The notes under the pieces were generated by a model. It searched no databases. It was given only the letters and a program-made list of their open reading frames with translations, and was not told the DNA's origin. From Candidatus Geothermarchaeota archaeon (GTDB taxonomy: Archaea; Thermoproteota; Nitrososphaeria; Geothermarchaeales; JDFR-13), in the NCBI GenBank assembly GCA_015523605.1, contig WAKC01000039.1, forward strand, positions 1 to 36,442: 36,442 nt of DNA, given 5' to 3'. The position numbers and the translations under genes are program-made. Positions within the stretch are counted from its first letter, which is position 1, and the number at the start of each line of letters is the position of its first letter. Below, one piece after another: positions 1 to 36,442 of the stretch.

Positions 1-82
1 CATCTTTAATTATCGAGTCTGGCTCTATAAGCTTTAATATTATCGGGATAACATCTCTTAAAATACCTTCCCTATCCCACAT
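1..82 (-). CDS. Unknown gene, 5' part only (runs off the window)
   Basis: An open reading frame starts at an ATG that shares its A with the TAA stop of the asparaginase gene (TAATG on the minus strand). It stays open for 27 codons to the window edge, beginning MWDREGILRDVIPIILKL. The stop-start overlap suggests translational coupling with the asparaginase gene. The visible part is too short to assign a family, and I did not recognise it. The support is the tight junction and the absence of stops over about 80 nt, which is modest evidence. Confidence 0.4.
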   Translation of the reverse strand, partial: MWDREGILRDVIPIILKLIEPDSIIKD

Positions 83-993
83 TACTCGTTTGAATCTAGT
101 TTAAACATCTTCTCCCTACCATCATAGTATGCCACCATCATATGCTTTGTATTGAATCTATATGCGATAGAACCATGTTTATCCAATGCTATTAAACCGG
201 TTGATTCGGGCATTATCCTCCTAGCCTCATCTACTGAGACCATCAATGACCTGTATACATCTCCCGTTAACATATATTCCTGATATGCTCTATAGGATAT
301 CAATCCCCTCATTATAGCCTCTCCAATACCAGTTGCACATACTGCATAGTCCTCGGATATGTAGAATCCCCCGCCAAATATGGGTGTATCTCCAACTCTT
401 CCGGGAAGTTTAAGCCAGATTCCCCCAGTGCTTACACCTACTGCTAACCTCCCCTCCATATCTAAAGCAACTGCCCCTATCGTATCTCCATATAGGTATT
501 CAGCTACCCTCCTATTCCTATCGAACCGTCTCATCCCTTTATATCCATCTATCAATTCTCCATATCTCTTGACAATCCTCTCGTTGGGCGGCCCTATCTT
601 CTCCATGCCTAGCCTCGCCGCTAGTGAGTCCGCCCCCTCACCTGCTAAAAGTAGATGGTCCGTATTTTCTGCAACATATCTAGCTAATATGATGGGGTTT
701 TTAGGATATCTTACTGAGGCGACCGCACCGATGTTTCCTTCGGAGTCGCCATATGCTGCATCCATCTCTCTAACTCCTTCAACGTTTAACACACTCCCAG
801 AACCCGCATTGAAAAACCCTGAGTCCTCCATTATTACAAGGGCTTTTACAACCGCATCTCCAGAAGAACCTCCTTCCTCAAGGATTTTTAGGCTTGCTTC
901 TAAGGCTTCCTCAATAGCCTTCAATGCTCCTTCGACTCTATCCTTATTTCCCTGCCAAGAACCTGCTCCTCCATGTATTATAATACGATACAT
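82..993 (-). CDS. Isoaspartyl peptidase / plant-type L-asparaginase (Ntn hydrolase)
   Basis: 303 aa, normal length for the family. These enzymes hydrolyse isoaspartyl dipeptides and L-asparagine in the cytoplasm after cutting themselves into two subunits. The N-terminus has HGGAG (residues 7-11). The autocleavage site is GDTIGAVA, making Thr171 the expected catalytic nucleophile. The substrate-binding stretch STGG...PGRVGD (about 188-201) follows. The start ATG is preceded by GAGGG at a 7-nt spacing, which supports it. The gene diverges from PPDK across a gap of about 80 nt. It probably recycles damaged or dietary aspartyl peptides, in keeping with the several peptidases in the window. Family assignment is firm; substrate preference (isoAsp-peptide versus Asn) cannot be read from the sequence. 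Confidence 0.93.
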   Translation of the reverse strand: MYRIIIHGGAGSWQGNKDRVEGALKAIEEALEASLKILEEGGSSGDAVVKALVIMEDSGFFNAGSGSVLNVEGVREMDAAYGDSEGNIGAVASVRYPKNPIILARYVAENTDHLLLAGEGADSLAARLGMEKIGPPNERIVKRYGELIDGYKGMRRFDRNRRVAEYLYGDTIGAVALDMEGRLAVGVSTGGIWLKLPGRVGDTPIFGGGFYISEDYAVCATGIGEAIMRGLISYRAYQEYMLTGDVYRSLMVSVDEARRIMPESTGLIALDKHGSIAYRFNTKHMMVAYYDGREKMFKLDSNE

Positions 994-1073
994 TTTTAAT
1001 CCCTCTTTTCAAATTACATTTATAGTATTTCCCCAGATGATATTATTATCTTTCTCTCTAGGTGGTAAATAAA

Positions 1074-3818
1074 ATGAGGTATATCTACTCATTTAAGGAA
1101 GGCGATTGGAGGAATAAGAGGTTATTAGGTGGGAAGGGAAGCAGTCTGGCTCAGATGACGCAACTAGGTTTCCCCGTCCCACCAGGTTTTACAATCACCA
1201 CAGATGCCTGCCTAAAATTCTACTCTCCTGTTAAGGAAGAGTTGGATAAGTTGGTTAATAGGTTGAAGATGGTGCTTGATGGGAGTGAGAGGGATGAGAT
1301 TCTTAATAAGATTCAAGAATTGATTAGAGATTTAGAGCTTCCCAATGGATTGATGGATGAAGTCAGGAGATATATGGATTGGCTGTCTAAAGAGATGGGG
1401 AGAAGCTTCGGTGATCCGGAGAATCCACTCCTGGTCTCTGTGAGGAGTGGAGCACCCGTCTCCATGCCTGGTATGATGGATACAATATTAAACCTAGGCC
1501 TCAACGACGAGACTGTCAAGGGCCTTGAGAAGTTAACTGGTGATAGGAGATTCGCGCTTGATGCATATAGACGTTTTCTACATATGTATGGTACTATTGC
1601 ACTGGGTATCGATAAAGAATTGTTTAGAGAGGTTGAAGAGGAGATATTAGCCAAGTACGGGGTTAACGATCCATCTGAGCTTGGTATAGAAGGTTTGGAG
1701 GAGCTTGTAGATAGGTTCAAAGAGATTGTTACCAAGATGTATAGCGAGGACGTCCTAGATCCTTGGGTTGAACTTGAAAATGCTATTAAGGCTGTTTTTA
1801 GGAGTTGGATGAATCCCAGGGCAATAGTATATAGACTTATAAATAACATTACCGAGGACCAGGCACATGGAACCGCCGTGAATATACAGGCGATGGTCTT
1901 TGGAAATATGGGTTTCGACAGTGGTACAGGTGTCCTATTCACACGTGACGTTGCAACCGGTGAGGATAGGATATACGGTGAGTTCCTACCTAATGCCCAG
2001 GGAGAGGATGTAGTAGCGGGTATAAGGACTCCGAAGCCAATCGAATATTTAAGGAGTATAAGTGAAGACCTGTATAACACATTGGTTTCTAAAGCCAAGG
2101 AGTTGGAGAAGAGGAATGGTGATGTCCAGGATATAGAGTTTACAGTTGAGAGGGGGAAGTTGTATTTTCTACAGGCTAGGAATGCGAAGATGACGCCCAA
2201 GGCTAGGGTTAAAACAGCTGTTGACATGGCTAATGAGGGGATTATATCTCGGGAGGAGGCGGTCTTAAAAGTCTCTCCAGAAGTTGTACAGAGTCTCCTA
2301 TATCCTTCTATAAAAGATGGTTATGAGGGGAAGCCTTTGGCCAAGGGTATTCCAGCATCACCAGGTGCTGTATCGGGTATAGCAGTATTTGATCCTGATA
2401 CTGCTATTGAGAAGGCTAATCAAGGCTATGACGTGATCCTTGTCAGGGTTGAGACTACACCTGATGATGTACATGGGTTCTACGCATCTAAAGGTATATT
2501 GACTTCTCGCGGCGGTAATACAAGTCATGCGGCTGTAGTGGCTAGAGCGATGGGTAAATCGGCGGTTGTCGGTGCAGAGTCTATAAAAATAGACTATTCA
2601 AAGAGAATGTTTACAGTGGATGGTGTGGTTGTTAAAGAAGGAGACTGGATTACTATAGACGGTACAAGTGGGCATATCTACCTGGGTAAGGTGCCTACCG
2701 AGATTCCAGAGCCTCCAAAGGAGCTCGACCAACTCCTTCAATGGGCTGATGAGTTTAGAAGACTGGGTATATGGGCTAATGCCGATCTCCCAGAAGATGC
2801 TGAAGTCGCTAGGAAATTTGGTGCTGAGGGTATAGGGCTCTTAAGGATTGAGAGGATGTTTAGGAGGCCTGAGAGACTCAAGATTCTTAGAAATGTGATC
2901 CTGAGTAAGTCCAAGGAGGAGAGGCTTAAGCATATGGTTAAACTTGCAGAGATGATTAAGGGAGATTTCAAAGAGGTTCTCAAGGTTATGGATGGTCTAC
3001 CCGTCATCATCAGACTTATTGATCCTCCCTTACACGAGTTCCTCCCTGATAGTAAGGAACTGCTTAGAGAGATCTATGAGGGTAGGATGAAGGGGGAGGA
3101 TGTGAGTGAATTAGAGGATATCTATAGAAGGGTTGTATCGATTGAAGAGGCTAATCCGATGATGGGTCATAGAGGGGTTAGGGTAGGCATAACACACCCA
3201 GAGATTTACTGGGGTCTAGCCATAGCTATTCTTGAGGCCACCGCCGAACTTAAGAAGGAGGGTTATAACCCGAAGACTGAGATTATGATTCCACAGGTAG
3301 CTATTCCAGAGGAGGTTGACTATGTATTAGAAAATGTGTTAAAGCCTGCGGTTAAAGAGGTTGAAGAGAGGTATGGAGTGAAATTGGATGTTAAGCTCGG
3401 TAGTATGATCGAGACTGTAAGAGCTACACTTCTAGCTGGGGAATTGGCGAAGAGGCTTGACTTCTTCAGCTTTGGTACGAATGATCTGACTCAAGCAGTA
3501 TTTAGCTTCAGTAGGGATGATGTAGAGAATAAGTTTATGGCTCAATATCTAGAGCTAGGCATATTGAAGGATAATCCGTTCCAACATCTAGATAAGGAGG
3601 GTGTGGGTAGGTTGATAAAATTATGTGTAGAGGAGGCTAGAAAGGCTAATCCAAATATAGAAATAGGATTGTGTGGTGAACATGGTGGTGACCCCAAGTC
3701 GATAGAGTTTCTGCACAAGGCCGGTCTAGACTATGTAAGTGCAAGTCCCTATAGAATATTACCCGCTAGAATAGCAGCGGCACATGCAAATATTAGGGAG
3801 AGGCTCGGGATTGTTTAA
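1074..3818 (+). CDS. ppdK: Pyruvate, phosphate dikinase
   Basis: Interconverts pyruvate + ATP + Pi and PEP + AMP + PPi, linking amino-acid-derived pyruvate to gluconeogenesis, or running in the glycolytic direction. The N-terminal ATP-grasp domain starts with the family's YSF.EGD...LLGGKGSSLAQM. The swivelling phosphohistidine domain has RGGNTSHAAVVARAMG, whose His is phosphorylated. The C-terminal PEP/pyruvate barrel ends with GLCGEHGGDP...SPYRILPARIAAA. The track ORF begins at GTG 1062, but ATG 1074 sits 7 nt after GGTGGT and gives the usual N-terminus, so I prefer it (914 aa, a normal size). The gene is monocistronic or leads into the saccharopine-dehydrogenase-like gene 70 nt downstream. 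Confidence 0.96.
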   Translation: MRYIYSFKEGDWRNKRLLGGKGSSLAQMTQLGFPVPPGFTITTDACLKFYSPVKEELDKLVNRLKMVLDGSERDEILNKIQELIRDLELPNGLMDEVRRYMDWLSKEMGRSFGDPENPLLVSVRSGAPVSMPGMMDTILNLGLNDETVKGLEKLTGDRRFALDAYRRFLHMYGTIALGIDKELFREVEEEILAKYGVNDPSELGIEGLEELVDRFKEIVTKMYSEDVLDPWVELENAIKAVFRSWMNPRAIVYRLINNITEDQAHGTAVNIQAMVFGNMGFDSGTGVLFTRDVATGEDRIYGEFLPNAQGEDVVAGIRTPKPIEYLRSISEDLYNTLVSKAKELEKRNGDVQDIEFTVERGKLYFLQARNAKMTPKARVKTAVDMANEGIISREEAVLKVSPEVVQSLLYPSIKDGYEGKPLAKGIPASPGAVSGIAVFDPDTAIEKANQGYDVILVRVETTPDDVHGFYASKGILTSRGGNTSHAAVVARAMGKSAVVGAESIKIDYSKRMFTVDGVVVKEGDWITIDGTSGHIYLGKVPTEIPEPPKELDQLLQWADEFRRLGIWANADLPEDAEVARKFGAEGIGLLRIERMFRRPERLKILRNVILSKSKEERLKHMVKLAEMIKGDFKEVLKVMDGLPVIIRLIDPPLHEFLPDSKELLREIYEGRMKGEDVSELEDIYRRVVSIEEANPMMGHRGVRVGITHPEIYWGLAIAILEATAELKKEGYNPKTEIMIPQVAIPEEVDYVLENVLKPAVKEVEERYGVKLDVKLGSMIETVRATLLAGELAKRLDFFSFGTNDLTQAVFSFSRDDVENKFMAQYLELGILKDNPFQHLDKEGVGRLIKLCVEEARKANPNIEIGLCGEHGGDPKSIEFLHKAGLDYVSASPYRILPARIAAAHANIRERLGIV

Positions 3819-3888
3819 CGCCAGCTTGTTGGATATTTATCCCATCTTATTTCTATCTAGTTCACAATCAATACTAATGTGAATCCAT

Positions 3889-5037
3889 ATGTCTGGATAT
3901 GATGTATTAGTCCTTGGAGTCGGGAATGTAGGTCGGGTCATAATTAGAGACTTGATCCAAGACAGGAATGTGAATAGGATATACGCAGTTGATTATAATA
4001 TTAAGAGTGTAGAGGATTTTGCATCTACACTAGAGAGTGAGAAGGTTATCCCGTTAAAGGGGGATGTTAGAGACATCGATTTAACTGCTAGCCAGATGTC
4101 TAAGGCAGATTACATTATAAATGCATCGTGGTATGAATTCAATATTCATGCTATAAAGGCTATGTTAAAGGCCAAGAGGGATATGCTCGACCTAGGCGGT
4201 CTCTATTGGATGACTAGGAAAGAGTTGGAGTGGGATGAAGAGGTTAGGAAGGCGGGTCTCACACTCTTATTGGGTGCAGGTGATGATCCAGGAACCTCTA
4301 ATATACTCGTTAGATATGGAGTGGATAAACTGGATTCTGTTGATGAGATTCACATTAGATGGGGGAGTAAGGGTGGTGAGGAGGATGCCTTTGGATTCTC
4401 TGTCGTAACTATCATGGATGAGGCAACAATGGATGCAGTTATGTATATAGATGGCAGGCTTGTTAAAGTCCCTCCTCTCAGCCATAAAGAGGTTACATGG
4501 TTCCCCGAGCCCATTGGATACCTAAATACCTATGCCATTATACACAGTGAATTGGCTACCCTACCATATACGATAAAAGGTGTGAAAACGATTACATATA
4601 AAGACTCTTGGGATGAATCTATCTTTCCTATCATTGATTTCCTGAGGAAGACGGGGCTTACATCTAGAGAGGAGGTTGACGTTCTAGGTGTTAAGGTTTC
4701 ACCGTTGAGGCTAGTAGGGACACTCATAAAGCCTAAGGAGGATCCGGCGACGCTAGGTGCTCTAAAGGTGGTGGTTAAGGGGGTGAAGGATGGTGAGGAG
4801 GTTAGATATACATATATACTTGGGCCGACAAGTGGTAAGGCTGAGTGGGGTGCTGGTGTAACGGCTGTGACTACAGCCTTTGGTGCAGTAGCTGGATTGA
4901 AATGTCTTGTAGAGGGGTTAGTCCCTAAGGGGGTATCCCCTCCCGAGTTGATTGAGAAGCCTAGGGTATGGATTGATGAGTTGATAAAGAGAGGAATACC
5001 AATTATGGAGATTGAGGAGCGGGTTAAACCTCTATAG
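3889..5037 (+). CDS. Saccharopine dehydrogenase-like NAD(P)-dependent oxidoreductase
   Basis: 382 aa. The N-terminus is a Rossmann fold with the dinucleotide-binding loop GVGNVG (residues 10-15) and an Asp (AVDYN) ending the second strand. The rest fits the saccharopine dehydrogenase / carboxynorspermidine synthase superfamily: DLGG near residue 107, GAGDDPGTSN near 130, and a C-terminal domain with GPTSGKAEWGAG. Members act on C-N bonds of opine-type amino acid conjugates. Lysine metabolism or polyamine synthesis are both possible, and no neighbour decides between them. A GTGA stands 6 nt before the ATG. The end of the gene forms the left arm of a perfect hairpin. The superfamily is clear but the substrate is unknown. 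Confidence 0.82.
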   Translation: MSGYDVLVLGVGNVGRVIIRDLIQDRNVNRIYAVDYNIKSVEDFASTLESEKVIPLKGDVRDIDLTASQMSKADYIINASWYEFNIHAIKAMLKAKRDMLDLGGLYWMTRKELEWDEEVRKAGLTLLLGAGDDPGTSNILVRYGVDKLDSVDEIHIRWGSKGGEEDAFGFSVVTIMDEATMDAVMYIDGRLVKVPPLSHKEVTWFPEPIGYLNTYAIIHSELATLPYTIKGVKTITYKDSWDESIFPIIDFLRKTGLTSREEVDVLGVKVSPLRLVGTLIKPKEDPATLGALKVVVKGVKDGEEVRYTYILGPTSGKAEWGAGVTAVTTAFGAVAGLKCLVEGLVPKGVSPPELIEKPRVWIDELIKRGIPIMEIEERVKPL

Positions 5038-5060
5038 CTATTATTGCTAAAATAATAGCT
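5036..5060 (+). terminator. Perfect 9-bp hairpin at the 3' end of the oxidoreductase gene
   Basis: AGCTATTAT and ATAATAGCT pair perfectly around a 7-nt loop (TGCTAAA), starting inside the TAG stop codon. It lies between the coding region and the C/D box RNA. It could end or protect the upstream mRNA, or mark a processing site for the sRNA. There is no T-run directly after it, so a classical terminator is uncertain. Confidence 0.4.
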
Positions 5061-5084
5061 CTATATGGATTATATGATTATGGG

Positions 5085-5140
5085 ATGATGACGGAGGTGA
5101 ATATGAGCCGAGAGGCTATGAAGACTCCTTTAAGTTCTGA
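5085..5140 (+). ncRNA. C/D box sRNA guiding 2'-O-methylation of 16S rRNA
   Basis: All four boxes are in order: C box ATGATGA (5085-5091), D' box CCGA (5108-5111), C' box ATGAAGA (5118-5124) and D box CTGA (5137-5140). The D'-C' spacer is 6 nt and the D guide is 12 nt, both normal for archaea. The 11 nt before the D box (TCCTTTAAGTT) are the exact complement of AACTTAAAGGA, the conserved archaeal 16S stretch before the 915 region. By the D-plus-5 rule the methylated residue is the second U of AACUU, equivalent to E. coli position 912. The D' guide target was not identified. The RNA may use its own TATA-like box (around 5053-5066) or be processed from read-through of the upstream gene. The rRNA sequence is from memory. 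Confidence 0.8.
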
Positions 5141-5185
5141 CTATCTAACCCATATTTAATGTATTAGGATTACAGAGTATATGGT

Positions 5186-5190
5186 AAAAA
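5186..5190 (-). terminator. T-run downstream of livM
   Basis: On the minus strand, CCTTTTTACC lies about 15 nt past the livM stop codon. Short T-runs of this kind commonly end archaeal transcripts. The evidence is the T5 tract and its position only. Confidence 0.35.
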
Positions 5191-5204
5191 GGAGGTTTAA
5201 TAAT

Positions 5205-6305
5205 CTATTTCTTCTTTACCACTCTCTCCCTTATCTGCTCTATATGTTTCTTTGGCAGTATTGGATCGGGCTTCTCCGGTATAATACCCTGTGGTCTGAA
5301 GAGTGATATCAACACAATTACTAATCCAATCATTATATATTCTAGCCATGCCACCTGGATAGGTATAATTGCTTCTAACAGGAATTTCTGTGAGAATATG
5401 AGGGTCCTGAAGATTGTGAAAATAAAGACTCCAAGCACCATTCCGAAGTTGTTGCCTGTCCCACCTAACATCATGAATGCCCATGGCCAGAAGGTCCATG
5501 TAACTCTATCATAGGTTATAGCTTTCATAGAACCTGTATACATAGCGTATAAAGCCCCTCCAATAGCTGCTATTGCACCTCCTATCATGAGTGTATAACC
5601 TCTTATCCTTGGTATGTTAACGCCATATACATTTGCAGCGGTCTCAGAATCCCTCATAGCCTTTAAAGTCCTTCCGAATGGGCTCTTTGATAATCTCTCT
5701 ATAAATAGGAATATCAGTGCTGCTAGAGCTAGCATAATCACTATTCTAGCTGTAAATTGGATGCCTCCTCTACCTATCCATCCATATACATTTGGTACGA
5801 ATACACCTTGTGTAGCCCCAACTATAGGTTGATAGTTCTCAGCAATGAGTTTAAGTGCATCTCCGAAGGCGAGTAGAGTAATACCTAGATAGGCTTCTCT
5901 AAGCCTAAGAGCGGGATATGAAGATAGATATCCAAGGAGGGCTCCGAATACTGCAGCTAAAGCCAGTGTCAGTATGAAGATGAATATGGAGAGTGCTGGA
6001 TTCGGATATAGAATTTCCCTATTTATCTGGTCTATGATGGGGAAGTTTAGAAGGTGATTCGCGTATTCAGAACCTAATGGGGTGATAATCTCACCCTTCC
6101 ACTCGACCTGAATGTTATATAGTAGAACAAGGAGACGTCCAGGGATCGCACCGGCTACAATAGCTCCTGCCAGAACTGCTAAGACCCTACCGAATTGTGG
6201 GATACCTGCATATCCTACTTCCAGGTTTAGGCTGAGTGTTACTATAAGGAATATCGAGAAGTTCATCAGGATGTCTATCAATATTGGTGGGATTTGTATA
6301 GGCAT
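5205..6305 (-). CDS. livM: Branched-chain amino acid ABC transporter permease, LivM type
   Basis: 366 aa, polytopic. The N-terminal segment (IFLIVTLSLNLEVGYAGIPQFG) is the typical LivM start: helices carrying a GYAG...FG motif. The middle has LGYLSSYPALRLREAYLGITLLAFG and the ABC-contact region RTLKAMRDSETAANVYGVN (the EAA-like loop of Liv permeases). It forms the membrane channel with LivH and uses LivG/LivF for energy. It has an excellent ribosome-binding site, GGAGGTGA, inside the last codons of livH, so the two are one transcript. A longer loop near residues 60-110, between the first helices, probably faces outside. The S8 protease and LivJ suggest uptake of amino acids released from digested protein. 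Confidence 0.92.
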   Translation of the reverse strand: MPIQIPPILIDILMNFSIFLIVTLSLNLEVGYAGIPQFGRVLAVLAGAIVAGAIPGRLLVLLYNIQVEWKGEIITPLGSEYANHLLNFPIIDQINREILYPNPALSIFIFILTLALAAVFGALLGYLSSYPALRLREAYLGITLLAFGDALKLIAENYQPIVGATQGVFVPNVYGWIGRGGIQFTARIVIMLALAALIFLFIERLSKSPFGRTLKAMRDSETAANVYGVNIPRIRGYTLMIGGAIAAIGGALYAMYTGSMKAITYDRVTWTFWPWAFMMLGGTGNNFGMVLGVFIFTIFRTLIFSQKFLLEAIIPIQVAWLEYIMIGLVIVLISLFRPQGIIPEKPDPILPKKHIEQIRERVVKKK

Positions 6306-6307
6306 CT

Positions 6308-7255
6308 TTATTCACCTCCTCCAAATAACCCGATTTTCTTACGGACCTGGCTCCATTTAATTCCTCCAAGTCCTTCAGGGAAGAACAGCAATGCCAACAC
6401 CATCATCATAAGTGGTATCAAGGGTCTATATCCTGTGATCCAAGCTCCGAATGTAATGCTCAATGCATATATCCCAAGCTGTTGGCTCAGGCCTATTAAG
6501 AATCCACCTAGTAGGCTTCCAAATACACTATATAATCCTCCTACAATCGAGCCTGCGAATAGAGGTACTATATATCTAATACCTACATATGGTGATCCAG
6601 TCTCAACCATCGAGAGTACCGCTCCTCCTAGACCGGCTAGGAATGCTCCTAGGAACCAGGCTGTTACATATACATATTCAATGTTTACCCCCATTATCTT
6701 GGCTAGGGTAGGGTTTTCAATAGCTGTTCTCATAGCAATTCCGAACTTCGTTTTTGTGAGGAATGTATGGATACCTAATATTATAATTAGGACTATGAAT
6801 AGGCTGATGGGGACTATAGCCTTTAGAGAGGCTCCAAATACTTCTGCAACCTCGAAATCATATACTCTGAGTAGGAATGAACGTGGTTCTCCCTTGAATA
6901 CTTCCCTTATGAAGTCGGCCCAATGGTTTATAAATCCGAATAGGATAAGGTCTACACCAAGTGTCGACATCATGAGAGTTACCATTGTAGCACCTCTCCT
7001 CAAGAGCCACCTATTAACAGTAAAATATGTAGTGACTCCGACCAATCCTGTTAAAACGGCTGCTGGTATGAAGTAGTAGTATGGTGAGCCTCCATACATT
7101 AGGAGTAGCTGGTAGACGATGAAGAATCCAAGTGTCGTGAAGGATGCATGGGCGAAGTTGAAGGTCTCAGTAGACATATAGATGATGGTGATTCCCGCTG
7201 CCGATAACGCTATTCCACTGGATATTACTAGTGCTGGGAATAGTACTTCTAGCAT
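6308..7255 (-). CDS. livH: Branched-chain amino acid ABC transporter permease, LivH type
   Basis: About 315 aa and polytopic, with the LivH pattern: early IIYMSTETFNFAHASFTTLGFF (a variant of the usual N.AHG..ML.GAY), the cytoplasmic coupling region FGIAMRTAIENPTLAKIMGVN and the conserved C-terminal SIVGGLYSVFGSLLGGFLIG. It is the partner of LivM. The track starts at GTG 7264, but ATG 7255 follows GAGGTG with 6 nt spacing and is the likelier start. The gene reads away from livJ across a 135-nt divergent control region containing inverted repeats. A TATA-like TTTTTATTAAAT lies about 25-40 nt upstream. Confidence 0.92.
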   Translation of the reverse strand: MLEVLFPALVISSGIALSAAGITIIYMSTETFNFAHASFTTLGFFIVYQLLLMYGGSPYYYFIPAAVLTGLVGVTTYFTVNRWLLRRGATMVTLMMSTLGVDLILFGFINHWADFIREVFKGEPRSFLLRVYDFEVAEVFGASLKAIVPISLFIVLIIILGIHTFLTKTKFGIAMRTAIENPTLAKIMGVNIEYVYVTAWFLGAFLAGLGGAVLSMVETGSPYVGIRYIVPLFAGSIVGGLYSVFGSLLGGFLIGLSQQLGIYALSITFGAWITGYRPLIPLMMMVLALLFFPEGLGGIKWSQVRKKIGLFGGGE

Positions 7256-7290
7256 CGAGTACACCTCGACTATTTAGGTTATTTAATAAA

Positions 7291-7309
7291 AATGTATGTT
7301 TCATACGTT
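7291..7309. promoter_or_regulatory. Imperfect palindrome in the livH-livJ divergent promoter
   Basis: GTATG-TTT-CATAC is a perfect 5-bp inverted repeat, extended to 7 pairs with one mismatch (AATGTATG...CATACGTT). It contains the same AATGTAT core as the larger inverted repeat 10 nt further on, which suggests repeated binding sites for one regulator. It lies just upstream of the livH TATA-like box. Confidence 0.4.
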
Positions 7310-7317
7310 ATTAATGT

Positions 7318-7352
7318 TTTAAATGTATCGAGGTTTTAAAAATACATTTAAA
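7318..7352. promoter_or_regulatory. 11-bp perfect inverted repeat over the livJ promoter (probable operator)
   Basis: TTTAAATGTAT (7318-7328) and ATACATTTAAA (7342-7352) are exact reverse complements separated by 13 nt. The right arm overlaps the best TATA-like box for livJ (TTTAAATAT, 7347-7355), about 50 nt before the start codon. A dimeric regulator bound here would compete with TBP/TFB and repress. The arm spacing, about two helical turns centre to centre, suits a dimer on one face. The regulator is unknown; an Lrp-type amino acid sensor would be a natural guess. Confidence 0.55.
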
Positions 7353-7399
7353 TATCGTATTCCCCTTATTTTTTAGAGGTTAATTTTAGGTGATTAGTT

Positions 7400-8719
7400 A
7401 TGTCCATGCCTGCTAATAAGGCTTATACTCTTATTATTGTGGCCCTCGTTGTCGGTATTATCCTTGGCTACATCTTCGGACTTGCAATGGCACCTCCTAC
7501 GGTGGAGCAGCCCACTACTGAACAGCCTGTTGAACAGCCAGTTGAGCAGCCACCAGCCCTCTCAGGTACTATAACGGTGGGTGCCCTCCTCGATCTCAGC
7601 GGTGGACTCGCTACATATGGTGAGAATAGTAAGGCTGCTTTAGAACTTGCAGAGTCTGAGATTAACGAATGGTTAGAGGCTATTGGAGCTGATTGGAGGA
7701 TTGAAGTTAGATTCGAGGATACACAGGTAAAGCCGGCTGTTGCTCTAAGCAAGCTACAGACCCTAGCTGGTGAAGGTGTAAAATTCGTGATAGGGCCGAT
7801 GTCAAGTGGTGAGGTATCCGAGATAAAGAGCTTCGCGGATGAGAACAAGATTCTTGTAATATCACCATCTTCGACATCTCCAGCTTTGGCTATTCCAAAC
7901 GACTACATATTTAGATTCTGTCCTACCGACTTGTTCCAGGGTCCAGCAGCTATTGAGATGGTTGTAGAGGCTGGTATTGAGCACCTTGTCATCATGTGGA
8001 GGGGTGATACTTGGGGTGATGGTCTGAAGGAGTCTATGGCCGAGGCCGCTCAGGAGGCTGGAATCACGGTATATGAGGCTGCTAGGTATAACCCTGAGGC
8101 TGAGGAGTTCTCTTCAGAGGTGGCACAATTAGCTTCACAGGTGCAGAGCTTGGTTGATCAGTATGGAGCAGACAAGGTAGGTGTTACTCTCATATCATTC
8201 AAGGAGGCCGCGGCTGTATTCGCAGCTGCCAGTGAATATGATGTTCTGTGGCAGGTTAGGTGGTTCGGTAGTGACGGTACCGCCCTATTAAGTGAGATAG
8301 TTAACAATCCTGATGTGGCGGAGTTTGCAGTCACGGTTAAATTCTTAAACCCGATCTTCGCACCGGGTGATTCACCATATAACGAGAAGCTTAAGAAATA
8401 CGTTATGGATAAGCTTGATAGGGAGCCGGATGCATATGCATTCGCATCATACGATGCTTTATGGGCTATTGCCTTATCTATCCAGTTGACACAGAGTGAC
8501 GATCCAGAGGTTATCAAGGAGGTTCTTCCAAAGGTTGTAGAGAGGATGGTGGGCGCCTCAGGAGCTTTCTCCTTGGATGAGAATGGTGATAGGGCAGCAG
8601 CTGATTACGATCTCTACGTCCCTGTAAAGGAAGGCGGTCAATACGTTTGGAAGAAGGCTGGTACCTGGAGGTTCACCACTGGCACGATTGAGTGGGCCAG
8701 CTGGTGGCTCGAGTCTTAG
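7400..8719 (+). CDS. livJ: Branched-chain amino acid ABC transporter substrate-binding protein
   Basis: 439 aa. An N-terminal hydrophobic segment (about residues 9-31) anchors or exports it; no lipobox Cys is present. A linker rich in Pro, Glu and Gln (EQPTTEQPVEQPVEQPPA, about 37-53) holds the domain off the membrane. The rest is a type I periplasmic-binding fold of the LivJ/K family: ITVGALLDLSGGLATYGENSKAALELA, VIGPMSSGEVSEI and ISPSSTSPAL. It captures amino acids, or related ligands such as short amides, and delivers them to LivHM. A GGTGAT ribosome-binding site lies 6 nt before the ATG. A T-run follows the gene, so it may be made in excess over livG/livF, as is usual for binding proteins. 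Confidence 0.92.
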   Translation: MSMPANKAYTLIIVALVVGIILGYIFGLAMAPPTVEQPTTEQPVEQPVEQPPALSGTITVGALLDLSGGLATYGENSKAALELAESEINEWLEAIGADWRIEVRFEDTQVKPAVALSKLQTLAGEGVKFVIGPMSSGEVSEIKSFADENKILVISPSSTSPALAIPNDYIFRFCPTDLFQGPAAIEMVVEAGIEHLVIMWRGDTWGDGLKESMAEAAQEAGITVYEAARYNPEAEEFSSEVAQLASQVQSLVDQYGADKVGVTLISFKEAAAVFAAASEYDVLWQVRWFGSDGTALLSEIVNNPDVAEFAVTVKFLNPIFAPGDSPYNEKLKKYVMDKLDREPDAYAFASYDALWAIALSIQLTQSDDPEVIKEVLPKVVERMVGASGAFSLDENGDRAAADYDLYVPVKEGGQYVWKKAGTWRFTTGTIEWASWWLES

Positions 8720-8736
8720 AATTATCCCTCCCCAAC

Positions 8737-8755
8737 TTTTTTATAGGATGTTTTT
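8737..8755 (+). terminator. Double T-run after livJ
   Basis: TTTTTT (8737-8742) and TTTTT (8751-8755) follow the livJ stop within 40 nt. T-runs without a hairpin are standard archaeal terminators. A TATA-like box further down, before livG, supports a transcript end here. Confidence 0.5.
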
Positions 8756-8780
8756 ACCTAACACTCCGAATATAATGGTA

Positions 8781-8790
8781 TTATTTATTT
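8781..8790 (+). promoter_or_regulatory. TATA-like box for a leaderless livG transcript
   Basis: TTATTTATTT is centred about 28 nt before the livG ATG, and no Shine-Dalgarno precedes that ATG (CTAAACTATTTTTATG). The spacing fits transcription starting at or next to the start codon. Confidence 0.4.
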
Positions 8791-8813
8791 GTCTTCTAGT
8801 CTAAACTATTTTT

Positions 8814-9593
8814 ATGCAGAATTCTGGGATGGACAGGAACCGATATATCTTAGAGACTCACAACTTGCTCAAGAGATTTGGAGGTTTAGTCGCTGTTAAC
8901 AATGTCAGTCTTAAAGTAGAGAGGAATAAAGTGACGATGCTTATGGGCCCGAATGGAGCGGGTAAATCCACATTTGTAAATGTATGTACCGGCGTGTTAA
9001 AACCTGATGGTGGAAAAGTGATTTTCGATGGAAAAGATATAACCGGATATCCCCCCCACGAAGTTTATAGACTAGGATTCGTAAGGACCTTCCAAATACC
9101 CGAGCCCTTCATGGGGTTGACCGTATTAGAGAATGTTTTGGTAGCGCTTAAAAACCCAGGGGAACATCCTCTAAAAGCCCCCATTAAAATGTTCTGGATT
9201 AAGGAGGAGGAGAAGAATATTGAGAGGGCTTTTGAGATTTTGGAGAGTGTGGGACTTGATAATCAATGGGACCAGGTGGCCTCTTCTCTAGGTGCGGGTC
9301 AGCTGAAGATGTTAGAGGTTGCCCGTGCATTAGCCACAGATGCAAAGTTGATTGCTCTTGATGAGCCTATTGGAGGGACTGACCCAAAATATGCGGGAGA
9401 CATTCTATCATATATTAGGGGTCTGCTTGATAAGTGGGATGTGACCTTCCTACTTATTGAGCATAGGATTGACATAGCCCTTCCATATGCTGATTATGTA
9501 TATGTAATGGATAGGGGTACTCTGATTGCGGAGGGTCTGCCGGATGAGGTTGCTAATAATCCAAAGGTAATTGAAGTCTATATAGGTGAGTAG
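8814..9593 (+). CDS. livG: Branched-chain amino acid ABC transporter ATP-binding protein, LivG type
   Basis: 259 aa. Walker A GPNGAGKS (about residues 43-50), Walker B LIALDEP and the switch His in LLIEHRID are intact. LivG-specific features include the insert around FVRTFQIPEPFMGLTVLENVLVAL. The ABC signature is unusual: SSLGAGQLKM instead of a clean LS.GQ, and the D-loop reads GGTDP rather than the usual AGLNP. It pairs with LivF to power LivHM. The ATG appears leaderless; an internal ATG at 8829 (MDRNRY) is a possible alternative start. It is followed 3 nt later by livF. Confidence 0.92.
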   Translation: MQNSGMDRNRYILETHNLLKRFGGLVAVNNVSLKVERNKVTMLMGPNGAGKSTFVNVCTGVLKPDGGKVIFDGKDITGYPPHEVYRLGFVRTFQIPEPFMGLTVLENVLVALKNPGEHPLKAPIKMFWIKEEEKNIERAFEILESVGLDNQWDQVASSLGAGQLKMLEVARALATDAKLIALDEPIGGTDPKYAGDILSYIRGLLDKWDVTFLLIEHRIDIALPYADYVYVMDRGTLIAEGLPDEVANNPKVIEVYIGE

Positions 9594-9596
9594 AAT

Positions 9597-10319
9597 ATGA
9601 CGGAGAATGTACTTGAGATTCGAAACTTATACAGTGGATATGGGAAGCTCCAGGTACTATTCGATATTAATATGGATGTTAAGGAGGGTAGTATAACTGT
9701 TGTCGTTGGACCAAACGGGGCTGGAAAAACTACACTATTAAATACAATAGCAGGGCTGACAACAGTCTATAAAGGGAGTATCAAATACTATGGGGAAGAG
9801 ATTGTAGGTGTATCCCCTCATAAAATTGCGAAGATGGGTATATCATACCTTCTACAGATGAAGAATGTAGTCTCGAATCTAACGGTTAGAGAGAATCTGG
9901 TTCTAGGTGGTTATCTACTTCCTAAGGATGAGGTTGATAGGAGGATTGAAGAGGTTCTAGAGCTCTTCCCAAGGCTTAAAGAATTTATTGAGAGGAAGGC
10001 AGGTACCCTAAGCGGTGGAGAGCGTAGGATGCTTGCGATTGCAATGGCTCTCATGAGGAGACCCAAGCTTCTTCTGCTGGATGAGATGTCGACCGACTTA
10101 GCACCTATACTTGTTAAGATGATGATGAAGAAGGTTGTAGAGTTGAGGGATGAGCTTGACCTCACTATTTTATTGGTGGAGCAGAATGCGAAGCAGGCCC
10201 TAGAAATCGGTGATTATGCATATCTTCTCGTCAGTGGAGAAATTAGGTATGAAGGAGATCCAAAGGAGCTTCTTGAACATCCTGAATTCGCTCAGCTCTA
10301 TCTTGGAGTAAAGAGATAA
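9597..10319 (+). CDS. livF: Branched-chain amino acid ABC transporter ATP-binding protein, LivF type
   Basis: 240 aa, the usual LivF length. Walker A is GPNGAGKT, the signature LSGGERRM, Walker B LLLLDE, and the switch region LLVEQNAKQALEIGDYAYLL is the classic LivF C-terminus. After the Walker B Glu the sequence is MSTDLAP rather than the usual PSLGLAP, a small departure in the D-loop region. GGTGAG, in the last codons of livG, precedes the ATG with about 5 nt spacing, so the two ATPases are cotranslated. The S8 protease gene follows after 54 nt and could be partly cotranscribed. Confidence 0.93.
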   Translation: MTENVLEIRNLYSGYGKLQVLFDINMDVKEGSITVVVGPNGAGKTTLLNTIAGLTTVYKGSIKYYGEEIVGVSPHKIAKMGISYLLQMKNVVSNLTVRENLVLGGYLLPKDEVDRRIEEVLELFPRLKEFIERKAGTLSGGERRMLAIAMALMRRPKLLLLDEMSTDLAPILVKMMMKKVVELRDELDLTILLVEQNAKQALEIGDYAYLLVSGEIRYEGDPKELLEHPEFAQLYLGVKR

Positions 10320-10346
10320 ATTTATATTGTTTAGATTCATTCATCA

Positions 10347-10360
10347 TTTATATAAAAATA
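10347..10360 (+). promoter_or_regulatory. TATA-like box before the S8 protease gene
   Basis: TTTATATAAAAATA is the strongest TATA-like element in the livF-protease gap. Its centre is only about 20-24 nt before the ATG, so the transcript would have almost no leader. The weaker TTTATATTG at 10321 would instead give a leader of about 20 nt. Confidence 0.4.
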
Positions 10361-10373
10361 AGAGTGGTTTCTA

Positions 10374-13300
10374 ATGAGGTCGAAATATTTTGCTATATTA
10401 GTTGTGATTATACTTCAGGTTTTACTTATTGGACCTGCAGTATCTACATCAAATGACAACTCTTTAGACGGATTGAGATTTGATGAGATAGGTAATGGTC
10501 CTGGGTATGCAATTATAGTTGTTGATGACAAGCCTTACATAGCCTTTGCACCACATCTGCTTTATCCGCTGGATTATATCGATAGTGTAAATATTGATGA
10601 TCTGAAGGTAGGCCTATTAGATCCTAGGGATATTGCCAATGAAAAGGTTAACTTGATAGTAGAGTATACATCTGATACTGAGAAGGAGTATCTTATAGAA
10701 AATATACTAGATATGGGAGGTAAAATCAACTTTGTCTATAAGTACTTGCCGTTCATAGCATTTGAGATAGAGGTTGGTAAGGTTGGTGATCTTATAAAGA
10801 GTTATGAACCGATGTATTTTAGCGTTGACTATAGGGTTGAGCTAAATCTGAATGAGAGTGTTGGGATGATAGTAGATTTTGATAGGCTAGCGGTTTTAGA
10901 GGCTAAACTAGCTGTAAAGATAGATGGCTCAGGAATTAAGATAGCAATTTTAGATACTGGTATTGACTGGACTCATCCAGACTTCTTCTTCCCAAATGGG
11001 ACCTCGAAGATTGTCTATAACGTTTCCATGGTGCCCGATGAAGATCCATATGACTATTATGGACACGGTACACATGTTGCAGGTATAGCCGCTGGAACTG
11101 GATTGGCAAGTAATGGAGTGTTCAAGGGCGTGGCCCCTGGAGCTCTACTAATGAATATAAAGGTATTGAGTAGTCAGGGATTTGGATTGACGAGCTGGAT
11201 TATAGCTGGTATTGAGGAGGCTGTGGCTAATGGGGCTGATGTAATCAACCTAAGCCTAGGAGGTGGATTAAACGGAGATGGTAGTGACCCACTTAGCAAG
11301 GCCGTCGACTGGGCGGTACAACAAGGTGTAGTTGTAGTTGCCGCCGCTGGTAACGATGGACCTAATTATGGGAGTTTAGGGAGCCCGGGAGTATCTACAT
11401 TGGCTATTACTGTTGGTGCGGTTGATAAGAATGGAGAGATTGCAGATTTCAGTAGTAGAGGACCAACTGGAGATTTGAGGGTTAAACCTGATGTATTAGC
11501 TCCTGGTGTGGATATCATAGCACCACTTGCTAAAGATAGTCTTCTTGAACGTGTGTTGGGCGACTCCCGTATAGAGGGGTCTGGCGGCGACTACATATCG
11601 TTAAGTGGTACCAGCATGGCCACACCTCATGTTGCCGGTGTCGCCGCGTTGATACTCCAGGTAAGGCCTGACATGAGTGCCCTGGATGTCAAGAATCTAA
11701 TAGTATCAACTGCTGATCCAATTGATTCAGATATTTTCTCATATGGAGCGGGTCTGGTTAATGCTGTCGACGCCTTAAATGCATCCCTCCTCTTCAAAAA
11801 TGTAAGTTTCAATGTTAACATGAGGAAAGTCTTTAGCAATACATATACCACTAATATAACGGTATTAGACTTGGATGGCCAACCCACTAATTTGTATGTC
11901 AAGAATATATCTATGACTGGATTTTATAATCCGGGATTCAACCTAACTTCATCAGTAAATGTAGATGTAATTGACTTGAATGCAACAGTAAAAAGGATAT
12001 CTATTGAGATTCCAATTGTAACCGATCAAGACCTGTATATGGGCCGTATAATATTTGGAACTTCGGATAATGAGGAGTATCAACTTATATTTACAGCCTA
12101 TAGACTCTTCGATGTATATCTAAACACTACATATAACGGCGAGGTATACTTCACCTTCTTCATAGCATATGACTCGGTGAATCCGGATAGATGGATCCTA
12201 CCGACGGGAGGAAGGATAGCAAGTGATGGAGAAGCATATTCCCTATGGTTTAAACTCCCATATGGAACATACAAGTTTATAGGGGTCTCGATAAACTCAT
12301 TCATGTCTGAAGATCTGCTTGAGGGACCGGTAACACTTATCTCTCGTGAGATTCAGCTAGATAGGGATGTGATCCAAACTATAGAGGTAAGTGGGTTTAG
12401 AAAAGTTACTTTACCAGTTAAGTATCGTGGGAATGATTTGGTGCCTATAGGGCATCTTTATGGATTATACACGCCCCAGAGGGATGTTGCAACTATTTAT
12501 CAGTATGGAGTATGGAATGTATCGGCAGATTATGAAATGTATGTATCTCTAGAAACTAATGATAAAATATATTTAAATATTCAGTATCTCCAAGTTCCAT
12601 ATAATGTGTCTGGATGGAATTATACCGAGATCCTTGACTACGCCACTACATATATAGACTCTTCATGGATTATCTCCCAGGCTTCACGTTCCCTCTTATT
12701 CCCAAGACTAACCTCATTCACATTAGATACTGGCTCTCAGGCGGGTAACGAGTCATATCTAGGTGGATTTGCAGTCTTCCCACCCCATCAGAGCTTTACA
12801 TTCCTAGTGCTTGGACCTGCATATCAAGGTGCAAGCTATAAACTTCTAGTCTCGGAAGACACTCAGATAGCGGGAGAGACAGAGAGTAAATATTTCCTAA
12901 CCTTCAATTCAAATGGATCCATATCTAGCTTAAGTGTCTTAGATACTTCCGCCACATCAAAGTCTTTAAGTCCAGCGACTCCGCCATATTTCCTCTACCA
13001 TAGAGTTGAGAAGAAGAGGATAGCTGGAGGACCAGCTATGAATATCACAACTTTCCTACTCTCGGATTTGGATCCTGTCCAGATGCCAGGGCCATACACG
13101 ACGGAGTATAAATTGATTTATAATGGAAGTGTTGTGGATAGAGATGTCTCTACAGGCTTGCCAATAGTAGGTTTCGATAATCTCAGGGATCTCGAACTAC
13201 CATACTATTTAATCGTGAATATGTCAAATACCAGAATGAATCTATTCTCAGATATCGATACAGTATTCTTCATCAATAGTTCCCAGCCCGATCCAGAACC

Positions 13301-15038
13301 GCCAATACTTTATGGGCTATATTCATACTTTATGGGAGATGTCATAGACTTTAGTTTATCCATCCTAGAGGGATTTGAACTTGAGAGGTTTGCAGTTTAC
13401 GTCTCTTGGGATGGGAGAGTGTTCAGAGAGGTAACCCCTAGATTGGAGAGTACAGAGGCATTAAGTACATACAATAGGTATAACTATCAGTTTTCAGTTC
13501 CTATTGAGGGTACAAGACTAGATATTAAACTCTTCTATATGGATTGGTATGGAAACTATGTGGAAACGGTATATAGGAATGTATATGTTAGGCAGATAGA
13601 TAGATACGATTTATTCCCAGAATTTGATGTATATCCGAGACTTCTGAGTGGGGATAAAACATTTAAGATTGAAGTATCTTCAGAAGGCGACTATTTATAT
13701 GGAGTTAGTCTATATATCAACGCTAGCCCAGTAATCAATATTCCGGTAAAAGGTGGTCAGGAGGTATTCCAGTTCTCAAAGGAGTTGTTAGGGGCTTCTC
13801 AGTATGACGTTGTTAGATTCAACGTTTTACTTTCTACATCTCCATATGTGCCTGAATTGGAGAAGAGGATTGGATTCCAAGTTGTATACACCAAATATGT
13901 GGTAAATTATACAGTCGCTAAGGATAGATTCAGTTTGGATGAGGTTGGACAGATAGAATTCAGCGTTTCATATCTACATAATGGTTCTCCCGCTAGTCCT
14001 GTAGAGCTAATAGTGAATGGATCGACATATCGGGTGGAGGATGGAAGACTAGTGATTAACGCCTCTATGGATTCACCGGGAACTTTGGTATACTATGTGG
14101 AAGACGCTAGATATGTTGATAAATATATTAACGTGACAGATTCTATATTACCCGTTGAACCGGCTAAATTAGTGTTTGACTCTATAGATGTATCATACCT
14201 TGGTGAGGATAGTTATAGGGTTGACGTTACAGATAGCGTCAGTATTAGATATGTGTTTAAGCATATGCTCGATTCGACAAGTGTTAAGGGATATCTGGAG
14301 TATATGTTGAATGACGAGGTTAGGAGGGTAGATTTAATCGACGGTGAAGCGACTATAACAGTATCTTCAGATGATGTAGGTAGGTACGAGGTCAGGCCAT
14401 TAAGAGTTGTAGATACTGAATATAATATAACCAGTGACTTATCTGATAGTCCAGCTATAGAGGTGGTCTTTGATAAGGTTGTTATAGAGTTGTCGACTGA
14501 TTACGAGGTTGTACAGGTAGGCCGTGAAATAAACATATACGTTAATGCATACTATGCCTATGACGGGACACCGTTTGATGGTCAAGTCTTTATAGAGCCA
14601 TTCCCCTATACAAAGGCCTCCCCTGGAGAGCTCGTCTTCAAAGTCTCTGGAATAGTTGATAATAAATATGGATTGACGAGCTTCATATCCAACGAGATTG
14701 AGGTATACTTTGACGAACTTGATATAAGAACTGTGGTAGAACCTTCACTAGGAAGGGTTAAGGTGACGATCGATGTCTATTTAAAGAATCTCGGGAGACC
14801 GGTGGATATCTACAAGATAAATGGTGTGGAGTATAGTGGGACATTTACAGAGGAGATTGGCGGCTTCATGATACAGTTTGAGAAGACCTATACAGTTTCT
14901 GTTCCAGGCTTCGATGATGTAACGATTGATGTACAGACTATGAACATGTACAACTTGGGTGTATTGGTGGGTGGAGTTCTGGTTGTGGCTGTAATTGCCT
15001 TGGTAATATTAAAGAGGTTTAGAGGATCGCGGGCCTAA
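10374..15038 (+). CDS. Giant membrane-anchored subtilisin-like (S8) protease
   Basis: 1554 aa. A signal peptide (about residues 1-24) is followed by a propeptide-like region (about 30-165) with VNLIVEY...FIAFEIEV, as in I9-type inhibitors. The catalytic domain (about 170-460) has Asp194 in ILDTGID, His231 in GHGTHVAGIAAG, the oxyanion Asn327 in AAAGNDG and Ser414 in GTSMATPHVAG, all intact. About 1,050 residues of beta-rich sequence with many N-glycosylation sequons follow, then one TM helix (LGVLVGGVLVVAVIALVIL) and a basic tail (KRFRGSRA). It should therefore sit on the cell surface facing outward, digesting protein whose amino acids the adjacent Liv system imports. It overlaps the convergent 91-aa gene by 20 nt. 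It resembles pyrolysin/stable-protease-like archaeal enzymes; the substrate is unknown. Confidence 0.93.
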   Translation: MRSKYFAILVVIILQVLLIGPAVSTSNDNSLDGLRFDEIGNGPGYAIIVVDDKPYIAFAPHLLYPLDYIDSVNIDDLKVGLLDPRDIANEKVNLIVEYTSDTEKEYLIENILDMGGKINFVYKYLPFIAFEIEVGKVGDLIKSYEPMYFSVDYRVELNLNESVGMIVDFDRLAVLEAKLAVKIDGSGIKIAILDTGIDWTHPDFFFPNGTSKIVYNVSMVPDEDPYDYYGHGTHVAGIAAGTGLASNGVFKGVAPGALLMNIKVLSSQGFGLTSWIIAGIEEAVANGADVINLSLGGGLNGDGSDPLSKAVDWAVQQGVVVVAAAGNDGPNYGSLGSPGVSTLAITVGAVDKNGEIADFSSRGPTGDLRVKPDVLAPGVDIIAPLAKDSLLERVLGDSRIEGSGGDYISLSGTSMATPHVAGVAALILQVRPDMSALDVKNLIVSTADPIDSDIFSYGAGLVNAVDALNASLLFKNVSFNVNMRKVFSNTYTTNITVLDLDGQPTNLYVKNISMTGFYNPGFNLTSSVNVDVIDLNATVKRISIEIPIVTDQDLYMGRIIFGTSDNEEYQLIFTAYRLFDVYLNTTYNGEVYFTFFIAYDSVNPDRWILPTGGRIASDGEAYSLWFKLPYGTYKFIGVSINSFMSEDLLEGPVTLISREIQLDRDVIQTIEVSGFRKVTLPVKYRGNDLVPIGHLYGLYTPQRDVATIYQYGVWNVSADYEMYVSLETNDKIYLNIQYLQVPYNVSGWNYTEILDYATTYIDSSWIISQASRSLLFPRLTSFTLDTGSQAGNESYLGGFAVFPPHQSFTFLVLGPAYQGASYKLLVSEDTQIAGETESKYFLTFNSNGSISSLSVLDTSATSKSLSPATPPYFLYHRVEKKRIAGGPAMNITTFLLSDLDPVQMPGPYTTEYKLIYNGSVVDRDVSTGLPIVGFDNLRDLELPYYLIVNMSNTRMNLFSDIDTVFFINSSQPDPEPPILYGLYSYFMGDVIDFSLSILEGFELERFAVYVSWDGRVFREVTPRLESTEALSTYNRYNYQFSVPIEGTRLDIKLFYMDWYGNYVETVYRNVYVRQIDRYDLFPEFDVYPRLLSGDKTFKIEVSSEGDYLYGVSLYINASPVINIPVKGGQEVFQFSKELLGASQYDVVRFNVLLSTSPYVPELEKRIGFQVVYTKYVVNYTVAKDRFSLDEVGQIEFSVSYLHNGSPASPVELIVNGSTYRVEDGRLVINASMDSPGTLVYYVEDARYVDKYINVTDSILPVEPAKLVFDSIDVSYLGEDSYRVDVTDSVSIRYVFKHMLDSTSVKGYLEYMLNDEVRRVDLIDGEATITVSSDDVGRYEVRPLRVVDTEYNITSDLSDSPAIEVVFDKVVIELSTDYEVVQVGREINIYVNAYYAYDGTPFDGQVFIEPFPYTKASPGELVFKVSGIVDNKYGLTSFISNEIEVYFDELDIRTVVEPSLGRVKVTIDVYLKNLGRPVDIYKINGVEYSGTFTEEIGGFMIQFEKTYTVSVPGFDDVTIDVQTMNMYNLGVLVGGVLVVAVIALVILKRFRGSRA

Positions 15039-15294
15039 TGCCTAGGGTTATTTCAATCTCTCTCCACCTTATTTTTTTCTCGTAGTATCCCGGCTCTCTA
15101 TAGAGATATACGTAAGTTATCTTTAGGTCTTTCAGAAGCTTTTTAATGATATTCTTCAGGTCTTCCTCCCTTAGATCCTCACTATATACGAAAATCTCAA
15201 CTCCATAGTCAATATCCAGATCCAACTCCTCTATTAACTTCAATACCTCCCGCTTAATTGTGTTAGCAAGTTCATCTATAGAGTATGTATTCAT
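15019..15294 (-). CDS. Small acidic/basic protein of unknown function
   Basis: 91 aa, not recognised. It is highly charged (KLIEELDLDIDYGVEIFVYSEDLREEDLKNIIKKLLKDLK). An alternating helix-strand pattern is likely, and there is no TM segment or Cys. Its ATG lies 4 nt after the NUDIX stop codon, and AGAAG overlaps the junction, so the two look like one operon. The 3' end overlaps the convergent protease gene by 20 nt. It is probably real because of the spacing and the absence of repeats or skewed composition, but there is no homology argument. An alternative is a chance ORF. Confidence 0.6.
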   Translation of the reverse strand: MNTYSIDELANTIKREVLKLIEELDLDIDYGVEIFVYSEDLREEDLKNIIKKLLKDLKITYVYLYREPGYYEKKIRWREIEITLGIRPAIL

Positions 15295-15298
15295 CTTC

Positions 15299-15787
15299 TT
15301 AGAAGTAGTATGTCTCCAGAAACTTTTTTAATATTCTATATGTCATACCCCATATAACGATTTTACCTATTTTGAAACAGTCAACCTCTCTAACCTCATT
15401 CCTCATCCTTATAAGCCTTAGGCATCTCCCCTTTACAAGGTTGTAGGGAGATATCCAGAATATACCGTCTATCTCATCACCCTGGAAAGTCTCTATCCTA
15501 TCATCTACCCAGAAGTTATAGGCATATACCCTATAATTGGGAAATGATAGTGGACTGAATACACCTATTAATATCGGCTCCTGACAATACCTATCAAGCC
15601 TTATACCAACCTCTTCATACACCTCTCTAACAACTGTATCGAGTAGATCTCTATCGGTATCTATTCTTCTCCCCCCTGGGAATGCAATATCTCCAGACCA
15701 AGGGTCGTTGGGATTTTCCCGTCTACGTATAAAGAGTATTTCATCCCTCCTCGTAGATATAACAGCTACGGCGGCGTACCTCCTCAT
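15299..15787 (-). CDS. NUDIX hydrolase, CoA pyrophosphatase (NudL/NUDT7) type
   Basis: 162 aa. The NUDIX box is GGRRIDTDRDLLDTVVREVYEEVGI (about residues 38-62), with the REVYEEVG core intact for metal binding. The preceding NPNDPWSGDIAFPGG matches the SGQIAFPGG signature that marks the CoA-pyrophosphatase subgroup. The longer spacing between the Gly pair and RE, with Asp where the generic box has Glu, is also seen in that subgroup. It likely splits CoA or a related nucleoside diphosphate derivative in the cytoplasm. First gene of a two-gene unit with the 91-aa protein. The substrate is inferred from the motif only. Confidence 0.85.
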   Translation of the reverse strand: MRRYAAVAVISTRRDEILFIRRRENPNDPWSGDIAFPGGRRIDTDRDLLDTVVREVYEEVGIRLDRYCQEPILIGVFSPLSFPNYRVYAYNFWVDDRIETFQGDEIDGIFWISPYNLVKGRCLRLIRMRNEVREVDCFKIGKIVIWGMTYRILKKFLETYYF

Positions 15788-15875
15788 TCAAATATTTAAA
15801 ATGTTTTTGCATTGGTAATAAATTGGGCTATGGTTCTCTGTAAATACTTTTTATATTGTGATAGGTAATCCAAGA

Positions 15876-15890
15876 CATATTTTTAATATG
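15876..15890. promoter_or_regulatory. Palindromic TATA-like element upstream of the geranylgeranyl reductase gene
   Basis: CATATT-TTT-AATATG is a perfect 6-bp inverted repeat around T3, about 47 nt before the start codon. It contains TTTTTAATAT, a plausible TATA box that would place the transcript start near 15910 and leave room for the GGTG ribosome-binding site at 15920. The symmetry could be incidental in AT-rich DNA. Confidence 0.35.
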
Positions 15891-15930
15891 TAACAATATA
15901 TAATTTACTCTATCTAAACGGTGTATAGTT

Positions 15931-17370
15931 ATGGGTAAATCCAAGGATTTCGATGTGGTTGTGGCTGGAGCTGGTACAGCCGGTATGACTGCTGCTTATC
16001 TCCTTGCTTCTAAAGGATTGTCCGTAGCATTGGTCGATAGGAGAAGGAAGGAGGATATTGGTGACAAGATATGTGGAGACGCTATAGCCGCACATCACTT
16101 CACCTCCACAGGTCTACCACATCCTACAGATAAAGTGGTAAGGGCTTATGTAAAGGGTATAAAGGTGTATCCAAGGGATATGAGGTATAGCATCTCCGTT
16201 GCCACTACAGAAGGTGGATATGTAGTTGATAGACATGGGTGGGGGCAGGAACTCCTTGGATATGCTCTTGAGAAGGGTGTCGAGCTATATAGCGACTCCA
16301 TTGTACAGGACCTAGTTTTAGAGGATGGATACGCAAAGGGAGTAAAGATTTTCAATCGGTCTTTAAAGGAGTCGATGACTCTAAACGGGAAAATAATTGT
16401 AGATGCAACTGGATATTCATCGATTTTAATTAGGAAGGCTCCAGAGGCTTGGGGTATCGAGAAGGATATTCTTGATAGGGATGTCATCAATGCTTATCGT
16501 GAGGTTGTCAAGCTTAAAAAGAGGTTTGACGATGTGGATTATGTCCATTTACATTTCATTAGCGAGTACGCACCCACTGGATATGTGTGGCTCTTCCCAT
16601 GGGATAGAGATGGATATATGTTAAATATTGGTAACGGTGTTATGCCACATAGGGATATTCCAAAGCCACATCTCCTAATGGAAAGATATATTAGAGAAGT
16701 CTTCCCCGACCTTTTAAGGGATAGGGAGATCATAAAGAAGGGTACCTGGAACATCCCTAATAGGAGGCCGAGGCACGTCTTCGTAGGGAATGGCTTCGCC
16801 GCTGTGGGGGATTCAGCCATTATGATTGACCCTGCTACTGCAGAAGGTATAGGATATGGGTTATATGGTGCCTACCTCCTTTCCAAATATATACCTGAGG
16901 CCCTCGAGGCTGGAGACTATAGCCAGGATATGCTATGGAAATATCAACATGCGTATATGACGAGTCCATATGGTTTGAGACAGGCAAGACTAGATGTATT
17001 TAGGCATTTGATGCAGGCTTATAGCGATGCCGACTATGAATTTGTAATTAAACATGGTATATTGACGGGTAAAGACGTGTCTAAGGCGAGGGATGAAGAC
17101 GATATTATAAACTCATTTGACAAGGCTTTGAGAGTTTTGAAGTCGGTTGTCCATGGGAAGCTATCGATAATCAAAGATCTGGATTATACGTTGAAGGTAA
17201 TGAAGACAGTCAAATCCCTTTATCTTAACTATCCTGAGTCTAAGGATGGTATTAAGGAGTGGTCTATGAAGGTCGACGGAATATTTGCAGAGCTGAGGAA
17301 TAGGTTCAGACCATATGTACCTCCAGGGCTTATGGAGAGGACTAATAAAGCTTTCCAGACGACTGGTTGA
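15931..17370 (+). CDS. Geranylgeranyl reductase family flavoprotein
   Basis: 479 aa, slightly longer than typical (about 400-450). The N-terminal FAD-binding fold has VVVAGAGTAGMTAAYLLASKG (GxGxxG at residues 13-18) and LVDRR. The family motif around the reductive site is GDKICGDAI (about 45-53). The second FAD motif is AVGDSAIMIDPATAEGIGYGLYGAYLLS (about 290-318). Members saturate the double bonds of archaeal isoprenoid lipids or related prenyl groups at the membrane. GGTG lies 7 nt before the ATG. It overlaps the convergent M28 gene by 29 nt. There may be several such paralogues in the genome, so the exact lipid substrate is uncertain. Confidence 0.88.
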   Translation: MGKSKDFDVVVAGAGTAGMTAAYLLASKGLSVALVDRRRKEDIGDKICGDAIAAHHFTSTGLPHPTDKVVRAYVKGIKVYPRDMRYSISVATTEGGYVVDRHGWGQELLGYALEKGVELYSDSIVQDLVLEDGYAKGVKIFNRSLKESMTLNGKIIVDATGYSSILIRKAPEAWGIEKDILDRDVINAYREVVKLKKRFDDVDYVHLHFISEYAPTGYVWLFPWDRDGYMLNIGNGVMPHRDIPKPHLLMERYIREVFPDLLRDREIIKKGTWNIPNRRPRHVFVGNGFAAVGDSAIMIDPATAEGIGYGLYGAYLLSKYIPEALEAGDYSQDMLWKYQHAYMTSPYGLRQARLDVFRHLMQAYSDADYEFVIKHGILTGKDVSKARDEDDIINSFDKALRVLKSVVHGKLSIIKDLDYTLKVMKTVKSLYLNYPESKDGIKEWSMKVDGIFAELRNRFRPYVPPGLMERTNKAFQTTG

Positions 17371-19258
17371 GCCACTCTTCAACCATCTCACTCATTAGGT
17401 CAATCACCTCATTAATATCATTGAGGGTATTATACATTCTCTCCACCTCATCCTTTAAATTGTTGAATGCCCTGTCTAACAGACTATAAAGCTCTTCTTC
17501 AAGCCTCTCCCCTTCCAGAGTTATTAAACTATGTGTATTTAGATATGGATATACGGCATTATAAGCCCATTTATCACCCCTTCTAAACATATCTAGTAAT
17601 GTCTGTACCGTCTCATTGGAGAGTGTATATGCCCATCTATTTATACTCAGGTCCATAATAAGTTCCTTCGCAAGTTCCATCTTTCCATTGGAGATATAGT
17701 GTAGTATTGTTTCAATATTTCCAATTAACTCATTATAATATTCTGGGAAGTAAGTAGCATATTTCTCAGTTGGATAGTCCCTCCCCAATCTATACACCGA
17801 TTTGAATATGCTTGCTCTAACTATATTTAATAGCTTGACTATACGGCTTGAACGTCTATACCTACCTAGGATCTCAAGCCTATACTCTAAATCGATAAGT
17901 CTCTCAATAGCCTCATCTACTACCTCAATAAGATCGGACTTCCCAATTGGCTTGAGATAGTGTGGCTTCAATTTACCTCTGAAATCTCTTAGGAGCTCAC
18001 TTAATGTGTAGTGGGGATATAAATCCATATTATTAAGTAAGATGGTATATCCGAGGGCGAATCCCTCTCTAAAAACCTTCTCATCCATCAATGTTAAATC
18101 ATCCTTCTCAGTGTGGTAGTATCGTTTAAAGTAGTAGTTTCTAGCTATATGTGTAATGGTTAACCCCGTTATCCCCTTATGTATCGCTGGCCATGAATCA
18201 ACCCATAGACTAGGCATTCCACTAAGCTGTACCCCTGATGAGATATCATCATATAACTTTGAGACTATTCTAGAGATATGTAGATTCAAGTCGTAAGTAT
18301 AGTTCACACCTATAGGTAGAGCCTTTAAACCTATCAGGTCTACATTTAAAACCATTATATAGTCCTTTGGATCAACATTTGAGAAGAAGTGTTCACTCCC
18401 AATTAAATAATCGTATGAGCTACCTCGATATCCATATTCCTCTGCTGTAAAGCTTATAAATTCTATGTTATATGGGGGTTTATACTCGCTTAATAGCCGA
18501 GCCATTTCCAGGATATAAGCTAATCCGGATAGGTTATCCATTACACCGGGGTTATATCCATCGTGATGGGCTGACACCACATAGTTGAGGGGTTTATCTC
18601 CCTCTAAAAAACCTATAACATTATAGCTATATCCATTCATCGATTCACACTCAATCTTTACATATGCCTTGTGGCCTACCCGCTTTAATAGCTCCTCTGC
18701 ATCTTTCGGTCTTACAATCCCTATAACACCATCTAGCCAAGGCTCTCCATCATATAGATAATACGTGTTATCCCTATAGAGTTCTAACCCACTATCCTCT
18801 AGGTATGTAAATAAAACAGCCTTTGCACCTTTCTTAAACGCCTCTAGCGCCGGCATAACATGTGAATCGTAAATATTAAAATCTAGGTTTATGAGGACGA
18901 TCTTGCCGTTAAGGTCGTGGCTCCAATCCCCCTTACCAATATATATAAGTTCTCCATCAGCCTCTCCACCAGTGATCCCTGCAAAAGTATAGATATCGGC
19001 ATTATATCCATCGTCAACCTCGATATATCCACCTTTATATCTCCATATATCTACAGGGACTTTTTGAAGCTCGATCTTATATCCATATTCATTCAGTTTC
19101 TCAGCGATGTATTCCGCGGTCTTTACCTCCCAATTTGACCCTGCAAGCCTATATCTATCCTCCCCTCTAAATGAGAGTATCTTCTCAATATGCTTCAATA
19201 CCTCCTTAAAATCCAGTTCATCATATCCCCGCTCGAACAACTTTTTTATATCTTCCAT
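17342..19258 (-). CDS. M28 family zinc aminopeptidase with PA-like insert and long C-terminal extension
   Basis: 638-641 aa. GTG 19267 and ATG 19258 are both possible; GTGG lies 5 nt before the ATG, so I chose that. Numbered from the GTG, predicted zinc ligands are His234 (AHHDG), Asp244 (GVMDN), Glu277 with the base Glu276 (TAEEYG), Asp310 (LNVDLIG) and His385 (YYHTEKDD), a complete M28 set. Residues about 75-205 between helix and metal site look like a PA (protease-associated) domain. The last 220 residues or so are an all-helical charged domain unusual for M28. No signal peptide is visible, so it probably works in the cytoplasm, trimming imported peptides. Confidence 0.88.
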   Translation of the reverse strand: MEDIKKLFERGYDELDFKEVLKHIEKILSFRGEDRYRLAGSNWEVKTAEYIAEKLNEYGYKIELQKVPVDIWRYKGGYIEVDDGYNADIYTFAGITGGEADGELIYIGKGDWSHDLNGKIVLINLDFNIYDSHVMPALEAFKKGAKAVLFTYLEDSGLELYRDNTYYLYDGEPWLDGVIGIVRPKDAEELLKRVGHKAYVKIECESMNGYSYNVIGFLEGDKPLNYVVSAHHDGYNPGVMDNLSGLAYILEMARLLSEYKPPYNIEFISFTAEEYGYRGSSYDYLIGSEHFFSNVDPKDYIMVLNVDLIGLKALPIGVNYTYDLNLHISRIVSKLYDDISSGVQLSGMPSLWVDSWPAIHKGITGLTITHIARNYYFKRYYHTEKDDLTLMDEKVFREGFALGYTILLNNMDLYPHYTLSELLRDFRGKLKPHYLKPIGKSDLIEVVDEAIERLIDLEYRLEILGRYRRSSRIVKLLNIVRASIFKSVYRLGRDYPTEKYATYFPEYYNELIGNIETILHYISNGKMELAKELIMDLSINRWAYTLSNETVQTLLDMFRRGDKWAYNAVYPYLNTHSLITLEGERLEEELYSLLDRAFNNLKDEVERMYNTLNDINEVIDLMSEMVEEWLNQSSGKLY

Positions 19259-19281
19259 ACCAACCACTTGATATAATAAAA

Positions 19282-19291
19282 ACTATATAGT
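19282..19291. promoter_or_regulatory. Palindromic TATA-like element between the M28 and DUF1152 genes
   Basis: ACTATATAGT is a perfect 10-bp palindrome in a 47-nt divergent gap. Its centre is about 28 nt before the DUF1152 ATG, which has no ribosome-binding site, so that gene looks leaderless. The same element could also serve the minus strand. Confidence 0.4.
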
Positions 19292-19314
19292 GATTGTGAT
19301 TTAATTCCTTCTTT

Positions 19315-20322
19315 ATGGCGTTGCTACCAGGTTCAAAAGCTTTATTATTTGCTTCCGGTGGAGGGGGAGATATAGCTTCGGCTGCACTCCTAAAATATCT
19401 TTTAAATGATGTATATAACTCCATATTGCTCGGTTCCATACCATGGGAAAGGTTTAAATATGATCCTAAGCCTGGCCCGATTAAATACGAGGAGGTTAGG
19501 AATGGAGTGGTTCGTGATGGCTATATGATCGTATCTGGAGATTCTTACGCGATTCGAGATGGTAGAGAGGTCTTCTTCCAAGCGGCTAAGGTGGCTAGGT
19601 TTTTGGATGAGGAGGTCTTCATAGTATCTCCTATATATGGCTTCAAATCATTTGTCAAGGGGATTCGAAATGTGATGGTAGACTATGGACTGGATACTTT
19701 TATAGCTGTGGATGTCGGTGGGGATATCCTATGTAGGGGTGATGAGGATGAGTTGTGGAGTCCAATGGCGGATGCATATGGATTGGCAGCTGCCTATCAA
19801 CTATCACTAGATGGGTTTAACAGTATGGTGGCTGTAGTCTCCCCAGGTTCTGATGGCGAGCTTCCATGGAATTATCTGAGGAAGCGGCTTCACGAACTTT
19901 ATATAGAGGGGTCTATTATACGGGTAATTGGATTTGGATCTGGCGATACCGAATTTTATAGTGAACTCCTTAAATATGTCGATACGGAGGCCAGTCGATT
20001 GGCTTATGACGCCTTGGTTAATGGGTTTGGGGAGAGGAGGATAAGGGGTGGGTCTAGACATTTAGAGTTGGGAATCCACTCTACTCTGACATTCTTTATA
20101 GACCCGAATCCAATTTATAGGGATAGTCTGCCGTCTCACGTTATAATAGAGTCTGACTCTTTTGAAGAGTCGAATATGAAGCTGATTGAGAATGGAGTCC
20201 CTACAGAGTATGAGTTGGAGAAGTTGATATTTGATTTAAGTAGGTTTTATGTGGATGAAAAAGAACTTTATACTATTGCCAGGAATAAATTGATGGAATA
20301 TATTAAAAGAAGAAGACATTAA
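19315..20322 (+). CDS. DUF1152 family protein
   Basis: 335 aa, the normal size for the family. The N-terminus has the glycine-rich nucleotide-like loop FASGGGGDIASAALL (residues 12-26), followed by AVDVGGDILCRGDEDELWSPMADA (about 147-170), the most conserved part of DUF1152. These proteins are widespread in archaea and resemble nucleotide- or sugar-binding Rossmann-like enzymes, but no function is established. The gene has a TATA-like palindrome 28 nt upstream and no Shine-Dalgarno. The next gene, the Pot binding protein, has its own promoter, so cotranscription is not required. Confidence 0.8.
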   Translation: MALLPGSKALLFASGGGGDIASAALLKYLLNDVYNSILLGSIPWERFKYDPKPGPIKYEEVRNGVVRDGYMIVSGDSYAIRDGREVFFQAAKVARFLDEEVFIVSPIYGFKSFVKGIRNVMVDYGLDTFIAVDVGGDILCRGDEDELWSPMADAYGLAAAYQLSLDGFNSMVAVVSPGSDGELPWNYLRKRLHELYIEGSIIRVIGFGSGDTEFYSELLKYVDTEASRLAYDALVNGFGERRIRGGSRHLELGIHSTLTFFIDPNPIYRDSLPSHVIIESDSFEESNMKLIENGVPTEYELEKLIFDLSRFYVDEKELYTIARNKLMEYIKRRRH

Positions 20323-20348
20323 CTTTTAACATCAATAATATACTTATA

Positions 20349-20356
20349 TTTAAATC
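20349..20356 (+). promoter_or_regulatory. TATA-like box for the Pot operon
   Basis: TTTAAATC lies in the gap after the DUF1152 gene, centred about 52 nt before the potD GTG. A start about 26 nt downstream would give a leader of about 25-28 nt holding the GGGTGGG ribosome-binding site. Confidence 0.45.
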
Positions 20357-20403
20357 TTTCCTGTAACAATAAAAGTAAAGTATAAGGTATTTCGGGTGGG
20401 ATT

Positions 20404-21612
20404 GTGGCATCCCGTCGTGACTTCCTTAAGGTTGCAGTGGCTGGTGCGGCTGGGCTGGCGCTTGGCGGAGCGGCTGGATATTTCGCGAGGCAGGGGGAGG
20501 TGGACCGCCTCCAGAAGGAGGTTGAGAGGCTGATGGAGCAGGCTGGGGTGGAGGCCCCCCAGTTAGAGGAGAATTTCAACCTGTTTAACTGGACTTGGTA
20601 TGCCAATCTTGCTTTGATTGAGGAGTGGGCTAAAGAGAATAATATTAAAATTCAGATGGACTTTTATGAGAGTAATGACGAACTTGTGGCTGAGTTAGAA
20701 TTGGGAGCTAGAGCCTATGATGTGGTTGTCCCATCAGCCTCCTATATACCGTCTCTAATTGAGAAGGGTCTCCTCCAGAGAATAAACCTGGATAAGATTC
20801 CTAACCACCAATACATTCCAGAGTCTTTTATGGGTCGGGAGTGGGATCCAGATAATGAATATACCCTCATCTATAGCTATGGAACGACTGCAGTGGCATA
20901 TAACGAGGATAAGATGGGTGGTGATACAATAACTAGCTGGGGTGACCTGTTAGACGCTGACAATCCTGATTCTATTCTTAGGAGACATGCCGGTAAGATC
21001 ACCATGTTAACAGAATCTATCGAGGTTATGGATGCTGCTGCTATCTACTTGGCCACTCAGAAGGGAGAGGATGTAATGGATTGGATTACCACACTTGATG
21101 AGAATAAGTTGGAGGAGATGGCTAACGTCCTGATCAAGCAGAAGCCATACCTATATGGATATGCGAGTACTGAGGAGTATATGGAGGAACTCCCCATAGG
21201 CGAGAGGTTCTATATATCCCAGAGCTGGAATGGAGATATTGCCGGTATTATTTGGGACTCTGACGAGTATGAAGTTAAGATGACGATTCTAAACGAGAAT
21301 ATCAAGTACGTAGTACCTGAAGAGGGTGCAATCGCTTGGTTCGATAACTTCGCTATACCAGCTAATGCAGAGAATATAGAGAATGCCCATGCATTTATAA
21401 ACTGGTTCCTAGAACCCGTTATCTCAGCTATTCATACGATGACAATCAAATACCCATTCCCAGCAGGTATTAAATACGTGGCTCAAGAGATCAGGAACGA
21501 CCCAACGATATTCGTGCCTGAAGATCTCTATGACAAGCTATACTGGACGTCTTTGACCCCCGAGATGGAGGCGCTGTGGAACGACTATTGGCAGAGGGTA
21601 CAGAGTGCATAG
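20404..21612 (+). CDS. potD: Spermidine/putrescine-type ABC transporter substrate-binding protein, Tat-exported
   Basis: 402 aa. A Tat signal SRRDFLK (residues 3-9) plus a hydrophobic stretch AVAGAAGLALGGAAGYF routes it out folded. No lipobox Cys is present; a short coiled coil (QGEVDRLQKEVERLMEQAG) follows as a spacer. The mature domain fits the PotD/PotF group: NLFNWTWYANLALIEEWAKENNIKIQMDFYESNDELVAELELGARAYDVVVPSASYIPSLIEKGLLQ. GTG start, with GGGTGGG 3 nt upstream. It leads potB and potC. The polyamine ligand is inferred from the family; other small organic cations are possible. Confidence 0.9.
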   Translation: MASRRDFLKVAVAGAAGLALGGAAGYFARQGEVDRLQKEVERLMEQAGVEAPQLEENFNLFNWTWYANLALIEEWAKENNIKIQMDFYESNDELVAELELGARAYDVVVPSASYIPSLIEKGLLQRINLDKIPNHQYIPESFMGREWDPDNEYTLIYSYGTTAVAYNEDKMGGDTITSWGDLLDADNPDSILRRHAGKITMLTESIEVMDAAAIYLATQKGEDVMDWITTLDENKLEEMANVLIKQKPYLYGYASTEEYMEELPIGERFYISQSWNGDIAGIIWDSDEYEVKMTILNENIKYVVPEEGAIAWFDNFAIPANAENIENAHAFINWFLEPVISAIHTMTIKYPFPAGIKYVAQEIRNDPTIFVPEDLYDKLYWTSLTPEMEALWNDYWQRVQSA

Positions 21613-21615
21613 GAT

Positions 21616-22518
21616 ATGGAGGGAGATACGTTTATAGATAAGATACGTAGATCCCGATCCCTCAAACTTTTTTTATTACTAGGGCCGGGTCTAATATTCC
21701 TAGCTATATTCTTCTTTGCACCCTTCGTAATCTCCTTGATGCTAAGTCTTGGAATGCTTGATAAGGAGGTATATACATGGTATCTGACCTTTGAAGTAAC
21801 CCTCAGATACTATATAAGATTCTTTACTAATCCAGGTACGGTTAGGGCTATAATACTGTCTTTTTACTATGCATCTGTAACCACTATTGGAACGTTGCTT
21901 CTCGCATATCCCATGGCATATTATATGGCGTTTAAGATGGATAAGAGGATGAAGACGACGGCTGTCTTCATAATATTCCTACCTTTCTGGATAAACTTTA
22001 TATTAAGGGTTTATGCGATGAGGTTTATACTTCATGAGGCTGGCCCCCTTCAGCAGGGGCTTATATCCATTGGGCTCCTTAGCGAGCCTATACCTATATT
22101 GGGTACAGATATAGCTGTCATTATAACCATGATCTACAGCTACTTAATATTCATGCTACTCCCAATATTTGGGGTGGTAGAGAAGATTAATAAGGAGTAT
22201 ATAGAGGCTGCATATACTCTTGGAGCCCCTCCCCTAAAAACCTTCCTTAAAATTACCTTACCCCTCTCGAAACCTGGTATAATAGCTGGTTCCCTACTCG
22301 TCTTCATCCCCGCACTAGGGGAGTTCGTCATCCCAATACTGGTGGGGGGTGGTAGGGCATATACAATCGGCCGTTTAATATATGACAATTTCATTAGGAT
22401 AAGCGGTATATTGGGTTGGGCTATGGGTTCCGCGGCTGCAATGGTCTATATAGGTTTGATCCTGATATCTACGTATATCTATTTCAAGTTTGTAGGGAGG
22501 GAGATAACGTTAATATGA
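21616..22518 (+). CDS. potB: Spermidine/putrescine-type ABC transporter permease, PotB type
   Basis: 300 aa with about six TM helices. It shows the PotB pattern: N-terminal LLLGPGLIFLAIFFFAPFVISLMLSLG, ATTYPMAYY-like LLLAYPMAYYMAFKM, and the cytoplasmic coupling loop KEYIEAAYTLGAPPLKTFLKITLPLSKPGI (EAA motif) that docks to the ATPase. PALGEFVIPILVGGG is typical of the polyamine class. Its stop overlaps the potC start (ATGA). It needs a PotA ATPase, which is not encoded near it in this window. Confidence 0.92.
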   Translation: MEGDTFIDKIRRSRSLKLFLLLGPGLIFLAIFFFAPFVISLMLSLGMLDKEVYTWYLTFEVTLRYYIRFFTNPGTVRAIILSFYYASVTTIGTLLLAYPMAYYMAFKMDKRMKTTAVFIIFLPFWINFILRVYAMRFILHEAGPLQQGLISIGLLSEPIPILGTDIAVIITMIYSYLIFMLLPIFGVVEKINKEYIEAAYTLGAPPLKTFLKITLPLSKPGIIAGSLLVFIPALGEFVIPILVGGGRAYTIGRLIYDNFIRISGILGWAMGSAAAMVYIGLILISTYIYFKFVGREITLI

Positions 22519-23285
22519 GCATGGTAGATAGAGCTTTAAAAATAATATTTTGGTCGATAGTCACGCTTACATATCTACCTATAGTTGTTATGATACTCTT
22601 CTCCTTCAATTCATCCAGGTCAAAACTAGTCTTTACTGGGTTTACTCTTGAGAACTATATATCCTTGATTAACAATGCAAATGTTTGGGAGTCCTTCATA
22701 AATTCTATATGGACCGCTGCAGTGGTGGTGTTAGTATCACTACTACTCGGAATTCTCATGGCATACGCCGTTGTAAGATATAAACCTAGAGGGTCTACCT
22801 TATTGGACTCGCTTATAATGGTACCCATTATAATACCAGAAATAGTTGAGGCTGTTACCCTCGTTATCTTCCTGATTATAGTAGGGTTTAAACTAAGCCC
22901 CCTAACGATAATTATTGGCCATGTAGCTTTTGATGCTCCTCTTGCATATCTTGTTTTGAAGGCAAGGTTCCAGGGATGGAATAGGGAGTATGAAGAGGCG
23001 GCAATGACGCTTGGAGCGGATGAAATAACAACATTTTTCAAAATTACTATCCCCCTTATGATGCCAGCTATTTTAGCTGCGGCATTTCTAACTTTCATAT
23101 GGAGTTATGACGACTTTATAAAGACCTTCTTCACAAGACCTACAGGATTCGATACACTCCCAGTATATATCTGGAATAGGGTGGCAAGAGGTAGGCTGGA
23201 ACTAGATATAAATGCGTTATCCACCATTATCGTGGCGATATCATTCCTCTTCACATATGTAAGGATGAAGCTGGTGAAAGAGTAG
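22515..23285 (+). CDS. potC: Spermidine/putrescine-type ABC transporter permease, PotC type
   Basis: 256 aa from the ATG that overlaps the potB stop by 4 nt; the track ORF is extended 33 codons into potB and should be trimmed. It has about six TM helices. The PotC hallmarks are YLPIVVMILFSFNSSRS near the N-terminus, the EAA loop REYEEAAMTLGADEITTFFKITIPLMMPAI and the late FIWSYDDFIKTFF. GGGAGGGAG lies about 11 nt before the start. It is the last recognisable transporter gene of the operon; genes further on encode unknown surface proteins, not an ATPase. Confidence 0.92.
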   Translation: MSMVDRALKIIFWSIVTLTYLPIVVMILFSFNSSRSKLVFTGFTLENYISLINNANVWESFINSIWTAAVVVLVSLLLGILMAYAVVRYKPRGSTLLDSLIMVPIIIPEIVEAVTLVIFLIIVGFKLSPLTIIIGHVAFDAPLAYLVLKARFQGWNREYEEAAMTLGADEITTFFKITIPLMMPAILAAAFLTFIWSYDDFIKTFFTRPTGFDTLPVYIWNRVARGRLELDINALSTIIVAISFLFTYVRMKLVKE

Positions 23286-23327
23286 AGATAAAAACTTATT
23301 TCTCAGCATAGACTTCATATTCATTTG

Positions 23328-23825
23328 ATGAATAAATCTTTTATACCGAGGCTTGTAAACATCATCCTAATCATAGCCTTCGTCTCCCCATTGGTATATG
23401 GATTATACCTTTATAATTGGGATATAGAGAGGTTTATAGGGTTTAAGGCTTCAGAGGTCTCTGTTAACATATCCTATACAGTTGATCAGGTCTATGTGAA
23501 GGAGAATTATATCGTCTTCTCCATAGAAATAGTGAATACGGGTGATGTTCCGTTAACAATTAGAAGGTTAGATGCAACTTTGAATGCGACTCTCGATATG
23601 CAGATGCATATATCATCTAAAAGTGAATATGTATTTCCAGAAGGTAGAGGCTTGGATGTAGGGGAATCCGTCAGCATAGATTTGAAATTTCCAGTAGCTT
23701 CACCCACTGGTGGCAGGCTATATTTTAAGGGCATCGAATACATGATGGAGTTGAGTTTGGAGGCTAAGGTATACGGTGAACCTATCGTTTTGACTTCGGT
23801 TATCAAGGGAGGGTTATCACGATGA
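23328..23825 (+). CDS. Secreted/membrane-anchored protein with one beta-sandwich-like domain, unknown
   Basis: 165 aa from ATG 23328; the track begins at the TTG one codon earlier. One N-terminal hydrophobic helix (about residues 7-26) anchors it. The outside part has alternating strands (VNISYTVDQVYVKENYIVFSIEIVNTGDVPLTIRRLDATLNATL) typical of LEA14/WHy-like or CARDB-like sandwich domains, in which phrases like VNTGDVPLTI are common. No catalytic motif or Cys is seen. It starts 42 nt after potC and overlaps the next gene by 4 nt, so it belongs to a surface-gene run with the three genes after it. The fold is inferred from the pattern only. Confidence 0.72.
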   Translation: MNKSFIPRLVNIILIIAFVSPLVYGLYLYNWDIERFIGFKASEVSVNISYTVDQVYVKENYIVFSIEIVNTGDVPLTIRRLDATLNATLDMQMHISSKSEYVFPEGRGLDVGESVSIDLKFPVASPTGGRLYFKGIEYMMELSLEAKVYGEPIVLTSVIKGGLSR

Positions 23826-24442
23826 GTGGGGCTGTTAAAGAACCCCTACTCACGAGACTAGCCTATTACCGGCATGTCAATCTATTTGCTTTGATCGCTG
23901 GTCTCATAACCTTATATCTAGTATTAAGAAGTGGGGAGTTGGTGATACTTGTTTCTAATATTGTGGAGGGAGATACTATAACGATCGGTTTGGGAGAGAT
24001 GGAGATAAACGTCTTGGGACGTAGCCTCTCAATACCCATTCTAGACTATCTAGTCATATCCTCTAAATTATCATATCTAGTCGCCTCCCTCTCCCTCATA
24101 ACAGGTTCTCTAGTTAAAGATGAAGAGCTATCAAAAGGTTTAATCGGGTTTAAACTTCCTAGCATGACAGGCCTGATCCTCACAGTGGTAGCCCTTATCC
24201 TAATGTATCTAGGCGGTTCCTTCAATCCCCTCAGTAACGAGGTCTCGATGGCACTCACCATCAATATAGGTGGTAGGATATACTCTATACCAATTTCATA
24301 CTCCATAAAACCCACTTTAAACACATATCTCGCATTAACGGCTAATCTCATGGCTATTCTTGGGAGACTTGCGGTAAGAGGTAAGACGAATTATATCAGG
24401 AGGCTCAGAGAACTATCGACCTCAATATTTATTCCCATATAG
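23822..24442 (+). CDS. Integral membrane protein of unknown function
   Basis: 206 aa, not recognised. Hydrophobic helices are visible at about residues 21-45, 77-97 and 112-131, and perhaps 165-185. Between them are beta-like outside stretches (VEGDTITIGLGEMEINVLGRSLSIPI; SMALTINIGGRIYSIPISYSI). The ATGA overlap with the preceding gene means coupled translation and suggests the two proteins form a pair. The basic C-terminus (RGKTNYIRRLREL) probably lies inside. The signals are membrane topology and gene coupling only. Confidence 0.72.
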   Translation: MSGAVKEPLLTRLAYYRHVNLFALIAGLITLYLVLRSGELVILVSNIVEGDTITIGLGEMEINVLGRSLSIPILDYLVISSKLSYLVASLSLITGSLVKDEELSKGLIGFKLPSMTGLILTVVALILMYLGGSFNPLSNEVSMALTINIGGRIYSIPISYSIKPTLNTYLALTANLMAILGRLAVRGKTNYIRRLRELSTSIFIPI

Positions 24443-24510
24443 TCCCACAATTTCCCATTAACTCCCTAAATAAAGACTATTGAGAGTTCTTCTATATGGT
24501 GAGATCTGGG

Positions 24511-25905
24511 ATGAAGGTAAGGATATTATCACTCACGATCTTGTCGATATTGCTGTTCTCACTATTTGGGGGATTCATAGGCTATACGGCTGGGAATGTA
24601 AATAGTTATATCAAGTCTGTAGAGGATTTCATAAATTATTATCTGAATTTGGCGGATGAGAATGGTATAGAGATTCCACAGGATCTAAGGGAGAAGGTGA
24701 ATAAGTCGTTTGAATATCTTGAGCTGGCTAGGAATGAATCTAACCGTTATAAGGCATATCAATATATTTTGGAGGCTATGCTGGAATTCTCACCAGTCTA
24801 TTTCTATATCCAATCAGAGTTGAATATGGAGTATACAATCGATAAATCCCTTTATTTAGAAACTATAGCTAAGAAGAGGGATATCCTGATTCAGATGAAT
24901 AGGACGTTAAGAAACTTTGAAGACACCGTGGTTATATGTCTAGATATTAATGTGGAGATTAACAAGTCAGATAGAATCCAAAACTATCTATATAGAGATA
25001 TATGTCTTGAATTGGATAGAGAGGCGTTAAGGAAGGGGATTAATGAGGCTCTGAACAAACTCAAGTATCTAGAGGAGAATCTAGGTAGGATGTCTCCAGA
25101 GGAGATTGAAGAGGTACTATCTGAAATAAACAGTATAATTGCCAATGTAACTATCCAGATTAATACCGCAGTTGGTAGGAATTGGAGAAGTGTAGGGATG
25201 GTACAGGGGGTATCAATAGCATTTAGAAAGATTCTAGTGAGTATAGTAAACAGTATAAACAGTTCGATTAGACATATAGAGGCTGGTAATACGGAAGGTG
25301 CACTTGAGATGTTAAGGGGTTTGGAGAATAGGTTGGAGGTATACCTTAATTTGTTAAACAAATCGATAAGATATGGGGAGAGATTCAATATATCAACCTC
25401 TATACTCGATAATGTAAGAGAGATGGTTAGAATACTCACTGATGTGAGGGAGTTGATAGCCTCAGCAATATCAGCCCTAGAAGCAGGTGACGAAGCTTCA
25501 GCCCTCACCTATCTCGAGCAGGCACTAAGTATTCTACTGGGTTACATATCAAATTATAGTAGTCAGCTACCAATACCAAGGAGGTACATCTCGATTATCA
25601 TCAACGCTTCTGTAGAGTTGAGGAATAGGATAAAGATGAGTATGAGGAGATTTATGCAGATGGATACTAAGAATGTTGAGAGGATGTTGAATAATTTGGA
25701 GAGTCAGATTAACCGGCTTGTTAGACAGTACGAATCTGGAATGCTTCCAAAACAGGTGTTCATAAATATGCTTAACAATATTAGGGAGGTTCTAATCAAT
25801 TTGAAGGATGAGCTTAGTAGTATGGAGGGTGTTAATCAGGAGTTAATAGATAGGGTGGACCAGTTAATAAGGTATATAGACTCTCTACTAGCTAAATATA
25901 GTTAA
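24511..25905 (+). CDS. Secreted all-helical (coiled-coil) repeat protein, unknown
   Basis: 464 aa from ATG 24511, which has GGTGAG 7 nt upstream; the track start is ATG 24496. A signal peptide (MKVRILSLTILSILLFSLFGGFIGYTAG) is followed by about 430 residues of nearly unbroken amphipathic helix. It contains TPR-like turns such as IEAGNTEGALEMLRGLE and LEAGDEASALTYLEQAL, spaced about 65 residues. Two Cys (148 and 170 in track numbering) could form a disulfide. Several N-glycosylation sequons are present. There is no C-terminal anchor. It resembles the 653-aa protein at 32024 in kind, and each lies next to a membrane-anchored winged-helix regulator. It may be the ligand, partner or target of that regulator; this is inference. 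Confidence 0.75.
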   Translation: MKVRILSLTILSILLFSLFGGFIGYTAGNVNSYIKSVEDFINYYLNLADENGIEIPQDLREKVNKSFEYLELARNESNRYKAYQYILEAMLEFSPVYFYIQSELNMEYTIDKSLYLETIAKKRDILIQMNRTLRNFEDTVVICLDINVEINKSDRIQNYLYRDICLELDREALRKGINEALNKLKYLEENLGRMSPEEIEEVLSEINSIIANVTIQINTAVGRNWRSVGMVQGVSIAFRKILVSIVNSINSSIRHIEAGNTEGALEMLRGLENRLEVYLNLLNKSIRYGERFNISTSILDNVREMVRILTDVRELIASAISALEAGDEASALTYLEQALSILLGYISNYSSQLPIPRRYISIIINASVELRNRIKMSMRRFMQMDTKNVERMLNNLESQINRLVRQYESGMLPKQVFINMLNNIREVLINLKDELSSMEGVNQELIDRVDQLIRYIDSLLAKYS

Positions 25906-25934
25906 GCCGTTGATAGTTATAATCGGGATAAGAT

Positions 25935-26801
25935 ATGAATAGAGACACGAGTAAGTCCCTCTACTCCATCCTCTTTCTATTATTAATTCTAGTCCTGTAC
26001 AATATAGTATCCACCTACCCACAGACTATAGTTAGGGATGTATCTATAGAAGTGAATATCGATGGGACCTCCATAATCTATTACAAGTTATACGTACCAA
26101 ATCCACCCGTAGACGTAACGATAAGAGTCCCGGATGAACCTATATATTTTACGGTTTATGTAAATGGCTCTGAAACTCCAGCATACTATGAGGATGGACG
26201 GCTTTCCTTCTATGCAGCTTCAAATAATGTGGAGATAGAGGTTTTATCTGGTGGCTTGACCCGAAAAGAAGGGATTAGATGGATATTTGAAGTAAGTATG
26301 CAATACCCATTTAAATTGATTCTGCCCAGGAACTCTCTAATACTCAATATTTCCACACAGGATTTCTCGATATCCGTAGAGAATGATGGTAGACTATCCC
26401 TCCTCCTACCAAAGGGAAACGTAACCATAGTTTACACCTTCCCACCGGCCACTGTAGTAGATGAGGGTGGTGAAGCCCAGCAGGTAGGCCTCAAACCTGA
26501 CTTTAATATAATACCTATTGCAATTCTAACTGGATTCTTGGCAATTATAGTTCTATATCTGCTTAAGGGAAGAAGAAACGTTGAGGTTGAGGTTATAGAG
26601 GATGAGTTGGATGATCGTGATAGGAAGATATTGGATGTTTTAAAGGATGGTATGAAGACTGCGCAGGAGATTATGGATGTAACAGGTATTCCAAAATCTC
26701 CATTATATAGAAGGTTGAAGAAACTCGAGTCTTTAGGCTATATAGGCTCTATTAGGAGATCCGGTGTAAAATATTTCTATTTGAAGGGGGAGTCTGAATA
26801 G
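25935..26801 (+). CDS. Membrane-anchored transcriptional regulator: beta-rich ectodomain, TM, winged helix
   Basis: 288 aa. An N-terminal hydrophobic segment (about residues 9-28) is followed by an outside beta-rich domain (about 30-185) with FTVYVNGSETP. Next come a TM helix (about 192-210), a basic stop (KGRR) and a cytoplasmic winged-helix domain (about 225-285): DRDRKILDVLKDGMKTAQEIMDVTGIPKSPLYRRLKKLESLGYI. The architecture matches the archaeal predicted membrane-associated regulators (COG2512-like). The DNA-binding half is clear; the sensed signal is unknown. It lies 29 nt after the secreted helical protein gene and is probably cotranscribed. A paralogue with the same layout is at 31092. 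Confidence 0.82.
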   Translation: MNRDTSKSLYSILFLLLILVLYNIVSTYPQTIVRDVSIEVNIDGTSIIYYKLYVPNPPVDVTIRVPDEPIYFTVYVNGSETPAYYEDGRLSFYAASNNVEIEVLSGGLTRKEGIRWIFEVSMQYPFKLILPRNSLILNISTQDFSISVENDGRLSLLLPKGNVTIVYTFPPATVVDEGGEAQQVGLKPDFNIIPIAILTGFLAIIVLYLLKGRRNVEVEVIEDELDDRDRKILDVLKDGMKTAQEIMDVTGIPKSPLYRRLKKLESLGYIGSIRRSGVKYFYLKGESE

Positions 26802-26835
26802 TTAATATCTTCACTATACACATTCTATTGTTGTA

Positions 26836-27909
26836 ATGATTCGGAGGGAGGCGATTGAAAACTATTTTAGAAGGTTGTATCCAAGGCTGGAGGATATCCG
26901 TTTTCTTGGTTTTGAGGGGGAGGATGTAAAGGGTTATGGCTATGGAGAGCCGGTTATGGTGGAGATCGTCGTCGATGGGGGGAGGAGGAGAAGGTTTGTC
27001 ATATCGACGGTGAAGGAGGATAGATTTGGCCATGAATATATCTCTGATAGGGCGGGTGAGATTCTCTGGAGCTACAAAGCCTTTAACAAGTTACCCAGGC
27101 ATGTAAAGGCGGTTGACGTAGGATATGTATCGGTAGATGGTGAGCTTAAATCAACTAGAGACTTCGATGAATTCTATTTGGTTACTGAGTATGTCTCGGG
27201 GAGGCTCTATAAAGACTTTCTCTTTGAAATATCTAACTTGGATAGGCCTAGAGAAGTGGATCTAGAGCTTGTCGATATACTAGTTAATTATCTAGTTGAT
27301 ATCCATAGTGTGAAGCCGGAGGTAGATCCCTGGCTTTATAATAGGAGGATTAGGGATTTGGTGGGGCATGGAGAGTGTATCATGGGGATTATAGATAGCT
27401 ATATATGGAGTGATAAAAAGGTTATAAACCCAAGTTTTCTCCAGGAGATCGAGGAGAAAGTTGTTAGATGGAGGTGGAGACTTAGAGAGTATATGGATAG
27501 GCTATCTATCGTACATGGAGATTTTCATCCATGGAATATCCTTGTAGATGAGAATTTGGAGATTAAAGTCTTGGATAGAAGTCGGGGCGATTATGGTGAG
27601 CCTGCGGATGATGTGGCAGCCCTTACAATTAACTATATATTCATAAGTCTATTGACGAAGAAAGGGTTTGAAGAGCCATTTAAAACTCTCTATAGAAGGT
27701 TCATAGAAGGATATATCGATAAGACTGGTGATGAAGATATTCTAAGGGTTATACAGCCTTTCTATACATGGCGTGCCTTGGTAGTCGCTAATCCTGTATG
27801 GTATCCAGAAATGAATAGGGAGATTAGGAGGAAGATTCTGGAGTTCGCATCTAAAGTCTTGGACCACGAATATATCACCCTAGATGTAATTGAGGAATTG
27901 GTGTCTTAA
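26836..27909 (+). CDS. APH-fold kinase (aminoglycoside-phosphotransferase-like), substrate unknown
   Basis: 357 aa. The kinase catalytic loop is SIVHGDFHPWNILVD (Asp229 as the base, Asn233 as a metal ligand), followed by VLDRSRGDYGEPADDVAAL, where Asp247 takes the metal-binding role; RS replaces the usual aromatic-Glu after that Asp. The N-lobe (about 35-120) includes VTEYVSG, the hinge. Such enzymes phosphorylate small alcohols (choline, sugars, homoserine and others); nothing points to antibiotics. The downstream APS-kinase-like gene starts at the base after its stop (TAAATG), so the two work together in all likelihood. No ribosome-binding site precedes the ATG. Confidence 0.82.
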   Translation: MIRREAIENYFRRLYPRLEDIRFLGFEGEDVKGYGYGEPVMVEIVVDGGRRRRFVISTVKEDRFGHEYISDRAGEILWSYKAFNKLPRHVKAVDVGYVSVDGELKSTRDFDEFYLVTEYVSGRLYKDFLFEISNLDRPREVDLELVDILVNYLVDIHSVKPEVDPWLYNRRIRDLVGHGECIMGIIDSYIWSDKKVINPSFLQEIEEKVVRWRWRLREYMDRLSIVHGDFHPWNILVDENLEIKVLDRSRGDYGEPADDVAALTINYIFISLLTKKGFEEPFKTLYRRFIEGYIDKTGDEDILRVIQPFYTWRALVVANPVWYPEMNREIRRKILEFASKVLDHEYITLDVIEELVS

Positions 27910-28428
27910 ATGGCATTTATAATATGGTTTACTGGCCTACCCTCCGCTGGGAAGACAACCCTCGGTAAACTCTTGACTGAATACCTAACTAATAAAGGTA
28001 TTGAAGTTGAATGGCTGGACTCCGATGTTCTGAGGAGGGTTCTAACGCCTAAGCCTAGATATACGGAGGAGGAGCGGGACTGGTTCTACAGTGTCTTGGC
28101 GTGGCTAGCATATAGATTCTATAGCCATGGTATAACAGTCGTTATATCTGCGACTGGGAATAAGAGGAAGTATAGGGATAGACTAAGAAGTATGACGAAG
28201 GATTTTGTGGAGGTCTATCTCAAATGTAATATCGATGTCTGTATAGAGAGGGATGTTAAGGGAGTGTATAGACTTGGCTTGACGGGAAAGTCAAAGACTG
28301 TTCCCGGTATTGGAGTCTCTTATGAGGAGCCTATGAATCCCGATATCACTATCGAGACTGATAGATATAGTGTTGATGAATCGTTCAATATCTTAATAGA
28401 AAAATTGAGGGGGATGGGTCTAATCTAA
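27910..28428 (+). CDS. Adenylylsulfate-kinase-like P-loop kinase
   Basis: 172 aa. The Walker A is GLPSAGKTT (residues 9-17). VEWLDSDVLRRVL is the DxDxxR substrate loop of APS kinases. VEVYLKCNIDVCIERDVKGVYR and VPGIGVSYEEPMNPDITIETD match the family's C.ERDPKGLYKKA and G..dpYE.P.NPe. APS kinases add a 3'-phosphate to adenylylsulfate to make PAPS, the sulfate donor. It has a GGTG ribosome-binding site inside the last codons of the APH gene. No sulfurylase or sulfotransferase gene is nearby, and the partner is a sugar-type kinase, so it may act on another substrate. The stop overlaps the convergent threonine dehydratase gene by 4 nt. Confidence 0.83.
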   Translation: MAFIIWFTGLPSAGKTTLGKLLTEYLTNKGIEVEWLDSDVLRRVLTPKPRYTEEERDWFYSVLAWLAYRFYSHGITVVISATGNKRKYRDRLRSMTKDFVEVYLKCNIDVCIERDVKGVYRLGLTGKSKTVPGIGVSYEEPMNPDITIETDRYSVDESFNILIEKLRGMGLI

Positions 28429-29648
28429 GAGTGCTCCATCCATATTCCAGACTTCTTCAAACCATCTCTTATCTTCTTTACAGCCTCGGTGGTGGGTACC
28501 TCAACAATTATCCTTAGCAGAGTATATCCTGGAGGTGAGTAGATATCCATTCTATCATGGAATACATCAACTATATTACCTCCATTCCTGGCTATTATCC
28601 CCGTAATCTTATTTAGGGTGCCTGGTACATCTAATGCATATCCTTCTAAAGTGACTATTTTTCCGGCCTCGGATAATCCCCTCAGTAATATTCTATATAT
28701 GTATGTCAAATCAATGTTTCCTCCTGACAATAGGAGCACAGTCTTCTTACCTCTAAATATCTCTCTATATCCATCAAATATCGTGGCGACTGTTGTGGCG
28801 CCGGCTCCTTCAACAACCAGTTTATTGCGTTCGAGTAGGAAGTATATAGCTTGTGCAATAGACTTTTCAGTGACTGTTATAACTTCGTCTACATATCTCT
28901 TGATGAATTCAAAGGTTATATCGCCGAGCTTCTTAGCAGCCAATCCATCAGCCAGTGTAGGCTTAAGCTCAACCTCGGTCAACTCACCCTTCTTCAATGC
29001 CTCAGAAGCTTTAGGTGCGGCTTCGCTCTCAACGCCGATCACCTTAATCTCAGGCTTTAATTTCTTGGCTATATATGCTATCCCAGATATAAGGCCGCCA
29101 CCGCCTATCGGGACTACGATGTTATCTACGTCATATAATTCGTTTAGGATCTCCCATGCTAATGTCCCTTGTCCCGCGATTATCACTGGGTCATTGAAGG
29201 GATGTACAAACTCATAGTTCCGCTCCTTAGCTATCTGATAACCCTTTTTAAATAACTCTGCAAAGGATGCATCTAGCAGGACAACCTCTCCACCATAGTT
29301 TTTGGTGGCCTCCACCTTCGATATACTGGCGTTATGGGGCATTACGATAACAGATTTCAAGTTATATATACTGGCTGCATATGCCACTCCCTGTGCATGG
29401 TTCCCAGCGGATACCGCTACAACCCCCTCAACCTTATCCTTCAACTGGGATATCTTTGTAATGGCTCCTCTAACCTTGAAGCTTCCAGTCTTCTGGAGAT
29501 TCTCACATTTCAAGTATATATCTCCCTCTACAATATTCGATAATGTCTTGCTATGCTCCATAGGAGTTTTATGGATATATTTGTAGACGGTTTCAATTGC
29601 ATGTTGGAAGTTCCTATCCACCTTAGAAATTATCTCTTCAAATTCCAA
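28425..29648 (-). CDS. ilvA: Threonine dehydratase (ammonia-lyase), PLP-dependent, with ACT domain
   Basis: 407 aa. It converts threonine to 2-oxobutanoate plus ammonia, for isoleucine synthesis or amino acid breakdown. The PLP lysine is Lys58 in KTGSFKVRGA; the phosphate-binding loop is PIGGGGLISG, and LLSGGNIDL ends the catalytic domain. The last 80 residues or so (IVTLEGYALDVPGTLNKITGIIARNGGNIVDVFHD) form an ACT regulatory domain, which binds an amino acid effector. The start is TTG 29648 with GGTG 6 nt upstream. A 16-bp palindrome stands 34 nt upstream of the start codon. RidA is encoded two genes upstream on the same strand. The biosynthetic versus catabolic (TdcB-like) role is not settled; its size fits the short ACT-containing form. 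Confidence 0.92.
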   Translation of the reverse strand: MEFEEIISKVDRNFQHAIETVYKYIHKTPMEHSKTLSNIVEGDIYLKCENLQKTGSFKVRGAITKISQLKDKVEGVVAVSAGNHAQGVAYAASIYNLKSVIVMPHNASISKVEATKNYGGEVVLLDASFAELFKKGYQIAKERNYEFVHPFNDPVIIAGQGTLAWEILNELYDVDNIVVPIGGGGLISGIAYIAKKLKPEIKVIGVESEAAPKASEALKKGELTEVELKPTLADGLAAKKLGDITFEFIKRYVDEVITVTEKSIAQAIYFLLERNKLVVEGAGATTVATIFDGYREIFRGKKTVLLLSGGNIDLTYIYRILLRGLSEAGKIVTLEGYALDVPGTLNKITGIIARNGGNIVDVFHDRMDIYSPPGYTLLRIIVEVPTTEAVKKIRDGLKKSGIWMEHS

Positions 29649-29681
29649 TTAGGACACCGATAGATATATACCTAATCCAGA

Positions 29682-29697
29682 TTATAACATGTTATAA
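29682..29697. promoter_or_regulatory. 16-bp perfect palindrome upstream of threonine dehydratase (probable operator)
   Basis: TTATAACATGTTATAA is its own reverse complement. It lies 34-49 nt before the threonine dehydratase start and includes the best TATA-like sequence (GTTATAAT on the minus strand) for that gene. A dimeric repressor bound here would cover the promoter. It is also just past the EamA stop codon, so a role at that transcript's end cannot be excluded. Confidence 0.5.
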
Positions 29698-29705
29698 ATA
29701 CATAT

Positions 29706-30602
29706 CTAATCCTCCCTACCCCCCAATACAAGGGTTATCCCTAATATTGTTATGCCCATATAAACGATGATATAGGGGGAGAGGTATTCTTTAAAGAGGA
29801 TATAGGCTAGTATGGATGATACGATGGGCTCTGTAATCACAGGTGCTGTTACCGCGGCCAGTTTCATCCTCTTCAACAGGTAGTTTAGAAGTGTATGACC
29901 CCCAAGCATCGGGACCGTACCTAGTAGGAGGAGATAGAAATATGATTCTAATGGATATCCGGTCATAGGCTCCCCGATTATGTAAACCATAACTAAGCTG
30001 GTTAAAGCCGCGGTAGTATATACATATCCGGTATATGTCATTGTATCGATATTCATACGGATATACTTTCCGATAGCGAAGTAGATTGCGACGGCTATCA
30101 TCCCTAAAAATGAAAGTATACTCCCTAAAATCGGGTCTCCACCCGGTGGAGCAACACCTTCTCTAAACGACTCTATAGATAAGAGGGCTACACCGGAGAA
30201 GGTAAGCCCTATACCAGTATACTCCTTCATAGTATAACGTTCTCCAAAGAAGATGGTTCCTATGACGGCTAAGAGGGCTGGATATCCGTCGACTATAGTG
30301 ACGCTCGGACCTACATTGAGGTGTTGGAGGCTCCACATCCACAGGCCAAAGTGTAATGCCAATGATACTCCGGAGATAACCATATAAAAAACTTCCTTTG
30401 GTGTAGGCTTCTGTAGGGGAGTACCACGTCTAAAAAGGAGTAGCAGTGCAAGTGTCAGAATCGATCCTATTATGAGTCTCCATGAAGCTGCTACGAATCC
30501 GTGTACAGATGCCAGTCTAACAAGTATTGATGCTGCCGATACGTTGACCAATGCTATAGATAATATGATATAATCGAGTGTCCTACTCTCCCTGAACTTC
30601 AA
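29706..30602 (-). CDS. EamA/DMT-family transporter
   Basis: About 298 aa with ten hydrophobic helices in two EamA repeats. The usual features are an N-terminal SAASILVRLA...AASWRLIIGSILTLALLLL and the repeat-ending SIVSSILAYILFKEYLSPYIIVYMGITILGITLVL. The track start (TTG 30632) overlaps ridA, but TTG 30602 follows GGGGGT with 6 nt spacing and is preferred. The substrate is unknown; members export amino acids such as threonine, homoserine or cysteine, or other metabolites. Being placed between RidA and threonine dehydratase hints at amino acid export, which is inference. Confidence 0.88.
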   Translation of the reverse strand: MKFRESRTLDYIILSIALVNVSAASILVRLASVHGFVAASWRLIIGSILTLALLLLFRRGTPLQKPTPKEVFYMVISGVSLALHFGLWMWSLQHLNVGPSVTIVDGYPALLAVIGTIFFGERYTMKEYTGIGLTFSGVALLSIESFREGVAPPGGDPILGSILSFLGMIAVAIYFAIGKYIRMNIDTMTYTGYVYTTAALTSLVMVYIIGEPMTGYPLESYFYLLLLGTVPMLGGHTLLNYLLKRMKLAAVTAPVITEPIVSSILAYILFKEYLSPYIIVYMGITILGITLVLGGRED

Positions 30603-30624
30603 GCATCTACCCCCATATACATAT

Positions 30625-31005
30625 CTACTCAATATATGCTATAGCCTCAACCTCCAAATCCACTCCTTTAGGTAGATTCGATACTCCTACAACCACCCTT
30701 GAAGGCTTTGAACTACTGAAATACTCACTATATATCTTGTTAAACTCCCCATACATGTTAATATCCTTGAGATATACCGTCACCTTTACAACGTCGTCGA
30801 GACTCCCTCCAGCAGCCTCAACAATAGCCTTTATATTATCCAAAACTCTCCTGACCTTCTTCTCAAAATCCCCTTCAACAAGTTCTCCAGTCTCAGGATC
30901 TAATGGTATCTGACCAGCTACAAATAGGAAGGGACCTGCCTGAATACCCTGGCTATATGGGCCTACTGGCTTAGGGGCTTTATCTGTCGAGATGACCTTC
31001 TTCAT
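30625..31005 (-). CDS. ridA: RidA family enamine/imine deaminase
   Basis: 126 aa, full length. It begins [36 protein letters not shown] and contains [13 protein letters not shown] and [13 protein letters not shown], where Arg103 is the catalytic arginine that binds the carboxylate. RidA hydrolyses the reactive 2-aminocrotonate/iminobutyrate released by threonine dehydratase, whose gene lies two genes downstream on the same strand. No Shine-Dalgarno precedes the ATG; a TATA-like TTAAGTATAAC lies about 27 nt upstream, so the transcript is probably leaderless. Confidence 0.94.
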
Positions 31006-31091
31006 AGGAATAAATATCTTATTTAGTTATACTTAACCATTTAAATAGCCTTTTAAAATATTGAATACAAGGTAGATGCAGGTGTATAGAT

Positions 31092-31952
31092 GTGTCGGAA
31101 AAAACGGTTTATACATCATATGTATTTGTAGGTCTAATCACGATACTTCTGATATTCTATTTGGGGATATCCGTATCATCGGGATTCTCTGTTGAAGGTG
31201 CTATTTATATTGAGTCTGATGGTGTACCTAGAATAGTTTTAAATGGGACTGTGGAGAGGAGTCTTGAAAAGATACCCCTCCCAGCTAAGCCTCTCCCAGC
31301 CTCGGTAGCTTTATATGTAAATGGGGAGTTGATAGCCCCAATAGTTGTAAACAATAGTGTGGTAATATCAAGTAGCCCAGGAAGTGAGTTCAGTATCTCA
31401 TATATACCCGAGACCAATATCCAGGATGGTATAGTCATGTTTACATACTTTTCAGATTTCGAGTCATATATCTATGTAGATAAGAATATAGTCCTCCTCA
31501 GCTTACCGACCAACATCTTAGACTCCAGCTATATAGACAATACCTTAGTAATCAAGTTTAAGGGCGGCTATGACATTCAATATGCAGTTAAAGAAGGGGT
31601 TACAACTCCTCCGCCTGAGGTTGATGGCACCAACCTCATGGATATACTCCCGATACTCGTCATTGTATTAGGAGGGGCTGGGATTGCATCTCTTCTACTC
31701 CTTAGGAGGAGGGGGAAGTCTAACACGGAGGAGATAATCGAAGAGTTTATAGATGAGACTGACCGAGCCATATTGGATGTACTTAAAGAAAAAGGAGGCG
31801 AGCTATACCAGAGTGAGATAATGCGGATATTAGGTATTCCCAAGACCACATTGTGGAGACACCTACGTAGGTTGGAAGTATTGGGCTATGTGGAGATTAA
31901 GAAGGAGTATAAGAGGAATAGGGTTATACTGAAGCGTCACTATAGCTCCTAA
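31092..31952 (+). CDS. Membrane-anchored transcriptional regulator, paralogue of the 25935 gene
   Basis: 286 aa, start GTG. N-terminal hydrophobic helix (about residues 9-29), outside beta-rich domain (about 32-178) with VALYVNGELIAP, TM helix (about 183-204), RRRGK stop, then a cytoplasmic winged helix (about 218-280): DETDRAILDVLKEKGGELYQSEIMRILGIPKTTLWRHLRRLEVLGYVEI. The domain order, size and the motifs YVNG, ILDVLK and GIPK..L.R.L..LE.LGY are shared with the regulator at 25935, so the two are paralogues. It is divergent from ridA and is followed 71 nt later by a secreted helical protein. The sensed signal and target genes are unknown. Confidence 0.82.
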   Translation: MSEKTVYTSYVFVGLITILLIFYLGISVSSGFSVEGAIYIESDGVPRIVLNGTVERSLEKIPLPAKPLPASVALYVNGELIAPIVVNNSVVISSSPGSEFSISYIPETNIQDGIVMFTYFSDFESYIYVDKNIVLLSLPTNILDSSYIDNTLVIKFKGGYDIQYAVKEGVTTPPPEVDGTNLMDILPILVIVLGGAGIASLLLLRRRGKSNTEEIIEEFIDETDRAILDVLKEKGGELYQSEIMRILGIPKTTLWRHLRRLEVLGYVEIKKEYKRNRVILKRHYSS

Positions 31953-31983
31953 ATCCTGTGTTCCATATGTTCCGCGTCATCCC

Positions 31984-31991
31984 TTAATATA
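31984..31991 (+). promoter_or_regulatory. TATA-like box before the 653-aa secreted protein gene
   Basis: TTAATATA lies 33-40 nt before the ATG, in the gap after the regulator gene. A start about 26 nt downstream gives a short leader carrying the GGTGA ribosome-binding site. It suggests the secreted protein can be made separately from the regulator. Confidence 0.35.
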
Positions 31992-32023
31992 GTGAAACAT
32001 ATTCTATTCCACTCGGTGAAAAC

Positions 32024-33985
32024 ATGAATAGAGGTTTAATAGCACTATCAATACTTGGGATGTTACTGGCGAGCATTGGATTGGGGTTCTTGGGCGTTGG
32101 CTATGCACAGACACAAGACCCGGTTAAGGAGTTGCTGATTAGGGAGATAACGGTTTATAGAGATGCTATAACGAGGATATTGGATCTAGTGACTGATGAG
32201 ACTCCCTATATCCAGGAGATTAGAGATTATCTTGCCACTTTAAACGCTACAGACCTTAACTCACTTTCTCAGGAGGAGCTGGAGACGATAAGAGATACGC
32301 TTAAGGATTATTTCGATACTCTAAGGGAGATGGTCTCGGTAGACCCAACAATTGGTGAGGAGGTTAGAAAGAGGATTATGGAGGAGGTCTCAGCGGTTAT
32401 CGAGCTTATAGTAGAGAAATATAATATGACTTCCATGAGGGAGTTATACGACCAGGTTAGACAGTATATTGCTACTGGCGAGGTTGACAAGGCCTTAGAG
32501 ATATTGGGTGAGCTTGATAAGGTATTAAGTGAGGTTAGCGTGGACACTCAATCGGAGGAGATTATAAGTGGGATACTGGATATGCTTAGATCCCTAAGTA
32601 GGGATGGTAATGCAACCTCAGTAGAGGCGTTGAATCTGAGTATTGAGAATATTAAGTCGGCCATTGAGGTTTTAATCGATGTTAAGGAATATCTAAGGTC
32701 GATAAATGCTTCTGAAGAGAGTATATTGGCTGTAGACCTTGCTATATCTACACTCAACTCAACAGTATCGATACTTGAGAATGTTAAGTCGAAAGTGGGT
32801 GATACTGTTGTTCCTGGCGAGGTCGGTAAGGCTGTGAATACTACTATGACGGCTGAACTTTTGAGTGAGATTGCAGAGTATAGATGGAAGGTCTCAGCAT
32901 TACTTAACGAGTCCAATAGGCTGGAGAATATGTCGTTGGCCATGAACAAGAGCTATCTATTAACGCTTATAGAAGAGGCTAGAACTGTACTGGTAAATGC
33001 ATCTAACTATCTGAATAAGTCTGAAGCGGCTGCTGTGGAAGGCAACTTGACTGAGGCCTTCAACCTATTCAATAGGGCTAAGGTGGCTGTTGACTATGCA
33101 GAGGAGATCCTCGAGGATGTAGCCAAGGTTTTGGGTACAGAGCTTAAATATAAAGATGAGTATATAGAGAAACCCCTCCCAATGCTGGCTGGTAAATTGG
33201 AAGACCTATCGGGTGATATACAGGAGCTCATGGCAGAAGCGCAGAGGCTGATGAATAATAGTGAGGTGCAAAACAATAACGTGACCCTGACGATGGTCCA
33301 AAAGGCATTAGAATATCTTAACAATGCATCCACATTACTAGATAACGCATGGATACAGTTCTACGCTGGAAACTATACAGAGGCGCTTAAACTATACCGC
33401 GAAGCCTATAAAATGTATGAGGCTGCAGAGCTAAATATTGAGATGGTTAGGGAATGGCTTGATGAGAGTGATGATAGGGATGTCATGGGCCCGATGCTAG
33501 ATAGGATATATGAGTATAAGGAGGAGATTGAGGAACTGAGTACCTGGGCTCTTAGCCTTTATAACAAGGCCGTTGAGAAGAATAACAGTGAGGCTGCACA
33601 GCTAATTCTCGATGCTCAAGAGAAGCTTAAGAATGCTTCAGACCTTCTATACCAAGTCTCAGATCTACTTGCTATAGGGGCATATAATGAGGCATCTGAT
33701 ATTCTAAGTCAGGTAGCTATGCTAATCTCAGATGCAAGACAGAATCTAAATAAAGCGGCTGCAAAGCTTGATGCGATGATGTGGGATGATGGAGATGACG
33801 ACGACACGGATGACGATTCAGACGATGGAAAGGGTGATGGCCGAGAAGGGCATGATGACTGTGAGGACTGTGGCAACGATGGTGATGGAAGGAATGATGG
33901 CGGAGATAGAGAAGGAGGTAGGGACGATTCTGGTAGGAGGAACGGGGATGATAGAGACCGGGGTGATGAAGACGAGAGAGAGTAA
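32024..33985 (+). CDS. Secreted helical repeat protein with acidic Asp/Gly-rich tail
   Basis: 653 aa, unrecognised. Signal peptide about residues 1-28 (ends GYAQT). Residues 30-585 are almost all helix. Three related segments recur about every 105-110 residues, near 308-363, 418-472 and 520-576, with the pattern L.NAS.LL...(G)NYTEA..L...A......A. Another TPR-like turn is YIATGEVDKALEIL (148-161). Many N-glycosylation sequons are present. The last 66 residues are low-complexity, very rich in Asp, Gly and Arg, with a DCEDCG Cys pair; the Asp excess suggests binding of Ca2+ or other cations, or an attachment or spacer role. There is no C-terminal TM. GGTGA precedes the ATG. Confidence 0.78.
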   Translation: MNRGLIALSILGMLLASIGLGFLGVGYAQTQDPVKELLIREITVYRDAITRILDLVTDETPYIQEIRDYLATLNATDLNSLSQEELETIRDTLKDYFDTLREMVSVDPTIGEEVRKRIMEEVSAVIELIVEKYNMTSMRELYDQVRQYIATGEVDKALEILGELDKVLSEVSVDTQSEEIISGILDMLRSLSRDGNATSVEALNLSIENIKSAIEVLIDVKEYLRSINASEESILAVDLAISTLNSTVSILENVKSKVGDTVVPGEVGKAVNTTMTAELLSEIAEYRWKVSALLNESNRLENMSLAMNKSYLLTLIEEARTVLVNASNYLNKSEAAAVEGNLTEAFNLFNRAKVAVDYAEEILEDVAKVLGTELKYKDEYIEKPLPMLAGKLEDLSGDIQELMAEAQRLMNNSEVQNNNVTLTMVQKALEYLNNASTLLDNAWIQFYAGNYTEALKLYREAYKMYEAAELNIEMVREWLDESDDRDVMGPMLDRIYEYKEEIEELSTWALSLYNKAVEKNNSEAAQLILDAQEKLKNASDLLYQVSDLLAIGAYNEASDILSQVAMLISDARQNLNKAAAKLDAMMWDDGDDDDTDDDSDDGKGDGREGHDDCEDCGNDGDGRNDGGDREGGRDDSGRRNGDDRDRGDEDERE

Positions 33986-34007
33986 CATTACATCCTTTTC
34001 CCCATTA

Positions 34008-34021
34008 TTTTTATATAAAAA
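34008..34021. terminator. Bidirectional terminator palindrome
   Basis: TTTTTATATAAAAA is a perfect 14-bp palindrome between two convergent genes. It gives T5 runs on both strands, about 25 nt after each stop codon. It fits T-run termination in both directions. Confidence 0.55.
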
Positions 34022-34044
34022 GAAGGGTTGTGGATGTATCTAAC

Positions 34045-35775
34045 CTATTTCTTAAGTTTCTCATTTAGGAATAGTATAGCGGGTAGCACTATCTTAACTA
34101 TATCGTCGATCCTGGATATTGTATGGCCCATCTCCGGTATTATATGCATCTCAAATGGATGTCTCTTCTCCAGTAATTTATAGACATAATTCAAAACAGG
34201 TTTTAACGGTGTCCTTGTATCGTACTGTGGATGTATGATACATAGTGGAACCTTCAAATTATCTACGAAGTGAATTGCACTCCTATCTTTCCTAAGCTCA
34301 GCATTTCTATCGAATAACGTATCTATGAAGGATTTGAAGATGGGGTCACTCAACTCATAGGTTAGATCCCAATCTACTATCCCCGCTCCAGCAACTCCAA
34401 CATCCCATACATCAGGCTTCTTCACCGTTGCAAGGAACGTCATAAAACCTCCATAGCTGTAGCCCATAATGGCGGTTTTATCGGCCAGTCCGATATCCTT
34501 TGCATATTTGGTTGCAGCTACTACATCCTCCATATCCATCCCGCCAGGATCTCCAATATCCAGCTTCATAAACCATGAGCCATAACCTGTCGAGCCTCTA
34601 AAGTTTGGAGCCACCACATGATATCCGGCTATGACAAGTGCACCCATCAATATACTCCAGGAATCTAGCACATGGCTCCATGGCCCTCCATGCACATATA
34701 TAACTGTCGGTCCAGGCTTTGGAGCATCACTCTCTATTATATATGTGGGTATCTCCAGACCATCCACACTCTTAATCCATACATGCTCGGTCTTCCTAAA
34801 CATCTTCTTTAGATCCTCATCCATCACACTCTCGATTACAGGCTTAAACTCGCCATTGACAACCTTATATATAGAGTTTGGCTGTGTGAAGGATGTATAG
34901 TTGACGTACACCTCACCTTTATACTCATTTACAGAGCCTACTACACCCCTCTCATATCTAATCTCAACACCGTCTATGAATGTTCTGTAACCCTCTCGAG
35001 TATTTACTGTATACCACATCTTTCCATCATAGGTCCATCCATAGCCTAGGAAGTCTAAGGGCTCTACATCCGATGGCATCTCAACCTCTTTAGGATTCAA
35101 TTCATCCTGATCCATGATATAGAGTTTATTACTTCCTTCATAGTCTGACGTGAAGAGTACCTTACCATTATAGACTGTTGGAGCGCTGTTCATAGAACCC
35201 TCTTTAGGGGTATAAACTGTAAACTCACCCTTCTCTACGTCATATCTAAATATCTCGTAGCTCCTAGGATTTCCATGTAGCTGTCCAACTCCGAAGATAT
35301 ATTTACCGTTGAAGTCTGAGGTAAACATTAGAGCCATTTTTGTATATAGCTCCTCGGCCTTACCCCCTATATCAGCCATATATAGTGAGACGCCCTTCTC
35401 TGAAGCACCCGTATAAACAATCCTCTTTTCATGCATAGCCACACCTATAACTCTAGTTGGCCTCATCTCAATGGCAGGCTCCTCCTTATCCCCTAAAACA
35501 CTGTTTATATAGAGTTGGGTAAGCTCCATCCCCTTAGTTGTATCCCTACCGTATACCAGAAAGTCATACTCTGGCTTTGGCTTGACAAGTGAGGTGACCC
35601 TCTCCCCAGAAACTGGTCTCTTATCACTACCGTCTAACTCACTGCTCCATATACGAAGTATATTCTCAGTCGAGGAATAGTATATCAGTCTCTCACCAGC
35701 TATCCCCAACATCGAATAAATAGGTGTCTTAGCCAACCTCTCAAACCTATCGATCAACTCTGAATAGCTATTCAT
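34045..35775 (-). CDS. S9 family prolyl oligopeptidase / acylaminoacyl-peptidase-like enzyme
   Basis: 576 aa. The N-terminal half (about 1-320) is a beta-propeller with WD-like blades that gates the active site, so only short peptides enter. The alpha/beta-hydrolase half has the oxyanion HGGP (about 362-365), the nucleophile Ser440 in GYSYGG, Asp519 in QYDTRTP and His551 in MGHT, a full triad. There is no signal peptide, so it is cytoplasmic. It removes acylated or ordinary N-terminal residues or cuts oligopeptides; the exact preference is not visible. GTGA lies 6 nt before the ATG. It fits the peptide-processing theme with the M28, S8 and asparaginase genes. Confidence 0.9.
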   Translation of the reverse strand: MNSYSELIDRFERLAKTPIYSMLGIAGERLIYYSSTENILRIWSSELDGSDKRPVSGERVTSLVKPKPEYDFLVYGRDTTKGMELTQLYINSVLGDKEEPAIEMRPTRVIGVAMHEKRIVYTGASEKGVSLYMADIGGKAEELYTKMALMFTSDFNGKYIFGVGQLHGNPRSYEIFRYDVEKGEFTVYTPKEGSMNSAPTVYNGKVLFTSDYEGSNKLYIMDQDELNPKEVEMPSDVEPLDFLGYGWTYDGKMWYTVNTREGYRTFIDGVEIRYERGVVGSVNEYKGEVYVNYTSFTQPNSIYKVVNGEFKPVIESVMDEDLKKMFRKTEHVWIKSVDGLEIPTYIIESDAPKPGPTVIYVHGGPWSHVLDSWSILMGALVIAGYHVVAPNFRGSTGYGSWFMKLDIGDPGGMDMEDVVAATKYAKDIGLADKTAIMGYSYGGFMTFLATVKKPDVWDVGVAGAGIVDWDLTYELSDPIFKSFIDTLFDRNAELRKDRSAIHFVDNLKVPLCIIHPQYDTRTPLKPVLNYVYKLLEKRHPFEMHIIPEMGHTISRIDDIVKIVLPAILFLNEKLKK

Positions 35776-35818
35776 GACAATTCACTATATAATCCCTCGA
35801 CAGATATAAAATTGGTTG

Positions 35819-36073
35819 TCAAGACCACTCGACAATAGGGAGCTCTGGATCCTCAATCACCAAAACCTTGTCGAGGATTGAATTCTCAATCTTCATAATC
35901 CTCCGGCCAAGCCTAACTATAGAATATTTTTCTCCCCTATGGATTAGGATAATGGGATTACCTGGGTAGAAACCCATATTAAAATATCTATAAATCTTCT
36001 CATCCACCTCAACATATACAACCCGGCCCCTAAAGCCAGTATCTGCTTCAGACAGTTTAAATACTTTATACAT
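35819..36073 (-). CDS. Stand-alone FeoA-like SH3-fold protein
   Basis: 84 aa, the length of a single FeoA domain. The core reads GRVVYVEVDEKIYRYFNMGFYPGNPIILIHRGEKYSIVRLGRRIMKIENSILDKVLVIE, matching FeoA's pattern: a variable strand, then L..LGl.PG..i.v..., and A..I.V at the end. FeoA domains bind and modulate the ferrous transporter FeoB or occur in metal-sensing regulators. No feoB or DtxR-like gene is in the window, so the partner is unknown. It has a divergent promoter with the MazG-like gene. The family call rests on pattern only. Confidence 0.65.
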   Translation of the reverse strand: MYKVFKLSEADTGFRGRVVYVEVDEKIYRYFNMGFYPGNPIILIHRGEKYSIVRLGRRIMKIENSILDKVLVIEDPELPIVEWS

Positions 36074-36118
36074 ACTACATAAGGATATTTGAGGATGGTA
36101 ATATTTAGGTGAGTCTAT

Positions 36119-36442
36119 ATGGAATTAAAGGATTTACAGAAGCTACAGAAGGAATTTGACCTCAAGTATTTCCCAGAGTTTTGGAGGATAAAGGATTATG
36201 AAGACTTCTTAGATAGGCTGGAATATCTCACTGTGGCTCTTGCGGGAGAGGTGGGTGAATTCGCCAATTTAGTTAAGAAGATGAGGAGGGAGTATCTACA
36301 TCGTAAAGTGGAGAAGAGGGATGTGATGGAGGATTTGAAGGAGGAGCTTACCGACGTATTTATATATGTATTGATAACGGCGAATCTACTGGATATGGAT
36401 CTGGAGGAATGGTTCCATGATAAATCCAATCGAAATAGGGAC
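36119..36442 (+). CDS. MazG-like NTP pyrophosphohydrolase (5' part; runs off the window)
   Basis: At least 108 aa, absent from the track because it has no stop in the window. The all-alpha NTP pyrophosphohydrolase signature is present: LTVALAGEVGEFANLVKKM and, after a loop, DLKEELTDVFIYVLITANLLDMDLEEW, giving the acidic residues (GEVGE, EELTDV) that bind magnesium. These enzymes hydrolyse nucleoside triphosphates to clear damaged or noncanonical ones. GGTGAG is 5 nt before the ATG. The truncation is just the window end. Confidence 0.85.
   Translation, partial: MELKDLQKLQKEFDLKYFPEFWRIKDYEDFLDRLEYLTVALAGEVGEFANLVKKMRREYLHRKVEKRDVMEDLKEELTDVFIYVLITANLLDMDLEEWFHDKSNRNRD

Follow-up and report, generated by a model that had tools for sequence, protein, structure and literature searches.

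A 36,442-nucleotide stretch of DNA from a Geothermarchaeaceae contig (hereafter the window) carries two neighboring gene pairs, each made up of a gene for a predicted secreted, helix-rich protein (HEL) and a gene for a predicted membrane-anchored regulator (REG). All four ORFs were found to be real and lie on the + strand, with HEL1-REG1 at 24496-26801 and REG2-HEL2 at 31092-33985, in the two gene orders that the initial annotation had stated. The features of the locus are as follows, gene starts being mechanical calls and signal peptides hydropathy calls.

24433-24466, + strand: candidate HEL1 operator, four TCCC with an exact 10-bp period (24433, 24443, 24453, 24463)
24467-24474, + strand: TATA-like box TAAATAAA, abutting the last TCCC, so that a half-site would occupy the place expected for a BRE
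24496-25905 (alternative start 24511; 469/464 aa), + strand: HEL1, secreted, helix-rich, with a signal peptide, 10 N-glycosylation sequons and a Cys pair 148/170
25935-26801 (288 aa), + strand: REG1, with an N-terminal transmembrane segment (TM), a beta ectodomain, a TM at about 192-208 and a C-terminal winged helix with recognition segment IPKSPLYRRL
31092-31952 (286 aa, GTG start), + strand: REG2, paralogue of REG1, recognition segment IPKTTLWRHL
31960-31983, + strand: candidate HEL2 operator, GTTCC (31960), GTTCC (31969) and TCCC (31980), then TTAATATA (31984-31991)
32024-33985 (653 aa), + strand: HEL2, secreted, all-helical, with three three-helix repeats of ~100 aa, 19 sequons and an acidic Asp/Gly/Arg tail

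Between the two pairs, genes for a threonine dehydratase, an EamA-type transporter and RidA are grouped on the - strand (28425-31005); other genes occupy this place in a second genus of the family. A spermidine/putrescine-type ABC transporter (named by eye), consisting of a binding protein and two permeases with no ATPase gene adjoining, is encoded at 20404-23285, and a gene whose product we take to be DUF1152-like lies at 19315-20322, ~4 kb upstream of HEL1. A DUF1152 gene (PF06626; locus L216, 7021-8052) also directly adjoins a distal HEL2 gene in the Ignisphaera group, and the presence of such genes near HEL in both places may be a coincidence.

In both regulators, TM prediction and Pfam searches placed a hydrophobic segment at the N-terminus and a winged helix at the C-terminus, with an ectodomain and then a TM between them. 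The winged helix, the most conserved portion of REG, matches PF13412 in both proteins (E 6e-8 and 3e-10) and was also supported by a PDB profile. An AlphaFold model of REG2 (32 homologues, pLDDT 86.6) placed TMs at residues 3-27 and 182-207, a beta ectodomain at 34-166 and the winged helix at 212-280, with pLDDT values mostly >90 in the ectodomain and winged helix and lower at the TM junctions. As modeled, REG would belong to the membrane-bound one-component regulators, which combine an extracytoplasmic sensor-like domain, a TM and a DNA-binding domain in one chain. The ectodomain matches no Pfam family, and its fold gave a weak match to M1 aminopeptidases (E 8e-6, TM score 0.30 of the query) that is a fold resemblance alone, the part resembled being presumably their N-terminal beta domain.

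By profile-profile alignment REG1 and REG2 match end to end, ectodomain included (99.7%, E 4e-26), and YVNG is present in both ectodomains; by BLASTP the TM/winged-helix region alone aligns (45%, E 4e-11). This bears out the earlier proposal that the regulators are paralogues sharing YVNG, and settles in favor of homology the question, also raised then, of whether their ectodomains might be unrelated. In a 50-row tree, REG1 joined REG1-like proteins of another archaeal family (98/96) and REG2 fell in a separate 26-row clade (99/98) with regulators of most other families. Because they belong to different older clades, REG1 and REG2 are ancient paralogues kept about 5 kb apart, with no recent duplication. 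REG1-type regulators with the segment PKTPLYRR and no HEL neighbor were seen in another archaeal family (L199, 5059-5886; L200, 5465-6298, - strand). Proteins consisting of a REG ectodomain and a C-terminal TM, with no winged helix, are encoded next to HEL genes in L144 (7845-8762, - strand), L171 (8845-9747) and L220 (6219-6767).

HEL2 was modeled by AlphaFold (pLDDT 69) as an all-helical protein in which three bundles of three helices each follow one another in tandem and the acidic tail is disordered. The repeats, of about 100 residues each (267-369, 384-480 and 488-586), have a common 'NAS..L ... G.Y.EA..L' signature, and the Asp/Gly/Arg-rich tail starts at about residue 590. A CEDC motif (Cys 613/616) was noticed in this tail (window 33800-33982), which is possibly metal-binding or wall-binding. 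The helicity of HEL1 was derived from composition only, as was that of all partners other than HEL2, and such calls are crude. Relatives of HEL2 in the PDB by sequence were mostly designed bundles and a fold search against the PDB gave no match better than E 0.1, so that no function is readable from structure. TPR, FIMAH and other Pfam domains were rejected for HEL, having given sub-threshold matches only, and a viral library search returned nothing useful. HEL proteins range from <300 to 1463 aa, varying with repeat number, and are probably glycosylated surface or stalk proteins of variable length.

No homology was detected between HEL1 and HEL2 (profile probability 11%); members of the HEL1 cluster occur only in the family of the window, and those of the HEL2 cluster in many families. 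The initial description of two copies of one module was thus right as to the paralogy of the regulators, which is ancient, and does not extend to their partners. A recent tandem duplication of a two-gene module was rejected, since the regulators are in separate old clades and the HEL proteins do not align.

The orders HEL1-REG1 and REG2-HEL2 are kept in the same genus and in the second genus of the family, and the pairs lie near each other wherever a contig of either genus spans both. In the second genus (two genomes), the genes around and between the pairs differ and the pairs persist, which indicates more than chance. Across archaea, an adjacent gene for a helix-rich protein with a signal peptide was found at 49 of 83 regulator loci (19 families; sampled lineages and species counts are non-independent), 29 of these partners being downstream, 10 upstream and co-directional, and 10 divergent. 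The remaining loci comprise 8 with another secreted gene downstream and 26 without a secreted neighbor. The background for an adjacent secreted helical gene was 13 of 852 other genes in the same loci (59% versus 1.5%). These counts uphold the real association of regulator and partner claimed in the initial annotation, which had considered that regulator homologues might usually lack a helical neighbor. Loci without a secreted neighbor are concentrated in few lineages and include all 10 sampled from lineage f32; REG homologues in f7 and f32 have no helical neighbors, and these two lineages may put the regulator to another use. In the reverse direction, the best match to a HEL2 profile adjoins REG in 23 of 29 genomes (E <= 2e-14; count taken from coordinates), the exceptions being four Ignisphaera-group genomes, one other genome and one contig edge. 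No published description of the REG-HEL pair, the operator or the HEL family was found in the open-licence literature.

A motif shared upstream of both loci, a search for which had been proposed together with the initial annotation, was found: GTTYC/TCCC arrays precede HEL1, HEL2 and other HEL genes. The conserved array of GTTYC half-sites at HEL promoters, phased or inverted and abutting the TATA box, is new here. Within the window, the phased three-TCCC pattern occurs at the HEL1 promoter only (0.32 expected with one mismatch), and the perfect match to the HEL1 array is unique in the 1.35-Mb genome; three phased TCC were found upstream of 5 of 894 control genes. Phased TCCC before HEL1 are kept in L063, L064 and L065 in spite of diverged surrounding DNA; L067 retains them in part, around an N-run. 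The arrangement of the HEL2 operator is the same in L062, L065 and L068, and also in L063 and L064, where it lies inside an over-called ORF start; at this position, as many as four TTCC/TCC spaced by about 10-11 bp were seen in relatives. No operator was seen upstream of REG2 itself.

In other lineages the half-site is GTTTC or GTTCC, phased or in inverted TGRAAC/GTTYCA pairs, and the array ends on the TATA box. Three TTYC at 9-11 bp were present in 10 of 33 HEL promoters from outside the ammonia-oxidizing archaea (AOA) versus none of 898 control genes (shuffle mean 0.01). With one HEL promoter taken per family, again outside AOA, at least two GTTYC sites were found in 11 of 12 families versus 34 of 493 controls (p 9e-12), and GTTCC and GTTTC were the most enriched of all 5-mers in HEL promoters. 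In the Ignisphaera group, TGARACA-N5-TYCA-N7-TATA was found at all five HEL genes lying apart from REG and elsewhere in six genomes only at one REG-adjacent HEL gene, the pattern having been written from these promoters. Since the array is present at HEL genes far from REG, the element tracks HEL, not REG. The half-sites are short, and a loose TTCC pattern gave 10 matches genome-wide versus 27 for the reversed control; being outnumbered by its control, this regulon search was uninformative.

Ammonia oxidizers form a single family in the sample (f4), with amoA in 12 of 12 genomes tested and in none of 14 control genomes, and have one ATGA-coupled REG-HEL operon per genome. At all 20 loci examined in this family, REG precedes a gene for a secreted protein, and the two genes nearly always overlap by the 4 bases ATGA. 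In 5 of the 20 the downstream protein is below the helix threshold. The partner in L082 (528 aa) is below this threshold, and in L088, L089, L099 and L101 a 116-aa secreted, low-helix protein replaces the partner at the same ATGA overlap. A small gene lies just upstream of REG, encoding a protein of ~95 aa in most loci and matching the PF14947 winged helix in the one case tested (L090, 8287-8571, - strand). Among loci L081-L101, this gene for a soluble protein is located 2-6 bases upstream of REG in most and 86 bases upstream in L097. Most AOA loci are three-gene operons encoding two DNA-binding proteins, one of them soluble. A GTTCC-type array is present at every AOA operon, in most cases as two GTTCCGCT followed by GTTTCA; the strict double site GTTCCGCT-N4-GTTCCGCT occurs exactly once per genome in 10 of 12 AOA genomes, upstream of the operon.

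Half-site and recognition segment vary together: TCCC goes with SPLYRR (REG1) and GTTCC with TTLWRH (REG2), and a PKTTLWRH-like segment spans the lineages with GTTYC arrays. Because recognition segment and half-site type go together, we infer that REG binds the HEL-promoter array. The explanation that we favor, with a probability of roughly two in three, is that REG acts from within the membrane as a one-component transcription regulator with a single target, the promoter of the gene for its secreted partner HEL. According to the predicted topology, REG would have a TM near the N-terminus, the beta-rich domain outside, a second TM and the winged helix inside. Several winged helices would bind side by side, from the membrane, to an array of GTTYC half-sites that, phased at ~10-13 bp or inverted as TGRAAC/GTTYCA, ends on the BRE/TATA of HEL promoters phylum-wide, and REG would there recruit TFB/TBP. 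Upstream or BRE-placed sites are generally read as activating from what is known of archaeal activators, and, with an array that precedes TATA and stands in for the usual A-rich BRE, REG is more likely to be an activator than a repressor. Less certainly, the ectodomain would contact HEL and report its amount or assembly state at the cell surface, and HEL output would be set by feedback through this domain. That the REG ectodomain senses HEL is a tentative proposal, at somewhat below even odds, and the best hint of it are the ectodomain-TM proteins devoid of a winged helix beside HEL genes, which point to a relation between ectodomain and HEL. Several observations count against a REG dedicated to HEL: the soluble 95-aa winged-helix protein (PF14947) of AOA operons could be the array binder, 26 of the 83 REG loci are without a secreted neighbor, and five AOA partners are below the helix threshold.

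HEL could instead be the input: as a surface protein that binds a ligand or senses stress, it would modulate a REG whose targets include other genes besides the operon, by analogy with the action of CpxP on CpxA or of ToxS on ToxR. The adjacency of REG and its partner, translationally coupled in AOA, is in line with this, and the ectodomain-only paralogues adjoining HEL fit a physical complex. However, a site found once per AOA genome and a perfect HEL1 array found once in the genome of the window give no sign of a wider regulon, and a length that varies so widely with repeat number is unlike that of a conserved receptor, making this reading unlikely. A slightly poorer candidate is an array belonging to another transcription factor, with REG acting elsewhere and REG and HEL being neighbors since both are surface proteins. 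The soluble winged-helix protein encoded in AOA operons and the REG genes without a HEL neighbor speak for it, but the array is present in the other lineages examined, in which a soluble gene of this kind was not seen next to REG; moreover, the PKTTLWRH segment spans the GTTYC-array lineages and REG1, with a different segment, faces a different half-site. The winged-helix-less proteins of L144, L171 and L220 would also suit a REG whose main task is to anchor HEL to the membrane or to assist in its assembly, with a winged helix freed by proteolysis only under envelope stress; this is less probable again, given that no part of the protein is better conserved than the winged helix and that HEL promoters bear a conserved array. 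That secreted and regulator genes, both common, adjoin by chance, for which the crudeness of composition-based helix calls leaves some room, is very improbable and already disfavored by the counts (59% against 1.5%, with three gene arrangements in 13 archaeal families).

The dedicated regulator was compared with known systems. The nearest described archaeal case is that of ArnR/ArnR1 of Sulfolobus acidocaldarius, one-component HTH regulators located in the membrane whose binding sites are paired cis-elements in the promoter of the surface-structure gene flaB (PMC6396743). ArnR consists of an N-terminal HTH, a HAMP/sensor region and two C-terminal TMs, and its boxes are TCGAC-N5-GTCGA (PMC6396743). 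Both systems are archaeal and membrane-bound, and both involve a surface-structure promoter with paired boxes. By contrast, the winged helix of REG is C-terminal (212-280) and is preceded by a large ectodomain with a TM on either side, which is the opposite order; HEL promoters carry GTTYC/TCCC arrays (read by eye) in place of the ArnR boxes, and REG has a secreted helical partner gene. Given these differences in domain order, boxes and partner, REG is not a member of the ArnR family.

Bacterial membrane transcription factors of the ToxR/CadC type likewise have an extracytoplasmic sensor and an inside DNA-binding domain, with an N-terminal winged helix and one TM, and ToxR also has a neighboring partner, ToxS, which is not the regulated surface product. 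REG differs in its reversed winged-helix order, its two TMs, an unrelated ectodomain and the lack of Pfam matches to an OmpR-type winged helix or a ToxR periplasmic domain, and is outside the ToxR family. At the level of the DNA-binding domain, REG is close to DUF7343, which matches the winged helix of 25 of 32 REG proteins (E <= 0.01, best 1.3e-9); REG2 of the window scored 21.1 bits against a curated cut-off of 27.6, and REG1 gave no match. COG2512-like proteins are archaeal membrane HTH proteins, and no paper relevant to them was found in the open-licence literature. Unlike in this DUF7343/COG2512-like group, the REG ectodomain belongs to no Pfam family, and the helical partner and operator are absent from the literature found. 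For the feedback model of HEL, the closest functional analogy is CpxP-CpxA, a two-component kinase system in which a small secreted helical protein acts on the sensor controlling its own gene; CpxP, however, is a small unrelated helical protein and CpxA a kinase.

Combined, these results suggest that REG-HEL is a dedicated, undescribed switch that would link the cell surface directly to one gene, from hot-spring archaea to ammonia oxidizers. In a bolder version, which we hold possible at somewhat less than an even chance, it would be a phylum-wide single-gene homeostat of hyperthermophilic Thermoproteota and ammonia-oxidizing archaea. In it, a membrane-embedded transcription factor would respond to what the only gene under its control secretes, and would do so through the operator array without leaving the membrane; co-translational secretion may help by tethering the locus there. 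Prediction from sequence now assigns to a wide group of regulators a likely target, its operator and a candidate signal, which are conserved between hot-spring archaea and ammonia oxidizers. A role is suggested for a repeat-built surface-protein family that had none, and the question of how the archaeal cell perceives and adjusts its envelope becomes directly testable.
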